A DNA stretch of 64,000 nt from Eubacteriales bacterium (lineage in GTDB: Bacteria > Bacillota > Clostridia > Lachnospirales > Lachnospiraceae), in assembly GCA_030536995.1 (NCBI GenBank), contig JAUNOY010000012.1, positions 16,832 to 80,831 on the forward strand, read 5' to 3'. Shown here piece by piece: positions 1 to 64,000 of the stretch. The position numbers were made by a program, and so were the translations under genes. How positions within the stretch are numbered: the first letter of the stretch is position 1; each line of letters starts with the position of its first letter. The notes below the pieces were generated by a model. It made no database searches. It was not told where the DNA came from and was given only the letters and a program-made list of their open reading frames with translations.

Positions 1-70
1 CTTCTTTGTTTCATAGTTCCCCCCTCTGCTGTAACTTCTGTTGTATATTTCTTGATTACTATTGTAATAC

Positions 71-104
71 AAAAAAAGACCGGAAATCAATTTTGATTTC
101 CGGT
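71..104 (-). terminator. Intrinsic terminator of tRNA-Pro
   Basis: A near-perfect 12-bp inverted repeat (79-90 with 93-104) is followed, on the minus strand, by seven T residues (71-77). It lies just past the 3' end of the tRNA and would end its transcript. Confidence 0.85.
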
Positions 105-118
105 GCCCCTGCCAAGAG

Positions 119-192
119 TCGAAGCGACGGGATTCGAACCCACGACCTCTGCGTCCCGAACGCAGCGCTCTACCAAACTGAGCCACGCTTCG
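119..192 (-). tRNA. tRNA-Pro (anticodon CGG)
   Basis: The minus strand folds into a standard cloverleaf. The 7-bp acceptor stem pairs 186-192 with 120-126 and the discriminator A is at 119. The anticodon loop reads TTCGGGA, giving anticodon CGG, which decodes CCG proline codons. The T loop is TTCGAAT. No CCA end is encoded; CTC follows the discriminator, so CCA must be added by the tRNA nucleotidyltransferase. It has its own promoter and terminator and appears to be a single-gene transcription unit. Confidence 0.93.
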
Positions 193-233
193 ATTTGCAC
201 TTTTACGACTGCTTCATCGCTAATGCATGAGTT

Positions 234-262
234 ATTATATGGTATAAATTGTATTTTGTCAA
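234..262 (-). promoter_or_regulatory. Consensus sigma-A promoter of tRNA-Pro
   Basis: On the minus strand TTGACA (257-262) is separated by exactly 17 bp from TATAAT (234-239). Both hexamers match the housekeeping consensus perfectly. The predicted start site is about 35 nt before the mature tRNA. Confidence 0.9.
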
Positions 263-351
263 CATATTTTTTGAATTTTTTTAAATATTTTTTACATATT
301 TTCAGTCTAACGAACATATACATGAATGAATGAATTTTACGGAGGCATGTT

Positions 352-1407
352 TTGTCCGGATATCAGCGTTTTATCGCATATGTATATGAATATCAGAAAG
401 GAAAAAAGACCGAAAACTGCGGTTTTCTTAAGGTCGAAATAAAAAGCTCCTCATGCAGGATTGAAATCCACCTTCATTGTCCCGGGATTCCTCCCGAAAT
501 CGAAGCTCAAATATACGGTTTTTTCAGAAAGGACGGTCTAATGAACGGAATTCTTCTCGGCAGCTGTCACACCAGCGCAGATATGGCAGAATGTGTCATT
601 GAATGTGATGCGGAAAACCCGGGCAACACCGGAATTCCCTTCAAAAACATCGGCGGCATTGTAATACAGACACAGGCCGGTGGTTTCTATGGAACCGAAT
701 GGGATGACCAGCCTGTACGCCCGGATAATTTCCGCGAAGTCAAATCCATAGAATCTGAAAAATCCTTTGCCCAACCGCAAAAGGAAAATGACATGCCCAA
801 GACAGCACAAGAGCCGGAACCTCCTGTACACAGAGCGCCTTCCCCTGAAGAGGAACCCGCTGAAAGTCCTGCCCCGAATACAGCCCCCTCTCCCAATACC
901 TTTGTCCAACCGGAAAAACGCATGACTCCTGATTCTTCTTTCCGGCATACAGAAACTTACAAAACGCCGGAACCTCCTGTTTCCCAGCCTCAGGAAGAAC
1001 CCTCTTCAAAAGAAAAAGCTCCGACTAATGTCGAAGCTGTTTCTGCTGTCTCTGTCAGACAGCCTTATTCTTTTTCCGGAAAAGAATTTACCCCTTTTGA
1101 TGATACCGACTTTCTCTGTTGCTGGAAAATCCATCCCAATGACCTGATACAGTTCTCTTCGGGCACACGCACCCTTCGGAACAATCGCTTTCTGCAATAT
1201 GGTTTTTATCATTTTGGTCATCTTTTGCTCGGCGTTCGCCCCGGCGAAAAATACATTCTCGGTGTCCCGGGCAGTTACGACCAACAGGAGCGTTTTATGG
1301 CAAATATGTTCGGATTCCCCTATTTCAGAGAATCCCGCACAATCCAGCTCCCCAGAAGCCGCGGAGGCTACTGGTACCGCTCAGTCGATTCCCCGAATTT
1401 CCACTAA
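352..1407 (+). CDS. Conserved hypothetical protein with Pro/Glu-rich linker (possible DUF6128 family)
   Basis: This 351-residue protein has no signal peptide or membrane segment. It reads as two folded ends joined by a linker: residues about 1-127 are beta-rich, 128-235 are rich in Pro, Glu, Ser and Thr, and 240-351 form an aromatic-rich domain starting FTPFDDTDF. The layout resembles Lachnospiraceae proteins filed under DUF6128, which I recall but cannot check. The start is TTG at 352, six bases after GGAGG (341-345); the nearby ATG at 347 opens a short unrelated frame. The last 27 bp overlap the 3' end of the convergent radical-SAM gene. Function is unknown. Confidence 0.75.
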   Translation: MSGYQRFIAYVYEYQKGKKTENCGFLKVEIKSSSCRIEIHLHCPGIPPEIEAQIYGFFRKDGLMNGILLGSCHTSADMAECVIECDAENPGNTGIPFKNIGGIVIQTQAGGFYGTEWDDQPVRPDNFREVKSIESEKSFAQPQKENDMPKTAQEPEPPVHRAPSPEEEPAESPAPNTAPSPNTFVQPEKRMTPDSSFRHTETYKTPEPPVSQPQEEPSSKEKAPTNVEAVSAVSVRQPYSFSGKEFTPFDDTDFLCCWKIHPNDLIQFSSGTRTLRNNRFLQYGFYHFGHLLLGVRPGEKYILGVPGSYDQQERFMANMFGFPYFRESRTIQLPRSRGGYWYRSVDSPNFH

Positions 1408-2076
1408 TGAAATGGTTTCCAGAAGAATTTCACGAAATCCCTTCAGTTCCTCCAGAGAATAGCTGCTAAAACCAGGCTTAAGGACTCCATCGGAGTCCCT
1501 GTAAGCCTGCAGGTAATATGCTTTCGCCCCTTTGAGCCACTGCCCGATTTCCTGAAAATCTTTTTCTGTATGAAGCTCCCGTACTACAGTAGTACGAAAT
1601 TCATAGTCCAGATTTCCTTTCATCAGAAATTCTGCCGTTTCCTTCACAGCATCCACATCCGGATTCGCAAGCCCGGTCAAAGCTTTGTAATTGTCCGGAC
1701 ATGCCTTGATATCCATAGCCACCTTATCTACCAGCCCTTCTGCTGCCAGCCTCTTCACTACCGAAGGTTTCGACCCATTAGTATCCAGCTTGATTTCATA
1801 TCCAAGCTCTTTTATCTTCTCAAGAAACTCCGGCAGCTCCGGTTCGATTGTCGGCTCACCGCCCGACACACACACACCATCCAGAATCCCCTTTCTTTTT
1901 TTCAAAAATCCGAGAATTTCCTCTTCTTTATAAGTCTGTTCTTTTTCCGGCGCAAGAACAAGACTGCTGTTCTGGCAAAAAGGACATCTGAAATTACATC
2001 CACCCAGAAAAATTGTACAAGCAACCCTGCCCGGATAATCGAGCAGGGTTGTTTTATTAAATCCACAAATTTTCAC
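1381..2076 (-). CDS. nrdG: Anaerobic ribonucleotide-reductase activating protein, radical SAM (NrdG2-like)
   Basis: This is a radical SAM activase of about 231 residues. Near the N-terminus the motif CNFRCPFC gives the CxxxCxxC ligands of the [4Fe-4S] cluster, and GGEPT follows as the SAM-contacting segment. The opening (ICGFNKTTLLDYPG) is typical of the NrdG2 subgroup. Such proteins put a glycyl radical on a partner enzyme, here presumably the class III ribonucleotide reductase, but no nrdD lies in this window, so another partner is possible. GTG at 2076 is preferred; GTG at 2085 sits too close to the GAGGAA ribosome site. It lies just after the 3D-domain gene and probably shares its transcript. 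Its 3' end overlaps the convergent gene by 27 bp. Confidence 0.85.
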   Translation of the reverse strand: MKICGFNKTTLLDYPGRVACTIFLGGCNFRCPFCQNSSLVLAPEKEQTYKEEEILGFLKKRKGILDGVCVSGGEPTIEPELPEFLEKIKELGYEIKLDTNGSKPSVVKRLAAEGLVDKVAMDIKACPDNYKALTGLANPDVDAVKETAEFLMKGNLDYEFRTTVVRELHTEKDFQEIGQWLKGAKAYYLQAYRDSDGVLKPGFSSYSLEELKGFREILLETISLVEIRGID

Positions 2077-2089
2077 TTTTCTCACTTCC

Positions 2090-3286
2090 TCAGTTCAACC
2101 TGTATACATCAGCGCTCTGAAGTCCGAAGCTCAAAGCCTCTGCATGTGAGTTAAAATAAATATCCACATGTCCGTAAGGTGTTCCCAAATCTTCCACTGT
2201 ATATACATTTCCGTTTATCAAAAGCTGTGTTCCAAAAGGCACTCCTGCCATAGCAACTGTGCGTCCTGCAGCAGGAACCGTCCCGCTTGCTGTAAGATTT
2301 CCAGCTGTTCCGCAGCACTGGGCGCAGTTACAATATGCAGTCAGTGTGAAATTCCCAAGATAAGTGCCTTCACCTGAACTTCCTGCTTCCTCCTCCATGC
2401 CGCTGTCCTGAGACTCTGAACTCTCTTCCGAACTATCACTTTCTTCCGAAGAATCCTCATAAGACTCCTCACTGGACGTTTCACTATCCTCTTCATAAGA
2501 TTCTTCATAGTTCTCTTCCTGACTCTGAGCCTCTTCCTCCTCGCGGGCAGCTTCTTCCTCCGCCTGCTGTACAAGAGCTGCTATGCTCATATCTGCACTT
2601 GCAATTTCCTGTCTCAGAGCTGCTGCCTCTTCCTCACTGGCGCTGATCTGAGCGATATAATATGCAATTTCATCCCCTGTACCGGATACCATATTCTGTA
2701 CCTCCTGCTTTTTCGCAGAAGTTTCCGTCATCATCGCATTTACGGCATCCACTTCCTCTTTCATTTCTTTTTCCTTCTCGCGGATACTTGCCTGAAGACT
2801 CTCATATTTCTTCAGCATTTCTCTGTCATACCGGGAAATCTGGGAAATATTGTCTGCCCTGTTGATAAATTCAGCTACACTCCCTGACGAAAGCAACAGC
2901 TCCAGCGTATTGGTTCTGCCTTTCTCATACATATATACAATACGCATTTTCATCGCCTCATACTGCTTCTCTGCCGCCTTCTTAGCCTTCACCAGATCCA
3001 GACGAAGCTTCTTCAACCCATCTTCCTTCTTTGCCGCTTCTATACTTAATTCCGAAATACTGTTAGTCAGTTCTTCATATTGTGCATTCAAATCTGCCAG
3101 GTAAATCTCCAGCTCCTGTTTCTTATCTTCCAGGCTTCCGATATTAGCCTGCGCTGCTTCCAGTCCTGCTTCTGCCTCCTGCTTCCACGCCTGCATATCT
3201 GCAATTTCATCCTCTGCCGCATAAGCAACAGATGAAACACTTAATATCCCTGCCAGCAACAATGAAACAATGATGCCTTTTTTCAT
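2090..3286 (-). CDS. Secreted coiled-coil protein with C-terminal 3D domain
   Basis: A 398-residue exported cell-wall protein. Residues 1-23 are a signal peptide ending AYA. Residues about 25-245 form a long coiled coil like the N-terminal part of PcsB/CwlO proteins. Residues about 245-306 are an acidic Ser/Glu linker. Residues 312-398 are a 3D domain, a double-psi barrel related to RlpA/MltA, with LTAYCNCAQCCG, VEDLG and HVDIYF. The first of the three family aspartates appears replaced (VAMAGVPFGT), while the other two are kept. PcsB-type coils usually regulate peptidoglycan hydrolysis with FtsEX, so a septal or wall-remodelling role is inferred. The nrdG-like gene follows within a few bases. 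Confidence 0.85.
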   Translation of the reverse strand: MKKGIIVSLLLAGILSVSSVAYAAEDEIADMQAWKQEAEAGLEAAQANIGSLEDKKQELEIYLADLNAQYEELTNSISELSIEAAKKEDGLKKLRLDLVKAKKAAEKQYEAMKMRIVYMYEKGRTNTLELLLSSGSVAEFINRADNISQISRYDREMLKKYESLQASIREKEKEMKEEVDAVNAMMTETSAKKQEVQNMVSGTGDEIAYYIAQISASEEEAAALRQEIASADMSIAALVQQAEEEAAREEEEAQSQEENYEESYEEDSETSSEESYEDSSEESDSSEESSESQDSGMEEEAGSSGEGTYLGNFTLTAYCNCAQCCGTAGNLTASGTVPAAGRTVAMAGVPFGTQLLINGNVYTVEDLGTPYGHVDIYFNSHAEALSFGLQSADVYRLN

Positions 3287-3402
3287 AAATCAAACTCCTC
3301 TTACTTTTTTCTAAAAGCAAGTATAACATATTTCGAAATATTTTCAACACTTTTATTTAACTTTCGTAATAATTGCGTAATATTTTAATGTGTACAGGTA
3401 CT

Positions 3403-3434
3403 AAAAAGCGGCGCTCCTTTTCACGGAACGCCGC
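3403..3434 (-). terminator. Intrinsic terminator after spoVG
   Basis: On the minus strand a 10-bp GC-rich stem (3425-3434 with 3408-3417, one G-T pair) is followed by five T residues (3403-3407). It lies 36 bp past the spoVG stop codon. Confidence 0.85.
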
Positions 3435-3470
3435 CAGTTCTGTTTTCATGCATGATTAAGAATTGTTGTA

Positions 3471-3755
3471 TTATTCAGCCGTTTCTTCTTCCTCTTCTGC
3501 AGACATCACTTCCTGAAATTTCTCCAGAATGATACCCTGTATTCTGTCTCGGGTTGCAGAATTAATCGGATGAGCAATATCACGATATTCACCGTCAGCA
3601 GCCTTACGGCTCGGCATAGCAATAAAAAGACCTTTTTCTCCTTCAATCACTTTAATATCATGTACCACAAACTCTTCGTCTATCGTAATGGAAACAACCG
3701 CTTTCATCTTACCTTCTTTTGCAACTTTTCTCACTCGTACATCTGTTATATTCAT
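3471..3755 (-). CDS. spoVG: SpoVG, septation and sporulation RNA-binding regulator
   Basis: The 94-residue product is collinear with Spo[13 protein letters not shown], then [25 protein letters not shown] and [12 protein letters not shown], with a short acidic tail. The family delays asymmetric septation in Bacillus and binds nucleic acid, affecting virulence or metabolism in other Firmicutes. The ATG at 3755 follows AGGGG with usual spacing. It lies downstream of glgC-glgD, with an 87-bp gap that shows no clear terminator, and a strong terminator follows it. Confidence 0.95.
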
Positions 3756-3842
3756 TTTTGCCTGGCCCCTTTCGCCTTCCTTTATAGTTACCTTTCTCTT
3801 TCGGGATAATACCGCATAAACAGTAACATCTCGAAGATTTAA

Positions 3843-4961
3843 TTACAGCTCATATCGCTCATTCTTTTCTACTACAATTTTCACGCCGTCTTCTCCACAG
3901 TAGTAGGAATTTGCACGGATTGTATCGCGGCTTTCAACAACACAGTTTTCGATATGCGTATTATCCCCCAGATATACGTTATTCAAAATAACCGAGTTCT
4001 TGATCACACAGTTATTTCCCACAAATACATCCTTAAACAAAACAGAATTTTCTACCGTACCGTTAATGATACAGCCGCTGGCAACAAGACTGTTCTTTAC
4101 AACCGCACCCGGATTATATTTTGCCGGTGGAAGATCATCAATCTTTGTCTTAATGGCAGGCTCCTGTTTAAAGAAATAGTTTCTGATCTCAGGTTCCAGA
4201 AACTCCATGTTTGTTCTGTAATAAGAGTCTGCTGTAGAAATATTGCTCCAATAGGTATCAATTTTATATCCATAAATCCTCTTCAGATTCTTATATCTGA
4301 TAAGAATATCTCTTACAAAATCATGTCTTCCGTCCTGAGCAGCCTTCTCAATCAGCTCGATAAGCTGTCTTCTGCGGATTACATAGATACCTGTGGAAAC
4401 CGTATTGTAAGCAGAAACCATAGGTTTCTCTTCGAATTCCTCAACTCTGCAGTCTTCATTCATGCGGATAACGCCGAATCGTTCTACTTCGTTCTGATCT
4501 CTGCAGGTTGTACATACCACTGTCACATCTGCCCGCTTTGCAATATGATATTCCAGCACCTTATTGTAGTCCAGCTTATAAATACCATCTCCGGAAGCAA
4601 TCACCACATACGGTTCATGGCTGTTTTTAAGGAATGACAGATTCTGATAAATCGCATCAGCCGTCCCCTGATACCAAAGACTGTTCTCCTTGGTAATTGT
4701 CGGTGTAAATACATAAAGACCGCCCTGCTTACGTCCAAAGTCCCACCATTTAGAGGAACTTAAATGCTCATTCAGGGAACGCGCATTATACTGAGTCAGA
4801 ACCGCGACCTTCTGAATATGGGAATTCGCCATATTGCTGAGGGCAAAATCAATACTTCTGTAGCTTCCTGCGATAGGCATTGCCGCAATCGCTCTTTTAT
4901 TCGATAATTCTCTCATGCGGTTGTTATTTCCACCCGCTAAAATAATACCAATTGCTCTCAT
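3843..4961 (-). CDS. glgD: GlgD, ADP-glucose pyrophosphorylase companion subunit
   Basis: This 372-residue protein has an N-terminal nucleotidyltransferase fold ([11 protein letters not shown], where GlgC has AGGQGSRLG) and a C-terminal left-handed beta-helix made of hexapeptide-like turns (residues about 290-355). The altered nucleotide-binding loop is typical of GlgD, which has weak or no catalysis and raises the activity of GlgC in a heterotetramer. The pathway is bacterial glycogen synthesis in the cytosol. Its ATG overlaps the glgC stop by 4 bp, so the subunits are translationally coupled. No glycogen synthase or branching enzyme lies nearby. Confidence 0.93.
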
Positions 4962-6235
4962 GCTTTGTCACCGTCCTTTGCTGCTATTACCTGTCCGCCT
5001 GCCAGTTCACCATCCGGGTAGTCTTCTAAAGCAGTAACACCGGAAATGGCGGTGTTCTTGCCGATACGCACGTTGTTCGGTATCACACTGTGCTCACCGA
5101 TAGTAGCAATTCCAAATGCGTAAACTGCCGGTTTAAGCACATTCGAAACTTCCTCGCCGCATCCGATCACGACATTGTTTCCGATTATTACATCTTCAGC
5201 GACAATTGCCTTATCCATCACAGTATTTTCACCTACGGCAGAGTTGCGCATGATAATAGAATCCCGGATCACACTTCCTTTTCCAATCACAACATTCGGT
5301 CCGATTATAGAATTATGTACCTCTCCGTAAATTTCCGCACCTTCACCAATCAGACATCTGTCAACAACTGCTTCAGCTGAAATATACTGCGGAGGAATAA
5401 TATCGCCTTTTGTATAAATCTTCCAGAATTCCTCATAAAGATTAAATTCGGGGATAATGTCAATCAGCTCCATGTTTGCTTCCCAGTAAGAACCGAGAGT
5501 TCCAACATCTTTCCAGTATCCGTTATATTCATATGCAAAAAGACGATCCCCCTTTTCTTTGCAATACGGGAGAATATGTTTACCAAAATCGCATCCGTTC
5601 TGGTCTTTCAAAGCAATCAGCGCATCTCTCAGTACCGGCCAGCTAAAGATATAAATACCCATGGAAGCCAGATTACTGCTTGGATGCTCCGGTTTCTCTT
5701 CAAATTCCGTAATCCTTCCGGTGTCATCTGTTACCAGGATTCCGAAACGGCTCGCCTCCTCCATTGGAACCGGCATACAGGCAATCGTAATATCCGCCTT
5801 GTTTGCCTTGTGGAAATCAAGCATAACCTCATAATCCATCTTATAAATATGGTCACCGGATAAAATAAGCACATAATCAGGATTATACTGCTCCATGTAA
5901 TCCATATTCTGGAAAATTGCATTCGCTGTTCCTGTATACCACTCACTGCTTGTACTCTTCTCATATGGAGGAAGTACGGTTACACCGCCCTCATTCCTGT
6001 CGAGATCCCACGGAATACCGATACCGATATGTGTGTTCAGCCTTAACGGCTGATACTGTGTAAGCACACCAACTGTATCTATACCCGAGTTAATACAGTT
6101 ACTTAAAGGAAAGTCTATGATACGGTACTTTCCACCGAAAGCAACTGCAGGTTTTGCTACCTTTTCTGTAAGTACACCCAGCCTGCTGCCCTGGCCGCCA
6201 GCTAAAAGCATGGCTATCATCTCTTTCTTAATCAT
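4958..6235 (-). CDS. glgC: GlgC, glucose-1-phosphate adenylyltransferase
   Basis: The 425-residue enzyme makes ADP-glucose and pyrophosphate from ATP and glucose-1-phosphate, the committed step of glycogen synthesis. It starts with the intact nucleotide loop AGGQGSRLG and carries [19 protein letters not shown], the segment around the substrate-binding lysines, and [12 protein letters not shown]-terminal left-handed beta-helix spans about 300-400. The ATG at 6235 follows AGAGGTG. It is first in the glgC-glgD unit, with an extended -10 promoter about 30 bp upstream. Confidence 0.95.
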
Positions 6236-6266
6236 GCAATCACCTCTTGTACATTATGATTTTTCA

Positions 6267-6295
6267 ATTATACCATACTTTTATCTATTAGTGAA
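6267..6295 (-). promoter_or_regulatory. Promoter of glgC-glgD
   Basis: On the minus strand TTCACT (6290-6295) lies 17 bp before TATAAT (6267-6272). The -10 is preceded by TGG, giving an extended -10 element. The predicted start lies about 25 bp before the glgC ATG. Confidence 0.75.
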
Positions 6296-6519
6296 CATAT
6301 TTTACAATTTTTTCATCTCTCTTTTATTCTATTTTACATCATCTTTTTCTATATCCAGTTTTTTACTTATGCAATTTTTACATATATTTTGTCTTATCAA
6401 TTGTTTTTTTGTCGAATTATAATACCCTATCCAGACATATTTACACATTCCCATCTGCCCATCACCTGGAATAGAAACACTCCTTCGGAGCTTCCCCCCG
6501 CAAAACAACTAAGAAGGAC
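6296..6519. other. AT-rich intergenic stretch between divergent glgC and murC
   Basis: No open frame with a ribosome site is seen between the divergent glgC and murC genes. The stretch is T-rich with scattered short palindromes (for example CTCC-TTC-GGAG near 6479-6490). I see no known RNA family in it. Confidence 0.5.
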
Positions 6520-6548
6520 TTTTCATTTAAGCTTCTTGGGGTTATAAT
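6520..6548 (+). promoter_or_regulatory. Probable promoter of murC
   Basis: A perfect TATAAT (6543-6548) has a weak -35 candidate TTTTCA 17 bp upstream. It lies about 40 bp before the murC ATG and its AAGGAG ribosome site. Confidence 0.5.
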
Positions 6549-6587
6549 AGTTTTATATTACTCATTTATTTACTTAAGGAGATTATT

Positions 6588-7967
6588 ATGTATCAAATAG
6601 ACTTTCATAAACCGCTTCACATCCATTTTATCGGAATTGGCGGAATCAGTATGAGCGGTCTTGCAGAAATCCTGCTTGGCGAGAATTTCATGGTTTCCGG
6701 CTCTGATGCCAAAGAAAGTCCGCTCACCAAATCCCTCGAAAAGAAGGGTGCAAAAATTTATTACGGACAGCGCGCTTCCAATATTACAGACGAAGTAGAG
6801 GTTGTTGTCTACACAGCAGCTATCCACCCCGATAATCCGGAATATGCCTGCGCTGTTTCCAAAAATCTGCCAATGCTCACACGTGCGGAGCTTCTGGGCC
6901 AGATTATGCGCAACTATGAAACCCCCATCGCCATTGCAGGCACTCATGGCAAAACCACAACAACCTCTATGGTTTCCCATATTCTTCTCGAGGGCAAATG
7001 CGACCCCACCATCAGTGTCGGGGGAATTCTTCCTGCTATCGGCGGAAATATCCGTGTAGGTGAATCAGAAACTTTTGTCACCGAAGCCTGCGAATACACA
7101 AACAGCTTTTTAAGCTTTTTTCCAAAAATCAGTATTATCCTGAACATTGATGCCGACCATCTCGATTTCTTCAAAGACCTTGACGATATCCGCCTCTCTT
7201 TCCGCCGCTTCGCAGAACTTCTGCCTGCAGATGGAACTCTGATCATAAATGCGGATATTCCTGACTACGAGGAAATCACACACGAACTTCCATGCAACGT
7301 CATCACCTACGGAATTAACAGCCCGGCAGATTACACAGTCTCCAATATTGCGTATGACAAGTACGGCCGCGCCTCCTTTGATGTGCTAAGAGACAATATT
7401 AAAGTCGGAAGCTATTACCTGAAAGTTCCGGGACTCCATAATGTTTCCAATGCTCTGGCATCCGCAGCCCTCGGGCATCTTCTCGGGCTTGATGAAGAAA
7501 GCATTATTAAAGGTCTTGGAAGCTTCACAGGAACAGACCGCCGTTTCCAGTATAAGGGCGAAGTCGGCGGTGTGACCGTAATTGACGATTACGCGCACCA
7601 CCCTACAGAAATCGAAGCCACTTTAACTGCTTCACAAAATTATCCTCACAAAAAAATATGGTGCGTCTTCCAGCCTCATACATACACCCGTACCAAAGCT
7701 CTGCTCCCGGAATTTGCCCAGGCGCTTTCCCACGCAGACCATGTTGTTCTTGCCGATATTTATGCAGCAAGAGAAACTGATGACCTTGGAATCTCATCTG
7801 CCGATCTTCAAAAACTTATTGCAGAACTCGGCACTCCCTGCGAATACTTTGCAACCTTTGATGAGATTGAGAATTTTCTCCTTGAAAACTGCATCTCCGG
7901 AGACCTGCTCATCACTATGGGGGCCGGTGATGTCGTCAACATCGGAGAACATCTTTTAGGAAAATAA
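6588..7967 (+). CDS. murC: MurC, UDP-N-acetylmuramate--L-alanine ligase
   Basis: The 459-residue cytosolic ligase adds L-alanine to UDP-MurNAc with ATP, the first peptide step of peptidoglycan synthesis. The N-terminal Rossmann segment GIGGISMSGLAE (16-27) binds the UDP-sugar and GTHGKTTTT (118-126) is the Mur ligase P-loop. Further marks are EACEY, NIDADHLD and DDYAHHPTE. Length is normal for MurC. ATG at 6588 follows AAGGAGA. It is transcribed alone, ended by a strong terminator before the DnaA-box spacer; murG is 22 kb away. Confidence 0.96.
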   Translation: MYQIDFHKPLHIHFIGIGGISMSGLAEILLGENFMVSGSDAKESPLTKSLEKKGAKIYYGQRASNITDEVEVVVYTAAIHPDNPEYACAVSKNLPMLTRAELLGQIMRNYETPIAIAGTHGKTTTTSMVSHILLEGKCDPTISVGGILPAIGGNIRVGESETFVTEACEYTNSFLSFFPKISIILNIDADHLDFFKDLDDIRLSFRRFAELLPADGTLIINADIPDYEEITHELPCNVITYGINSPADYTVSNIAYDKYGRASFDVLRDNIKVGSYYLKVPGLHNVSNALASAALGHLLGLDEESIIKGLGSFTGTDRRFQYKGEVGGVTVIDDYAHHPTEIEATLTASQNYPHKKIWCVFQPHTYTRTKALLPEFAQALSHADHVVLADIYAARETDDLGISSADLQKLIAELGTPCEYFATFDEIENFLLENCISGDLLITMGAGDVVNIGEHLLGK

Positions 7968-7975
7968 AAACTTTT

Positions 7976-8029
7976 AACGGATCTGAACAAAGCCATGACG
8001 TACACCATGCGCTGTCAGATCCGTTTTTT
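7976..8029 (+). terminator. Intrinsic terminator after murC
   Basis: An 11-bp stem (7976-7986 with 8015-8025) with a 28-nt loop ends in a T-run (8024-8029). It separates murC from the DnaA-box region. Confidence 0.8.
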
Positions 8030-8049
8030 GATGTGGAAAACAGGTAGAT

Positions 8050-8317
8050 TTATACACGTTTTATCCACACCTTCAAAAGCCTTTATTTTCAAGGGCTTAC
8101 AAAAGTTATCCACATTATCCACAGCGTTATACACATTTAACTCGTGAAATCTCTGTGGATTCTGATGTGTATAATTCACTTAACATAATCTGACATTTTT
8201 CTACAACAGAATTTGCGTATTTCTTACATTCTTCTTACATTTACCGGTTTCCAATAATTTATGACGGTTTACGTTTTTCCACATTATCCACATTATCCAC
8301 ACAGGATTGTGGAATAA
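8050..8317. promoter_or_regulatory. Dense DnaA-box cluster upstream of helicase-loader genes
   Basis: Five perfect TTATCCACA boxes lie on the plus strand at 8061, 8106, 8115, 8284 and 8293. TTATACACA lies at 8127 (plus) and at 8166-8174 (minus). Near matches are TTATACACG (8050) and TTTTCCACA (8275). The 8106/8115 and 8284/8293 pairs are directly abutting 9-mers. About 100 bp of AT-rich, T-rich sequence separates the two groups. The consensus is that of the DnaA initiator. The spacer ends at the promoter of a tandem-DnaD gene and a DnaI-like loader gene, so DnaA control of their transcription, DnaA titration, or an origin-like element are the options. Confidence 0.85.
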
Positions 8318-8360
8318 TCCGACTAAGACAAAATCAACTATTCTCTTTTAAAAGGGGTTG

Positions 8361-8369
8361 TGCTATAAT
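8361..8369 (+). promoter_or_regulatory. Extended -10 promoter of the dnaD-dnaI-prs unit
   Basis: TGCTATAAT is a TGn-extended, perfect -10 (TATAAT at 8364-8369). The -35 region TTCTCT is poor, as is common with extended -10 promoters. It lies about 45 bp past the last DnaA box and about 48 bp before the GTG start, so DnaA bound upstream could affect it. Confidence 0.65.
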
Positions 8370-8416
8370 CCATGTAGTCTCAGTATAAGGAACTGGAATT
8401 TTAAAGAAAGTGAGCT

Positions 8417-9445
8417 GTGTTTCGAATGATTACTCTTCGAAATTCCTCCCCAACGGAGGTTACTGTTTTATCAAATTTATTTATTGACAACTATATGCCG
8501 AAAGCGAACGGCGAATTCGTCAAGGTTTACATCTATCTTCTCCGAACCCTCTCCTCCTGCGAAGAGCTCAGACTGGAGCAGATGGCAGACCGCCTTCTCT
8601 GTACAGAAAGAGATATTACCCGCGCCCTGAAATACTGGGAAGAAAAAGAACTGCTTTCACTGGAATGCAGCTCTCAGGGTGAACTTACCGGAATTCTTAT
8701 GAAGTCGCCATCTTCCGACTCCTCCTGCGCTCCTTTGCAGGAAACAGCACCTCCCGTGAAGACAACCTCTCTCACTGCAGACCGTGTGAAGGAACTGAAA
8801 CAGAACGAAGAAATCGTTCAGCTTCTTTATATAGCAGAACAATACCTTGGCAAAACTCTCACACCGGGCGAAATGAAAAAAATTCTGTTTTTCTACGATG
8901 AACTGAAGCTTTCCCCTGACCTAATCGAATATCTGATTGAATACAGTGTAAGCCGAGGGCGCAAAAGCATCCGTTACATCGAAACCGTGGCGATGGCATG
9001 GGCACAGGAAGGCATTACCAGTGTCGCAATGGCAAAAGAAGCCAATTCCCGCTATGCCAAAGAATATTATACCATCCTGAAAGCTATGGGAATCAGCAAC
9101 CGAAACCCTATCGATACCGAAGTTTCCTTTATAAACACATGGCTTCACGATTACGGATTTACTATGGATATCATTCAGGAAGCCTGCAGCCGGACCGTTC
9201 TCCAGACAGGACAGCCAAGTTTCCAATATGCAGATAAAATTCTCTCAGGATGGAAACATAAAAGTGTAAAGAATATAGAAGATATACGTCGCTTAGATGC
9301 CCAGCACAAGCAGCGAAAACTGGAAAAAAGTCGGCAGCAAAGCAGCGCCAGACAGCAAAAACCTTCCAATAATAACCGTTTCAATAATTTCCACCAGAGG
9401 GAATATGATTTCGATGAATATGAAAAAAAGCTGCTGAATCATTAA
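8417..9445 (+). CDS. dnaD: Tandem DnaD-domain replication protein
   Basis: This 342-residue protein acts, by family, in helicase loading during replication initiation or restart. Residues about 20-95 resemble a winged helix. Two DnaD domains follow (about 132-210 and 220-290), each ending in a Y-x-x-x-x-x-x-W signature (IRYIETVAMAW and FQYADKILSGW). The C-terminal tail is Lys/Gln/Ser-rich and ends in acidic, aromatic residues, as in DnaD tails that bind DNA. GTG at 8417 opens the frame; ATG at 8426 is an alternative, and the ribosome site is weak for both. It lies 44 bp before the DnaI-like loader gene and just after the DnaA-box cluster. Confidence 0.88.
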   Translation: MFRMITLRNSSPTEVTVLSNLFIDNYMPKANGEFVKVYIYLLRTLSSCEELRLEQMADRLLCTERDITRALKYWEEKELLSLECSSQGELTGILMKSPSSDSSCAPLQETAPPVKTTSLTADRVKELKQNEEIVQLLYIAEQYLGKTLTPGEMKKILFFYDELKLSPDLIEYLIEYSVSRGRKSIRYIETVAMAWAQEGITSVAMAKEANSRYAKEYYTILKAMGISNRNPIDTEVSFINTWLHDYGFTMDIIQEACSRTVLQTGQPSFQYADKILSGWKHKSVKNIEDIRRLDAQHKQRKLEKSRQQSSARQQKPSNNNRFNNFHQREYDFDEYEKKLLNH

Positions 9446-9489
9446 AGTATAACAAGCAGCAGGCAGCATAACAGAAAAGGAGTCAGCCT

Positions 9490-10476
9490 ATGCCTTTGCA
9501 AAATTTTCAGTATGATACTATCATGAGGGAATATAATAAGATACAGGCCAAAAATCGGCATCTTTTGGAAGTACGCACAAGAGAAGCCTATAACAAAATT
9601 CCCCGTCTCCGAGAAATAGATGAAGAAGTGGCCTCTTTAAGCGCTTCCAAAGCACGTGCTTTGTTGAGCGGAAGCAACGAAAGTCTCTCTGATCTAAGGG
9701 AATCCATAGCTCTTCTGGCACAGGAGCGTTCTGCTCTCCTTGCCTGCGGAGGTTATCCCGACAATTATCTGGAACTTCCCTATGACTGTTCTTTATGTCA
9801 GGATACCGGCTATGTAGGGAGCAAAAAATGCACCTGTTTTAAAAAAGCAGAGATAGAATTGCTCTATACACAGTCAAATTTGAAAGAAATTCTTAAAAAA
9901 GAGAACTTTGACCACTTTTCTTTTGATTACTATTCTGATACAATGAAGAACGAAGCAACAGGGCTCACCGAGCGACAGACTGCACGGCGCGCCTATGATA
10001 TAGCCAGAAGCTTTGTCAAAAATTTTGACACCTCCTTTGAGAATCTCTTTCTCTACGGGGATACGGGAGTTGGCAAAACATTTCTTTCCCACTGCATTGC
10101 CCATGAGCTTCTGGAATCTGCACATTGTGTTATGTATTTCTCTGCATTCGACCTTTTCGATCTCCTTGCAGGGTCTGCATTTTCCCGAAAGGAAGACACA
10201 AGCGCAGAGGAATTTGTTTTTGACAGCGATCTTCTGATTATTGACGACCTGGGAACTGAACTCACCAACAGTTTTGTCTCTTCCCAGTTGTTTTTGTGCA
10301 TTAATGAGAGGATTATGCGCAGAAAGCCAACAATTATTTCTACAAACCTGAAACTTGAAAACTTTTCGGAAACCTATTCCGAGAGAACTTTTTCCCGAAT
10401 CGCCAGCAATTACCATATGGTAAAATTAGTCGGGAAGGATATCCGAATACAGAAAATTTTTTTAGGAGGAAAATAA
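9490..10476 (+). CDS. dnaI: DnaI/DnaC-like replicative helicase loader ATPase
   Basis: The 328-residue AAA+ protein would load the replicative hexameric helicase. Residues 1-90 form a helical helicase-binding region. Cysteines 100, 103, 114 and 116 (CSLCQ...KCTC) look like a zinc site, as in Bacillus DnaI. Walker A is GDTGVGKT (190-197) and Walker B is LLIIDDLG (about 248-255), with sensor-like STNL and an arginine-rich SERTFSRI. ATG follows AAAAGGAG. Only 3 bp separate it from prs, whose ribosome site lies inside its 3' end. Confidence 0.92.
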   Translation: MPLQNFQYDTIMREYNKIQAKNRHLLEVRTREAYNKIPRLREIDEEVASLSASKARALLSGSNESLSDLRESIALLAQERSALLACGGYPDNYLELPYDCSLCQDTGYVGSKKCTCFKKAEIELLYTQSNLKEILKKENFDHFSFDYYSDTMKNEATGLTERQTARRAYDIARSFVKNFDTSFENLFLYGDTGVGKTFLSHCIAHELLESAHCVMYFSAFDLFDLLAGSAFSRKEDTSAEEFVFDSDLLIIDDLGTELTNSFVSSQLFLCINERIMRRKPTIISTNLKLENFSETYSERTFSRIASNYHMVKLVGKDIRIQKIFLGGK

Positions 10477-10479
10477 CGC

Positions 10480-11664
10480 ATGGCACAGGTAACTACAAAA
10501 GATTTAACTACACTCCCGGTTGGAAGACTTGGTCTGATACCATTAGTAAGCTGCAAGGATCTTGGTGACAAGGTAAACGACTGGCTTGTAAAGTGGCGTC
10601 ATGAACGTCAGCATAAAGAATTGGAATCCTTTGCGTTTGAAGGATATCAGCGAGATTCTTATGAAATCCAGGTTCAGAACGCCCGTTTCGGTTCCGGTGA
10701 AGCGAAATGCTCCATTTCCGAATCCGTTCGCGGCGACGATATCTATATCATGGTAGATGTATGCAACTACAGCATCACCTACTCCATCGGACAGTACACA
10801 AATCTGATGTCCCCTGATGACCATTTTCAGGATCTGAAACGTGTAATCGGCGCCATCAGCGGAAAGGCAAGAAGAATCAACGTAATCATGCCTTACCTCT
10901 ACGAGAGCCGCCAGAGCATTCGTCAGGGAAGAGAATCTCTTGACTGCGCTACCGCTCTTCAGGAACTGGTAAACATGGGTGTTGAGAACATCATTACTTT
11001 CGACGCACACGATGCACGTATTCAGAATGCCACACCTCTCCACGGCTTCGAAACTGTTCAGCCTTCCTATCAGTTTATCAAGGCTCTTCTCAAAAATGAA
11101 GAAGGTCTTCATATTGACAACGACCATTTTATGGTTGTCAGCCCTGATGAAGGAAGCATGAGCCGTGCCATTTATCTTGCAAATATTCTCGGCGTCGATA
11201 TGGGTATGTACTATAAACGTCTTGATTACTCCAAGCTGGTAAACGGACGTCATCCTATCGCAGCTTACGAGTTCCTTGGCCCTAACCTCAAAGGAAAGGA
11301 CGTTATGCTTGTAGATGATATGATTTCCTCAGGCTCTACCATCCTTAAAATCGCCTCTCTTCTGAAAGAAAGAGGAGCCGGCAGAATTTATATCTGCTCA
11401 ACTTTTGGTCTGTTTACAAACGGTCTGGAAAAATTCGATGAGGCACAGAAAAACGGCATATTTGACAAGCTCCTTACCACAAACCTGATTTATCAGGCTC
11501 CGGAGCTTCTTGCACGTGACTACTATATCACCTGTGATATGAGCAAATATATCGCTCTGATCATTGACACTCTGAACCACGACTTATCTGTCAGCCATCT
11601 TCTCAATCCTGTTGACAGAATTAAACGCTGCGTAAACAACTACATGGCACAGTATGAAAAATAA
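10480..11664 (+). CDS. prs: Divergent ribose-phosphate pyrophosphokinase
   Basis: The 394-residue product resembles PRPP synthetase but is about 75 residues longer than the usual form. It keeps FGSGEAKCSISESVRG (70-85; compare FSDGE...ESVRG), ESRQSIRQGRE where the family has ARQDRK, FDAHD in place of DLH, and the PRPP loop VDDMISSGST (278-287). The expected reaction is ATP plus ribose-5-phosphate to PRPP and AMP, feeding purine, pyrimidine, NAD and His synthesis. The altered ATP-binding segment means catalysis is inferred, not shown. It is last in the dnaD-dnaI-prs unit, closed by a perfect hairpin. Confidence 0.82.
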   Translation: MAQVTTKDLTTLPVGRLGLIPLVSCKDLGDKVNDWLVKWRHERQHKELESFAFEGYQRDSYEIQVQNARFGSGEAKCSISESVRGDDIYIMVDVCNYSITYSIGQYTNLMSPDDHFQDLKRVIGAISGKARRINVIMPYLYESRQSIRQGRESLDCATALQELVNMGVENIITFDAHDARIQNATPLHGFETVQPSYQFIKALLKNEEGLHIDNDHFMVVSPDEGSMSRAIYLANILGVDMGMYYKRLDYSKLVNGRHPIAAYEFLGPNLKGKDVMLVDDMISSGSTILKIASLLKERGAGRIYICSTFGLFTNGLEKFDEAQKNGIFDKLLTTNLIYQAPELLARDYYITCDMSKYIALIIDTLNHDLSVSHLLNPVDRIKRCVNNYMAQYEK

Positions 11665-11672
11665 GACTTGAT

Positions 11673-11711
11673 AAAGAACAGACGGCTTCCATTGGAAGCC
11701 GTCTGTTCTTT
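11673..11711. terminator. Perfect 18-bp hairpin between convergent genes
   Basis: The repeat 11673-11690 pairs perfectly with 11694-11711 around a 3-nt loop. A/T runs at both stem ends allow termination from both sides, of prs (plus) and the YhaN-like gene (minus). Confidence 0.85.
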
Positions 11712-11718
11712 ATTACTT

Positions 11719-13272
11719 TTATTCTTTTGTCAACAGAAGTTTATTATAGGGAATCCCTTCTTTTTCCAGAATTTCCATTTCCCGCTTATGGCAGGTACTG
11801 ATAATAATCTGTTTCTGCTCTTTATGCAGCCATCTGAGAACTGCTGCCAGGCGCTCCTCATCGTACATGCCAAAAACATCGTCGAGGATTACAGGAAATG
11901 GCTCTGAGCCGCACAGAAGCTCTCCTGCTGCCATTCTCAGGGCAAAATAAATCTGTTCCATAGTACCACGGCTCAAGCGCTCCAGCGGCACTGTACGGTC
12001 ACTGGTATTTACCGTCATATGAAAGTTCCTGTCCATCAGAACTTCCTGATATTTACCACCTGTAATTTCACTGAGAATCTGAGATGTCCGTTTCTTCAGG
12101 CGGATCCCAACCTGATCATGGATATTTCCCGAAAGAGCCGCGATTGTATCCATAGCCATATTAATCGCCCGAATTTCCATTTCCTCCAAGCTGGGCAGAT
12201 ATGCATTTTCCACATATTCCTTATATTCCGCCTGGAGATTTCGAAATGCTGTTTCTTTCTCATTACAGGCTTCTCCAAGCGTTTCTTTATTCCATTTAAT
12301 TTTTTCCTGCTTGGAAAGCCATCTTGCTTTCAGTCGTGTCCTGCGCTCCAGTTCCTCACCCAGCCGGATATTATACACAAATCCCGCTGCCGAAAGAACG
12401 ATTCCTGCTGCAATACACAAAATTCCCGGAATCAGCATGTCCATAGCCGCAATAAGCGCAGCTCCGCTTCCTGCCCCTGCAAAAAGAGCAAGAACGGTTC
12501 CCATTCCCACAACTGCTTTTTTTCCGCGAATTTTGTCAATCCTCTCATCAAGGATCGCCTCTCCGTCATCCTCTCCCGGTTTCATACGGAGAGATTCCTC
12601 TTTCTTTTCCACCTGAGCGCTTTTTTCCCGAAGCTCCTCCAGTTCTCCCCGAAGGTACTCTATTTTTGTCCCGATTTTCTCTTGCTCTTTTTCCAGTTCC
12701 TTTTTCTTACGGTCTTCCTGAACCTGAAAGCCTTTTCTGGACATTTTCAACATCTGCATGGCCCGCCCCAGATCAATAGAATTATCTCCTGTCCCCTGAT
12801 AACTAGCCATATAATTCTGAAGCTCACGCACAAGATCCTGACCTGTAACACTCTTTAACTGCGCCACAGAAACAGTATTGTCATATACCGCCTCGCTGAC
12901 GCCCAATATTCCCTCTACTGTCCCCTGCTCAGGGTCCAGCAGACTTCCGTCATCCTCGCACAGAAGCTCTCCCTGCACATTCGCTCTGGAAAAATTCCTC
13001 ATAAGTCGGAAATTTCTGCCTTTGTGCGAAAACCACATGATCCCGCCGTATACGGAAGGATTTTCCCACGGCTCATAACTGGAATACGCATCGTTTCTCG
13101 CTGCTTTTCCCCTCATTCTAGTCATCCCGTACAGCATTCCCTTAATAAAAGTATGCACCGTAGTCTTTCCGCTTTCATTTTCACCGTAAAGCACGTTTAT
13201 TCCCGGAGAAAACGAAAGTGTCCGGTCGTGGATTTTACCGAAATTCTTAATAACCAATTGTCTGATAATCAT
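11719..13272 (-). CDS. YhaN-like SMC/SbcC-type ATPase with central membrane hairpin
   Basis: This 517-residue ABC-type ATPase has a split head. Walker A GENESGKTT (about 30-38) is N-terminal, and the signature LSRGTMEQ and Walker B PVILDDVF are C-terminal. Between them lie two coiled-coil arms (about 185-245 and 305-370). At the turn of the coil, where Rad50 has a zinc hook, residues about 256-303 are two hydrophobic segments rich in Ala, Gly and Leu, which look like a membrane hairpin. That architecture is known for YhaN. With the SbcD-like nuclease gene 21 bp upstream, it should form a DNA-end-processing complex, possibly at the membrane. Confidence 0.85.
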   Translation of the reverse strand: MIIRQLVIKNFGKIHDRTLSFSPGINVLYGENESGKTTVHTFIKGMLYGMTRMRGKAARNDAYSSYEPWENPSVYGGIMWFSHKGRNFRLMRNFSRANVQGELLCEDDGSLLDPEQGTVEGILGVSEAVYDNTVSVAQLKSVTGQDLVRELQNYMASYQGTGDNSIDLGRAMQMLKMSRKGFQVQEDRKKKELEKEQEKIGTKIEYLRGELEELREKSAQVEKKEESLRMKPGEDDGEAILDERIDKIRGKKAVVGMGTVLALFAGAGSGAALIAAMDMLIPGILCIAAGIVLSAAGFVYNIRLGEELERRTRLKARWLSKQEKIKWNKETLGEACNEKETAFRNLQAEYKEYVENAYLPSLEEMEIRAINMAMDTIAALSGNIHDQVGIRLKKRTSQILSEITGGKYQEVLMDRNFHMTVNTSDRTVPLERLSRGTMEQIYFALRMAAGELLCGSEPFPVILDDVFGMYDEERLAAVLRWLHKEQKQIIISTCHKREMEILEKEGIPYNKLLLTKE

Positions 13273-13293
13273 ATTTTCCTAATCACCTGTCTG

Positions 13294-14346
13294 TTATCTG
13301 CTTGTCTCAAGCAACGCCTGAAGCCCGTAATACAGAGCCTTTTCTTCCACCACATTCCTGTCACGAGCAAGAAAAAAGCTGATGTAATCGCCAATCAGCG
13401 TACCGCTGTACTGCTTACCCAGCTCCTCCAGGTTATAAGACGGTCTGGACTCATCCAGAATCTCTGTCACATTCCCCAGAGACTTTAGCTTTTCCGGAAT
13501 CAGAAGAAGTTCCGGCGCGCGGTCACCTTTCAGAATTACGCGAAAAATATTACATCTGCCTCTTTTGCCCATCTCAGCGTCAAGCGCATCTTCAAGAGAC
13601 GCCTGTGTAGAATCCTCATTCAGCGTCAGAATAATCTGTTCATAGGAACTTGATGCAAAAGGCACGAAGTTTGTACGAAGTCTTCCGTTCTCCAGATGCC
13701 CCTCAACATAGCCGTGCGCTCCCAGGTCATTTCTGTCAATAGGCTCCAGAGCCCCTGAATATGCTGCCTTATCTCTCAAAATAATCTGAGGCTTATGAAT
13801 ATGCCCCATAGCAATATAATCAAAGCCTGATGCAGATATGCCCTTTACATTCATAGGTATGTGCTGTGCATCTCCTCCATGCGCCAGAAGAATATGAAGC
13901 CCTTCTCCGTCTTTAGGACGCAGATCGTCATAAAGAGGCGCCGTAATCTCCTGATGCTCATAGCTCAGACCGTACACATACACATCAAGCTTTTCATCCT
14001 TTACACAAACCGGTTTCTCTTCTTTAAAAAAGGTTACATTACTCTCCCACTGAAAGTCTCTGTAAAAAGATCCCGGCTTTATATAATCATGGTTTCCGGC
14101 CATCAGATAGACTCTCGTCTCAGGAATGGTGGAAAACAAATAATTTACTTCTTTTAATTCCCTTAAAAGAGGCTGACGGTGAAACAAATCTCCCGCTATA
14201 AACAGCAAATCCACCGGATTCTCACGGATAACCGCAATAACCCGGCGGAAAGTTTCCCAGATTTGTCCCTCCCGCCAACTGCTCCAGGTACAGCCCCTGT
14301 CAGGGACTGCACCCAAATGTACATCTGCAAGATGAATAAATCTCAT
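13294..14346 (-). CDS. SbcD/YhaO-like metallophosphoesterase nuclease
   Basis: The 350-residue protein belongs to the Mre11/SbcD calcineurin-like phosphoesterases. Metal-binding motifs run in order: DVHLG, AGDLFH, MAGNHDY, LAHGG and MGHIHKP. The C-terminal 100 residues form a capping region that contacts the ATPase partner. Its neighbour is the YhaN-like ATPase 21 bp downstream, so this is the nuclease half of an SbcCD-type pair, closer to YhaO than to classic SbcD. ATG at 14346 follows AGAGAG. It lies 29 bp after asnS, probably on the same transcript. Confidence 0.88.
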   Translation of the reverse strand: MRFIHLADVHLGAVPDRGCTWSSWREGQIWETFRRVIAVIRENPVDLLFIAGDLFHRQPLLRELKEVNYLFSTIPETRVYLMAGNHDYIKPGSFYRDFQWESNVTFFKEEKPVCVKDEKLDVYVYGLSYEHQEITAPLYDDLRPKDGEGLHILLAHGGDAQHIPMNVKGISASGFDYIAMGHIHKPQIILRDKAAYSGALEPIDRNDLGAHGYVEGHLENGRLRTNFVPFASSSYEQIILTLNEDSTQASLEDALDAEMGKRGRCNIFRVILKGDRAPELLLIPEKLKSLGNVTEILDESRPSYNLEELGKQYSGTLIGDYISFFLARDRNVVEEKALYYGLQALLETSR

Positions 14347-14375
14347 GCCAATCTCTCTTTCTTATTCAAACCTGA

Positions 14376-15767
14376 TTATAAATCACAGTTCTTAACTGTT
14401 CTTGGGAACGGAACAACGTCACGGATATTGCCCATACCTGTCAGATACATCACGCAGCGTTCAAATCCAAGTCCAAAGCCTGCATGACGGGTAGAACCGT
14501 ATTTACGCAGGTCAAGATAGAACTGATAATCTTCTGCTTTCAGTCCAAGCTCGTCCATACGGTTTTTCAGCTTGTCGTAATCGTCCTCTCTCTGGCTTCC
14601 GCCGATGATTTCTCCAATTCCCGGAACAAGACAGTCCATAGCGGCAACTGTCTTTCCATCCTCATTAAGCTTCATATAGAAAGCCTTGATTTCCTTCGGG
14701 TAGTCTGTTACAAAAACAGGTTTCTTGAAAATCTCCTCTGTCAGATAACGCTCATGCTCTGTCTGCAGATCGCAGCCCCAGAATACCTTGTAGTCAAATT
14801 TATCGTTATTTTTCTCAAGAAGTTCCACTGCCTCTGTGTATGTCACACGCGCAAAATCAGATGTCATAACATGGTTCAGTCTGTCAAGAAGCCCTTTATC
14901 TACAAAAGAGTTGAAGAAGTTCATCTCCTCCGGAGCATTCTCAAGAACATAACGAATCACATATTTCAGCATAGATTCTGCCAGATCCATGTTATCTTCC
15001 AGATCTGCAAAAGCGATTTCCGGCTCAATCATCCAGAACTCTGCTGCATGACGTGTTGTATTGGAGTTTTCAGCACGGAATGTCGGTCCAAATGTATAAA
15101 CATTACGGAATGCCTGAGCGAATGTCTCACAGTTAAGCTGACCGCTTACAGTAAGGTTTGTCTCCTTGCCGAAAAAGTCCTGTGTATAATCAATATTTCC
15201 ATCCTCTGTCATTGGAATGTTCTTCATATCCATAGTTGTAACCTGGAACATCTCTCCTGCGCCCTCACAGTCGCTTCCTGTGATAAGCGGAGTATGGACA
15301 TAAACGAATCCTCTCTCCTGGAAGAACTGGTGGATTGCATATGCGCAGAGGGAACGCACACGAAAAACAGCCTGGAATGTATTGGTTCTCTGGCGAAGAT
15401 GTGTCATTGTCCTCAGAAACTCAAGGCTGTGACGTTTCTTCTGCAGCGGATAATCGGATGCGGAAGCACCTTCTACAGTTACCTCTGTCGCCTGAATCTC
15501 GAACGGCTGCTTCGCCTGAGGAGTTGCCACCAGAGTACCCTTTACGATAATCGCAGCGCCAACATTTAATTTACAGATTTCTGCGAAATTCTCCATGCTG
15601 TCATGGTAAACAATCTGTAATGTTTCAAAGAAAGTACCATCGTGAAGTACGATAAATCCGAAAGTCTTGGAATCACGGACACTGCGTACCCATCCTCCTA
15701 CGGTCACTTCTTTGTCCAGGAATTTCTCCCGTTCTCTGTAAATCTCTTTTACTGTAGTCAACTTCAT
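14376..15767 (-). CDS. asnS: Asparaginyl-tRNA synthetase
   Basis: This 463-residue class IIb synthetase charges tRNA-Asn. An N-terminal OB-fold anticodon-binding domain (about 1-105, with [14 protein letters not shown]) precedes the catalytic core. Motif 2 contains [17 protein letters not shown], with the NTTRH run typical of AsnRS rather than AspRS, and motif 3 contains [12 protein letters not shown]. The ATG at 15767 is preferred over one 39 bp upstream because AGAGGA sits just before it. I see no T-box leader in the upstream 110 bp. Confidence 0.96.
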
Positions 15768-15845
15768 ATCTATTCCTCTTTCCTCATAAAAATTATATTT
15801 TATCACGCCCCTGCGAGGCTGTTTATTAACTGTTTTACTGATAAG

Positions 15846-15887
15846 AACAAAAGGCGAAACGGTGTTCCAATAACAACCGTTTCGCCT
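15846..15887 (-). terminator. Terminator after the SGNH protein gene
   Basis: On the minus strand a stem of about 12 bp (AGGCGAAACGGT pairing with ACCGTTTCGCCT, 15852-15887) is followed by TTTTGTT. It lies between the secreted SGNH gene and asnS and separates their transcripts. Confidence 0.8.
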
Positions 15888-15976
15888 ATTATAGACTATT
15901 CCAGAGTATCATGCAAGGAGTATCCGGCGATTTTTACAGATTGTTGCTGTTTACTCCGTTCACAATAACTTCAGAT

Positions 15977-18424
15977 TTATCCAAGAGTTTTCATGCAGTA
16001 GGTGAAAATTCTCTTATATGTTTTCGCCGTATAATGAAGCCCGTCGTCGTTTCCTCCCGTGCCAGTGCTGCTGCTGTCAAAACCGTATCCCTCTTTTTTC
16101 AGTTTAGAATACGTATCAATATAACTGTACTGCGCCCCCAGCGCACTGCGCAGGGCATTGTTGAACAGACGAACCTTTGCCTCGCTCCTGTCTTTTTTTC
16201 CTGCTCCCTTCAGCATGGAACGGTTAACCGGATTCAGCGACATGAAAAACAGTTCACAGTTGTGTTTTTTCAGTTCTTTTGCAATGGAATTCATATACAG
16301 TACATACCCATTCTGATTTTCCAAATCGTTGATTCCAAGATTAATGACAACTGCCGTAGGCTTCGCAAGGATACTGGCTGTTTCGTTTTTCACTATACTG
16401 TAAAGCTTCGGGTAGGCAACTGTCTTAAACCAGTCCAATCCTCCCCCTACTTTACTAATAAACTCGATTCCCTCTGTACGGGCTCCGGCATTTTTCAGCA
16501 CATTTTCCATGTAAGCCGTTCTGGAATCGCCGACAAATACAACTCTCTTATACTTGTAGTTATTCCACTGGGGGAGCTTGTCTGCAGGCAAATCCGGCTC
16601 ATCTGACTTTCGAAATACTGCTGCATATAAATCCATGTCTTCTTCCACCGTAATTTCCATCTCCGGCTCATACTGAGGATTTACTGACTGTTTTGGTTTG
16701 TCCGACCATCCCATAAACGTATATCCGGCAGCGTTCCTTACACAGGGCAGGGTATAAACGGATCCCTTCGCCATAGTCGTAGACCTGTAGAAATCTCCCG
16801 ACTCTTTATACAGAGTCACCTTTACTGCCTTCACCTGCACAGAATAAAATTTCACATTCCTGCGCACTGTGTAAGTCTTTCTGCTTGTTGCCACAACCGG
16901 ATTTTTTCTGGTTGACCAGCCCTTGTTAATGTAGCCGTTTCTTGCCGGAACAAGAGGAAGTTTGATTTCTGTCCCCTCCTCCACGCGCATCTTCAGCTTC
17001 TTATATGCAGAATTGCTCTTTCCGTTTCCATAGAAAAATTCCACATTATAATAATTGCTCTTCCTGCGCACTGTATAGAACTTCATGTTCTTTGTTACTT
17101 TCACTTTGGAACCGGCTTTATAAACAGGAGTTGTTTTCCCCTTGGCAGTTGTCCATCCTACATTCTGATATCCCTTTGCATTCGGAAGCTCCGGAAGAGT
17201 TATCGTCTGATTCTTAGCCGCATACATTTTAAGATCCGCATAGGTCTTGCTTGTACTTGTTCCGCTGTTATTATTGAACGATATACTGTAAGGAAGCTTT
17301 GACTGTACTGCATAAAGCGTCATATTTCCGGATATCGTAATGGTCTGTCCCTGTTTATAGGAAACGCTTCCTTTGTTCTTCGTTTTTGACCATCCTTTCC
17401 CCGTATATCCTGTTCTCTGCGGAATCTCCGGCAATTTTACTTTATCGCCTTTTACTGCGGTAATCGTCAGTCCGGAATATGCGCTGTTGGAAGAACCATT
17501 CAGCAGGCGGAATTCCACTTTAAGAGCTGTATAACGAATCATATACAGGTCAAGATCGTCCAGAATGCGGTACCGGGAATTCAGCTCAAATTCTACTTCC
17601 CTTCCGCCCTTTACGCTTGTCCATCCGTAATTTACATATTTGCTTCCCGGCATATCAGGCAAAACAACAGTCTGACCTTCATAAGCCTCCAGAATTCCTC
17701 CATCATATATACTTGTACCGGAATTATTATAAAGGGTGACTCTGCACTTCTTCGCAGCATAGAAAGTCAGGACTCTGTCTTCCATGTAATCGCCCCAGGG
17801 TTCGTCCCTCCTGATAGGCACCTTTGTACCGGCATCTTCGCAGAGTATACTGTTATCCAGATTTTTGTCCTCCTCCAGTTTCCAGAAGTTTCCTTCCGTA
17901 CCTGCTCTTCCTGGAACATCCGGCAATTCTACTTCCTCATCCCAACGGATCATTTTATCCAGACCTTCATAATAATTGTCTTTCGATTCCGCAAAACGCA
18001 CTAGAATATATCCTTCAGGAACAGGCGTAGGGGTTACGGTCGGAGTCGGCGTAATCTCCGGTGTCGGGGTCACATCTGTCTCATCCGTGACACCCGGTGT
18101 CGGAGTCAAACTTACTTCAGGTGTAACATCCGGTGTCAGAGTCGCGTCTGGTTCCGGCGTAACACTCAACTGTGGCTTTTCTGACGGGGTCTCATCCGGC
18201 GTTCCCGTGGGAAACGGCGTTACCGTTGTCTCCGTATCCCCTGCATTATCTGTGAAGATATCTTCTGTTTCTCCAGCAGAAAAGATGTCCTCAACATCGG
18301 AATATGCTTGCGCATTCCCTTCGAAATCCGCCGCCTGAACAGGAATTCCTCCTGTCAATAGTACCGCCACGAGAATCCATGCCAGTACTCTCGTTCCTCT
18401 AATATTTATTCTGCCTTTATTCAT
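15977..18424 (-). CDS. Large secreted protein with InlB-like repeats and C-terminal SGNH hydrolase
   Basis: An exported protein of 815 residues. A signal peptide ends near VQAA (about 31). Residues about 60-140 are a Thr/Pro/Glu linker with many TPTP/TPEV units. Residues about 145-620 hold about six repeats of some 70 residues with G-W-S/T-x-x-K and LYAV/FYTV endings, as in Listeria-Bacteroides (InlB B-type) repeats. The last 190 residues form an SGNH hydrolase: FVGDSR (nucleophile Ser), GGGLDW, NLGIND and DDGLHY (catalytic Asp/His). No LPxTG or membrane anchor is seen. A surface deacetylase or esterase acting on glycans is inferred. galT lies 50 bp upstream. Confidence 0.88.
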   Translation of the reverse strand: MNKGRINIRGTRVLAWILVAVLLTGGIPVQAADFEGNAQAYSDVEDIFSAGETEDIFTDNAGDTETTVTPFPTGTPDETPSEKPQLSVTPEPDATLTPDVTPEVSLTPTPGVTDETDVTPTPEITPTPTVTPTPVPEGYILVRFAESKDNYYEGLDKMIRWDEEVELPDVPGRAGTEGNFWKLEEDKNLDNSILCEDAGTKVPIRRDEPWGDYMEDRVLTFYAAKKCRVTLYNNSGTSIYDGGILEAYEGQTVVLPDMPGSKYVNYGWTSVKGGREVEFELNSRYRILDDLDLYMIRYTALKVEFRLLNGSSNSAYSGLTITAVKGDKVKLPEIPQRTGYTGKGWSKTKNKGSVSYKQGQTITISGNMTLYAVQSKLPYSISFNNNSGTSTSKTYADLKMYAAKNQTITLPELPNAKGYQNVGWTTAKGKTTPVYKAGSKVKVTKNMKFYTVRRKSNYYNVEFFYGNGKSNSAYKKLKMRVEEGTEIKLPLVPARNGYINKGWSTRKNPVVATSRKTYTVRRNVKFYSVQVKAVKVTLYKESGDFYRSTTMAKGSVYTLPCVRNAAGYTFMGWSDKPKQSVNPQYEPEMEITVEEDMDLYAAVFRKSDEPDLPADKLPQWNNYKYKRVVFVGDSRTAYMENVLKNAGARTEGIEFISKVGGGLDWFKTVAYPKLYSIVKNETASILAKPTAVVINLGINDLENQNGYVLYMNSIAKELKKHNCELFFMSLNPVNRSMLKGAGKKDRSEAKVRLFNNALRSALGAQYSYIDTYSKLKKEGYGFDSSSTGTGGNDDGLHYTAKTYKRIFTYCMKTLG

Positions 18425-18474
18425 ATGTCATTCTACCTCCAAATGCCAGGTTCCTCTGAGCCTTACAGGCAGTT

Positions 18475-19965
18475 TTACAGTGTTTCAATAAATCTCATAA
18501 ATGCATTTCTGCCTTCTTCTGTACATTTATACACACCTGCATCTTCAAGCACATGTACAAAAACATTTCCAACCTCAAGTCTGAGAATATCCTGAATATT
18601 TTCTTTATCAATCTTCTCATATTTCGGCAGAAATTCTGCCACCCACGCGGCATGCTTCTCAATCTTTTCATTGGAAGAAATATCCTTACCCTCAAGAATA
18701 TACTCTTCCAGAATTTCCAGCTCTTCTTTTAATCTTGCCGGAAGAACCGCCAGTCCCATAACTTCAATCAGACCTATATTCTCTTTCTTAATGTTATGAT
18801 ACTGCGCATGGGGATGATAAACTCCCAAAGGATTCTCCTCTGTTGTAATATTATTTCTGAGTGTAAGATCAAGCTCAAAAAGTTCTCCTGACTTACGTGC
18901 AATTGGTGTTATCGTGTTATGAGGCTCCCCGTCTGTCTCTGCATAAATAAATGCAGCTTCATCGGTATAGCCTCTCCAGCATTCCAACACATGAGTTGCC
19001 AGCTCAATCAGTCTCTTTTCATCCTTATGGCGGATTCTAAGCACAGAGAGAGGCCATTTCACGATTCCCGCTTCCACATCTTCATATCCCGGAATCGTTA
19101 CGTGTTTCTCAATCTCAGCCTTTTCCATAGCGAAGGTATAATGTCCGCCCTGGAAATGGTCATGACTTAAAATAGAACCTCCTACAATCGGCAGGTCTGC
19201 ATTTGAGCCAAGGAAATAGTGAGGGAAAAGCTTCACAAAGTCGAACAGTTTCACAAACGTGTTTCTCTCAATCTTCATCGGCGTATGCTGGCTGTTAAAT
19301 ACAATACAGTGTTCATTATAGTACACATATGGAGAATACTGGAATCCCCACGGGCTGTCATTAACCGTAATCGGGATGATTCTGTGATTCTCTCTTGCCG
19401 GATGATTTGCTCTCCCTGCATATCCTTCGTTCTCCGGACAGAGAAGACATTTTGGATAGCTGCTCGCCTTCGCAAGCTTCGCAGCAGCAATCGCCTTCGG
19501 GTCCTTCTCCGGCTTGGAAAGATTAATCGTAATATCAATTTTTCCAAATTCACTGTCCACAGACCATTTCTGATCTCTGCATACGCGGTAACGGCGGATA
19601 TAGTCGCTGTCCTGACTTAATTTATAAAAATAATCGGTTGCATCCTCCGGGCTCTTTTCATATCTGTCCCAGAACTCTTTCTGAACCTGCGCCGGACGCG
19701 GCATCAGACAGTTCATCAATCTTGTATCAAACAAATCCCTATATACAATACTATCCTCTATAAGGCCTCTTTCCACCGCCTCATCAAGAAGTTCTCCAAG
19801 AACCTCTTCCAGATTGATATCACTGTATTCCTCCTCTGTCTCAACATATTCGTCTTCCTTAAATACATCGAGAAGAAGGTTAATGGTATAATTTTTTTCA
19901 CAGGCAGGTGTAAGCCCTGTCTCAATTCCATACTGTACAAGTTTCTTGATATTTTCGCTTAACAT
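18475..19965 (-). CDS. galT: UDP-glucose--hexose-1-phosphate uridylyltransferase, class II
   Basis: The 496-residue protein is the long Firmicute form of GalT. It swaps UMP between UDP-glucose and galactose-1-phosphate in the Leloir pathway. Seen marks are CLLCPENEGY, NDSPWGFQYSPYVYY, the active-site-like LSHDHFQGG and ITPIARKSGE. ATG at 19965 lies 19 bp after galK. No galE or mutarotase is in the window, so the UDP-galactose epimerase must lie elsewhere. Confidence 0.95.
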   Translation of the reverse strand: MLSENIKKLVQYGIETGLTPACEKNYTINLLLDVFKEDEYVETEEEYSDINLEEVLGELLDEAVERGLIEDSIVYRDLFDTRLMNCLMPRPAQVQKEFWDRYEKSPEDATDYFYKLSQDSDYIRRYRVCRDQKWSVDSEFGKIDITINLSKPEKDPKAIAAAKLAKASSYPKCLLCPENEGYAGRANHPARENHRIIPITVNDSPWGFQYSPYVYYNEHCIVFNSQHTPMKIERNTFVKLFDFVKLFPHYFLGSNADLPIVGGSILSHDHFQGGHYTFAMEKAEIEKHVTIPGYEDVEAGIVKWPLSVLRIRHKDEKRLIELATHVLECWRGYTDEAAFIYAETDGEPHNTITPIARKSGELFELDLTLRNNITTEENPLGVYHPHAQYHNIKKENIGLIEVMGLAVLPARLKEELEILEEYILEGKDISSNEKIEKHAAWVAEFLPKYEKIDKENIQDILRLEVGNVFVHVLEDAGVYKCTEEGRNAFMRFIETL

Positions 19966-19984
19966 TACTGAATCCCCCTGTTTT

Positions 19985-21154
19985 TTATGCTAGTACATGA
20001 GCGCCGTCACCAATCTCAACTACATAAAATTCCGCTTCATGTCCAACTTTTTCTTTATATTTTTTTCCGATACTTTCAATAAAATTATCTACTGCATCAT
20101 TCTCCACAATACTCACTGTACATCCACCGAAACCGCCGCCTGTAATACGGGATCCAATCACTCCCGGAGTTTCCCATGCCAGATTTACCAGAACATCGAT
20201 TTCTTCACAGGATACCTCATAATCATCGCGAAGAGAGACGTGAGATGCATTCATCAATCTTCCAAATTCTTCAATATTATTATTTTTCAAAGCCTGAACT
20301 GCTTTTACCGCTCTCTGATTTTCATAAACCGCATGTTTCGCGCGTTTACGGCATATATCGCTTTTAATAACTGCTTTATTAGATTCAAATTCCTCTTCCG
20401 TCAGCTCCCCAAGCGATTTAATGTCAAGAACCGTCTGCAAATCTTTCAATGCTGTTTCACATTCGTTTCGTCTGTCATTGTATGCAGAACTAACCAGACT
20501 ATGTTTTACTTTACTGTTTGTGATCACGATTTTGGCAGTCGGAAGCTTCACCGGTGCATATTCAAAATTAAGGGTACTTGTATCAAGGAAGATTGCACAG
20601 TCCTTTTTTCCCATCGCACTTGCAAACTGATCCATGATACCGCAGTTCATTCCATTGAAATTATTTTCAGAATACTGTCCTATAATTGCAAGATCCTGCA
20701 TAGTGAGAGCATCAAATCCATATTCTTCTCTCAGCATCAGTCCTGTAAGAACCTCCAGAGACGCAGAGGAGGAAAGCCCTGATCCATTTGGAATATTTCC
20801 ATATATAAGGAAATCTACACCACATGGCATCTTGAAACCTCTCTTTTCAAACGCCCACATAACTCCTTTCGGATAATTTGTCCATCCCGCACTTTCGGAT
20901 GGAATTAAATCCTCAAGAGATGTTTCGATAACCCCAAGTCTCTCGAAATTAACAGAATAGAAACGAAGTTTATTATCCTGCCTCTTACGAGCCAGTCCGT
21001 AAGTACCGATGGACAGCGCGCATGGAAAAACATGCCCACCGTTATAATCGGTGTGTTCTCCGATCAGATTCACCCGCCCCGGTGCAAAATAGCTGTGAAC
21101 TTCGCCTTCTCCACCAAAAATGTCATTAAACTTTTTTAATAACTTATTCTGCAT
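19985..21154 (-). CDS. galK: Galactokinase
   Basis: The 389-residue GHMP kinase phosphorylates galactose at C1. It carries the galactokinase signature GRVNLIGEHTDYNGG, the GHMP ATP loop PNGSGLSSSAS and the C-terminal GGGFGGC motif. The ATG at 21154 is chosen because GGAGGAAGAG lies just before it; the in-frame ATG five codons upstream is inside that ribosome site. First gene of a galK-galT unit. I could not define its promoter or an operator with confidence. Confidence 0.95.
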   Translation of the reverse strand: MQNKLLKKFNDIFGGEGEVHSYFAPGRVNLIGEHTDYNGGHVFPCALSIGTYGLARKRQDNKLRFYSVNFERLGVIETSLEDLIPSESAGWTNYPKGVMWAFEKRGFKMPCGVDFLIYGNIPNGSGLSSSASLEVLTGLMLREEYGFDALTMQDLAIIGQYSENNFNGMNCGIMDQFASAMGKKDCAIFLDTSTLNFEYAPVKLPTAKIVITNSKVKHSLVSSAYNDRRNECETALKDLQTVLDIKSLGELTEEEFESNKAVIKSDICRKRAKHAVYENQRAVKAVQALKNNNIEEFGRLMNASHVSLRDDYEVSCEEIDVLVNLAWETPGVIGSRITGGGFGGCTVSIVENDAVDNFIESIGKKYKEKVGHEAEFYVVEIGDGAHVLA

Positions 21155-21302
21155 TTCTCTTCCTCCCAAATTATATTACAGCACGTTCCCGCTTTTATCT
21201 CTTTCCATATTTCCACCGAGATAGAAAACCACCTGTTTCTTAACTTTAAACGATTATTTCTGAAAAGTAAATAAGTTCCATGGAAAATTTTTCATGGTGT
21301 GT

Positions 21303-23756
21303 TTAATAGGCAAAATTTTCTATATAGCTTATAAAAATATTACCCGCCTTTTCAAAAAGCGCTGTACTGTCATTCATTCCATATGGATAAACTTCTTTTT
21401 TATTCGGGTCATAAAGATAAGTATTGTATTCATCGTATCCCACAATAACAACACTTGTCTTTTTACCTGTCTTTGCAACTACCGGTCTCTGAGCGCTTAC
21501 CTCATAGAGAACACTGTCCAATGTACAGCCGGAAAGATCAATAACTGTTCCTTCTCCTTCAAGCTCCTTCTGTATCTTCTGAGCTTTCCAGACTCCTTCT
21601 TTCATAACCTTGGGAACATCATCAATGTTAAGCTGTATCTTTGTCTTTTTATTTCCCCTCTCCCACACATACTGCTGGTTGCGGTTTAATACAACTCCCA
21701 TCTTTTTGTCTGCACACTTAACTGCTTCTCCCGGATTCGTATAAATACTGTCAAGTCCTCCTTGTGCGTATACATAATAAATATCGTCCTTTGGAATCTG
21801 AGTATCAAGAACAATCTCTCTCTCTTCCATACTGCGCATTTTTGCACGCACTACAAGAGGCTCTTCTGTCTCCGGTTTCTCATCAAGAGCAAGACGAACC
21901 ACAACACCGGTTCCTGATGCATTAACAAGCTCTACGGACACACGGTTTGATGCCGCCTTTTTGTTATTCATAATATTATCTTTTTTCTGCGGAACATAAG
22001 CACTGTCGCCCGACTTTGCCGAAAGCTCAAACTCCATAAGAGTATTTCCTACCGTAACATCTGTTACGTATAATCCATCTTTATGGTATTCTTTTTTAAT
22101 TTCCCCGTCAAAACCTTCTATGCGTAAAGTATGAAATCCCTCTTTTATATATCCGTTGTGGTCGGTAAGAATATCTCCTTCGTTAAGAAGTCCATAGATG
22201 ATATCTTCATTCATAAATCCTACAGTTCGAAGCTGCTGTCCCTGCTGAGGAGATAGTGTTCTCGTCTGCAGCGTATCGAAATCAATCTCTTTAATCTCTC
22301 CATTGCCTTTTTCGCCAGTCAGCAGCCACGCCGCATGAGCGTTTGTTTCAGATACTATAAATGTTTCCTCATCAATTCCCTCTTCCAGAACCTGATAAGT
22401 TCTCTCATTGATATCTATCTGATAAAGTTTCTGGGCAAACAGAAGGAACAGTTTATTCTCTTTATTGACAAACGAGAGGGTTCCAAGATCTTTTTTCAGA
22501 AACTCATATGATTCTGTTGTCGGAATAAAAACCTTCTCCTCAACTACATTCTGATCATTGCTGTAATGGTATACACACACACCACAGTGCCCCTCATGGA
22601 TTCCCCTGTTCATATAACCATAAAGAACAAAATCAATATCTCCTTGATCTCCGACACGGATAATTTTTATATCATGTTCCACTCTGGAATCTCTGAAATC
22701 TCCATTTTCCTCCTTACGGAAACTGAAAATCTTGGAAATTTTTCCATTAACAGGAGAATACGACCACAAATCGCCCTGCTGAACAAAAACAATCAGCGTC
22801 CCTTCTTCATTCATCATATAACTGACTGCCTTATCTCTGATTCCCAAAAGTAATCCCTCGTCAGATACCACAGATGCCTCAGGATTAAACACACGATTTG
22901 CCGAACGTTTAAAATCCAGAAGGCGAATTCTTGCCTCCGTATATCGCATTCTGTAGAATTCCGTAACATCATAAATTCCCGTATCTCCACTGCTGTCCTT
23001 CGCGGATATCTGATATTCCATAGCAACGCTCGCAGTTGTTTCATTTATATCTTTAATAACAGGAATTCCTTTTCTGTAAATCTTAGGACTTAATTCTCCC
23101 CAGCTCACCTCCGACAAAGACGAGTGAATCGTTATATTTGAAAAGTTTGTCGGATTCCCGCTACTGTCAGGTTCCAAATAATCTGCCAGATCATCCGCAG
23201 TGGCCTTATCCATACATTTTTCATAAAATCCTTTTACAAATGTCAGATAATGTTCTGTATTAAGCTGTGCTCTGGAAATCACTCTTGTATAATAGTAGAC
23301 AGTTCCCTTGTCCGTATCCAGCGAAATCTGCATGGAATACTCCTGATTCATTCTGAGGTCATTGTCAATCGCTATGATTGCCTTCAGATAGCTGTCAGCC
23401 TCTCTCAGTTTCTTTATCTTTTTATTTTCAATAACCTTACTCCCATCCGAAGTTCGGATTTCATAAGAAAGACTCTTAACTTTTGTATCATATGGCTGAA
23501 TCACAAAGGCAAGCTTCTTCGACGTATCCAGCGGAGTGATGCTGTCCCTGGTAAAATCAGCCTGCATAGGCTGTGCATATCCATACATCCGGTTGGCATA
23601 ATTCCCGCCTATATCCACCATCAGTTCCGGAAATGTCGAATCATTCATGTCTGAACGGTCATCTGTCGTCTCACTGTTCAGCAACAGCGCAGTTCCTGCC
23701 ACCCCAAGCACAAACACCAACAGAAGAACCACGATTCTCCCCAGGATTCTCTTCAT
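21303..23756 (-). CDS. Membrane-anchored extracellular protein of unknown function
   Basis: An 817-residue protein with Arg/Lys before one hydrophobic segment (about 6-24, VVLLLVFVLGVAGTALL), so it should be a signal-anchored extracytoplasmic protein. The rest is beta-rich. The middle (about 300-560) contains repeating units such as GDLWSYSPVNGKI, KLFLLFAQKLYQID and FDTLQTRTLS, which look like blades of a beta-propeller. The C-terminal 130 residues resemble a papain-like or BtlC-like fold (LDSVLYEVSAQRPVVA, VIVGYDEYNTYLYDP), which is a guess. The ATG at 23756 starts 1 bp after the methyltransferase stop; an ATG 75 bp upstream is less likely. Confidence 0.8.
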   Translation of the reverse strand: MKRILGRIVVLLLVFVLGVAGTALLLNSETTDDRSDMNDSTFPELMVDIGGNYANRMYGYAQPMQADFTRDSITPLDTSKKLAFVIQPYDTKVKSLSYEIRTSDGSKVIENKKIKKLREADSYLKAIIAIDNDLRMNQEYSMQISLDTDKGTVYYYTRVISRAQLNTEHYLTFVKGFYEKCMDKATADDLADYLEPDSSGNPTNFSNITIHSSLSEVSWGELSPKIYRKGIPVIKDINETTASVAMEYQISAKDSSGDTGIYDVTEFYRMRYTEARIRLLDFKRSANRVFNPEASVVSDEGLLLGIRDKAVSYMMNEEGTLIVFVQQGDLWSYSPVNGKISKIFSFRKEENGDFRDSRVEHDIKIIRVGDQGDIDFVLYGYMNRGIHEGHCGVCVYHYSNDQNVVEEKVFIPTTESYEFLKKDLGTLSFVNKENKLFLLFAQKLYQIDINERTYQVLEEGIDEETFIVSETNAHAAWLLTGEKGNGEIKEIDFDTLQTRTLSPQQGQQLRTVGFMNEDIIYGLLNEGDILTDHNGYIKEGFHTLRIEGFDGEIKKEYHKDGLYVTDVTVGNTLMEFELSAKSGDSAYVPQKKDNIMNNKKAASNRVSVELVNASGTGVVVRLALDEKPETEEPLVVRAKMRSMEEREIVLDTQIPKDDIYYVYAQGGLDSIYTNPGEAVKCADKKMGVVLNRNQQYVWERGNKKTKIQLNIDDVPKVMKEGVWKAQKIQKELEGEGTVIDLSGCTLDSVLYEVSAQRPVVAKTGKKTSVVIVGYDEYNTYLYDPNKKEVYPYGMNDSTALFEKAGNIFISYIENFAY

Positions 23757-23757
23757 C

Positions 23758-24921
23758 TTATTCCCCTTTCTCAAGTACGTTTTCTTCCGGATAAAGCAAT
23801 CTTTCCAGAGTCGGCCTAATCTGCAGGGCATTCATCATTTCCACAGTTTTTTCAGCGCTTCGGTATTTCCCCGTTTTTACTGCCCGAATCAGGATATTTT
23901 TAGGTGTATGCTCCATATCAATAAATTCCAGAAGCTGAGTATCATAGCCTTTACTTTCCAGAAGATTCGCACGCACACCATCTGTAATCAGCGCAGACAT
24001 TCTTTCTTTAAGAATACCATATTTGAGCAGAGGTTCCAGTAATTCGCTCTTTACCTGCCGGTTTACCTCATGCTGACAGCATGGTACAGACAATATCACC
24101 TGCGCTCCCCACTCGACAGCCTTCGCCAGTGCGAAATCTGTTGCCGTATCGCAGGCGTGAAGTGTTACTACCATATCTACAGATGTAACTCCCTCATACT
24201 CTGCAATATCCCCTTGATAAAAATGCAGCTTCTCATATCCGTATTTCACAGCCAGCTTGCTGCACTTCTCAATGACATCTGTTTTCAGATCAAGCCCTAT
24301 AATATTGACATCATATCCTCTCAGTTCTCTGAGATAATAGTACATGGCAAAGGTCAGATAAGATTTCCCGCATCCAAAATCAAGGATTGTAACCTCCCTG
24401 TCTTTCGCCAGTTTAGGCAGAATATCCTCGATAAATTCCAAAAAACGGTTAATCTGTCTGAATTTATCATATCTGGAAGTAATGACTTTCCCTTTATCGT
24501 TCATAACCCCCAAATCAATAAGAAACGGAACCGGAATCCCCTCCTTCAGGATATACTGCTTCACCCGATTATGAGCCATAATCTGAACGGGAGCCTTTAC
24601 AGGATGACGTTTCGCCTTAATCGTCACTTTGCCTTTTTTGCTTACAAGTACAGTGCCGTCCATCGCAGCCCCGACTGCCTGCATTTGCCCGAAATCTTCT
24701 CTCAGGGCTGTCTTGAGATACTCAATCAATTCTGTTCTCGTATAATTTTTATGAAAAACCTTTGTTCCCTCTGTAGCAGAGGTCTGGTAAACAATTTCAT
24801 TTTTTAGCTTCACAGGGCGGATTTTAACCTTTGAAGGCCCATTCCCTCTCGAAGCACTCAGCACTGCCTGCTGCAGTTGCTCGTTAATCTGTTCTTCTAA
24901 ATATTCTTTTAATTTTTCCAT
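23758..24921 (-). CDS. Class I SAM-dependent methyltransferase, Methyltransf_32-like
   Basis: The 387-residue protein has a Rossmann methyltransferase core in its second half: motif I is ILDFGCGKSYLTFAMYY, followed by IIGLDLKTDVI, the acidic QGDIAEY and VTLHACDTATD. VPCCQHEVN and a family-specific C-terminus match proteins related to eukaryotic METTL25/GSTCD. The first 130 residues are Lys-rich and may bind RNA. The substrate is unknown; RNA is inferred from relatives. It is translationally linked with the membrane-anchored protein downstream (1-bp gap). Confidence 0.83.
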   Translation of the reverse strand: MEKLKEYLEEQINEQLQQAVLSASRGNGPSKVKIRPVKLKNEIVYQTSATEGTKVFHKNYTRTELIEYLKTALREDFGQMQAVGAAMDGTVLVSKKGKVTIKAKRHPVKAPVQIMAHNRVKQYILKEGIPVPFLIDLGVMNDKGKVITSRYDKFRQINRFLEFIEDILPKLAKDREVTILDFGCGKSYLTFAMYYYLRELRGYDVNIIGLDLKTDVIEKCSKLAVKYGYEKLHFYQGDIAEYEGVTSVDMVVTLHACDTATDFALAKAVEWGAQVILSVPCCQHEVNRQVKSELLEPLLKYGILKERMSALITDGVRANLLESKGYDTQLLEFIDMEHTPKNILIRAVKTGKYRSAEKTVEMMNALQIRPTLERLLYPEENVLEKGE

Positions 24922-24976
24922 CTGTTTTCTCTATATTCAATCGCTGTGAATCTCTCTTTTAATTTTCTCCCGCCTG

Positions 24977-25348
24977 TCAGAACAATCTTCTGCAGCGCTG
25001 TCTTCTGCACCTTCTTCTGGAAATTTCCTGATATAAAAGCACCTGAATCAGTTCATCCAACCATCCGCTTTTCATAGCTTCCTGTATTTCCATTTCCGGT
25101 TCTGCCTCTTCTCTTATTTTCCGGCACAGATGATACAGCATATACTTATCCGGATGCTCATCGTACAGTCTGCTTCCCTCATAGTCCAGGCGGCTGCATT
25201 CTTCCTCCACCCGTTCCTGAATTCTTCTTACCGCATCCGGATAATAGGATTTCATCAGTTCAAATTCCTCATCCTGTATTTTTTCCCCATCGTATAACAG
25301 GGGATTTATATACGCTGCATGAAATGGGAAGTATTCATCATAATACAT
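24977..25348 (-). CDS. Small conserved hypothetical protein
   Basis: A 123-residue acidic, soluble protein rich in Tyr and Glu that ends in an Arg/Cys-rich tail (RRRCRRQRCRRLF). No signal or membrane segment is seen. ATG at 25348 follows AGGA at seven bases. It lies 55 bp before the methyltransferase gene on the same strand. I do not recognise the family. Confidence 0.65.
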   Translation of the reverse strand: MYYDEYFPFHAAYINPLLYDGEKIQDEEFELMKSYYPDAVRRIQERVEEECSRLDYEGSRLYDEHPDKYMLYHLCRKIREEAEPEMEIQEAMKSGWLDELIQVLLYQEISRRRCRRQRCRRLF

Positions 25349-25468
25349 AAAAAATCCTGCATTTCTTTTATCATCTATTTCAGTATATGCATAGCTGTAT
25401 ATTTTGTCTCTGTGCCATACATTTCTTCTAATTTCCGCAGGAATCCGCCTAAATCAATGCAAACAAGT

Positions 25469-26167
25469 TTATAATTCCCTAATCATTCCCAGCGTCAGGT
25501 TCACGCTGTGTTCAATCGCTGCCTTTTCAAAAGTCGGATAATCCACAGTTGCACTTCCATCTGCTTTATCAGAAATCGCGCGAATAATCAGAAATGGAAT
25601 CTCATTAAGATAAGCAGCCTGCCCAATCGCTGCCCCCTCCATCTCTACTGCAAATCCACCAAATTCAGAAATAATAGCATCTTTTACCGCATTATCCGAA
25701 ATAAACTGGTCCCCGGATGCAATTCTTCCCTCATGCACGTCAATCTCCGGATTCACTTCTTTACATACTTTCCATGCAAGTTTACGAAGCTTCTCATCCG
25801 CTTCAAAAGAAAATGCGTCCATACGCGGAATCTGACCCTTTCTGTATCCAAATCCCGTCGCATCCATATCATGATGGAGTACATCTGTAGAAAGCACAAT
25901 GTCTCCAATATTCACCTCATTGTTCAGACTTCCGGCAATTCCTGTATTAATTACTGCATCTACATGAAAAATATCTGCAAGAATCTGTGTACACATACCT
26001 GCATTTACCTTTCCAATTCCTGAACGCACAACCACTGCTTTTTTCCCCTCCAGTGTTCCTTCATAAAAATCCATGGAGGCTTTTTTCGTTATAACCACAT
26101 CTTTCATCTTTTCTTTTAATCTGGAAATTTCCTCTTCCATAGCTCCAATAATTCCGATACAATTCAT
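25469..26167 (-). CDS. mtnN: 5'-methylthioadenosine/S-adenosylhomocysteine nucleosidase
   Basis: The 232-residue enzyme cleaves adenine from MTA and SAH, clearing SAM by-products and feeding the AI-2 pathway. It has the family opening IGIIGAMEEEI, NTGIAGSL, the VEMEGAAIGQ catalytic glutamate and ISDKAD with the catalytic aspartate. The ATG at 26167 follows AGAGG at seven bases; a GTG three codons upstream overlaps that site. It stands alone, divergent from the TSCPD gene. Confidence 0.95.
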   Translation of the reverse strand: MNCIGIIGAMEEEISRLKEKMKDVVITKKASMDFYEGTLEGKKAVVVRSGIGKVNAGMCTQILADIFHVDAVINTGIAGSLNNEVNIGDIVLSTDVLHHDMDATGFGYRKGQIPRMDAFSFEADEKLRKLAWKVCKEVNPEIDVHEGRIASGDQFISDNAVKDAIISEFGGFAVEMEGAAIGQAAYLNEIPFLIIRAISDKADGSATVDYPTFEKAAIEHSVNLTLGMIREL

Positions 26168-26299
26168 TTCCGGCACCTCTTTCTTTTTTTTGCTATTATA
26201 ACATAGATATGGCAGATATGCTGTGTTTTTTTACTCTGGAAAAATTTTTTCGTTTCTGATATAATTAAATCCATTGAAAAATTAATTGGAGGAATCATA

Positions 26300-26545
26300 A
26301 TGATATACAAGACAAAGGGAACCTGTTCTCAGGCTATCGAATTTGAAATTGATGAAAATAAGGTGCTTCACAACGTGAAATTCATAGGCGGATGTTCAGG
26401 AAATACACAGGGTATCGCAAAACTGGTAGAAGGAATGGATACTGACGAAGTAATCAGACGTCTGGAAGGAATTAACTGCGGCGGAAGAGGTACTTCCTGC
26501 CCGGATCAGCTGAGCCTTGCCCTGAAAGCTGCTTTAACCGAATAA
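26300..26545 (+). CDS. TSCPD-domain protein (TIGR03905-like)
   Basis: The 81-residue protein matches the small TSCPD family: a beta-rich start, GGCSGNTQG, INCGGRGTSCPDQL and a helical end. The four cysteines could bind metal. In longer proteins this domain sits at the C-terminus of class II ribonucleotide reductases; the solo protein has no settled role. ATG follows GGAGG (26288-26292). A strong bidirectional terminator follows it. Confidence 0.88.
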   Translation: MIYKTKGTCSQAIEFEIDENKVLHNVKFIGGCSGNTQGIAKLVEGMDTDEVIRRLEGINCGGRGTSCPDQLSLALKAALTE

Positions 26546-26560
26546 GAAGAATTATAAAAG

Positions 26561-26592
26561 ACTTCCGGGAACAATGTTCCCGGAAGTTTTTC
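26561..26592. terminator. Bidirectional terminator between TSCPD and MBL genes
   Basis: A stem of about 12 bp (ACTTCCGGGAAC with GTTCCCGGAAGT) is followed by TTTTTC on the plus strand and CTTTTA on the minus strand. It serves both convergent genes. Confidence 0.85.
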
Positions 26593-26610
26593 GGTTATCT
26601 CCATACACCG

Positions 26611-28230
26611 TTACGGCATATCTGTACGATCCCATTTATCACAAAGCGCTTGAATTTCCCTTGAAAATCTTTCCAAATCTTTATTAGGTGTTCCTTCATT
26701 CTTCCTGATAACAGTAAGAAGGCGATGACCAAGACCAAGAAGTTTCTCGAATGCCCGCCGCGCTTTCGCAGTTCTCGGCGAAACAGACGCTTTCACAATT
26801 TTAATTCCTTTTGCTTCATATTCACACACATCCGCAACAAGATCATAAACCGTTCCGCTGAACGGAGCCATTGTGTCCAGCCCCAATTCCTCTTTAAGAC
26901 GTCCGGCAAAAATTTCTGTCACTGTGTCTTCACCATGTGTAACAAAAACCTTCCGAGGTTTCTCCCTAAAAGCTTTCACCCAGTCAATAAGTCCATTGAC
27001 GTCTGCATGTCCGCTGATTCCCGGCATCTGGCATATATGAGCCGCTACATATACCGGCTCTCCAAAAAGTTTTACTTCTTTTGCTCCTTCCAGAAGTGTT
27101 CGACCAAGCGTTCCGACTGCCTGATATCCTACAAAAAGAATTGTATTGTTTTCTCCCCACAAATTATGTTTCAGATGGTGTTTAATTCGTCCTGCGTCAC
27201 ACATACCACTGGCAGAGATAATAACTTTACATTCCTCATCAAAGTTAATCGCTCTGGAATCATCGCTTGTAACAGAAACACGAAGTCCCGGAAAACTTAA
27301 CGGGTTAATCCCCTTCTGCGTCAGTGCAATCGCTTCCTCATCATAACAGTCATAATTGTGTTCCGCAAAAATAGTTGTTGCTTCATTGGCAAGAGGACTG
27401 TCCACATAAACCTTAAAGCCATCATGACCATGTACCAGTCCATCCGCTTTAATCTGACGGATAAAATAAAGCATTTCCTGAGTTCTTCCTACTGCAAAAG
27501 AAGGAATTACCAGATTTCCGCCTCTGTCAAATGTTTCCTGAATAGTCCGAGCCAGACACTGTACATAATCTGGACGTTCTCCATGACTTCTGTCACCGTA
27601 GGTAGATTCCATAATCACATAATCCGCCTCATGAAGATAGGTTGGATCTTTGATAAGAGGCTGATTCAGATTTCCAATATCTCCGGAAAATACAAGTTTT
27701 TTGGATATATCGCCTTCTGTAATCCTCACTTCTATGCTCGCAGAACCAAGAAGATGTCCTGCATCAATAAAGCGCACCTCTATCCCCGGAGCAGGCATTA
27801 TTTTTTTCTCGTACGGACAGTTCACAAAGTTTTGCAGTACCCCCATCGCATCCTGCATGGTATAAGCTGGTACATAATCCGGTTTTCCCTGACGTCTGGC
27901 TTTTCGTGTCCGCCATTCTGCCTCAAACATCTGAATATGCGCACTGTCACGGAGCATAATATCACACAGATGGCAAGTTGCATCCGTCGCGTAAATAGGT
28001 CCTTGAAATCCTTTGGCATAAATCGCGGGCAGATTTCCGGAATGATCCATATGTGCATGTGTCAGAAGAACAAAATCCAAATCTTTGCAGGGAACCGGAA
28101 TCTCCATATTTTCATAATAATTAGGTCCCTGTTCCATACCGCAGTCTACAAGGAATTTCTTTCCGGCAGCTTCCAGATAATAACAGCTTCCGGTTACCTC
28201 ATGGGTTGCCCCGATAAACGTAATTTTCAT
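26611..28230 (-). CDS. MBL-fold beta-CASP hydrolase (RNA-processing type)
   Basis: The 539-residue protein has an N-terminal metallo-beta-lactamase domain with HAHMDHSG, DAGHLLGSA and SGDIGN, an inserted beta-CASP domain with FAVGRTQE, and the RMMBL end with SGHADVNGLIDWV and FVTHGE. These mark cleavage/polyadenylation-factor-like nucleases. By family it should be a zinc-dependent ribonuclease or nuclease. About 70 extra C-terminal residues have no assigned role. It stands alone, with the shared terminator downstream. Confidence 0.9.
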   Translation of the reverse strand: MKITFIGATHEVTGSCYYLEAAGKKFLVDCGMEQGPNYYENMEIPVPCKDLDFVLLTHAHMDHSGNLPAIYAKGFQGPIYATDATCHLCDIMLRDSAHIQMFEAEWRTRKARRQGKPDYVPAYTMQDAMGVLQNFVNCPYEKKIMPAPGIEVRFIDAGHLLGSASIEVRITEGDISKKLVFSGDIGNLNQPLIKDPTYLHEADYVIMESTYGDRSHGERPDYVQCLARTIQETFDRGGNLVIPSFAVGRTQEMLYFIRQIKADGLVHGHDGFKVYVDSPLANEATTIFAEHNYDCYDEEAIALTQKGINPLSFPGLRVSVTSDDSRAINFDEECKVIISASGMCDAGRIKHHLKHNLWGENNTILFVGYQAVGTLGRTLLEGAKEVKLFGEPVYVAAHICQMPGISGHADVNGLIDWVKAFREKPRKVFVTHGEDTVTEIFAGRLKEELGLDTMAPFSGTVYDLVADVCEYEAKGIKIVKASVSPRTAKARRAFEKLLGLGHRLLTVIRKNEGTPNKDLERFSREIQALCDKWDRTDMP

Positions 28231-28434
28231 ATGCTGACCCCCTTTGCCAAGCGAATCTTTTCATTCGCCGCATTCATATTAACCAGACAACCATATTTCT
28301 GTGTCCTGAATCCCCCCGTAGTTTCTACTTTTTATTATACACTACAATAGGCTGATTTAACAGCATTTTTCTGACAAATTACATAATTATTTTTCTGCTG
28401 CAGGAATCCTGCTTTTCATTTATATTTTCTTCCA

Positions 28435-28899
28435 TCAACCTACCCATACACCGTTAGTCAGGGATGAAAGAGATTCTAAACCACCGTCTTCCACAGCATG
28501 ATAGCCTCGTACTCTGTAATAATATCCTTTCGGAACAATAATATTCATACTCCGCGTTATATTATCAGCATTTTCTCTGGATAAATCCCAGTTCCTGTAA
28601 GTATAATAGCTACCGTTATCTTTTTGTTCCAGATAAAGCTTCAAATATATTTTTTCACAAGTATGATTCCCCTGAGTAATTCCGGTTATATTTATTTCAT
28701 TACTGGATAGTACCCTGATATTCCCGGAACCATAATTCAGATCTTCCCCAAGAGATCTGTTACATTTCATGTTGTAGGAACGCTTCTCTTCGACTTTAGC
28801 CGAATGTGTTTCTCCCCAAGTTCCATACGGCACTGCAGACATTATTATTTCCAGAAATACTATTCCTGTAACAACAAATATCAGGAATTTCTTATTCAT
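28435..28899 (-). CDS. Small exported hypothetical protein
   Basis: A 154-residue protein. MNKK and a hydrophobic stretch (5-23) form a signal peptide. The mature part is beta-rich with WDLSRENADNI and VPKGYYYRVRGYHAVEDGG, resembling small secreted proteins of Clostridia sometimes grouped as DUF6147; I cannot verify this. It lies 59 bp after the DUF4367 gene and probably shares its transcript. Confidence 0.7.
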   Translation of the reverse strand: MNKKFLIFVVTGIVFLEIIMSAVPYGTWGETHSAKVEEKRSYNMKCNRSLGEDLNYGSGNIRVLSSNEINITGITQGNHTCEKIYLKLYLEQKDNGSYYTYRNWDLSRENADNITRSMNIIVPKGYYYRVRGYHAVEDGGLESLSSLTNGVWVG

Positions 28900-28958
28900 T
28901 TTTTACTTTATTTCTCCTTCATTTGCAAAAACTCCCTTTGCATTCTTTGTATTTATCC

Positions 28959-29840
28959 TTAAAACAGAATATTTTCTACAATTTTTACAAACTCCTGCCT
29001 GGGCATTTTTCCCGAAAACAGATAAAACACATCATTTCTATTCCACTGGGCAATAAAGCTCGATTGTCTATTGTCCTCACCTTCAATTTCATAAACCTCC
29101 ATTGGAATCTGTGTTTTGTCCAAACGAAGCTCCTTTGCCTTTTCACCATGGAAATCAAAATACAGACTGTCCTGAACATCATCTTTACGCTGTACATACA
29201 GTGTTGTAAGCATATCCTGATATTCATATTCTACAAAGGCAAAGTTACCGAATTCTCCGACTTCGCAGCTAATAAAATCAAATCCTCTTGGACGATAATG
29301 AATCGTCGGCATCTCTATTCCCAACTTTGTCTCAATTTCCTCTAAAGCTTTATCCTCTGTTTCTTCATGTCTGTCATTATTCTCTACATTATCAACAATC
29401 ATCCTGACATCGTCTCCAGCCAGATATTTCATACTGTTAATAAAATACTGCCTGTTTGCTTTGCTGGTCATACTTGCGGCAAACACACTAATCAGACAAA
29501 CTGCTGCCACACCTGCTATTTTCATGCCCCTGTGGAAACACCTGCTGTCCAGGATACATGATTTCTCTTTACATTTCTGTATTTTTTTCTTTGGTGATTC
29601 TTTCTCGCATTTTCCCCTATCCGGAATAGAAACAACCTTTTCGTCCTCTTCCCGATATTCTCCCCTTTCTTTAAGACGAGATACCAGTTCTTCGTAAGCC
29701 GCATCCACTTCCTCTTCCGTTTCTTCTTCATATTCCTCGAAATCGTCAGAGAAAATTGCGTCCTCAATTGCGTCGGCTTCGTTCAGGAATTGCTCTTCCA
29801 GCAGCCTGTCCAATTCTTCATCACTTATTTTTTTCTCCAT
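28959..29840 (-). CDS. DUF4367-like membrane protein, candidate anti-sigma partner
   Basis: A 293-residue protein with a very acidic cytosolic N-terminus (about 1-90), a basic stretch, one membrane segment (about 107-127, IAGVAAVCLISVFAAS) and an outer DUF4367-like domain (about 190-293). DUF4367 proteins are often encoded with ECF-type sigma factors and act as anti-sigma or signal proteins. The nearest such gene is 1.2 kb away at 31034-31564 on the same strand, with murG between on the other strand. ATG at 29840 is preferred because GGGAG precedes it. The DUF4367 name is from memory. Confidence 0.75.
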   Translation of the reverse strand: MEKKISDEELDRLLEEQFLNEADAIEDAIFSDDFEEYEEETEEEVDAAYEELVSRLKERGEYREEDEKVVSIPDRGKCEKESPKKKIQKCKEKSCILDSRCFHRGMKIAGVAAVCLISVFAASMTSKANRQYFINSMKYLAGDDVRMIVDNVENNDRHEETEDKALEEIETKLGIEMPTIHYRPRGFDFISCEVGEFGNFAFVEYEYQDMLTTLYVQRKDDVQDSLYFDFHGEKAKELRLDKTQIPMEVYEIEGEDNRQSSFIAQWNRNDVFYLFSGKMPRQEFVKIVENILF

Positions 29841-29867
29841 TTTCTCTCCCATTATTCTTATCTTTCC

Positions 29868-29896
29868 TTGACAATTTCTTCACGTGGGTTCATATT
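29868..29896 (+). promoter_or_regulatory. Candidate murG promoter
   Basis: A perfect TTGACA (29868-29873) is followed at 17 bp by CATATT (29891-29896), four of six matches to the -10. A second -10-like TATAAT lies at 29909-29914 without a good -35. Confidence 0.55.
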
Positions 29897-29948
29897 TATG
29901 ATTAATGATATAATTAATATCAAAAAGAAATCCTTAGGAGGAACCCCT

Positions 29949-31016
29949 ATGAAACATATCGTACTTACCGGCGGCGGTACTGCCGGACATGTTACTCCAA
30001 ATATAGCCTTAATTCCCAGACTTAAAGAGCTCGGCTATCAGATTTCCTATATCGGTTCTTATGACGGAATCGAAAAAAAACTCATTGAAGAACTTGGAAT
30101 CCCCTATTACGGAATCTCTTCCGGTAAATTAAGACGTTATTTTGACCTGAAAAATTTCTCTGATCCGTTCAGAGTTCTTAAAGGTTTCCATCAAGCCAGA
30201 AAACTTTTAAAAGAATTAAAGCCTGATGTAATTTTCTCTAAAGGCGGTTTCGTTACTGTACCTGTTGTTATCGCAGCAAAAAAATGCAGGATTCCGGCAA
30301 TCATTCACGAATCTGATATGACTCCCGGACTCGCAAACAAACTCTGCCTTTCCTCTGCCGCAAAAATCTGCTGCAATTTCCCGGAAACAGTCAGCAGTCT
30401 TCCCAAAGACAAAGCAGTTCTTACCGGTACTCCTATCCGCCGCGAACTGATGGATGGCGATAAGGAAACCGCCAGAGAATTCTGCGGTTTCACTGACGAA
30501 AAACCAGTTCTTATGGTAATCGGAGGAAGCCTTGGCGCTGCGTCTGTTAACGAAAACATCCGCAAAATTCTTCCTGAACTTCTGAAAGACTTTCAGGTTA
30601 TTCATCTTTGCGGAAAAGGCAAAACCGATGAAAGTCTCAAATCAACAGAAGGCTATGTCCAGTTTGAATACATCAAAGATGAACTTCCTGATTTATTTGC
30701 CCTTGCAGATATCGTTATTTCCCGCGCAGGCGCTAATGCAATCTGCGAACTTAATGCATTAAAAAAACCAAATCTGTTAATCCCGCTTTCTGCAAACGCA
30801 AGCCGAGGAGACCAGATTCTCAACGCTCGCTCCTTTGAGCGCCAGGGCTTCAGTATGGTTATGGAAGAAGAAGAGATTACCGCGCAGTCTCTTTTGGATG
30901 CTGTTCACAAATTATATGCAAACCGAAAAACATATATCAGCGCCATGTCTGCCAATAAACATATGGACTCTATCCAGCAAATAACTTCCATTATAGAGGA
31001 ACTCGTTCGAAAATAG
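29949..31016 (+). CDS. murG: MurG, lipid II-forming GlcNAc transferase
   Basis: The 355-residue GT28 enzyme adds GlcNAc from UDP-GlcNAc to lipid I on the inner face of the membrane. TGGGTAGHVTPN (residues about 6-17) is the first G loop, with ISSGKLRRYF and KGGFVTVPVV following, and GGSLGAASVN and SRAGANAICEL form the donor site. ATG at 29949 follows AGGAGGAACCCCT. It is alone on the plus strand among minus-strand genes, and only 17 bp separate its stop from the convergent sigma-factor stop. Confidence 0.96.
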   Translation: MKHIVLTGGGTAGHVTPNIALIPRLKELGYQISYIGSYDGIEKKLIEELGIPYYGISSGKLRRYFDLKNFSDPFRVLKGFHQARKLLKELKPDVIFSKGGFVTVPVVIAAKKCRIPAIIHESDMTPGLANKLCLSSAAKICCNFPETVSSLPKDKAVLTGTPIRRELMDGDKETAREFCGFTDEKPVLMVIGGSLGAASVNENIRKILPELLKDFQVIHLCGKGKTDESLKSTEGYVQFEYIKDELPDLFALADIVISRAGANAICELNALKKPNLLIPLSANASRGDQILNARSFERQGFSMVMEEEEITAQSLLDAVHKLYANRKTYISAMSANKHMDSIQQITSIIEELVRK

Positions 31017-31033
31017 TCATTCTTATCCGGTAA

Positions 31034-31564
31034 TCAATCCGCAATTTTCTGATACTCCTCTTTCAGCCAGCGCTTCGTTCTCATAATTCTGTTATTCACA
31101 TTACTGACTGTGATATTGAATTGTTCCGCAACGAAGCCTGGCAAAATATCAAAGATTTTAACTCTGATATAAATCTCGTAATTCAATTCATTTTTCTTTC
31201 GTAATTCCTGAAAAAGCAACTTAATTTTATGATGAGTTTCCAGTCCCATGATCATATCATCAATCTCATAGCTCAATTCCTTAAAACTCTTATCATCTGT
31301 GATTTCTCCCACATTATACTCATGCTTCTTATGAGCTCTTCTGTAGTAGTCGCTCACTTTATTAAACGTAATTGTTTTCACCAATCCATAAATTTTTCTT
31401 TCGTTTGACAAATCCAGACCTTCGCCCATATTATAAATACTGGCGAAAACCTCCTGACAGATATCATCAGCTATGTATTCATCGCGTACAAGCTTCTTTG
31501 CCATTTTTCTTGAGAAACCACGGTATTTTTTGTAGAATAGCATAAAATCCGCGTTTGTCATCAT
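31034..31564 (-). CDS. Sigma-70-family (ECF-like) RNA polymerase sigma factor
   Basis: A 176-residue protein with region 2 near the N-terminus (ADDICQEVFASIYN and ERKIYGLVKTITFNKVSDYYRRAHKK) and region 4 at the end (EQFNITVSNVNNRIMRTKRWLKEEY). This is the compact two-domain ECF layout. A DUF4367 protein on the same strand but beyond murG is the likely partner. M1 and M2 are adjacent ATGs after AAGGAG. Its promoter targets cannot be read from the window. Confidence 0.88.
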   Translation of the reverse strand: MMTNADFMLFYKKYRGFSRKMAKKLVRDEYIADDICQEVFASIYNMGEGLDLSNERKIYGLVKTITFNKVSDYYRRAHKKHEYNVGEITDDKSFKELSYEIDDMIMGLETHHKIKLLFQELRKKNELNYEIYIRVKIFDILPGFVAEQFNITVSNVNNRIMRTKRWLKEEYQKIAD

Positions 31565-31589
31565 TTGTATCTCCTTGTCAGCAAAACCC

Positions 31590-31994
31590 TCAAGCTTTTA
31601 CTTTCGCAAGAATTTCCTCTTTTTCCTCTTCTGTCAGTTTACCGGGTGTCCAGGTAATTCCAACTCCGTCATTTTTATATCTCGGAATCAGATGCATATG
31701 AAAATGGAAAACAGTCTGACCAGCCGGCTCTCCATTATTCTGAACAATATTAAGTCCATCACATTTCAAAGTTTCCGTCATCACTGTTGCCATCTTCTTT
31801 GCGAGAACCATCGCTTTCGCCGCCAACTCATCAGACATCTCATAAATATTTGCCGCATGAGTTTTAGGGAGAATCAGTGCATGTCCCTTGCTTGCGGGTC
31901 CCAAATCCAGAATAACGCGGAAATCTTCATCCTCATACAGTGTAGCTGCCGGGATTTCCCCATTTGCGATTTTACAAAAAATACAATTTTCCAT
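31590..31994 (-). CDS. HIT-family nucleotide hydrolase
   Basis: A 134-residue HIT protein with a zinc-like CIFCKIANGEIP start and the catalytic histidine triad HFHMHLIPR. Such proteins hydrolyse adenosine phosphoramidates or related nucleotides. The ATG at 31994 is chosen over one ten codons upstream because GGAGAGGG precedes it. It lies 25 bp before the sigma-factor gene. Confidence 0.92.
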   Translation of the reverse strand: MENCIFCKIANGEIPAATLYEDEDFRVILDLGPASKGHALILPKTHAANIYEMSDELAAKAMVLAKKMATVMTETLKCDGLNIVQNNGEPAGQTVFHFHMHLIPRYKNDGVGITWTPGKLTEEEKEEILAKVKA

Positions 31995-32140
31995 GTTTAT
32001 TTCCCTCTCCTTTTTCAATTTCATTATTATTTTATATGATAAAAAACAGAAACCCGCAATCCCTTATATTTTATGCGTTTTCCTGTTATTATCCCTTTAT
32101 GATTTGTCGTTTTTATGCGAATTTTTCAGTACGGATTTTG

Positions 32141-32169
32141 TTGATATTAAAAAACCTAAGTGATACACT
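32141..32169 (+). promoter_or_regulatory. Promoter of the orphan histidine kinase
   Basis: TTGATA (32141-32146), a 17-bp spacer and TACACT (32164-32169) with TGA before the -10. The predicted start leaves a leader of only about 12 nt before the ATG, which still includes GAGGTG. Confidence 0.7.
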
Positions 32170-32187
32170 TTTTCATGAGGTGATGAT

Positions 32188-32862
32188 ATGCAGGTTAATA
32201 CCACAGCAGAACAATTAAAAAATGAGTTTCAAATTACATTATCAAAATTCGCCCATGAAATCCGCAATCCACTGGCGCTGATCAACAGTGAACTCCAATT
32301 AATGGCCTCCTCCCATCCGGAGCTCATTAATGATCCGCAATGGGAAGATTTACAGGACAATCTGGACTATGTAAAAGAACTGCTTAATGAATTCTCAAAT
32401 TACAACAATGCCGACAAACTGTCTTTACATCCTGTTGCTCCCGATGAATTCCTCCGCAATATTTTATCCAGTGAACAAGCAACACTGGACTATCTGGGAA
32501 TTGCTCTGGACACAGATATTTCAGACAGCACACGTTCTTTCCCTATAGACAGACTCAAAATGCGTCAGGCTCTTTTAAATCTGCTCCGAAATGCGACCGA
32601 ATCTATTACACATACTCACGGTCGGATTAAAGTCTGTCTCAGAAACACAGGACAAGGTATCTGTATCTCTATCGAAGATAACGGATGCGGCATGACTCAG
32701 GAACAAATGAACCACATTTTCTCCCCCTTCGTTACCTCCAAACCAACGGGAACCGGACTGGGTCTTGCCATAACTGAGCAGATTATTCAGGCACATGGTG
32801 GTCATATTGAAGTAACAAGCCAACCTGATCAAGGCTCTGTTTTCAAACTTTTTCTGGGATGA
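32188..32862 (+). CDS. Soluble sensor-less histidine kinase
   Basis: The 224-residue protein is almost only a kinase core. It has an H box FAHEIRNPLALI (His near residue 24), N box LLNLLRNATES, G1 DNGCGM, F box and G2 GTGLGLAI, as in NtrB/KinB-type kinases. There is no membrane segment and no PAS or other sensor domain, and no response-regulator gene nearby. Input must come through a partner or a very short N-terminus. Its 3' end overlaps the convergent rhomboid gene by 34 bp. Confidence 0.88.
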   Translation: MQVNTTAEQLKNEFQITLSKFAHEIRNPLALINSELQLMASSHPELINDPQWEDLQDNLDYVKELLNEFSNYNNADKLSLHPVAPDEFLRNILSSEQATLDYLGIALDTDISDSTRSFPIDRLKMRQALLNLLRNATESITHTHGRIKVCLRNTGQGICISIEDNGCGMTQEQMNHIFSPFVTSKPTGTGLGLAITEQIIQAHGGHIEVTSQPDQGSVFKLFLG

Positions 32863-33428
32863 TACAAAAGCACGGCTAATACAAACCCGCCGAACAATCC
32901 TCCAACGTGTGCGGCATTATCCACACCGCTGCTGGCAAAACCAAAGTAAAGCGATAAGGCAGCCATGATTACCATTTGTCTGACAGAAAGGTCTCCCACC
33001 CTGCCCCTATGTCGAAGCAGTGCATAAATCATGGCTCCCATCACCGCAAACACTGCTCCTGAAGCGCCAGCTGACACTGCAAACTCATTTTTTTTCAGTT
33101 CTATATACAGAGAAAGGAGATTTCCTCCGATTCCTCCGAACAGATAAATGATCAAAAATCTGATTTTTCCGGCAATCTGTTCCAGTCTTCCGCCCAATAC
33201 AAAAAGCACCAGCATATTATTAACAAGATGCCGAGATCCAAAGTGCAGAAACATACTGGTAAATATCCTGTATACACCGCCGTTCAGAATTTCCGGTGCA
33301 TATGCAGCTCCGCATTCTACCATATGCATGGTATCATCTGTCCCGCCAGTCAGTTCCACAAACAGAAAAACCAACACATTTATAAGAATCAATGCAACTG
33401 TCACTGGTTCTTTTTTTAATTCTTCCAC
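32829..33428 (-). CDS. Rhomboid-family intramembrane serine protease
   Basis: The 199-residue protein has about six hydrophobic segments. The catalytic serine is in GASGAVFAVMG and the catalytic histidine in AAHVGGLFGGF, the standard rhomboid dyad; HLVNNM is the conserved oxyanion segment of TM2. It would cleave membrane protein substrates inside the bilayer. Its last 34 bp are antisense to the kinase gene 3' end. It lies about 130 bp downstream of the pilus operon, and a tie to that operon is only positional. Confidence 0.9.
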   Translation of the reverse strand: MEELKKEPVTVALILINVLVFLFVELTGGTDDTMHMVECGAAYAPEILNGGVYRIFTSMFLHFGSRHLVNNMLVLFVLGGRLEQIAGKIRFLIIYLFGGIGGNLLSLYIELKKNEFAVSAGASGAVFAVMGAMIYALLRHRGRVGDLSVRQMVIMAALSLYFGFASSGVDNAAHVGGLFGGFVLAVLLYHPRKSLKTEP

Positions 33429-33558
33429 TGTTAACCTCTTTTCTGCTTTTTCAATTTCACAGAAACATTTTATCAGACCTGGCTGATTTTTTCAAAGTAT
33501 TTCTTGATAAAATCCATTTCATCCTTATAAAATTCTATTTTCAAGATTTGTCCTTCTT

Positions 33559-35004
33559 TCATTCCAAAAAAACGTATCTTGCCTGGGCAAATGCAACCTC
33601 ATCTTCGTTTTGCAGACAATACTCTTCCTCTGCTTTCAAAAGCCTTCCGTTTACTGTTGTTCCGTTTCTGGAATTTAAATCTGTCAGATAATATCCCTCT
33701 TCTTTCTTTTTTATTTTCGCATGGACACGACTCACTGTAGGAAGATCAATGACTGCATCTGACGCAGTCTGAAGCTTTCCGATAACCACCAGTTCTTTTT
33801 CAATATAAATTGTTGCAAGCTCTCCCGGTTCTCTGCTTACCAGGCTGGGCGGTCCATTTGTATTGTTCATAGAAAGAACTACTGTTTCTCCGACGTTTTT
33901 CGTCGACTTATTCTCCTGTATTGTTCCTGCCCGAAACTGCAACGGCATTCGCCCCAAACCTTCCGTATCCCTTTCTGTTTTTTCCCTAAAAACATTCTTT
34001 TCTTCCTGTTCTTTCCTTTCCGCTTTCGCATGTGCTCTTCTCAAATCCCTCTCCGAATCCTGTTTTCTTTCTTCTTCTTTTTTCTTTTTTAATTTTTTTG
34101 CAACTGTATAAGCAAGCATTCCTGCCCCCATTACCGTAATTAAAATCCCAAGAATTACTGAAAGTTCTATTCCTGACAGATATCCCAACATCTTCGCAGC
34201 CAGAATCATACTCAAAACCAGACTTCCCCCCGCAATACCTGCAATTTTTTTCAAAATCCCGTAACTGTTCTTTTTATTTCTGAATTTTTCATTCTTATCA
34301 TCCATGCTTTGCCTGCAACTATCTCTCCAGAACTGTTCACTTTTAATATCAGTTGCCCCTGTTCCAAATATAGCTGTCTCTTCTGTCTGTATCTTCTGCT
34401 CCTCTCTTTCTTTTTCGTGCGGTCTCAATGCTATGTCCTCATCCTTGTCCGCTTCTCTGTCACGTCCTCTGTACAGTTCTTCCTTTATATGCTCCAGATG
34501 AAAACTGTCTTCCATTGCTCTTCTGTATATTCCATATCCAATCCTGACCGCCATATCGTCCTCATGGTTTATTTTAGGAAGAATATATTCTGTAAGTTCC
34601 TGAAATTGTTCTCTCAGATCTTTCTTATATCCCGGAAGAAAACAAAAACCTATTTCTCTTTTTTCCACTTCCAGAAACATATACTCCGGCATGAGCACAA
34701 GCTGTTCAGGATTCATCAGATATTCCGCCATATCTTCCATAACCCGGATAAATTCCCCAAAAATCAATTTCACTTCATCCTGTCCTAGCTTTCTGTTCTC
34801 ATAAAAAGAAGCAAGCGCCTGGCGTGATGTAATATCGTAATATACAGAAAAATCCCCATTCACCCCCTGAATCCTGCATTTTATCAGAGACGGGACAACA
34901 TTCCCAACCATCATTCTGACCTGATAAGAAGAAGTATCAATTTCTTTTTCACCATGAAGCACAAGATAATTATGATTCATATCCCGTTTATATTCTGTAT
35001 ACAT
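33559..35004 (-). CDS. FHA-domain membrane protein at the end of the Tad operon (DUF6382-like)
   Basis: A 481-residue protein in four parts: an N-terminal domain (about 1-170) matching what I recall as DUF6382, a charged linker, two membrane segments (about 245-300, SLVLSMILAAKM and VILGILITVMGAGML), and after a basic coiled stretch a C-terminal FHA domain (about 395-481: VVIGK, LPTVSRVHAKI, LTDLNSRNGTTVNG). FHA domains bind phosphothreonine, so this links pilus function to Ser/Thr kinase signalling, by inference. The ATG at 35004 overlaps the TadE stop by 1 bp after GGGGGG. It is the last gene of the operon. Confidence 0.82.
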   Translation of the reverse strand: MYTEYKRDMNHNYLVLHGEKEIDTSSYQVRMMVGNVVPSLIKCRIQGVNGDFSVYYDITSRQALASFYENRKLGQDEVKLIFGEFIRVMEDMAEYLMNPEQLVLMPEYMFLEVEKREIGFCFLPGYKKDLREQFQELTEYILPKINHEDDMAVRIGYGIYRRAMEDSFHLEHIKEELYRGRDREADKDEDIALRPHEKEREEQKIQTEETAIFGTGATDIKSEQFWRDSCRQSMDDKNEKFRNKKNSYGILKKIAGIAGGSLVLSMILAAKMLGYLSGIELSVILGILITVMGAGMLAYTVAKKLKKKKEEERKQDSERDLRRAHAKAERKEQEEKNVFREKTERDTEGLGRMPLQFRAGTIQENKSTKNVGETVVLSMNNTNGPPSLVSREPGELATIYIEKELVVIGKLQTASDAVIDLPTVSRVHAKIKKKEEGYYLTDLNSRNGTTVNGRLLKAEEEYCLQNEDEVAFAQARYVFLE

Positions 35005-35435
35005 CACTGCCCCCCAAATTCACCCAGAACTGCTTTTGCAGAGCGGATTTTACGTATCCAGCCTACAGGGCGTATAACCTGTGATGTTCCCTCGGTACGT
35101 AAGTGCCAGTTAAAAATCCCATATCCGGAAATCGTATCCAAATCATAGGTTACCTGAACTTCTCCCCCGACATTCGTCTGTGTACTCAGATTTTCTGCTC
35201 CGAAAAATCCCTGATTCCCAAGAACTTCACTTCTCATTCTTGCATTTTCATATATCTGACCCTGCTTTTTTATTCCCTCCATACTTCCGCTGACTGCAGA
35301 CTCATATGCCGCTGCAGTCAGCCATGCTCTGTTATGTACGAAAAAGCACAAATAAATAAGCCCCATGAGAACAAGAAGAATCAAAGGCATCAGACATGCT
35401 GTTTCTACCGTCATACTTCCTTTCTTTATTTCCAC
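35004..35435 (-). CDS. tadE: TadE-like minor pseudopilin
   Basis: A 143-residue protein with a six-residue basic leader and a prepilin site KKG|SMTVET, where Glu is at +5, then a hydrophobic helix (LMPLILLVLMGLIYLCFF). The mature part is short and soluble. This is the TadE pattern, processed by a prepilin peptidase. GTG at 35435 starts it; its GGAGGTG ribosome site lies inside the preceding peptidase gene, and the genes overlap by 10 bp. Confidence 0.85.
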   Translation of the reverse strand: MEIKKGSMTVETACLMPLILLVLMGLIYLCFFVHNRAWLTAAAYESAVSGSMEGIKKQGQIYENARMRSEVLGNQGFFGAENLSTQTNVGGEVQVTYDLDTISGYGIFNWHLRTEGTSQVIRPVGWIRKIRSAKAVLGEFGGQ

Positions 35436-35845
35436 AAAAGCACACCTCCTATATACCCAAGAAAAAGGAACGGCACGAAAGGAATCTCGGCTTTTCTCTC
35501 TTTATGCAATATCACCAGAAGAATTCCTGCCCATATGGCACTACCTCCCAGACCAATCAGCAGCATTACAAGAAACTCTTCTGTTTCCATCGCTATCCCA
35601 AGAGCCATCATCAGCCATCCATCTCCCATTCCGAGAGCTCCTTTTGTCACAATGCTTACTACCAGAAAAAAAGCACTGATTCCCACAGGGATAAAAAAAC
35701 TCGTAGATATCCTGCCAGTGCAAGCCGTCCAGATCAGACTGCCCGCCGCAAATACCGCCGCTGCAACAAGGGAAATCTCCTTTCTCCTTATATCTGTCCA
35801 TGTATTCAATCCCAGAAATCCCAGTATACATATTTCTTTCAGCAT
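35426..35845 (-). CDS. Type IV prepilin peptidase, A24 family (TadV/CpaA-like), copy 1
   Basis: A 139-residue membrane protein with about four to five helices. The two catalytic aspartates of A24 peptidases are visible in NTWTDIRRKEIS and KGALGMGDGW. It lacks the N-terminal methylase domain, as usual for Tad systems. It overlaps tadE, which makes TadE a natural substrate. A second peptidase gene starts the operon at 42468-42980. Confidence 0.87.
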   Translation of the reverse strand: MLKEICILGFLGLNTWTDIRRKEISLVAAAVFAAGSLIWTACTGRISTSFFIPVGISAFFLVVSIVTKGALGMGDGWLMMALGIAMETEEFLVMLLIGLGGSAIWAGILLVILHKERKAEIPFVPFLFLGYIGGVLLWK

Positions 35846-35863
35846 AATTCTCCTTCTTTCTAC

Positions 35864-36718
35864 TCATCCACACCTGCTACAGGCACACACATCCCCAGCT
35901 TCTGATTCCTTTACCATACGTACGGAGCGTTTCAACCCGCTGCAGGTACCAAGGTTATGATAGCGGTTTCCCTGTTTCGTGATGTAAACACTGCCTCCAG
36001 GTTTCTGATTCCGACTGCAGGCTTCGCAGGCTGTATACTTTTCACCATACATATTTTTCGTTCCCAGGACTGAGTTCCCGGGAATTTGCCTAACAGAAAG
36101 ATTCAGATAGCTGCATCCCAGCTTCTTGTGATACACGCTTCCGTTTTCTGTCATATACACCATATTTTCAGGCTCCCTCTGCTCTAGTTCTTCGCTTTCT
36201 GTCCCATATTCCTTTCCCGTCCACGCATGGACCTTTACTGTATTATGCATTCGCACGGTCGGAAGAGGTATCACTCCCCCTATTGGTTTATAACTGTACA
36301 TATCCGGCAAAGTAATATCTTCCGGTCCCTCCCCCTCAAGTACATAGGCATACATTCCCGCTTGCTTCGCCCTTTCACATAGCTTAGTCAGATGTTCCGT
36401 CTGAAGCCGGTAAATATCCATAAAGGAAATCAACGTTACCATTCCCATAAAAAACAAGGGCAGGACAAGAGCAGTTTCAACAGCCAGACTTGCTTTCGCC
36501 ATTGTTATCCTGCCACAGGCTCTCCCCGAAGAGGTGCAAAAAGATACCTTTCCAGAAAGCATTCTTCTGCATTTCGGGGGACGCAGAAAAAACCGACATC
36601 TTAAAGAGCGTTTCCTTTCTCTTTTTTCTGTTTCCTTACTATTTATGTTACTCTTTCTATTATTTTTCCCACATCTGTTTATCTGTATTTTTTTCATCGT
36701 ATCTCTCTGAAAAAGCAT
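35864..36718 (-). CDS. TadE/TadF-like pseudopilin with duplicated His/Cys module
   Basis: A protein of up to 284 residues. A basic stretch (1-72) leads to MAKA|SLAVETALVLP, a prepilin site with Glu at +5 and a following hydrophobic helix. The outer half carries two similar modules: VYMTENGSVYHKKLGC with a later CEAC, and VYITKQGNRYHNLGTC with a later CSRC. Each offers one His and three Cys, like a metal site. The start is open: ATG at 36718 has a good GGGGTG site, but ATG at 36502 has AGGA five bases away and would give a normal short leader. Neighbours are the DUF5702 gene and a prepilin peptidase. Confidence 0.8.
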   Translation of the reverse strand: MLFQRDTMKKIQINRCGKNNRKSNINSKETEKRERKRSLRCRFFLRPPKCRRMLSGKVSFCTSSGRACGRITMAKASLAVETALVLPLFFMGMVTLISFMDIYRLQTEHLTKLCERAKQAGMYAYVLEGEGPEDITLPDMYSYKPIGGVIPLPTVRMHNTVKVHAWTGKEYGTESEELEQREPENMVYMTENGSVYHKKLGCSYLNLSVRQIPGNSVLGTKNMYGEKYTACEACSRNQKPGGSVYITKQGNRYHNLGTCSGLKRSVRMVKESEAGDVCACSRCG

Positions 36719-36751
36719 CTTTTCGCACCCCTTTCTATAACAATTTTCATG

Positions 36752-38209
36752 TCATTCATAGCAATACTGTCTGGTCACTGTAAACGTCTTCATTTTATTA
36801 ACCTCCACATCCGCAGATGCCTCAATAGACGTAATACAGGAATCCAGTTTAAAATCCGGTTTTCCCCCTATAGTTCTAACCGACAGTTCTACCATATCCA
36901 TCGCTCGCATAACCTTTTTTTCTTTTCCAACAGTCATAAGAAATATCTGCAGATAATCTTCATATGACATGCCATTTTCACTGCTTCTTCGTACAGAATC
37001 CAGCCCTTCCAGGAGATGAGGCAGATTTTCCAGTGAAAGTTGCCAATCTGTGCCGTTCTTCACCAGTGGTACTTTCCCTCCGTCAAAAAGCTCTCTGACA
37101 TCCAGAATACTCTCTGCAAATGACCAGCAAAACAAAAGCGCCGCAGTTATGGCTGATGCCGCCGGAGGAATCAGAAACCCTGAGGCAATAGCAAGAGCCA
37201 GCGCCTCTGCCTGCGCACGTTTTGTACTGTCCGCAGCCAGACATGCAAAATTCACTCCCTCCCTTACAAGTAAAAGCTTCTTTGCCACAGCTTTCAAGTT
37301 GTCCGTATCTGCAGATTTCCCACCCAGAATATATTCCACCTGATATGAGAGTCCACCGCCGGATGGCTTTCTGAAATTCCCCAGTCTGCTCATAAGATAC
37401 TGCTGAAATAAAAGCTTCGCCGCATAGGAATCATCATTCTCCAGACCATCAGGAATAGGAAGTCCTGTTTGTAACACCCTTCCACTGACCAGACTACGCG
37501 CATCTGTCTCCTTAGAAGAAATCTCATTTCCTGACGGTATCACAAGCTCCAGAAGCCCCATTTTCATAATTCTCCGTATCACAGCTATGGGATTCTCTGC
37601 CGGCTGTGCCACCGGAGGCTGTGCCGGAACTTCTCCTGAATTTTCTTTTTCAGCAGCAGCCTCTTTGGAAGCCTGTTCAGCCTGATTTACAACCGTATCA
37701 TAGGATTCCAGAGCACCTCCTGATTCTGCACGCCGCCCTTCCTCTTCTGCATCCTTAACTTTATTTTCTCTTTCCTGCATTTTTCCAAGAAGGAGCTGTA
37801 TCCCCTGACTTCCCAGTGTTTCTTTCATATAGTTTACAATCTGCTGATAAAATGCCATTCCGCTCTCATCTGTTAACAGCCTGTACCCTGTAAACCCTCC
37901 TCCTTTCAAGGACAGCTTCTGACTGTTTTGTTTTAAAACAGGCTCCATATAAGAAATCAGATTATCATAGACCGTCGCCAGCTTCACTTCCCCTCCTCCT
38001 CCGGAACCGTCTAATGCAAACAAATCATACTCTTCCAGAAGTTTTCTGTCATACTGCCCAAACAGGGAATAAAGCCCAATGTCCATTCCATTTAAAATCT
38101 GGACTCTTGCAGCCGCTATTCTGACAGATGTAATACCGGCACAAACCAGAGACACCATAAGACTGAGTATCAGCGATAAAAAAACTGTAATACTTCCGCG
38201 TCTCGCCAT
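36752..38209 (-). CDS. DUF5702-like pseudopilin, TadG-like
   Basis: A 485-residue protein starting MARRG|SITVFLSLIL, a prepilin-like leader and helix, but with Phe at +5 where pilins keep Glu. Residues about 30-100 contain RIAAARVQ and LFGQYDRKLLEEYDLFAL. The middle is Glu/Ala-rich and low in complexity, and a second hydrophobic stretch (about 345-375) follows. Such DUF5702 proteins accompany Tad loci of Clostridia and probably form the pilus base or tip. ATG at 38209 follows AGGAGGTG; an ATG nine codons earlier is less likely. DUF5702 is named from memory. Confidence 0.8.
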   Translation of the reverse strand: MARRGSITVFLSLILSLMVSLVCAGITSVRIAAARVQILNGMDIGLYSLFGQYDRKLLEEYDLFALDGSGGGGEVKLATVYDNLISYMEPVLKQNSQKLSLKGGGFTGYRLLTDESGMAFYQQIVNYMKETLGSQGIQLLLGKMQERENKVKDAEEEGRRAESGGALESYDTVVNQAEQASKEAAAEKENSGEVPAQPPVAQPAENPIAVIRRIMKMGLLELVIPSGNEISSKETDARSLVSGRVLQTGLPIPDGLENDDSYAAKLLFQQYLMSRLGNFRKPSGGGLSYQVEYILGGKSADTDNLKAVAKKLLLVREGVNFACLAADSTKRAQAEALALAIASGFLIPPAASAITAALLFCWSFAESILDVRELFDGGKVPLVKNGTDWQLSLENLPHLLEGLDSVRRSSENGMSYEDYLQIFLMTVGKEKKVMRAMDMVELSVRTIGGKPDFKLDSCITSIEASADVEVNKMKTFTVTRQYCYE

Positions 38210-38239
38210 ATGAGAATACACCTCCTCCTGATCCATAGT

Positions 38240-38419
38240 TTAAATAGAATTACTCTGTTTTGTTATCTTAGAAAGAATCTTCTCAACAAGGGCAGTAAGC
38301 TGGTCTTTAAAAATGATAACAAGTCCGATAAGCACCACCAGAATCAGAATAATCTCAACAACACCTACCGCGTCTTCTTCTCTTGCAAACTCTTCTGCAA
38401 TTTCCCGAAATTTCTCCAT
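38240..38419 (-). CDS. Flp1-type major pilin prepilin
   Basis: A 59-residue product too short for many gene finders. It begins MEKFREIAEEFAREEDA, then VGVVEIILILVVLIGLVIIF, then a short amphipathic end KDQLTALVEKILSKI. If cut after Ala17 the mature pilin has Glu at +5 (VGVVE), as in Flp pilins, with a 17-residue leader. ATG follows AGGAGG at seven bases. It sits between tadC and the DUF5702 gene and is the likely major subunit of the pilus. Confidence 0.88.
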   Translation of the reverse strand: MEKFREIAEEFAREEDAVGVVEIILILVVLIGLVIIFKDQLTALVEKILSKITKQSNSI

Positions 38420-38437
38420 ATTATTTCCTCCTTCTCT

Positions 38438-39472
38438 TTATATCCCGCCATAAAACGAAAGAAATGCGGGTATCATAATCAATGCCATAACTACCAAAAG
38501 CATCATAATCATCGGTACAAGAAGTTTTGTTGCTGCCGCTTCTCCCAACACTCGTGCCTTTCTTTTCCTCTCTTCCCATGCTTCTACAGACTCTTTTTCC
38601 AACATGTCAGACAAGTGCCTGCTCCCTTTCTGAAGATTTTGTATAAGCAGAGTTGCCAGCGTCTTGTACTTCACCTGTCCGCATCGCTCACCGAATCTTC
38701 GATATGCCTCCATCTCCGAAACACCGCTGTCCATTTCATAACAAACGCTTAGAATCTGATCATAAGCAAAACGGGGTCTAACTTTTTTCTTTCTTTTATA
38801 GTCCAGAGAAATTTTCTCAAAAGCCTTTCGTGCTGTCATACCTGCCTGAACAAGCAGAGTAAACTTCATAATAAGCCCCGGATAATCCATAAGCAGTTCT
38901 TCATATCGTTTCTGAATCTTCACCTCCTCCTCACGTCCTTTCATAATCAGAATAAGCAGTGCAGAAAGAAAGAACAAACCTGAAATCAAAGCTCCTGTTG
39001 TATCTTTCGGTTTTTCCCATTCAAGCCTCTTGCCATCCCATGATTCCGGCAGGTAATAGTAATCCGGATCGTTTTTTTTCTGATTGTATCTGGCTATGGC
39101 ATCTTTTAATTCCAGTTGCCTTTTCTCTTCTTCTGTCAACTTTCTGCTTTCCTGCGGTTCTTTGGATTCTTCCAGTTCCTTTTCTGGTATCTGCACATAT
39201 AAAGTTCCTGCCTTCTCTCCATCTACAGACACCAAAAATTCCTGCTCATAAGCTCCTGTTTCCTCCTTTTTCAGTCTGTACCCCTGCGTATAGACTTTTC
39301 CATTTTCACTGCCTGCGCTGAGGAGCAGGCCCAGAATATTCCCTAAAGCTGCCACCAGAAGGAACAATTTCATTCCTTCTTTTCCACCGATTCCTTCTTT
39401 TGGTATCCAGCCTCTTTTCCACCCTGCATAAATTGCCAGAATTATAACAAAAACAACAATATGTATCCACAT
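38438..39472 (-). CDS. tadC: TadC-like inner-membrane platform protein with large insertion
   Basis: A 344-residue GspF/TadC-type protein. Two membrane segments (about 1-18 and 35-55) are followed by an extra soluble region of about 110 residues (56-165, Glu/Lys-rich), a third segment, the conserved T2SSF domain (YEELLMDYPGLIMKFTLLVQAGMTARKAF) and a C-terminal membrane pair. ATG at 39472, 5 bp after the tadB stop, is preferred; an upstream frame start at 39538 would overlap tadB. It should pair with TadB as the assembly platform driven by TadA. Confidence 0.85.
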   Translation of the reverse strand: MWIHIVVFVIILAIYAGWKRGWIPKEGIGGKEGMKLFLLVAALGNILGLLLSAGSENGKVYTQGYRLKKEETGAYEQEFLVSVDGEKAGTLYVQIPEKELEESKEPQESRKLTEEEKRQLELKDAIARYNQKKNDPDYYYLPESWDGKRLEWEKPKDTTGALISGLFFLSALLILIMKGREEEVKIQKRYEELLMDYPGLIMKFTLLVQAGMTARKAFEKISLDYKRKKKVRPRFAYDQILSVCYEMDSGVSEMEAYRRFGERCGQVKYKTLATLLIQNLQKGSRHLSDMLEKESVEAWEERKRKARVLGEAAATKLLVPMIMMLLVVMALIMIPAFLSFYGGI

Positions 39473-39479
39473 TCTCAGC

Positions 39480-40256
39480 TCACACCTCGATATCCACAAT
39501 TTTTCTGCCAAGCCAATATGCAGTCCCATAAATTCCAAGACACACTGTCATCGCAATAACCCCAAACGGATTTCCGTATAAAACACTCAGAAATCCAGGG
39601 GATGTCATTTGCAGATAACAAATAATTCCGGCAGGCATCAGACTCATAACCATTTGCTCGGATTTTTTCGCTCCCAGAGTCGCCTCTATTTCTTTCTTTA
39701 CATCAATCTTATCCCCCAGCATTCGCGCAGTTTTCTGAATTACCTTATTCATATCACCTCCTGTACGTTTCGCTGTGTAAAAAACTGCAGCGAAGTTTTC
39801 AATGTCTTCTACCTGACATCGATCTCCGAAATCCAGAAACAACTCCTCCAGAGGAACACTGATATGCTGCTGGCTCTCAATATAATGGAATTCTTCCAAA
39901 ATATCCGTTCCCTTTTCATATAACCGTTCCAAATCGCGGACACAGGCGCTCACCGCGCTTTCTGCAGAATATCCCGCCTGCACAGCCACACTCAAGGAGG
40001 TAAGAGCATCTTTAAACTGATAATTTAAGTCTTTTTTCCTCTTCTTTATCAATTGCTTCCTTCTCCATCTAAGATAAAAGAAAACTGCAGGCGCCATCAA
40101 CAGCAACGCCCAGAGGCTCTGATAAAACAAATAATCTGCCAAGAGACACAGCGCCGCTCCCTGTCCTGTATATTTCAGAATTTCTTTTGCAGAAAATTGA
40201 TAATGTTCATAGTCTCTTTTTCCATAGTTTTTTTCTTTCTCTTTCCCATTTTTCAT
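39480..40256 (-). CDS. tadB: TadB-like inner-membrane platform protein
   Basis: A 258-residue GspF-type protein. Two hydrophobic segments near residues 32-65 precede the cytosolic T2SSF domain (LNYQFKDALTSLSVAVQAGYSAESAV and FYTAKRTGGDMNKVIQK), then two C-terminal membrane helices. Its ATG overlaps the tadA stop (ATGA), so it is translationally coupled. It forms the platform with TadC. Confidence 0.88.
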   Translation of the reverse strand: MKNGKEKEKNYGKRDYEHYQFSAKEILKYTGQGAALCLLADYLFYQSLWALLLMAPAVFFYLRWRRKQLIKKRKKDLNYQFKDALTSLSVAVQAGYSAESAVSACVRDLERLYEKGTDILEEFHYIESQQHISVPLEELFLDFGDRCQVEDIENFAAVFYTAKRTGGDMNKVIQKTARMLGDKIDVKKEIEATLGAKKSEQMVMSLMPAGIICYLQMTSPGFLSVLYGNPFGVIAMTVCLGIYGTAYWLGRKIVDIEV

Positions 40257-41443
40257 AATTCAATCCCCGCCCGTTCCAATTTTTCCCGGTGAAGAAGGGG
40301 CGCTGATTCTACCAAACCTCTCCCTTCCTGCCACCGGTATAGCGGCTGAGTCTGTATCTCTCCCTTTTCAAAGCCGCATACTTCAGTTATTTCCAAAACC
40401 TTTCTGGATTTATCCCGCATTCTTCCAAGGTGAACAAGTATATCTACTCCGGAAGCAATCTGTCTGCGTATCGCTTCCAACGGCAGTTCAACTCCCATCA
40501 AAGTCATCGTTTCCAGACGGGAAAGCATATCTCTGCTGCTGTTGGCATGAGCAGTACTCAGACTTCCTTCATGCCCTGTATTCAACGCCTGCAGCATATC
40601 CATTGCTTCTCCTCCGCGTACTTCTCCTACTATGATTCTGTCCGGCCTCATTCGAAGAGCCGTTCTGATCAACTCACGAATCGTTACAGATGCACCACCG
40701 TCCACATTTGCCATCTTCGCTTCCAGTCGTACCAGATTCTCAATTCCCTGTATTCTCAATTCCGCATTATCCTCTACTGTGATAATCCTCTCGTCGCAGG
40801 GAATAAATTCTGACAAAGCCGCCAGAAAGGTGGTCTTACCGCTTCCAGTGCCTCCGCCAATAACCATAGAATATCTGGCCTGCACAAGCTTGCGAAGAAA
40901 CTGTGCACATTCCTGAGAAAGACTTCCCAGTTCAATCAGCTTTTCCATAGTGATAGGATGTTCCGGAAAACGCCGGATTGTAAGAATAGGACCATTTAAT
41001 GCTACCGGATAAATCACGGCATTGACTCTGGCTCCGTTCTCAAGCCTCGCGTCCACAATCGGCATCGATTCATTTACAACACGATTGCATTTGCCCACAA
41101 TCTGCTGAATAACATCCTCCAATTTTTCTCTGGATGTAAAACTCTTATGCCATTTGGACAGTTTCCCGCCACGCTCTACAAAAATTGTATCCGGTCCGTT
41201 AACCATAATTTCCGTCACTGATTCATCCTCAATCAATTCCTGAAGAACGTCCAGCTTACGCACCGAATAGAAAAGCTCCTGTCTAAGCTGTACCTTTTCT
41301 TTCAAAGGCATGCATGACTCCCGCATCTGATTCAAAATCAATTCATCTATAGCATCCAGAATCTCTCCATCTGATAACTCTCTGGAAAGATCCAATTGTT
41401 CCATCAACATTCCTCGAAGCATCCGAAACGATTCTCTGCTCAT
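40253..41443 (-). CDS. tadA: TadA/CpaF-type pilus assembly ATPase
   Basis: A 396-residue secretion ATPase. Walker A is GGGTGSGKTT, the Asp box includes ITVEDNAELRI, and MRPDRIIVGEVRGGEAMDMLQALNTGH covers the Walker B and His boxes, followed by STAHANSSRDML. This is the motor of Tad pilus assembly. ATG at 41443 follows GAGGTG at five bases; GTG at 41449 is an alternative. Overlaps tadB by 4 bp. Confidence 0.95.
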   Translation of the reverse strand: MSRESFRMLRGMLMEQLDLSRELSDGEILDAIDELILNQMRESCMPLKEKVQLRQELFYSVRKLDVLQELIEDESVTEIMVNGPDTIFVERGGKLSKWHKSFTSREKLEDVIQQIVGKCNRVVNESMPIVDARLENGARVNAVIYPVALNGPILTIRRFPEHPITMEKLIELGSLSQECAQFLRKLVQARYSMVIGGGTGSGKTTFLAALSEFIPCDERIITVEDNAELRIQGIENLVRLEAKMANVDGGASVTIRELIRTALRMRPDRIIVGEVRGGEAMDMLQALNTGHEGSLSTAHANSSRDMLSRLETMTLMGVELPLEAIRRQIASGVDILVHLGRMRDKSRKVLEITEVCGFEKGEIQTQPLYRWQEGRGLVESAPLLHREKLERAGIEL

Positions 41444-41450
41444 TCTCACC

Positions 41451-42464
41451 TCATTCTCTTTCTGCCCTTAAAATTTCCCGGACATAATCCCCAAGTTCAC
41501 TCCATACCAGTTGCTCTATGTAATTTTGATCTGAATCCGTCCCTACATGAAAAGGAGGTCTGATTTTTACTGTTTTTTCCAATATCTGAGGAAAATCCCA
41601 TATCCGCACAAAATTCTCAAACTGCGCGATTTTACAGGCAGACATAGTGTCTGACAGTACCGGCATATAAATACGTCTGCACATGTCGAGAAGTTGAAGA
41701 TTCTCATCAATTCCATTTCCAATGTCCAGAATAATCACTTCATAGGAACTTCCCATGACGATCATCTCTATCAGTTTCTCCCAGTCCTTCCAGGGAGTAC
41801 CTCTGACATCCGCAGGAGTCTGCACCGGCGGAATAAAATCCAGATTATTGACAGTCTGCACCATTCCATTCATCTTATGAATTAAATTCTGATTATCCTG
41901 ACGCACATAATAAAGAAGATCACTCAAATTATGTGCAAATCCTTTCCCTATAAGTTCCTCAAATCCGGAATACTCCTCCAGATTCAAATATAAGACAGCC
42001 TTTTCCCGTGCCAAGATCTGTCCAAGTGCCAGCGCAAAGGAAGTTTTCAGACAGCGTCCTATAGGAGAATAAACTCCCAGGATCTCTGTTGTCTTTTTCA
42101 ATACTGCGAACTGTTGCGGAAGCGCCTTCTTCTCTTCGCCATAACATGCCATAACCTCACGGATCACATCAGAAGATGACTGGTATTTATACACACTTGG
42201 ATATGAATCCAATTCCGGAGGATGTACTCCTTCCGAAAGGATAATCATTTTACCAATATCCAGTTCCCGTACTTCCCGACACATTGCCTTCCCGGAAATA
42301 AGCAGCAACTCTATGTGTGTTTTTCTCCCATATGCAATGAGGCTTTCCACTGTTGTAAAAGCCTGGATTTCAAATGGAATATTCTTCTTCTGGTTCAGAT
42401 AATCCATAAAATTCAGTGCATAATCCACTTCCAGATCACATACTGCAAAAATATTCCTTCTCAC
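41451..42464 (-). CDS. tadZ: TadZ/CpaE-like localisation ATPase
   Basis: A 337-residue protein with an N-terminal receiver-like domain (about 1-120) and a C-terminal MinD/ParA-like domain. The P-loop is degenerate, GVYSPIGRCLKTSFAL, keeping only the Lys-Thr/Ser end. VIILDIGNGIDEN is Walker B-like. TadZ proteins place the pilus machine at a cell site. GTG at 42464 begins it after the peptidase stop. Degenerate P-loops are common in the family, so ATP hydrolysis is uncertain. Confidence 0.85.
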   Translation of the reverse strand: MRRNIFAVCDLEVDYALNFMDYLNQKKNIPFEIQAFTTVESLIAYGRKTHIELLLISGKAMCREVRELDIGKMIILSEGVHPPELDSYPSVYKYQSSSDVIREVMACYGEEKKALPQQFAVLKKTTEILGVYSPIGRCLKTSFALALGQILAREKAVLYLNLEEYSGFEELIGKGFAHNLSDLLYYVRQDNQNLIHKMNGMVQTVNNLDFIPPVQTPADVRGTPWKDWEKLIEMIVMGSSYEVIILDIGNGIDENLQLLDMCRRIYMPVLSDTMSACKIAQFENFVRIWDFPQILEKTVKIRPPFHVGTDSDQNYIEQLVWSELGDYVREILRAERE

Positions 42465-42467
42465 TGT

Positions 42468-42980
42468 TCAATAGACACCTCCTGCGTATAACGCGGTACT
42501 TAAAAATACCGGTACCGTAAAATGGAAACTCTCCGGAGATAAAATATTGAGTCCACTGTAAGGCATGATTTCTCCTGTCTTTACGCTTTCCTCAATATAC
42601 CGGATAAAATAGTGGAATCTTTGGCTGAAATTGCCCTCAGAAATCAAGATTGCGGCAGATATGCCCGCTCCAAGAAACAAAGACATAAGAATACATTTCC
42701 ATACTGTTCGCGGTCCCCAGACGCTGCCCAGAGCACAAAACAGTTTAATATCTCCGGCTCCTATCATATGAAAAAAGAAAAGTCCTCCAAGAACCAGAAT
42801 CGGCAGACTGCTCCCTGCTGCAAAATCCCATATTCCTGCAGCCCCTTTCTTCCATATCTGGATGCCAAAACCTATAGCCATGGAAAAGCAGATCCATCCA
42901 TTGTCAACTTTCGCAGAGCGCAAATCCATAAGAAGCGCCACTGCAGATACCACTACCGGAAAAAGGGTACAAAAAAACAT
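42468..42980 (-). CDS. Type IV prepilin peptidase, A24 family, copy 2
   Basis: A 170-residue membrane protein with the two catalytic aspartates in ALLMDLRSAKV and FHMIGAGDIKLF. It is the first gene of the pilus operon, about 150 nt after the promoter. Copy 1 lies within the operon at 35426-35845; the two differ clearly in sequence, so they are not a recent duplication and may serve different substrates. Confidence 0.88.
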   Translation of the reverse strand: MFFCTLFPVVVSAVALLMDLRSAKVDNGWICFSMAIGFGIQIWKKGAAGIWDFAAGSSLPILVLGGLFFFHMIGAGDIKLFCALGSVWGPRTVWKCILMSLFLGAGISAAILISEGNFSQRFHYFIRYIEESVKTGEIMPYSGLNILSPESFHFTVPVFLSTALYAGGVY

Positions 42981-43087
42981 AACTTCACCTCACTTCTCAT
43001 ATGTACTCTTTTCATACTCTAACGGATGGTGCAGTTAAATACTGTTTTTATCTTTCGTACTTTAGTGTAAAAAATAGTGGAAATTCC

Positions 43088-43129
43088 CGTCTGAATTGAC
43101 GGATTATGATTACCAGAAGATTTCTGGTG
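43088..43129 (-). promoter_or_regulatory. Two small inverted repeats at the start of the Tad leader
   Basis: ACCAGAA-GAT-TTCTGGT (43113-43129) is a perfect 7-bp repeat right at the predicted start site. CCGTC-TGAATT-GACGG (43088-43103) is a 5-bp repeat just after it. The first could be an operator or an mRNA 5' stem-loop. Confidence 0.5.
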
Positions 43130-43136
43130 AGTTTTA

Positions 43137-43165
43137 TTATAGAGCAGAGATATACTTTTGTCCAG
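43137..43165 (-). promoter_or_regulatory. Promoter of the Tad/Flp pilus operon
   Basis: On the minus strand TGGACA (43160-43165) is 17 bp before a perfect TATAAT (43137-43142). The leader to the first gene is about 150 nt. No later promoter is needed down to 33559, since gaps are short and several genes overlap. Confidence 0.8.
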
Positions 43166-43211
43166 AGGGCTTTTTTGTCGAATATCTAAAAAAACTATAA
43201 ACTAAATACTA

Positions 43212-43240
43212 TTGCGCCTTTTGCTTTACTGCTGTATAAT
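43212..43240 (+). promoter_or_regulatory. Promoter of the GNAT gene
   Basis: TTGCGC (43212-43217), 17 bp and TATAAT (43235-43240) lie about 40 bp before the ATG at 43281. Confidence 0.65.
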
Positions 43241-43280
43241 GATGCATGATTAAATTCAAAATTCAGATAAGGATACTATT

Positions 43281-44078
43281 ATGAACGAGAAATCAATTGT
43301 AAAGGAAACAATAATAAAACAGATTGAAGATATGTCACTGAATGCATGGCCTTCTCATAAAATGGAACTTTACGACGGCTGGATTTTACGCTTTTCTTAT
43401 TTTTATACACACAGAACAAACAGTGTCGAGCAGTTTGGAAATTCTGCCCTGCCCTGGAGAGAAAAAATCCCCTTTTGTGAACAGGAATACAAGCGGCTCG
43501 GTTCTCCTGCCGTCTTTAAAATCAGTCCTCTCGTTTCTCCTGATTTCGACTATGTATTGGAAAACCGCGGGTATTCCATTCAGCATACTACCAACGTTAT
43601 GGCTGTGAATCTTTCTTCTGCACATTTGAACATTCCTTATCCCCGTGTAGAATTTAGACATAACGAAATTCCCTCACTGTGGATTACCAGTCTTTTTGAT
43701 CTGAAAAGAACTACAAACCCGATTCACAGAAAAGTAGTCCCTTCCATGTATCAGGCGATCCTGAAAGAGACTATATGTGCCTGCGTAAAAAAAGACGGCA
43801 AAATCATAGCCACTGGACTCGGCATTCTCGACCGTGACTACATCGGCATCTATGCCATTCACGTAAAAGAATCCTGCCGCGGACAGGGTCTTGCCCGCCA
43901 AATCTGCACCGGACTTTTAAAGGAAGGTTTGAAAAAAGGCGTACAGAAAGCCTACCTTCAGGTTGTAGAGGGAAATACTCCTGCCAGAACTCTTTACGAA
44001 TCTCTGGGATTTCAGAAAATATACACTTACTGGTTCCGCGTTCAGCCCGGATACCAGTTCAGGGAGATACAACAATGA
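43281..44078 (+). CDS. GNAT-family N-acetyltransferase
   Basis: A 265-residue protein. The C-terminal 120 residues form a GNAT fold with the acetyl-CoA loop SCRGQGLARQI and the late motif GNTPARTLYESLGFQ. The N-terminal 130 residues (SLNAWPSHKMELYDGWILRFS) resemble a second, decayed GNAT half. The substrate is unknown. ATG follows AAGGATAC. Its stop overlaps the ATG of a decayed SGNH gene (ATGA), so the pair was an operon. Confidence 0.88.
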   Translation: MNEKSIVKETIIKQIEDMSLNAWPSHKMELYDGWILRFSYFYTHRTNSVEQFGNSALPWREKIPFCEQEYKRLGSPAVFKISPLVSPDFDYVLENRGYSIQHTTNVMAVNLSSAHLNIPYPRVEFRHNEIPSLWITSLFDLKRTTNPIHRKVVPSMYQAILKETICACVKKDGKIIATGLGILDRDYIGIYAIHVKESCRGQGLARQICTGLLKEGLKKGVQKAYLQVVEGNTPARTLYESLGFQKIYTYWFRVQPGYQFREIQQ

Positions 44079-44303
44079 ACCATCTGATCTGTTTCGGCGA
44101 CAGCATTACTGACTGCGGACGTTTCTTCGACGCCACTCCTCTTGGAAACGGTTATGTCAAAATGACAGCTCTTTCTTTCCCTTCACAGCACGCTTAACCG
44201 GCTCGCCTCCCAAAGCGGCTTTGAAGCAGTTACTGCAGACGGCATCCACCTCACTGCTTTGGGACATCGCATCATATCAGACGAATTGATGAAATTGTTA
44301 TAA
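44075..44303 (+). pseudogene. Decayed SGNH/GDSL hydrolase, internal deletion and frameshift
   Basis: From ATG at 44075 the frame reads MNHLICFGDSITDCGRFFD, block I of an SGNH hydrolase, and PLGNGYVKM, then hits TAA near 44193-44195. The end of such an enzyme follows in another frame: SGFEAVTADGIHLTALGHR, block V with the catalytic Asp and His, ending at TAA 44301-44303. The middle blocks, more than 100 codons, are missing. It overlaps the GNAT stop by 4 bp. Confidence 0.85.
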
Positions 44304-44311
44304 ATACACTC

Positions 44312-44340
44312 AAAAACTCCGCCAGATATCTGACGGAGTT
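44312..44340. terminator. Terminator between the decayed SGNH gene and folT
   Basis: An almost perfect palindrome of 26 bp (44315-44340, one G-T pair) is flanked on the minus strand by five T residues (44312-44316). It best fits termination of folT and may also serve the plus strand. Confidence 0.75.
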
Positions 44341-44379
44341 TATCTTTGGGGAATCATTTTTTATCAATACTGTTTTAAA

Positions 44380-44940
44380 TCATACGGTTTTCTTTTCAAG
44401 AACCGACGGTGTGACATTCCCCACTACCATAGCAGTCAGGGGACTGAAATAGAGAAGACAAGTCAGCACACAGTAAATAGGAATCAGGATTGCAAACTGA
44501 ATAAGACGCCCTGGCATAATCGTATAGAAGTTATAGCCAAGGAAAATTACAAGTCCTGCTGTTGTAAGAATCAAGGAGCTTAAAACTGCTGTGAATACAA
44601 TTGACACACAGATTCCCACTGTTTTGCCTGTTTTCTTTTTATTCACAAAGAAGGGCTTCGCAAGAGCAGGAATCACTCCCCATAAAATTGCTGCAACAGT
44701 GATAAACGGGTTAACTGCATATCCTTTCATCATACAACCAATAAGGTCTGCACAGAGACCGCAGACACCGCCTGCAACAGGACCAAGCCAGAGACCTGCA
44801 AGAATCGTGGTCACACTACCCACAGAAATACGATACGCGCCTAGTTCAATAACAAAAACACGTGTAAGAATCAGGTGAAGGGCAATGAGAAGAGCCATAT
44901 ACACCAGGGTTTTTACGTTCCAATATTGTTTTTTCTGCAT
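44380..44940 (-). CDS. folT: FolT, folate-specific S component of an ECF transporter
   Basis: A 186-residue membrane protein with about six helices and no ATPase domain. ALLIALHLILTRVF, YRISVGSVTTILAG and LGPVAGGVCGLCADLIG are typical of S components. Folate is assigned because a tetrahydrofolate riboswitch leads the gene. Uptake needs the shared EcfA/EcfA'/EcfT module, which is elsewhere. The ATG at 44940 follows GGAGGTG at six bases; the longer frame begins inside the leader. Confidence 0.92.
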   Translation of the reverse strand: MQKKQYWNVKTLVYMALLIALHLILTRVFVIELGAYRISVGSVTTILAGLWLGPVAGGVCGLCADLIGCMMKGYAVNPFITVAAILWGVIPALAKPFFVNKKKTGKTVGICVSIVFTAVLSSLILTTAGLVIFLGYNFYTIMPGRLIQFAILIPIYCVLTCLLYFSPLTAMVVGNVTPSVLEKKTV

Positions 44941-45019
44941 AATAAAAACACCTCCATAATGTTTTAAAAATAGAGTTACAGATAAATAATAATCCCTCCA
45001 CATTATGAGATGTTCTCAC

Positions 45020-45122
45020 ATGTAGCAACGGGTGCGGAAAATATATCGTAAGCAACTATCTGCTTTTCGTTCCACGGCGACTCCCCAGCCAGTGAACACT
45101 TGACGCATAAATTCCTACTTCG
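45020..45122 (-). ncRNA. Tetrahydrofolate riboswitch (THF class I) leading folT
   Basis: The minus strand shows the conserved marks of the THF aptamer in order: AGTAG, GCGTCAAGTG (45097-45106), GGGGAGTCG, GGAACGAAAAGC, TTCCGCACC and a closing CTAC (45022-45025) that pairs with GTAG (45115-45118). The ligand is tetrahydrofolate or a reduced folate, which lowers expression of folT. A small GAGA-ACA-TCTC hairpin follows; no T-run is seen, so control is likely on translation rather than termination. Confidence 0.92.
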
Positions 45123-45141
45123 CTATTATTTATTTAAGCCG

Positions 45142-45169
45142 ATTATATCACATATCATCAGAATTACAA
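45142..45169 (-). promoter_or_regulatory. Promoter of the folT riboswitch leader
   Basis: On the minus strand TTGTAA (45164-45169), 16 bp, then TATAAT (45142-45147) preceded by TGA, an extended -10. The start falls just before the aptamer. Confidence 0.7.
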
Positions 45170-45487
45170 TATAATATATGATAATTTTTTCACAAATTTT
45201 TCATGCATTTTTTATACATTTCCTCCAAAAACTTCTGTTCGGCAACTTATTTGAAATATTTTCACTTCAATTTATCCGAAGAAACCAAAAAAGATTATTT
45301 TCCCCTGTTTTTTATTGAAAATCCACCACCGTTTTTGTACAATATAATTTAGGCGGATTTTTAATCCCCCTCTGTTACCTAAAATGCCAAATTCTGCCGT
45401 TCTATCTGCGAAATGCATATACTTATCTTTTTTTCATATAATAACCCTGAAACCAATATGTTATCTTAAACACACAGGGAGAAAAAA
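45170..45487 (+). other. Spacer upstream of the lipoprotein operon
   Basis: No gene is seen. An imperfect inverted repeat (AAAATCCACC near 45318 with GGCGGATTTT near 45352) encloses about 25 nt, and two TATAAT-like hexamers (near 45343 and 45438) could serve the next gene, but neither has a convincing -35. A GGGAG ribosome site at 45478-45482 precedes the next start. Confidence 0.4.
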
Positions 45488-45697
45488 ATGAGACAATTTC
45501 CGCATAATTCCCCGGCAGATTCCTACAATGTTCATTATGACAACTATATGGATACTGCCGCAGATACAGAGTGTACGGGACTTATATACCGGGCTGCAGA
45601 AAATCTGGAGGAATGGGAAAATTACAAGGATATCCTTAATTTCATTCCCGCCTCTCCCGGCAGTTATTCCTTTGCTATATCGGAGGAAAAAGATTGA
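45488..45697 (+). CDS. Small hypothetical protein coupled to a lipoprotein gene
   Basis: A 69-residue acidic soluble protein rich in Tyr and Asn, with no known motif. It has a proper ribosome site (GGGAG, seven bases before ATG). Its TGA overlaps the TTG start of the lipoprotein gene (TTGA), so it may exist to couple translation. I do not recognise a family. Confidence 0.65.
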   Translation: MRQFPHNSPADSYNVHYDNYMDTAADTECTGLIYRAAENLEEWENYKDILNFIPASPGSYSFAISEEKD

Positions 45698-46848
45698 AAA
45701 TAAAAAAATTACTGGCCGTGTGCATTTGTGCCGGCATGACTGCAGCTCTTTGCGGCTGCAGTCTTGGAAATATGCTTGAGAAATTCACCTCTACCGGAGA
45801 CCTGTCAGCCGAAGCCCCCACTTCAGAAGAAACTCCCACAGCACCCGGAGAACGTGTCTATATAGACGAACTTACTGGCAAACTTGATAATTTTACCGGA
45901 AGTGCCCTCACTTTATCAGTTGACGATGCCTCCTATATATTCGATGTATCTCAGGCTGCTCTTGAATGTAAGGCAGGCATGATTGCCGGAGATGAGATCA
46001 GCGTCATCTACGAAGGCAAGCTGGAAACTACCGATACCAGTATGGTAAAAGCTCTGAAAGTTGTAGATAACTTTCATAAAAAGGCAAAACTGAAAACACA
46101 TAAACTCTATGGAATGGTACAAAAGCTGACCCCAAACACCATAACTGTTAAATCTGATAAAGGCATCACTGCCACATATCCCATCACCGGAACAGCCCAA
46201 TATTATCAGGGCGGACTAAAAAAAGGCAACTGGGTTTATCTTAAATTCAGAGGAAACGCTCCCTCCGAAAAGGTTAACGCATCTTCTGATTTAAATACCA
46301 GCCCTCTGAAAGTATTAAGCATTTCAGATTCTGAAGATTTCAGCGCCAAAAAAGGGATTCCTTCGCCCACTCCGTCAGCAGACGAAAATATCAAGGAATT
46401 TCGAGCCGAAATACAGACTGTAGACACTAATGTCCTGCAGATTATCCCAAATGGAAAAAGCGCAATCATGAACCTTGATCTGGCATCCTCCCCTGTATAT
46501 TTCAGTGGCGGAATCTCTCCTGGCGCCAGCATTACCGTTACATATACAGGCGAACTTAAAGAAGATACACTGGCTGGAATCACTATCCTCTCAGTCACAG
46601 GAGATAATCCAAAAAATCTGAGCAAACGTCATATTTCTTTCTCAGTTACCGGAACTGTAATCGGAACCACTGCAAATACTGTGACTACCCGAACATCCGA
46701 TGGAGTCATGGCAATTTTCCGTACAGACAATGCTTCTGATATTTCCACCGGAGGTCTGGCAGAAGGATCCGGCGTACGCATCACATTTGACCCCTCTAAA
46801 TCTGTCACTTCCAATATCTATGAAGCCCTACAGATCACAGACGCCTGA
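45694..46848 (+). CDS. Lipoprotein with four tandem beta repeats
   Basis: A 384-residue lipoprotein. Signal and lipobox are LCGC|S, lipidated at about Cys22. After an acidic Thr/Pro linker come four similar units of about 75-80 residues, each beginning with a G-x-(V/L)-x-x-(L/V) strand (LTGKLDNFTGSALTLS, LYGMVQKLTPNTITVK, FRAEIQTVDTNVLQII, VTGTVIGTTANTVTTR) and having a Y/F-GG-hydrophobic turn and a final V-T/Y-x-G strand. They look like small OB-type or DUF5666-type folds. TTG at 45694 is the start, seven bases after GGAGG. Function is unknown; outer-surface binding is a guess. Confidence 0.82.
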   Translation: MKIKKLLAVCICAGMTAALCGCSLGNMLEKFTSTGDLSAEAPTSEETPTAPGERVYIDELTGKLDNFTGSALTLSVDDASYIFDVSQAALECKAGMIAGDEISVIYEGKLETTDTSMVKALKVVDNFHKKAKLKTHKLYGMVQKLTPNTITVKSDKGITATYPITGTAQYYQGGLKKGNWVYLKFRGNAPSEKVNASSDLNTSPLKVLSISDSEDFSAKKGIPSPTPSADENIKEFRAEIQTVDTNVLQIIPNGKSAIMNLDLASSPVYFSGGISPGASITVTYTGELKEDTLAGITILSVTGDNPKNLSKRHISFSVTGTVIGTTANTVTTRTSDGVMAIFRTDNASDISTGGLAEGSGVRITFDPSKSVTSNIYEALQITDA

Positions 46849-46850
46849 CG

Positions 46851-46922
46851 CGCTCCAGATTCACTCCGTTACTGTCGGCGCATAAAAGACATCCGCCGGA
46901 TGTCTTGCGCCCTCTTGGAGCG
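46851..46922. repeat. Triple-nested inverted repeat between convergent genes
   Basis: Three stems nest around one axis: CGCTCCA/TGGAGCG (46851-46857 with 46916-46922), GGCGC/GCGCC (46877-46881 with 46907-46911), and AAGACATCC/GGATGTCTT (46886-46894 with 46898-46906) with a 3-nt loop. There is no T-run on either side. It lies between the lipoprotein and the amidohydrolase genes and may act as a bidirectional terminator or be a mobile palindrome. Confidence 0.7.
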
Positions 46923-46968
46923 TATATCAGATGAGGATTGAGCTTCTGCTGAAATCAGCAAATGCATA

Positions 46969-47838
46969 TCAGCTATGTTTAAATCGTTTTTTTATTTCTG
47001 TTTCACCATTTTTCAGCCATTCACGAACCTCTTCGTTATCCCCAAGAATATTGAGAAACGCCTGATATTCGTCCTGAATCCCTTTTCCATGAGGTACCAT
47101 ATAAGCGCCGCCATCGCTCCCAAGGGCAACTTTTGCGCCCATTTTGTAGGCAAGCTTTACATTTTCTTCTCCCTTTTTAATAATGGGAAGAAGCGTTTCA
47201 TCCTCAAATCTTCCGCATCCCTTCAGATTACGCACTGTAACAAGGGTGGGAACCCAGACTGTATCACTGTCCGCAAGCATGGAAACTGTTTCCGCATCCA
47301 TGTAATTGCCATGCTCCACACTGTCTGCGCCTGCCTCTATCGCAGCTCGTACCCCGTAAACGCCATTGGTGTGACTCATTACTGCGAATCCCTCCTCATG
47401 GGCAATATGAACCATTTCTTTTACTTCTGTCCCATCAAGAGGCGTTCCGGTAATTGACCCATGATTTGAAAAATCCAGCAGACCGGTTGTCATAATCTTT
47501 ATAAAATCTGCGCCTTCTTCCTTCGCCTCCTGCACTCTGATATGAAATTCCTTTAAATCTGTAAAACTTTTCCCTACAATTGAGCCATAACAGCCTTCTT
47601 TATGAATCGCAAACACAGGAGTTCTGTAATCAATCCCATATTCAGGAGCAATTTCCTTCGCCCGCGCAGAAACACCAAGCGCATCTCCTCCGTCACGGAC
47701 AAATTTCACACCGCTGTCTGCATATCGCTGAAAACATCTGTGTATTGCTTCTTCATTTACATTCTCTCTGTGAAGGTCTACCGCATGACGGTAATTAATT
47801 CCATCCATGATTATATGCGCATGACACTCACCAAACAT
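46969..47838 (-). CDS. Amidohydrolase-family metalloenzyme
   Basis: A 289-residue TIM-barrel amidohydrolase. It opens with HAH in MFGECHAHIIMDG, then DFIKIMTTG with a Lys likely to be the metal-bridging carbamate, VMSHTNGVYG and DSVEHGNYMD for the metal-binding His, and ALGSDGGAYM with the catalytic Asp. It lacks the N-terminal beta-sandwich of most dihydroorotase-like proteins. The substrate is unknown. The ATG at 47838 lies inside the AlaX-like gene end (11-bp overlap, GGGAG ahead), so the two are coupled. Confidence 0.85.
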   Translation of the reverse strand: MFGECHAHIIMDGINYRHAVDLHRENVNEEAIHRCFQRYADSGVKFVRDGGDALGVSARAKEIAPEYGIDYRTPVFAIHKEGCYGSIVGKSFTDLKEFHIRVQEAKEEGADFIKIMTTGLLDFSNHGSITGTPLDGTEVKEMVHIAHEEGFAVMSHTNGVYGVRAAIEAGADSVEHGNYMDAETVSMLADSDTVWVPTLVTVRNLKGCGRFEDETLLPIIKKGEENVKLAYKMGAKVALGSDGGAYMVPHGKGIQDEYQAFLNILGDNEEVREWLKNGETEIKKRFKHS

Positions 47839-48985
47839 TTTTGATAAACTCCCGGATTTCTTCCTCTGACGCCTGCACGGAACCCTGGACAAAAAATGGC
47901 TTTCCGCCGCCTCTTCCATTTAATGCAGCATTCATTTCTTTTGTAAAGGAACGCAAATCACCGTCGCACTCGCCAATTGCATATTTGTAGCTTCCGTCTG
48001 CATTTTTGGAAAATACCGCGCATCTTCCCTTACATGTATTCATAACTGCATCTGTCAGTTTGCGGACACTGTCCGCCTCCATTCCTTCTTTGAAAAGAAG
48101 CACATTTCCCGCATTCTCCCATTTTTTTGCCTCTGCAGCATACATTTCTTCTTCATACCGCAGAACGATCCCCTTTAATCTGAAATTCTCCTCCTGCATT
48201 CTTGCCACTGCCTCTGCAGTCCTGTCCGGCTTTGCAGAAAGCTGCACAGACACCTTATGATTCTGTTCACCGACCATATTCAGATAGTCGAGAACTCTTT
48301 TTCCACAAAGCATTTCCATACGGACACCTTCCCTGAATTTCATCACAGAAAGGAGTTTTACCATGCCTATTTCTCCTGTGTGAGATACGTGTGTTCCGCA
48401 GCAGGCGCAGAGATCCGCTCCCGGAAAACGCACAATACGCACCTTTCCGGTAAGTTCTTTTTTACTTCTATATGGCAGCTCTTCCAGTTCCTCAGCCGTG
48501 GGATACGTAATTTCCACTTCACTGTTTTCCCATATTTTTTGATTCACTTTCTGCTCGATTTCCTCCATCTGAACTTCTGTCAGAGGCCCGTTAAAATCTA
48601 TCGTAATCACATCGCTTCCCATATGAAAGCCCACATTGTCATAGCCATATTTCTCATGAATCAGACCACTTACAATATGCTCTCCCGAATGCTGCTGCAT
48701 CAGATCGAAGCGGTGTTCCCAGTTAATCTTTCCGACAACTGTCTCACCCGTTTTCAGCGGTTTGTCTGTATAGTGAAGGAGCTCTCCATCTTTTTCATGA
48801 ACTTCACTGACTCTCGCATCTCCCAGTGTCCCGTAATCGCTCGGCTGACCGCCGCCTTCCGGATAAAAAGCGCTCTCGTCAAGAATCACACGATATCCCT
48901 TTTTCTCTTCTCTGCATTCCATAACAGTAGCCGTAAATTCTTTTGTATATACATCCTCGTAATATAAACGTCTTGTTTCAATCAT
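47828..48985 (-). CDS. AlaX-like alanyl-tRNA editing protein with DHHA1 domain
   Basis: A 385-residue relative of the editing half of alanyl-tRNA synthetase. It has the first zinc motif in QHSGEHIVSGLIH and the second in LCACCGTHVSHTGEIG, which form the Ser-tRNA-Ala editing site, and a DHHA1-like C-terminus ending GGGKPFFVQGSVQ. There is no catalytic synthetase domain. It would clear misacylated Ser- or Gly-tRNA-Ala. ATG at 48985 follows AGAGGAAAAGACA. Confidence 0.9.
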   Translation of the reverse strand: MIETRRLYYEDVYTKEFTATVMECREEKKGYRVILDESAFYPEGGGQPSDYGTLGDARVSEVHEKDGELLHYTDKPLKTGETVVGKINWEHRFDLMQQHSGEHIVSGLIHEKYGYDNVGFHMGSDVITIDFNGPLTEVQMEEIEQKVNQKIWENSEVEITYPTAEELEELPYRSKKELTGKVRIVRFPGADLCACCGTHVSHTGEIGMVKLLSVMKFREGVRMEMLCGKRVLDYLNMVGEQNHKVSVQLSAKPDRTAEAVARMQEENFRLKGIVLRYEEEMYAAEAKKWENAGNVLLFKEGMEADSVRKLTDAVMNTCKGRCAVFSKNADGSYKYAIGECDGDLRSFTKEMNAALNGRGGGKPFFVQGSVQASEEEIREFIKNVW

Positions 48986-49216
48986 TGTCTTTTCCTCTTT
49001 CTTTTCACTGAAAAGCTTTGCAAACACCTATTCTTTTTCTTCACAAAGCAGTCTCTACGGGACAGTATAGAACAAACACCACTCATACGCAATACAGAAA
49101 ACCGCTTATCTGTTTCTGCTTTAGACAAGAAATATAAATACTTTTTTAATTTTTGAAGACATCTGTTCATAAGATACGTTATAATAAGTGAGCAGGAATG
49201 GAAAGGGGCTGATAAC

Positions 49217-49720
49217 ATTACACAGAAAGAATATCTGGAATATTTAATAGACCAATACCAAAATTTAATATTTTCCATATGCCAGAAATCCGTCGGCAAT
49301 CCCTTTGATGCCGAGGATCTGACCCAGGAAGTATTCCTGTCAGCCTACAAAAATCTTTCCCGCTTCGATGGCAAATACGAAAAAGCATGGCTAAGCAAGA
49401 TTGCTGTCCGGAAATGTCTGGATTTCCTGAAAGCAGCGGGCAGGCGCACTGTTCCCACGGAAGACGTTTACTTCTCACAGCTCCCGGATACACACGGTTC
49501 CCCGGAAGATACCTATCTTCTCACAGCCTCAGACGAGCGTGTACATTTCCTGTGTGAACAATTAAAAACCCCTTACAGGGAAGTTGCTCTGGCTCATTTC
49601 TGTGAAGAATTATCCGTCCCGGAAATTGCAGGAAAAACAAACAAAAATCCCAAAACCATTCAAACACAACTCTATCGAGCCCGGTCTATGTTAAAAAAAA
49701 TGCTGGAAAGGAGCGATTAG
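49217..49720 (+). CDS. ECF RNA polymerase sigma factor lacking a standard start codon
   Basis: The plus-strand frame 49217-49720 encodes about 167 residues of an ECF sigma factor: region 2 (YQNLIFSICQKSVGNPFDAE, DLTQEVFLSAYKNLS), then AWLSKIAVRKCLDFLK, and region 4 (LSVPEIAGKTNKNPKTIQT, QLYRARSMLKKML). No ATG, GTG or TTG is in frame near its start. ATT at 49217 lies eight bases after AAAGGGG and gives the N-terminus ITQKEYLEYL expected of such proteins. Otherwise an ATG at 49198 would reach the frame if the GGGG tract (49205-49208) had one base fewer. The next gene, a zinc-finger anti-sigma-like protein, starts right at its stop. Confidence 0.82.
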   Translation: MTQKEYLEYLIDQYQNLIFSICQKSVGNPFDAEDLTQEVFLSAYKNLSRFDGKYEKAWLSKIAVRKCLDFLKAAGRRTVPTEDVYFSQLPDTHGSPEDTYLLTASDERVHFLCEQLKTPYREVALAHFCEELSVPEIAGKTNKNPKTIQTQLYRARSMLKKMLERSD

Positions 49721-50224
49721 ATGCACATACATAAAGAAGAACTGGATTCTTTCGAAAACAACTCTTTAAATAGTCAGGACATGATTGCTTTTCTGGAACA
49801 TCTTGATACCTGCGATTTCTGTCTGGAACAACTTATTCAGGAAGAAAGTGTTAACAGCATCCAGGCTCCTGCATATTTAAAGAAACAAATTATGAAAAAA
49901 GCGGCATCTCCAGAAATACAGGCATCAAAAGCTGCTTCTGCCGCATCCTGTAGAATGCGGCTGTTTTATCACGGACTTCAAACAGCCTTCGGAATAATGG
50001 CTGCTTTGTTCCTTTTATTATGCAGTGGGAATATTGATTTATCAATCCGGCATCAGAATCCCCCTGTACCAATAGAATGTGTCCGGGAGCCGGAAACTCC
50101 GGAACACAGAAATCAGCTCTATGATTTCACACGCAGCATTGGAATTGAAATCTCAAAGAGCACAGATGCATTCACAAAATATCTGAATGAAATTTCAAAT
50201 AAAATATTAAACGGAGGCAAGTAA
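49721..50224 (+). CDS. Zinc-finger anti-sigma factor
   Basis: A 167-residue protein with an N-terminal zf-HC2-like motif (FLEHLDTCDFCLEQL, a HxxxCxxC zinc site), a linker, one membrane helix (about 86-106, TAFGIMAALFLLLCSG) and a short outer part. It starts one base after the sigma gene stop. By family it holds the ECF sigma factor at the membrane until a signal releases it. Confidence 0.85.
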   Translation: MHIHKEELDSFENNSLNSQDMIAFLEHLDTCDFCLEQLIQEESVNSIQAPAYLKKQIMKKAASPEIQASKAASAASCRMRLFYHGLQTAFGIMAALFLLLCSGNIDLSIRHQNPPVPIECVREPETPEHRNQLYDFTRSIGIEISKSTDAFTKYLNEISNKILNGGK

Positions 50225-50225
50225 T

Positions 50226-50909
50226 ATGCAAAAACAGAAAAAAGGATTTTGGCTTTTCATTTTTTCACTGATTCCCGGTGCCGGAGAAATGTACATGGGA
50301 TTTAAAAAACAGGGATTGAGTATCATGCTTCTTTTTTATTCCCTTTTCGCCATTGGCGCAAGTACAGGAATGGACTGGATTATTATGTTTTTCCCAATCG
50401 TATGGTTCTATAGCTTCTTTAATGTACACAACCTGAAATCACTGTCAGAAGAAGAATTCTATTCCGTTGAAGACAATTATATCCTTCATCTGGATGAATT
50501 CCTTGGAAACACAAGCGTAATTCTCACTAAATACCGCCTTGTTGCCGCAATCCTTATGATTACTTTCGGAGCATCCATTCTGTGGAGCGGGCTTTCCGAT
50601 GCTCTGTACTGGGTTCTCCCTCACGGACTGGCAAATCTGCTGAACAGTATCGGATATATGCTTCCACAGCTTGTACTTGCAGTGTGCATCATCCTCGGAG
50701 GAGTTTATCTTCTGAAACACAAAAAAGAAACAGAAACTTCACAGGCAGACGACCTCAAGGACGAACATTTCTGGCAGCCGTATCGCCCTCATGCAGAAGT
50801 AGAAGAAGCAGCTTCCAAAATTACGCCTGCGGTTGAAGCAGAAACTATTGTTGAAGCCAATACCACAGTAACTGAACCTGAGGAGTCTCAGGAAAACAAA
50901 GAAAATTAA
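50226..50909 (+). CDS. Polytopic membrane protein, TM2-like start
   Basis: A 227-residue protein with an opening FSLIPGAGEMYMGFKKQGLS like the TM2 domain. There are four to five membrane segments, then a soluble Glu/Thr-rich tail (about 170-227). It is the third gene of the sigma/anti-sigma unit and is a likely target or sensor partner. ATG follows GGAGGCAAGT. A strong terminator follows. Confidence 0.8.
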   Translation: MQKQKKGFWLFIFSLIPGAGEMYMGFKKQGLSIMLLFYSLFAIGASTGMDWIIMFFPIVWFYSFFNVHNLKSLSEEEFYSVEDNYILHLDEFLGNTSVILTKYRLVAAILMITFGASILWSGLSDALYWVLPHGLANLLNSIGYMLPQLVLAVCIILGGVYLLKHKKETETSQADDLKDEHFWQPYRPHAEVEEAASKITPAVEAETIVEANTTVTEPEESQENKEN

Positions 50910-50922
50910 ATTCATTCATATA

Positions 50923-50968
50923 AAGACAGCTCCCCTGCCAAAATCATCTGCGGGAAGCTGTCTTTTTT
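50923..50968 (+). terminator. Terminator of the ECF sigma operon
   Basis: An imperfect stem (AAGACAGCT...AGCTGTCTT, with CCC/GGG inside) with a loop of about 16 nt is followed by a T-run (50962-50968). Confidence 0.8.
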
Positions 50969-50995
50969 ATTTCTTTTATTTGTCTTTTATAATCT

Positions 50996-51964
50996 TTATA
51001 TCGAGATACTGACTTCGCCAAAAGACAGTACCGATTCTTTTCCATTTGTTTCTTTCACAAGTAATCTTCCATCCGGACATATAGACATGGCAAATGCCCT
51101 GCGCGTACGTGTTCCATCTTCAATGGTAATCGTATGCCCGGGAATTATATTATTTTCCACATATTCGCTGGACAGCTTAAGATCCTCTGTCTCTGCAAGC
51201 AATTCATTCACAACAGATGCGATCAGTTGATTTCTGTCCACTGTCTCTGCCTCTTTCTCTGAAGCAAACAATCCTCCTGCAATCTCCTCCAGCTCTTCCG
51301 GAAAATTCTCTGAATTTCTGTAGAGATTCATTCCAATCCCCACAACTGCAAATTCAATTTCTCCGCTCTCAAAATCTGTAACTGCTTCCGTAAGAATCCC
51401 GCAAACCTTTTTGCCTCTGTAAAACAGGTCGTTCACCCATTTAATATCCAGAGAAATACCACAAAGCCTGCTTACTGCTCTGTAAACGGCCGTAGCCGCC
51501 GCCGTAGTAAGCAAAAGATTATCTTTCAGAGTTCCCTTCGGTTCCAGCACTACGCTGAAATAGAGTCCTGAATCCGCAGGCGAATAAAATTTCCTTCCTC
51601 TGCGCCCACGCCCCTCACTCTGACTTCTTGCCACCACAAAAGAGCCGTGCCCTGCCAGACCTCCTATTGCCATTTTCTTCGCAGCCTGATTCGTAGACCC
51701 GACTTCATTATAAACCTGCACTACCGCTTTCTGATTGTCCAGATACGGTCGAATTCCTTCTGCCGATATTCTGTTTGTATCCCTCGCAAGAGTGTATCCC
51801 CTGTTCGGTCCGGCTTCAATACGGTATCCTTCTTCCCGAAGAGATTTCACAGCCTTCCACACCGCAGCTCTGGTACAGCCCAGCTGTCCTGCAATCGCCT
51901 CTCCAGATATCACTTCTCCCTTATGCTGTTCAAACAGTTCTAAAATCTTTGATTTAACCGTCAT
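50996..51964 (-). CDS. birA: BirA, biotin-protein ligase and repressor
   Basis: A 322-residue bifunctional protein. Residues 1-60 are a winged helix (ISGEAIAGQLGCTRAAVWKAV). The ligase follows with SEGRGRRGRKFYSP, which binds biotinyl-AMP, LDIKWVNDLFY with the catalytic Lys, and a C-terminal SH3-like domain. It attaches biotin to carboxylase carriers and may repress biotin genes, none of which are nearby. ATG follows GGAGATGAAAGTAAGAA. Confidence 0.95.
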   Translation of the reverse strand: MTVKSKILELFEQHKGEVISGEAIAGQLGCTRAAVWKAVKSLREEGYRIEAGPNRGYTLARDTNRISAEGIRPYLDNQKAVVQVYNEVGSTNQAAKKMAIGGLAGHGSFVVARSQSEGRGRRGRKFYSPADSGLYFSVVLEPKGTLKDNLLLTTAAATAVYRAVSRLCGISLDIKWVNDLFYRGKKVCGILTEAVTDFESGEIEFAVVGIGMNLYRNSENFPEELEEIAGGLFASEKEAETVDRNQLIASVVNELLAETEDLKLSSEYVENNIIPGHTITIEDGTRTRRAFAMSICPDGRLLVKETNGKESVLSFGEVSISI

Positions 51965-51999
51965 TTCTTACTTTCATCTCCAAACCTGACACATATCAC

Positions 52000-52986
52000 T
52001 CACTTATATTTTTTCAGCGCGTTCTCCAAAAACATCTGGTATTCCTTCCTGACACCTGACGGCGAAATAATTTCCGCCCCATCTCCAAGCCCTGCAAGCC
52101 AGCCAAAGAACTGACTGCTCACGCTTACACGCACCAGAGTTGTAAAATGTCGGTCATCTTTCTTATAAATCATCACCTCTGTTCCAAAATGATCAATAAT
52201 AACTCCCACATAGCGATTCTCAAACTCCAGGCACAGGGTCTCTTCCTTTCCTCCAAACATTCCAAATGTTCTTGCCGAAAACTGAGCTGCATCAAAATTA
52301 CGGAACAGCTCTTCTCCGTTTCTGGAGTTCTTCTCCACATTAATTTTCAGCATCTTATCTACCCGGTAATGTTTTACAACTCCTGTCTTCTCATCCAGAC
52401 CTACCAGATAATAATTCTCATCTTTCCAAAGCATTTCCCATGGACTTACCACGTATCTTGCTCCGTTCCTTCGAAGACGCATCTCTTTGGAAACTGTCCA
52501 TTCATAATACTGAAAGCTAATCTGCCGGTTATCTGAAAGAGCCTCATAAATCTTATCAATATTGTAATAAATACTCTCATTGGCAGTTTTAATGCGATTT
52601 CCTGCACTCATCTGTTTCTGAAGCCGCCTCGCATCATGGACGCTGACAAGCCTCTCCAGCTTGCGGATAAGCTGACTGGATTTCCGACTGGTTATGAATC
52701 TCGAAGACTGCACCGCGTCTATGAGAATCTTAAGTTCTGCAACTTCAAATTCTCTTCCTGCCAGATAAAATCCTGACGGCCTCTCTCTTCGATTCACAAT
52801 ATCCATTCCGAAAATCCTCAGTGTTTCAATATCATCATAAACTGTTTTTCGTTCCACACTGATGCCGAATTCTCCCAGATATTCTATGATTCCCTTTACT
52901 GTTATGGGGTTTCTTTCATCCGTTTTTTCCGTAAACATCTGCATCAGGTATAGAATTTTCATTTTTTGTCCAAAAGACTTTGCCAC
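52000..52986 (-). CDS. WYL-domain transcriptional regulator
   Basis: A 328-residue PafC-like regulator. The N-terminal winged helix (about 1-85, with GISVERKTVYDDIETL) binds DNA and the WYL domain (about 140-220, WEMLWKDENYYLVGLDE) senses a ligand or nucleic acid. The C-terminal WCX extension follows. GTG at 52986 follows AAGGGG at five bases. Target genes are not apparent. Confidence 0.88.
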   Translation of the reverse strand: MAKSFGQKMKILYLMQMFTEKTDERNPITVKGIIEYLGEFGISVERKTVYDDIETLRIFGMDIVNRRERPSGFYLAGREFEVAELKILIDAVQSSRFITSRKSSQLIRKLERLVSVHDARRLQKQMSAGNRIKTANESIYYNIDKIYEALSDNRQISFQYYEWTVSKEMRLRRNGARYVVSPWEMLWKDENYYLVGLDEKTGVVKHYRVDKMLKINVEKNSRNGEELFRNFDAAQFSARTFGMFGGKEETLCLEFENRYVGVIIDHFGTEVMIYKKDDRHFTTLVRVSVSSQFFGWLAGLGDGAEIISPSGVRKEYQMFLENALKKYK

Positions 52987-53025
52987 ATCTGCCCCTTCTT
53001 TTTCTGCCGCCCCACTGACGGAGGA

Positions 53026-53298
53026 TTACTTATCTGTCAAACCTGCTACTACTCCAAAATATAATACCATAAAGGCAAAGAGAAGGGCAATACCATCCAT
53101 ACTATGAAAATCAATATTAAAAATCATAGCGCCGACAATCATGATCTCTATTGTAACTGCAACCCCCAGAATTACGGCCATAGTACGGGACAACTTCCTG
53201 CTTCCTCCCGAAATCTTCGTAGTCTTACCATGGCAATCGGAATAATCTGTAAGTACAATCACCTTATCATTTCTCATATTTCCTTCTGTATTCCACAT
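53026..53298 (-). CDS. Small two-helix membrane protein
   Basis: A 90-residue protein with a basic, Ser-rich start and two membrane segments (about 38-58, SRTMAVILGVAVTIEIMIVGA, and 66-85). ATG at 53298 follows GGGAGG; an upstream ATG at 53370 in the same frame lies before that site. Function unknown. Confidence 0.7.
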   Translation of the reverse strand: MWNTEGNMRNDKVIVLTDYSDCHGKTTKISGGSRKLSRTMAVILGVAVTIEIMIVGAMIFNIDFHSMDGIALLFAFMVLYFGVVAGLTDK

Positions 53299-53428
53299 CT
53301 TTCTTTCCTCCCACAGTGAATATTGAATCGAACATATTTTCCGAACACATTTTCTGTATAGTGCTATCATACCTCATATATAGTACAATAAAACGGGATA
53401 AATCAAGATTTACAGAACATTTGTTTAT

Positions 53429-53466
53429 AAAAAAATCTCCCGTATGCATATTATACATACGAGAGA
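53429..53466 (-). terminator. Terminator after lrgAB
   Basis: On the minus strand an 11-bp stem (53456-53466 with 53436-53446, one G-T pair) is followed by a T-rich run (53428-53435). Confidence 0.85.
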
Positions 53467-53482
53467 CTTCCAATTATCAACT

Positions 53483-54175
53483 TCACATAAACTGTGAAAA
53501 TACAGATGCTGCAATCACTGTCAAAAGACCTGCAACAGCAATGGCAAGGCTGCTCATTGCGCCCTCAACCTGTCCAAGTTCCATTGCCTTCGCAGTTCCC
53601 ACCGCATGAGCAGACGTTCCTATTGCAAGACCTCTGGCAACCGGATCTTCTATATGTGCCATTTTGAGAACTGCCTCTGCAATCATATTTCCAAGAACAC
53701 CTGTAATAATAATTACAGCCACAGTAATTGTCACGATACCGCCGAGTTCCTCTGAAATTCCCATTCCGATAGCTGTTGTAATCGATTTAGGCAAAAGCGT
53801 TACATATTCCTCATGGGACAGTCCGAAGAGCTTTGCCAGAAGAAATACACTGACTCCGCTTGCAAGAACCCCTGAAACAATACCTGCCGCAACTGCTTTT
53901 ATGTTCTTTTTCAGCAAAGCAAGCTGCTGATATAAGGGAACAGCCAGACAGACTGTTGCCGGAGTCATAAGATAACTTATGTATTTTCCACCTTCATTGT
54001 AAGTATCATAATCCACATCCATTACCACCAGTACCCCCATTACACAGAGTATGGCAATCAGAAGCGGATTAAAAATTGCAAGTCTGAATTTTCTCTTGAG
54101 AATCAGTCCCAGTTCATATGCAAGAAGACTGATTACCGCACCGAAAAACACAGAATTCTCTATTAATTTAGCCAT
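53483..54175 (-). CDS. lrgB: LrgB-family murein-hydrolase regulator or solute exporter
   Basis: A 230-residue polytopic protein with about seven helices. PKSITTAIGMGISEELGG and GTSAHAVGTAKAMELGQ are the family blocks. LrgAB/CidAB proteins affect autolysis, and some export glycolate or pyruvate. Its ATG overlaps lrgA by 8 bp. Confidence 0.92.
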   Translation of the reverse strand: MAKLIENSVFFGAVISLLAYELGLILKRKFRLAIFNPLLIAILCVMGVLVVMDVDYDTYNEGGKYISYLMTPATVCLAVPLYQQLALLKKNIKAVAAGIVSGVLASGVSVFLLAKLFGLSHEEYVTLLPKSITTAIGMGISEELGGIVTITVAVIIITGVLGNMIAEAVLKMAHIEDPVARGLAIGTSAHAVGTAKAMELGQVEGAMSSLAIAVAGLLTVIAASVFSQFM

Positions 54176-54533
54176 GATTTTCTCCCTTCTTATTCTTGCG
54201 TATCACAGCCTGCGTTACCCATCCCGTCACAACCATAACGAACACAGTAGTAACCGCAATAATCACTGAAATCGGCATCCAGACCGGCTTCAAATCTCCC
54301 CATGCGGTCAAAAGTCCGACGCCTGCCGGAATAAACATAACAGGCATGATTTCTATTAAAAAATCTGCGGTTTCTTTCACCTGCTCCAACTTCAGAATAC
54401 CGCTTATCAAAGCTGCCAGCATCAAAATCACTCCATAAACACTTGCCGGAATCGGCAGCGGAAGAATGGCATACAGCCCTTCTCCCAGCGCCGAAATCAG
54501 CAAAATAATCAAAAACTGTTTTACATATTTCAT
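54168..54533 (-). CDS. lrgA: LrgA/CidA-family holin-like protein
   Basis: A 121-residue protein with four helices (FLIILLISALGEGLYAILPL, PIPASVYGVILMLAAL, IMPVMFIPAGVGLL). It pairs with LrgB. ATG at 54533 fits the family length; the longer frame start at 54584 adds an unlikely polar leader. Its 3' end overlaps lrgB. Confidence 0.88.
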   Translation of the reverse strand: MKYVKQFLIILLISALGEGLYAILPLPIPASVYGVILMLAALISGILKLEQVKETADFLIEIMPVMFIPAGVGLLTAWGDLKPVWMPISVIIAVTTVFVMVVTGWVTQAVIRKNKKGENHG

Positions 54534-54567
54534 TTTATTTCTTTCATGTCCTCCCTGTTCCTCAGGC

Positions 54568-55035
54568 TCAGTCGCCTGTGCCATATCTTTCTTCTGCCAA
54601 ATCCAGATATTCCTGTGTTTCTTCCAGATCAGCCCGCCGTACTCTCTGCATCTTTGTCACATCTGTATACTGTCCCGGATCAGCCCTTGTCATAATTCCG
54701 CTTCCGTATATTTTGACAACATCTCCTATCTCAAGTACATCGCCCTCAATCAGCTTTCCGTTTCTGTTGTAAATTCCTTCTTCCGGTATCTCCGCTGTAA
54801 AAAAAGCGCCATTTTCAATATCAGCAAACAGCGGCATTTTCAGAAATTCCCCTGTTTCCAGATAAATTGCCGTAAGCGCCTCTGCCTCTGCGCGGGCTTC
54901 CTCTTCCTTCACTTTCTCCGCATCCTTTCCCACCATTCTCCAGAAAGAACCGCCGACAACAGCAAAAATAAGAATAAAAAGCGCCATGCCAATAATCATT
55001 TTCCAGTCTGGTTTTTCTTCTTTTTTATTTTCCAA
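54568..55035 (-). CDS. Membrane-anchored small hypothetical protein
   Basis: A 155-residue protein with a charged start, one membrane segment (about 13-32, MIIGMALFILIFAVVGGSF), a Glu/Ala-rich helix and a beta-rich end with LIEGDVLEIGDVVKIYGSG, like an OB-fold turn. TTG at 55035 is used after AGAAGG; the ATG nearby is out of frame. It lies 34 bp before lrgA and may be co-transcribed. Family unknown. Confidence 0.65.
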   Translation of the reverse strand: MENKKEEKPDWKMIIGMALFILIFAVVGGSFWRMVGKDAEKVKEEEARAEAEALTAIYLETGEFLKMPLFADIENGAFFTAEIPEEGIYNRNGKLIEGDVLEIGDVVKIYGSGIMTRADPGQYTDVTKMQRVRRADLEETQEYLDLAEERYGTGD

Positions 55036-55071
55036 ACATGAATACCTTCTTTCTGTTTTTATTCTTCAAAA

Positions 55072-55536
55072 TCAAAGCCTTCTCTCTTCTTCAACGACAA
55101 TTTTCTCAACAGAATATTTCCCGTTATCCACTGTCATAATCACCATAGATGTCTCTCCTCCGAATCGCTGATAACCGCAGCTTCCGGGATTTAACCACAG
55201 TCTTTCATCTATAATCTCATTAAAATACCTGTGTGTATGACCAAAAATCACTACGTCTGTATCTCCAAGATTTCTTGCCACATCCGCCTTATCGTGAACC
55301 AGAAAAAACTTCACGCCTTCTATGGCAAAAGTAAGACTTCTCTGAAGTTTTCTTGCCCAGAAATCATTATTTCCCTTCACTGCATAAATAGTAGCCAGCG
55401 GCTGAATCGCCTCAAGAATTTCTTCCCTGTCAAAATCTCCTGCATGAATAATACAGTCACAGGTTTCCAGAATCTCCATTACATTTAAGCGCAAAAGACC
55501 ATGTGTATCTGATATAATACCAATTTTTTTGCTCAT
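55072..55536 (-). CDS. YfcE/MJ0936-like phosphodiesterase
   Basis: A 154-residue calcineurin-like phosphoesterase with ISDTHGL, IHAGDFD, VKGNNDF, VHDKAD and VIFGHTHR. Such small enzymes cleave phosphodiesters with manganese; the cellular substrate is not known. ATG follows GGGAGG. Confidence 0.92.
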   Translation of the reverse strand: MSKKIGIISDTHGLLRLNVMEILETCDCIIHAGDFDREEILEAIQPLATIYAVKGNNDFWARKLQRSLTFAIEGVKFFLVHDKADVARNLGDTDVVIFGHTHRYFNEIIDERLWLNPGSCGYQRFGGETSMVIMTVDNGKYSVEKIVVEEERRL

Positions 55537-55560
55537 ATTTTCCTCCCGGTATATCTGAAT

Positions 55561-56784
55561 TTAATACGTGATTTTTCCGTATTCTCCATCATATCCTGCT
55601 GTTTTTTTCACTTCTCCTGCCCTTATTTTTCCGATTGCGCCGGCAATATCTTCGCCAAATGATACCGCAATATCTTCCACAGGAACCTGACGCAGAATTT
55701 CAAATTCTGCCCCCAGCTTTTTCAGCATTTCTTCGTAACAGCTCTGTACTTTTTTGCTCGCAGTTCCATATCCCATACAGGATGAAATCACTTCCGACAA
55801 AGGGACAAGACTTTCAAACTTCTTCGCCCTTTCTTTCACGTATCCTGCCTTACGGTCTGCAAGCTGTTCAATTCTGTGCCCGACTCCCATTGTCAGCTTT
55901 TTACCGCACACAGGACAGATTCCATCACACGCTTCAGCCTCCTCAGGACTTAGGCACACACCGCATTTACGATGCCCGTCATAATGATACTTTCCTTCTT
56001 CCGGAAAAAATTCCACCGTTCCAAGAAGCCCTTCTCCCTTCTGTATCGCATTATAAAGTCCCGCGTATGACAAATCCGTATCCAGAAGATTTGCTTCTCT
56101 CCCAAGCTTAGGAGGCGAATGCGCGTCCGAATTGGACACGAGCTGATATCTGTCAAGGGCTGAAACCCTCCAGTTCATAGGAGGATCCGAAGACAGTCCT
56201 GTTTCCAGAGCATGTATATAAGGGGTCAGATCTTCGAAACACTCTTCTATGGAATCAAATCCTGATTTCTCTCCAAGTACGGAAAAGTGAGGCGTCCATA
56301 TATGAGCCGGAATAAAGATACCTTCCGGAGCAATATCCAGCATCATTTCAAGCAAATCCCTGCTGTCAAGTCCAAGAATCGGTCTTCCGTCCGAATGTAT
56401 ATTTCCGATTTTCTCCAATCCGGACGCAAACCTTTCTGCAGCCTCAAACCCGGGCAGAATAATCACATGATGCGCCTTTCTTGTTTTTCCATTCTTCTTA
56501 TAAATACAGCTTATCTCTCCGGAAACCACAAATCTTACAGTGGATTCCCCCATATGAAAGGCTTCCGGAGCAATCCTTTCATCTTTAAGCTTATAAAATC
56601 CATCCCCTGTAGAAATCAGACTTTCCTTTAATTCTTCTCTCCATTTTTTATGGGTAAAATCTCCTGTTCCCAGAATAGAAATTCCCTTTTTTCTCGCCCA
56701 CGAATCCAGATTTTCAGGCGTTCCGTCTTTGCTTGTCGCCATAGAATATCTGGAATGGATATGCAGATCTGCAATTGCCTTCAC
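55561..56784 (-). CDS. Endonuclease Q-like PHP-domain DNA repair nuclease
   Basis: A 407-residue protein. The PHP metal site shows ADLHIHSRYS, GTGDFTHKKW, PAHIWTPHFS and VSNSDAHS. A zinc finger follows (CGVC...CPVCGKK, about 280-300). The last 60 residues are Lys/Glu-rich. This is the EndoQ layout, an enzyme that nicks 5' of deaminated bases (U, I, X) and abasic sites in archaea and some bacteria. GTG at 56784 follows GAGGTGATATCGG. Nearby nth and OGG-type glycosylase genes share the repair theme. Confidence 0.85.
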   Translation of the reverse strand: MKAIADLHIHSRYSMATSKDGTPENLDSWARKKGISILGTGDFTHKKWREELKESLISTGDGFYKLKDERIAPEAFHMGESTVRFVVSGEISCIYKKNGKTRKAHHVIILPGFEAAERFASGLEKIGNIHSDGRPILGLDSRDLLEMMLDIAPEGIFIPAHIWTPHFSVLGEKSGFDSIEECFEDLTPYIHALETGLSSDPPMNWRVSALDRYQLVSNSDAHSPPKLGREANLLDTDLSYAGLYNAIQKGEGLLGTVEFFPEEGKYHYDGHRKCGVCLSPEEAEACDGICPVCGKKLTMGVGHRIEQLADRKAGYVKERAKKFESLVPLSEVISSCMGYGTASKKVQSCYEEMLKKLGAEFEILRQVPVEDIAVSFGEDIAGAIGKIRAGEVKKTAGYDGEYGKITY

Positions 56785-56790
56785 CCGATA

Positions 56791-57555
56791 TCACCTCATA
56801 TTTTCATCCAGCATTTTTACCAGAATCTCTACTTTCTGCGCAGTATCTTTATTCTCATAAGGTATTCTGTCCGCAATACGGCGATTATAATTATTTTCTT
56901 TGATAATCTCATAGGTTTCCCTGAAATTCACATCAAAATACTGCGCCAGATAAGAAATCCAGTAATCCATTTTTGTCTTTCTGTCTGCAGATAGAACTGA
57001 CTCCCTGTTTAAACAGTATTCCCATACTTTCGGAGAAATTTTCTCTCTTCCCACTTCTTCGGCAGTTTCTCCCAGAAGAATCTCCAAAGATTCCTCCAGT
57101 TTCACACGACAGTTATCCAGCTTATCTGCATCCCGTATCAGCCGGGCATGAAGAAGTGTTCTTTCATCTGTTACTCCCTCCAGCCTGAAATCACTGTGCT
57201 TTGCAATTGCCTCGCAAATCAGACTGTCGTAAGTATCTTCTTTTAAAAATTTCCGAATCATTTTCTTCTTTCCGAAGAGTAGCCCTGCCCCAAAAGCCGC
57301 ATGATTCATCGTTTCCGGCTGAAAACTGTCGTACCTTTTTAATTGCTCAAAACGCCCTATATCGTGAAGCAGAGCAATAAGCTGTGCAAGCTCTCTGTCC
57401 TCTCCGGAAAGCTTCATTCGCTCTGTTATTTGTCTCGCTGCCTCTACAACTCCATAGGTGTGTATTATTTTTAACTGTATCTTTGGCTGAGTTCTGTCGA
57501 ATTCATCCAGATACTCCTCAAATGCCTTTTTCGCCTGTTCGAAATTATAAATCAC
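56791..57555 (-). CDS. HD-domain phosphohydrolase
   Basis: A 254-residue HD protein with KIIHTYGVVEAAR, LIALLHDIGRFEQ, AKHSDFRLEG and IRDADKLDN, the four metal blocks. HD proteins of this length hydrolyse nucleotides or other phosphates. GTG at 57555 follows AAGGAG. Its TGA is 6 bp before the EndoQ start, so they are likely coupled. Confidence 0.85.
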   Translation of the reverse strand: MIYNFEQAKKAFEEYLDEFDRTQPKIQLKIIHTYGVVEAARQITERMKLSGEDRELAQLIALLHDIGRFEQLKRYDSFQPETMNHAAFGAGLLFGKKKMIRKFLKEDTYDSLICEAIAKHSDFRLEGVTDERTLLHARLIRDADKLDNCRVKLEESLEILLGETAEEVGREKISPKVWEYCLNRESVLSADRKTKMDYWISYLAQYFDVNFRETYEIIKENNYNRRIADRIPYENKDTAQKVEILVKMLDENMR

Positions 57556-57599
57556 TCTGTCTCACTCCTTATCCTGCAGCCGGATACCAGTTTATTTCT

Positions 57600-58745
57600 T
57601 TAAATATCCTTATAGTAAGCCGGCGATATAATGTCACATTCCTTGCAGCTGCAGCCATCCTGATATCCGTCACAGCAGTCGCAATTAGAACAGTACATAT
57701 GCGTATCATTGATATAAAACAGCCCTCCATATTGTGGTGAAGTCCGAAGCTCCTTTGACTGCTTCTTGCTGTTCGCAAAGTGGATTCCATTAGAAATAAG
57801 CATATTTTCCGGTGTATATTCCGAGAAATCAAAGTAGTATTTCTGTGTTCCATGATAAGGCACTTTTATACACCAGTAATGTTCAAATAACGGCAGCTTA
57901 CCATCATAGTTTGATGCAATCATTTTCATATGTTCCGGCTGTACGTCACCTGTAAAAAGCAGATTCAGTTCTCCGTCTCTTGCATTCTGAAACACAACGC
58001 TTATCTTATGCTTAAACCTGCGCAGCTTCACCTTATTTTCATCAAGATAATTCAGTAATTCCGCAAATTCCAATGTATTTCTCACAGCGCGGAACTCCCT
58101 GTCAAAAGCCCGCATTTTCGTTTCTGTTATTTCTGTTTTTTCTTTGCATTCTTCCGTCATGGAATATACAATTTTACGAAGCTTTTCTGCAAATATCCAA
58201 AGAGTCTCCATAATTTCTTTATGGTTTTCTGCAATTTTCCCATAAACTTCCTCTGTCTCCGAAGAAATAACCGTATTGTCTGGCCAAAGAGCCTGATATT
58301 TATCTTCAAATATTTTTCCGCGACTTAAAAGTTCTATTTTCTGAGGCTTTTTCGCCAGCGCTTCCACCAGCGCAAAAAGGCTGACCTGACGGCTGGGGAG
58401 ACAGGAATCTTTCAAAAGGTCTGCCAGAAGAAGAAGTACCAGTGTCCCTGTCATTTTTTCTGACGAAAAAACATCCGGCAGATATATTTTCCCAAACTCA
58501 TAAGAACTGCTTCTGTGCTTCATCATATAAAGAAGCCCTGACAGATGATCCAGATGAAAATGCGTCAGGAGAAGATTCTTGCGTTCAATCGTAGTAAAAT
58601 CTGAAATTATTACATCAAAAGCCTCTTTTCTCGGTCGCCCCTCTATTCTGCTGTTGCTTGTCCCAAAATCCACAAGCAGGCTCTTTTTGCGGTCGCGGAG
58701 ACAAAAACAGTCTCCGAACCCCACATTATACATTCGTATCTTCAT
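57600..58745 (-). CDS. MBL-fold protein with C-terminal cysteine cluster
   Basis: A 381-residue protein with the ComEC-type MBL opening MYNVGFGDCFCLRD, LLTHFHLDHLSG, FTGDVQPEH and PYHGTQKYYF. The middle has an inserted helical region (about 120-240). The final 30 residues carry seven cysteines within twenty positions (CSNCDCC and CSCKEC), suggesting a metal cluster. No membrane segments are seen. Substrate unknown; a soluble relative of the ComEC nuclease domain is a fair guess. Confidence 0.8.
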   Translation of the reverse strand: MKIRMYNVGFGDCFCLRDRKKSLLVDFGTSNSRIEGRPRKEAFDVIISDFTTIERKNLLLTHFHLDHLSGLLYMMKHRSSSYEFGKIYLPDVFSSEKMTGTLVLLLLADLLKDSCLPSRQVSLFALVEALAKKPQKIELLSRGKIFEDKYQALWPDNTVISSETEEVYGKIAENHKEIMETLWIFAEKLRKIVYSMTEECKEKTEITETKMRAFDREFRAVRNTLEFAELLNYLDENKVKLRRFKHKISVVFQNARDGELNLLFTGDVQPEHMKMIASNYDGKLPLFEHYWCIKVPYHGTQKYYFDFSEYTPENMLISNGIHFANSKKQSKELRTSPQYGGLFYINDTHMYCSNCDCCDGYQDGCSCKECDIISPAYYKDI

Positions 58746-58757
58746 ACTTCCCCTCCA

Positions 58758-59255
58758 TCAGAACCACTGCTGCATATCATACCATACAGCTCCGCCGTGA
58801 TCTGAATCTGCAATTCCCTGCTTCTTATAACCAAGGCTTTCATAAAACGTAATCTTCTGTTCTTTGCAGGTAAGAATCACCGCTTTTTTGCCATGAGTAC
58901 GTGCATGTTCAATATACGCTCTCATAAGCTGATGGCCGATTCCTCTATGCTGATACTGAGGAAGTACATCCAGTCCAAACACTGTCTGTATTTCTCCATT
59001 CGGTTTGTGAAGCGTCGCATCATGGTATAATTCATCTCCAAGAATCGGCTTATCTGTATTACACCCATTGATAAATCCTACAATCGAATCACCGTCCACA
59101 GCTACAAGGAAATTCTCAGGAAACGCCTTCATTCTCTCCTTAAAGTCCGCAAGCCCTGCTGCCTCCGCTTCCGGAAAACAGCTTGCTTCAATTTCCGCGA
59201 TTCTTTCCACTTCCTCTTCCCTGGCAGCCCTTATCTTAATTTTATTTATTCCCAT
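58758..59255 (-). CDS. GNAT-family N-acetyltransferase, AANAT-like
   Basis: A 165-residue GNAT protein with IAEIEASCFPEAEAAGLADF, FGLDVLPQYQHRGIGHQLM (the acetyl-CoA loop) and ITFYESLGYKKQG. It resembles arylalkylamine-type acetyltransferases of gut bacteria. ATG follows GGGGATGAATAG. It lies 12 bp before the MBL gene and may be co-transcribed. Confidence 0.88.
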   Translation of the reverse strand: MGINKIKIRAAREEEVERIAEIEASCFPEAEAAGLADFKERMKAFPENFLVAVDGDSIVGFINGCNTDKPILGDELYHDATLHKPNGEIQTVFGLDVLPQYQHRGIGHQLMRAYIEHARTHGKKAVILTCKEQKITFYESLGYKKQGIADSDHGGAVWYDMQQWF

Positions 59256-59467
59256 CTATTCATCCCCGCCTTTTCTTAAGTATCCGGCAGACAGAGGTGT
59301 CCGTCTTCAACAACATACATTTTAATATACCGCAACATCAAATGCAAGGTCTGCCGTATCTTTCTCTTGCCAAAATCTCCGGAAACCATTAAGATAACAG
59401 ATGTAGGTTTTTCTGCAAAAATAACAATTTTCAACAAATCAGACGAAAGTCTTAGAAAGGATAGATT

Positions 59468-60106
59468 ATGACAAAAAAACAACGCGCTCTGGAAGCAATC
59501 CGGAGACTGAAAGAAGAATATCCCGATGCCGGCTGCACTCTGGATTATGATGATGCGTGGAAACTTCTCGTAAGCGTCCGGCTGGCTGCCCAGTGTACTG
59601 ATGCCAGAGTAAATATTGTAGTACAGGATTTATATGCCAAATACCCCACCGTAGAAGCTATGGCAGCCGCTGAACCGGAAGAAATTGAAGCCATTGTAAA
59701 ACCCTGCGGTCTGGGAAAAAGCAAGGCAAGAGACATCAGCGCCTGCATGAGAATCCTTCATGAGCAGTATGATGATAAGATTCCCGAGGACTTTGATGCT
59801 CTTCTGAAACTCCCCGGAGTCGGAAGAAAAAGCGCAAACCTCATCATGGGGGATGTTTTTGGAAAACCCGCCATTGTAACAGACACTCACTGTATCCGTC
59901 TTACAAACCGCATTGGTCTTGTAGACGACATAAAAGAACCAAAAAAAGTAGAAATGGCGCTGTGGAAAATCGTCCCTCCAGAAGAAGGAAGCGATTTTTG
60001 TCACAGACTTGTTTATCACGGACGAGACGTTTGCACCGCCCGCACAAAACCACACTGCGACAAGTGCTGTCTCGAAGATATTTGTAAAAAAAATGGAGTA
60101 AAATAA
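59468..60106 (+). CDS. nth: Endonuclease III
   Basis: A 212-residue glycosylase/AP lyase that removes oxidised pyrimidines. The HhH motif LPGVGRKSANLIMG contains the catalytic Lys, VTDTHCIRLTNRIG the catalytic Asp, and CTARTKPHCDKCCLEDIC binds the [4Fe-4S] cluster (C-x8-C-x2-C-x5-C by my count). ATG follows GAAAGGATAGATT. The MATE gene follows in 10 bp. Confidence 0.95.
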   Translation: MTKKQRALEAIRRLKEEYPDAGCTLDYDDAWKLLVSVRLAAQCTDARVNIVVQDLYAKYPTVEAMAAAEPEEIEAIVKPCGLGKSKARDISACMRILHEQYDDKIPEDFDALLKLPGVGRKSANLIMGDVFGKPAIVTDTHCIRLTNRIGLVDDIKEPKKVEMALWKIVPPEEGSDFCHRLVYHGRDVCTARTKPHCDKCCLEDICKKNGVK

Positions 60107-60116
60107 AAGATTTATC

Positions 60117-61469
60117 ATGAGCAAAACAAAGACACTTGACCTTACATCTGGTCCTATTTTAAAAACCCTAACCTCTCTTGCAGTTCCTATCATGGCCTCT
60201 GCTTTTCTGGGAACTGCCTACAATATTACAGATATGGCATGGATTGGTCTCCTTGGCTCAAAAGCAGTTGCCGGCGTTGGAATCGGAGGTATGTATACCT
60301 GGCTTTCCCAGGGACTTGTATCACTGGCTCGTATGGGCGGACAGGTAAATGTCGCTCAGAGCTGCGGCAAAAACGAACGTGAAGAAGCAAAAAAATATGC
60401 ATCTGCCTCCCTGCAGCTTACCATTCTTTTCGGTATTTTATTTGCCGCTGTATGCGTAATATTTGTCCATCCCCTGATACGTTTCTTTAACATCAACGAC
60501 ACGCAGACATATGAATGTGCCAAAAATTATATGCTGATTACCTGCGGACTGATTATTTTTTCGTATCTGAATTTCACACTTACCGGACTTTTTACAGCTC
60601 AGGGAGACTCAAAAACTCCTTTCCTTGCGAATCTGGCAGGTCTTGTAACCAATATGATTCTTGATCCTCTCCTCATTATGGGATATGGTCCGTTTCCAAG
60701 ACTTGAAGTGGCCGGTGCTGCCATTGCTACGGTTTCCGCTCAGGCTCTTGTGCTTGCCGTATTAATCTGGGGAGCGCTTCGCGCCAAACCGGAAAACAAT
60801 GTTCTTCACACCTCCCGTCTTTTTAAGCCTGTGTCAGGATACCATTATCGCTCTATCTGCAAAATCGGTATTCCTACTGCTTTACAGGGAAGTGTTTACT
60901 GTATGATTTCCATGGCTCTTACAAGAATGGTAGGCGTATTTGGTCCGGGCGCTGTCGCTGTACAACGTGTGGGCGGCCAGATTGAGTCTCTGTGCTGGAA
61001 CACTGCAGACGGTTTCGGAGCTGCGCTGAACGCCTTTGTCGGTCAAAACTATGGCGCCGGCAAAAAAGACCGAATCCGGAAGGGATATCACATTTCTTTC
61101 CGTGTTCTGGTGACATGGGGACTTTTCATAACGGCTGCTTTTATATTGTTTCCTGAACCTATTTCCCGCCTCTTCTTCTATGAGACAGACGTTATCCAGA
61201 TATCCATAGGCTATCTGGTAATCATCGGCATTGGAGAAGCCTTCATGAGTGTGGAGCTTATGACTGTAGGTGCTCTTTCCGGTCTTGGAAAAACAAAAAT
61301 CTGCAGTATTATAAGCATTATCCTTACCGGTGCACGTATCCCTCTGGCTCTTCTTCTCACTGAGGCTGGATTTGGTATCAACGGTATCTGGTGGGCCCTT
61401 ACCCTCTCTTCCATTGCCAAGGGAATTGTATTTTATCTTACTTTCCAGCGCGTCAGCCGTAAACTTTAA
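60117..61469 (+). CDS. MATE-family efflux transporter
   Basis: A 450-residue protein with about twelve helices in two halves. ILKTLTSLAVPIMASAFLG and VGIGGMYTWLSQGLVSLARMGGQVNVAQ belong to the first half; GAVAVQRVGGQIESLCW and ALNAFVGQNYGAGKKDR, a typical MATE stretch, to the second. It exports cationic drugs or metabolites with Na+ or H+. Its ribosome site is weak, so it probably depends on nth upstream. Confidence 0.92.
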   Translation: MSKTKTLDLTSGPILKTLTSLAVPIMASAFLGTAYNITDMAWIGLLGSKAVAGVGIGGMYTWLSQGLVSLARMGGQVNVAQSCGKNEREEAKKYASASLQLTILFGILFAAVCVIFVHPLIRFFNINDTQTYECAKNYMLITCGLIIFSYLNFTLTGLFTAQGDSKTPFLANLAGLVTNMILDPLLIMGYGPFPRLEVAGAAIATVSAQALVLAVLIWGALRAKPENNVLHTSRLFKPVSGYHYRSICKIGIPTALQGSVYCMISMALTRMVGVFGPGAVAVQRVGGQIESLCWNTADGFGAALNAFVGQNYGAGKKDRIRKGYHISFRVLVTWGLFITAAFILFPEPISRLFFYETDVIQISIGYLVIIGIGEAFMSVELMTVGALSGLGKTKICSIISIILTGARIPLALLLTEAGFGINGIWWALTLSSIAKGIVFYLTFQRVSRKL

Positions 61470-61476
61470 GTCACAT

Positions 61477-61526
61477 AAAAAATTCCTTCCGACAGATTTA
61501 TACTTCTGCCCGGAAGGAATTTTTTT
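61477..61526. terminator. Bidirectional terminator between MATE and OGG genes
   Basis: A stem AAATTCCTTCCG/CGGAAGGAATTT with a loop of about 19 nt has A-rich and T-rich flanks on both sides, so it ends both convergent genes. Confidence 0.87.
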
Positions 61527-62352
61527 ATTTTTCTCTGTCTGGTTTTATGCCAATAAGCTCCCTGTAAAAAATATACTGCTGCATTATCCCCTGACAATTT
61601 TTATATCGTCTGTGAGGAAATCCTTTTCGGTAATGTACATTTAAAGCCTGACGAATATGAGTATCTACAGGAAACGCTTCCAGATGATGAAGCCCGAAAA
61701 GACAGATACAGTCCGCCACCTTTTCTCCGACTCCATATAACTTCATAAGTTCTTTTTTTGCGTCTCTATACTTCATGTTTTCTATACTCTCCAGAGAAAC
61801 TGTCCCTGCCGCCACCTCTCCTGAAACCTTTTTTACATATTTGGCACGATATCCCAGATTACAGTTTTTAAGCTGTTCTTCCGTTGCAAGCGCCAAAGCT
61901 TCAGGCGTTGGAAAGGCATAGTATTCAGCACCTTCCGATGTTATTTTTTTCTCCCCGAATTCTACAGAAATGCTCTCTATACAGCGTCGAATTCTCTTAA
62001 TATTATTTCTTTGAGAAATAAGAAAAGAAACAATCATCTCCCACAAATCCTGACGCAAAATACGAATTCCTTTCCCCATTTCAGCCGCCTCTGTAAGATA
62101 TCTGTCCCGGGGATTAATTCCTTTTATGTACTCTCCATAATCATTGTCTAAATCAAAATAAGAAATCCAGAAAAAAAGAAATTCTTCCTCCGGGCAGAAA
62201 AAATTGACAATTCCATTTTCTTGTGTAAGCTCCAGATATTTATCTCCCGCGATTACATTCCAACGGTTTTCCCCGATTTTTTTCATCCGAAAGCACTGTC
62301 CGGATTCACAGATCTGCCCCAGATCAAAGTAATCCATCTCTATTGTCAACAT
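61525..62352 (-). CDS. OGG-type 8-oxoguanine DNA glycosylase
   Basis: A 275-residue HhH-GPD protein. The N-terminal part (FDLGQICESGQCFRM) is the OGG/AlkA-like entry domain. The HhH segment LYGVGEKVADCICLFG has the catalytic Lys and FPVDTHIRQAL the catalytic Asp, as in OGG1. It excises 8-oxoguanine opposite C. ATG at 62352 follows GGAGACATGGTTT; an earlier ATG at 62379 is less likely. Confidence 0.9.
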   Translation of the reverse strand: MLTIEMDYFDLGQICESGQCFRMKKIGENRWNVIAGDKYLELTQENGIVNFFCPEEEFLFFWISYFDLDNDYGEYIKGINPRDRYLTEAAEMGKGIRILRQDLWEMIVSFLISQRNNIKRIRRCIESISVEFGEKKITSEGAEYYAFPTPEALALATEEQLKNCNLGYRAKYVKKVSGEVAAGTVSLESIENMKYRDAKKELMKLYGVGEKVADCICLFGLHHLEAFPVDTHIRQALNVHYRKGFPHRRYKNCQGIMQQYIFYRELIGIKPDREK

Positions 62353-62424
62353 AAACCATGTCTCCTTTATCCATTGCATATTTTTTTATTATAGCCTATA
62401 AAATCTGTAATTCCAATTCCTATC

Positions 62425-62453
62425 TTGATGAAATTTTTGAAGTAGTATATACT
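62425..62453 (+). promoter_or_regulatory. Promoter of the HicB-like gene
   Basis: TTGATG (62425-62430), 17 bp, then TATACT (62448-62453). The start lies about 28 bp before the ATG with its AAGGAGG site. Confidence 0.8.
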
Positions 62454-62487
62454 TAAGATAATTTTTATTATCAAGGAGGTTTTTTCA

Positions 62488-62766
62488 ATGAAATTTATAT
62501 ATCCTGCGGTTTTCCATAAAACTGAAGATGGCAAATATAAGGGTTATTTCCCTGATCTGGAATGCTGCTATGCAGAAGGCGATACCCTTGACGAAGCGAT
62601 GGACAATGCAGGGGATGCCGCTTACAACTGGATTTACGCAGAACTCACAGAAGACGAAATGGAGCTTCCCGCCATTTCAGACGAATGCGACTTGTCGCTG
62701 CAGGAAGGTGATATTGTACGAAATATTCTTGTAAATATCCGCCTTTACGATGGATGGGACGAATAA
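62488..62766 (+). CDS. Solitary HicB-like protein
   Basis: A 92-residue protein with the HicB fold: YPAVFHKTEDGKYKGYFPDL, AEGDTLDEAMDNAGDAAYNW and VNIRLYDGWDE. HicB normally neutralises the HicA mRNase toxin, but no HicA frame is seen within the 120 bp upstream or 150 bp downstream. It also lacks a C-terminal DNA-binding domain. It is a stand-alone antitoxin-like protein with its own promoter. Confidence 0.88.
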   Translation: MKFIYPAVFHKTEDGKYKGYFPDLECCYAEGDTLDEAMDNAGDAAYNWIYAELTEDEMELPAISDECDLSLQEGDIVRNILVNIRLYDGWDE

Positions 62767-62920
62767 ATTTATCAGTTTTTGGCGAAATAATTTTCTTGTA
62801 CGGGAATCGGATTCATGATATGATGATATCAATAATCTCGAAATTACAACAGGCATTTTCCAATCTGTTATAATTAAAGAAAAAAAGCCTGACTATAACT
62901 GAGAAAGGGGGCAAAACTAT

Positions 62921-63937
62921 ATGAAGAAATTCAAAAAATTATTAGTAAGCCTGGGATTAGGTGCATTGCTCGCATTAGGAACAGCAGCAACTGTTTCCGC
63001 TGCATCAGATGGAGAACTTGAAGGGGCATTCATATCTGAAGCTTCAGAGGATATTATTCTGGAGGATTACAATCTGGATGCCGGCAGGGTTCTTCCAACT
63101 CCGCCTACAGATAATGTAAAGATGACTGCATCTTCCCTTACTTCCCTCTCCTTTAAATGGGGAGCTGCAAGCGGAGCTAACGGATACCGAGTTTATATCG
63201 GACCATACAAAGGTTCTCTGAAAGAGTCCAGGCTTCTCGGCATTGTTAAAAGTCCAAGCTGTAAGATTGCCAAGCTGGTTCCGGATACACCTTATTCCAT
63301 CCGTATCCAATCTGTAAAACTCAACAGCAGCAATAAGGTTGTGGATCAGAGTGATAAGTATATTCTTTTCCATTCCGTAACAAAAGCACCCAAGGTAACA
63401 CGTGTCACTTCCGATAGAAATAACAAGTTTACCATCCGTATGTACAATCCGGCGCCAAGTAATAAATCTGACGATATTGTGGGATACCGCGTTAGATATG
63501 AAAACGTAGCGAACCACTCAAAATCCACCCACTATTACAACAAAAGCAGAACCGGATTTTACTACAAACCTAAAGCAAATTATTTTTATAAACTAGTAAT
63601 TACACCTTATATCGTTACTACAAAAGACGGAAAGCAGATACGCTCCTACAGCAAGACAAGCCTCACCCACTACATTGCACAGCAACCGAAGCTTTCCAAG
63701 AAAGGCCATACCAATACCAGTCAATCTATTGGCTGGAAACGAGTACAGGGAGCTACCAGCTACAGTGTTTATGTAAAATATCCGGGAACTAAGGAATACA
63801 GAAAAGTTAAACAGACAACCGGTTTAAGTTACACTCTCACCGGAATGAAAAAGGGACAGGACTACCTGATCAAGGTTGTTGCCAACAGGGGCAGATTTAG
63901 CTCTGTAAACTCTACTTTCTATCGTGTCAGATTATAA
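62921..63937 (+). CDS. Secreted protein with three fibronectin type III domains
   Basis: A 338-residue exported protein. The signal peptide ends VSAA (about 28). After an acidic stretch come three FN3 units (about 48-140, 141-240, 241-338), with FKWGAASGANGYRVYIG, VGYRVRYEN and IGWKRVQGATSYSVYV marking strands. No enzyme domain, anchor or LPxTG is seen. It may bind to surfaces or matrix. ATG follows AAAGGGGG. A TATAAT at 62869-62874 is a likely -10. Confidence 0.83.
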   Translation: MKKFKKLLVSLGLGALLALGTAATVSAASDGELEGAFISEASEDIILEDYNLDAGRVLPTPPTDNVKMTASSLTSLSFKWGAASGANGYRVYIGPYKGSLKESRLLGIVKSPSCKIAKLVPDTPYSIRIQSVKLNSSNKVVDQSDKYILFHSVTKAPKVTRVTSDRNNKFTIRMYNPAPSNKSDDIVGYRVRYENVANHSKSTHYYNKSRTGFYYKPKANYFYKLVITPYIVTTKDGKQIRSYSKTSLTHYIAQQPKLSKKGHTNTSQSIGWKRVQGATSYSVYVKYPGTKEYRKVKQTTGLSYTLTGMKKGQDYLIKVVANRGRFSSVNSTFYRVRL

Positions 63938-63949
63938 GCAGCTATAAAA

Positions 63950-63975
63950 GGGGCTGTGAAATAACAGCCTCTACG
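63950..63975 (+). terminator. Possible terminator after the FN3 protein
   Basis: An 8-bp stem (63950-63957 with 63964-63971, one G-T pair) lies 13 bp past the stop. There is no clear T-run directly after it, and the window ends soon after. Confidence 0.4.
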
Positions 63976-64000
63976 GAAAAAGAGGACTTTTCGTTCAAAA

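Follow-up and report, generated by a model that had tools for sequence, protein, structure and literature searches.

A conserved DnaA-box element with a twin cluster and a shared partner motif in Blautia and related Lachnospiraceae

The window, a 64,000-nucleotide stretch of one draft genome (genome G000, contig C30, positions 16832 to 80831) whose genus was taken as Blautia, included a run of four plus-strand genes in which a long spacer separated murC from a dnaD-like gene. The murC gene (6588 to 7967) was identified by matches to Pfam Mur_ligase, Mur_ligase_M, and Mur_ligase_C above the cut-off, and was followed on the same strand by a terminator-like hairpin and a T6 run (7976 to 8025; RNA folding of 7965 to 8030 gave -22.7 kcal/mol, z -5.45). 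The dnaD-like gene (8417 to 9445, plus strand), whose start codon is uncertain, encoded two DnaB_2 domains (Pfam PF07261, two stretches). It was followed by a gene for a helicase-loader ATPase (9490 to 10476, plus strand; Pfam IstB_IS21 and Bac_DnaA above the cut-off), which we take to be dnaI from its context. A prs-like gene with PRPP synthetase domains (10480 to 11664, plus strand; Pfam Pribosyltran_N, Pribosyltran, and Pribosyl_synth) started 3 bp after dnaI. The 394-amino-acid prs-like protein matched the N-terminal domain only in part (profile positions 25 to 117 of 117), and is presumably longer than usual PRPP synthetases. The murC-dnaD-dnaI-prs run (6588 to 11664) lay on the strand opposing the presumed replication direction, and GC skew and gene strands suggest that the dnaD unit opposes this direction in the window as well as in the relatives G001, G004, and G029.

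A dnaD promoter was predicted at 8341 to 8369 on the plus strand, consisting of a -35 element (TTCTCT), a 17-bp gap, and an extended -10 element (TGCTATAAT), with transcription predicted to start near 8376. This promoter match was conserved in relatives, and was not among the matches listed by a simple promoter scan of the window. It began 40 bp past the last perfect DnaA box of the cluster described below.

The span under study (8050 to 8317) contained seven perfect DnaA boxes within 241 bp. Five were exact TTATCCACA boxes on the plus strand (8061, 8106, 8115, 8284, and 8293), and two were exact TTATACACA boxes (8127 on the plus strand and 8166 on the minus strand). Near matches were present on the plus strand at 8050 (TTATACACG) and 8275 (TTTTCCACA), and a further TTTTCCACA near match on the minus strand at 8032 lay outside the span. 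All boxes of the original prediction were thus recovered. Its two abutting head-to-tail pairs were also real, and the right-hand one, together with the near match at 8275, formed three abutting 9-mers of which the first is degenerate.

These boxes were arranged in two modules. Module A was defined as a box followed by boxes at +9 and +21, and module B as an array of abutting 9-mers. Upstream of both, an outlying pair (8050 to 8069, plus strand) comprised the near match at 8050 and the box at 8061. The core of module A (8106 to 8135, plus strand) read TTATCCACA, TTATCCACA, GCG, and TTATACACA, head to tail. It was followed on the minus strand (8154 to 8174) by an inverted half-site (TGTGGA, 8154 to 8159) and an inverted box (TGTGTATAA on the plus strand, 8166 to 8174), both of which were conserved in the alignment described below. 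Next came TTAACATAA (8180 to 8188, plus strand), a member of a shared TTDACATAA element. A T-rich stretch (8189 to 8274) separated these features from module B (8275 to 8301, plus strand), which consisted of TTTTCCACA, TTATCCACA, and TTATCCACA. Boxes had been predicted on both sides of a T-rich stretch, and this was borne out, since 8136 to 8274 contained 42% T and 69% A+T, against 30% and 58% in the whole window.

From the TTATNCACA count of the draft genome, 0.017 perfect boxes were expected in 241 bp. The pattern TTATNCACA occurred 195 times across the 2,828,709-bp draft genome and 74 times when read backwards; in the window it occurred 15 times, a count that none of 100 shuffles reached (mean 2.55, sd 1.62). 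The Poisson probability of at least seven boxes in 241 bp was 7e-17, a value that serves as a guide only because the region was chosen post hoc. Local duplication of the 9-mer could yield abutting copies. The reading of the cluster as a functionless product of chance or duplication is almost certainly wrong in view of the Poisson value, and it was already contradicted by the retention of box positions and alignment columns across genera.

The original prediction could be compared directly with the same spacer in relatives, and it survived the comparison: at least four perfect boxes were found in 25 of the 29 closest-relative loci and in 55 of the 80 named dnaD loci, the latter being the best 80 of at least 518 confirmed loci, from Blautia and other Lachnospiraceae. 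When the host was included, four to seven perfect boxes were present in 26 of 30 spacers and none in four. The two sets overlap, as the 120 bp before dnaD were identical to those of a named locus in 22 of the 30. Among the best 80 of at least 518 loci, at least three boxes preceded dnaD in 57, and the number of perfect boxes per spacer was zero in 13, one in 5, two in 5, three in 2, four in 12, five in 25, six in 17, and seven in 1. In these best 80 of at least 518 loci, the spacers contained 10.9 boxes per kb and the remaining sequence 0.081. Where murC was recognised among the same best 80 of at least 518, 55 of 59 spacers of at least 250 bp had at least three boxes, as did none of 17 shorter ones; recognition of MurC relied solely on a short C-terminal motif, and its end was unrecognised in L018 and in four of the 80 named loci. 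The alignment and the motif counts for A-B intervals and promoter distances were based on 51 loci from the best 80 of at least 518. In this alignment, box columns averaged 1.75 bits and other columns 0.65 bits, and the T-rich stretch between the modules was poorly conserved.

Outside the family, 20 dnaD loci from other families of the order were sampled over 600 bp upstream, and at least three boxes were found in six, two in two, one in three, and none in nine. These 20 came from 23 matches, G047, G053, and G060 being omitted as fragments or for too little upstream sequence. Other orders of the class were represented by 27 loci, in which murC was unrecognised upstream; the 700 bp before dnaD contained no box in 25 and one box in two, with only 351 bp of upstream sequence available in one locus (L172). 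L175 was omitted because it duplicates G050. Within this sample, the site is confined to the order of the host, and is densest in Blautia and allied genera.

The internal geometry of the cluster was also retained. The exact A core (TTATCCACATTATCCACANNNTTATNCACA) was present as a single copy in each of 39 of the 64 genomes of the genus that were searched for exact cores, never as two, and the reversed control gave none. Among the best 80 of at least 518 loci, modules A and B were both found in 53, A without a recognisable B in four, and no A core in 23. For the 40 loci of this best-80 set with arrays of at least three 9-mers, module B started 164 to 169 bp from A in 32, and the distance in the eight outliers was 170 bp (one), 180 bp (four), 156 bp (two), and 144 bp (one). 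The 13 loci with two-box arrays ranged from 146 to 189 bp. Helical phasing of A and B was considered as proof of looping and rejected; a shift of the reference by one box (9 bp) explains much of the approximately 10-bp steps suggested by perfect pairs, eight of 40 loci fell outside 164 to 169 bp, and in a 38-locus set the best-fitting period was closer to 12 than to 10.5, so that phasing is a hint at most.

An extended -10 element was detected in 45 of the 51 aligned loci (among the best 80 of at least 518). The distance from the end of module B to this element was 52 to 56 bp in 23 of the 45 and 62 to 65 bp in 12, the two narrow ranges together covering 35 of 45. Distances of 44, 74 to 83, or 105 to 271 bp in the other ten speak against strict promoter contact. 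In L054, the promoter has moved to 118 bp from B and the A-B distance is still 168 bp; in L094 and L105, the promoter lies 151 and 271 bp from B, and the A-B distance is 186 bp in both. Spacing within the cluster tends to hold where the promoter distance has changed greatly.

Paired boxes at most 30 bp apart were found at five places in the host genome, namely on each side of dnaA, in the murC-dnaD spacer, within a gene on contig C9 (called sensor-kinase-like by eye), and on contig C28. The last of these is a twin cluster (G000:C28:51740-51769; L036:5741-5770) located between convergent genes for V-ATPase subunit D, which belongs to a V-ATPase operon, and an NlpC/P60 protein. Its core consists of a box followed by boxes at +12 and +21, the mirror order of module A (12/9 instead of 9/12). 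The twin core was present as a single copy in each of 30 of the 64 genus genomes, with none in the control. In 12 relatives picked for having the twin core, the V-ATPase subunit D motif was found in 11 and the NlpC motif in nine, both oriented as in the host. Both cores were present in 28 of the 64 genomes, A only in 11, the twin only in two, and neither in 23; ancestry, gaps in the assemblies, and the requirement for exact matches confound this co-occurrence (Fisher p 4e-7). In the near-closed genomes of G001, G004, and G029, the dnaD cluster was 336, 709, and 447 kb from dnaA and the twin 226, 515, and 318 kb, which places both sites 6 to 20% of the contig away from dnaA. Four loci of the same genus (L020, L030, L031, and L032, from genomes G002, G018, G027, and G003) had boxless murC-dnaD spacers of 36 to 93 bp, as judged by motif, and their genomes also lacked an exact core of either site.

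At both sites, the core was followed by an inverted TGTGG and then by ACATAA, mostly in the form TTDACATAA. ACATAA was found in the examined slot in 49 of 52 A-B intervals (the window and 51 loci among the best 80 of at least 518), and such a strand-specific match is expected by chance in 0.0085 of these slots. It lay 75 to 77 bp from the start of the A core in 45 intervals and 64 to 65 bp in four. The TGTGG-ACATAA distance in the A-B intervals was 27 to 29 bp in 44, 16 to 17 bp in four, and 34 bp in one; in the twin it was 17 bp in all 13 cases. The two registers are therefore about 11 bp, or about one helical turn, apart. The A-B values of 154 to 156 bp all belonged to L108, L111, L122, and L130, in which the TGTGG-ACATAA distance was 11 to 12 bp shorter, and the two shortenings may be one event.

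A strict composite pattern, built from the spacer site and the twin themselves, matched only these two sites in the host genome. Of 119 genomes from other genera of the family, 10 contained a single match each, and the control gave none. Seven of the ten lay in murC-dnaD spacers (MurC of L195 was named by eye), one by V-ATPase subunit D, one in a galactokinase/glycoside-hydrolase-36 spacer (L188), and one, in a different genus from L188, in the rnpA-dnaA interval (L197). Since 109 of the 119 genomes had no composite, the exact form is uncommon beyond Blautia. The idea that ACATAA is foreign to origins proved not fully true, as the composite occurs upstream of dnaA in L197; within the genus, one of seven oriC regions contained it in a different register (L185), and looser ACATAA-type matches lay upstream of dnaA in three of seven.

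The cluster resembles the bipartite oriC of Firmicutes in having DnaA boxes around an A+T-rich stretch, and together with its position beside helicase-loading genes this might suggest a second origin, either active or vestigial. Such an identity is very unlikely. Unlike a bipartite oriC, the cluster is not beside dnaA and dnaN: dnaA was located on contig C3, with its own boxes on both sides. GC skew showed no switch: it was below zero in each of the 32 2-kb bins that make up the window, as well as in five 4-kb bins of the first 20 kb of contig C30. In the three near-closed relatives, the cluster is 336 to 709 kb from dnaA. On these grounds a replication origin was rejected, in line with the original view that the locus has no dnaA and is no active bidirectional origin. 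A low-power scan for TAG/TAA (DnaA-trio) runs gave a longest run of one triplet at the cluster and two at the oriC of the host.

Among known systems, the excerpts of the literature consulted for Bacillus subtilis describe clusters of this 9-mer outside oriC, where DnaA binds and activates or represses genes (PMC4447404). The clusters named there (ywcI/vpr, gcp/ydiF, trmE, ywlC, yqeG/sda, and yydA) are likewise groups of TTATNCACA outside oriC, some of them at DnaA-regulated promoters, and the gcp/ydiF cluster lies downstream of both neighbours, as the twin does here; within those excerpts, none of the eight named in vivo regions is at dnaD, dnaB, or dnaI (PMC4447404). The present site is like them in having several boxes clustered outside oriC, with seven in 241 bp and dnaA on another contig, and its boxes lie near a conserved promoter. 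It differs from them in its fixed spacing and in a second motif common to two sites. By analogy, its predicted mode of action is most like that of the Bacillus clusters. According to the excerpted text of PMC5742627, Escherichia coli DARS1 and DARS2 are also two unlinked sites with a three-box core and an accessory region, but DARS box I is inverted relative to boxes II and III, and both DARS sites share one spacing; the three core boxes here are all oriented alike, with an inverted half-site after them, and the two sites have mirror-image spacings (9/12 and 12/9). Box orientation and mirrored spacings therefore do not fit the DARS definition, and membership was rejected. E. coli datA is another non-oriC DnaA-box cluster, which in the same excerpts is near oriC, lowers active DnaA, and needs IHF between its boxes (PMC5742627), whereas one of the present sites is tied to a promoter.

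On balance, the cluster is probably a DnaA site specific to this lineage, through which transcription of dnaD-dnaI responds to DnaA and which, together with the twin, holds or modifies DnaA. DnaA would bind module A, through three head-to-tail boxes and inverted sites, and module B, usually through three abutting boxes, and the two assemblies could form a joint, perhaps looped complex together with a second factor at TTDACATAA. As module B is about 75 to 100 bp upstream of the predicted dnaD-dnaI-prs start and does not overlap the promoter, whose -35 element is weak, DnaA probably modulates this promoter from upstream, thereby tying the DnaA level to the supply of helicase loader. In addition, the complex and the twin may retain or modify DnaA and thereby influence the timing of initiation. 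Activation of dnaD-dnaI seems somewhat more likely than repression, for no other reason than the upstream position of module B and the weak -35 element. The control of dnaD-dnaI by DnaA that was originally proposed is partly supported, in that it agrees with the promoter being conserved and commonly lying at set distances from module B; the twin and the ACATAA element were not part of that proposal. Against this favored reading are the 23 of 80 loci without an A core and the four more without a recognisable B (best 80 of at least 518), and the finding of at least three boxes in only six of 20 loci from other families, as well as the weak conservation of the T-rich stretch.

The cluster might instead be mainly a DnaA-handling site, acting by titration or by a change of ATP/ADP state like datA or DARS, with its place before dnaD being incidental. 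The twin, whose core, half-site, and ACATAA are of the same type, is flanked by convergent 3' ends, and cluster spacing was kept where the promoter was displaced, as in L054; both features suggest that the site may handle DnaA besides regulating a promoter. The position of both sites at 6 to 20% of the contig from dnaA in three near-closed genomes points the same way, and in excerpted reports, removal of six DnaA-box clusters from B. subtilis led to early initiation (PMC5295017, PMC13220808). We nevertheless regard a mainly DnaA-handling role as rather unlikely, because the site has kept its place before dnaD in many genera, 35 of 45 loci (among the best 80 of at least 518) have a promoter distance within one of two narrow ranges, and seven of the ten other-genus composite matches are in murC-dnaD spacers. 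In B. subtilis, DnaD inhibits cooperative DnaA binding (PMC5295017).

No YabA was detected above the Pfam family cut-off in any of 61 genomes, although weak sub-threshold matches occurred in five; the B. subtilis and L. lactis controls were positive. Other control of DnaA is therefore likely in this group, and the type of initiation control described for Bacillus may be absent. Tentatively, Blautia and related Lachnospiraceae, in which no YabA was detected above the cut-off, could possess a two-site DnaA-control system made of two unlinked composites. Each would combine a three-box core, an inverted half-site, and a TTDACATAA site for a second, as yet undescribed factor, the registers at the two sites differing by about one helical turn; the composite match at one oriC of the genus makes this reading slightly less likely. 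One composite would lie in the helicase-loader promoter and the other in a convergent spacer, and the two would jointly set the availability or state of DnaA, coupled to loader supply.

Among the papers listed by literature searches, none described a DnaA-box cluster at dnaD or dealt with DnaA and oriC in Blautia, and control of replication initiation seems little described in Lachnospirales, which are major gut residents. The cluster and its twin suggest a way of tuning when chromosome copying starts. With two precisely conserved sites, one of them before helicase-loader genes, the question is open to direct tests, and TTDACATAA points to a candidate partner factor.

One further motif was enriched between modules A and B. 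TGTCGAA, which we take to be the 0A box (Spo0A), was found in 19 of 52 A-B intervals, where shuffles gave 0.9, and also in some twin flanks (L039 to L050); it was absent from the A-B interval of the window itself. This enrichment may belong to the ACATAA block, Spo0A being a lead only, and Spo0A_C was found in 35 of 37 genomes.
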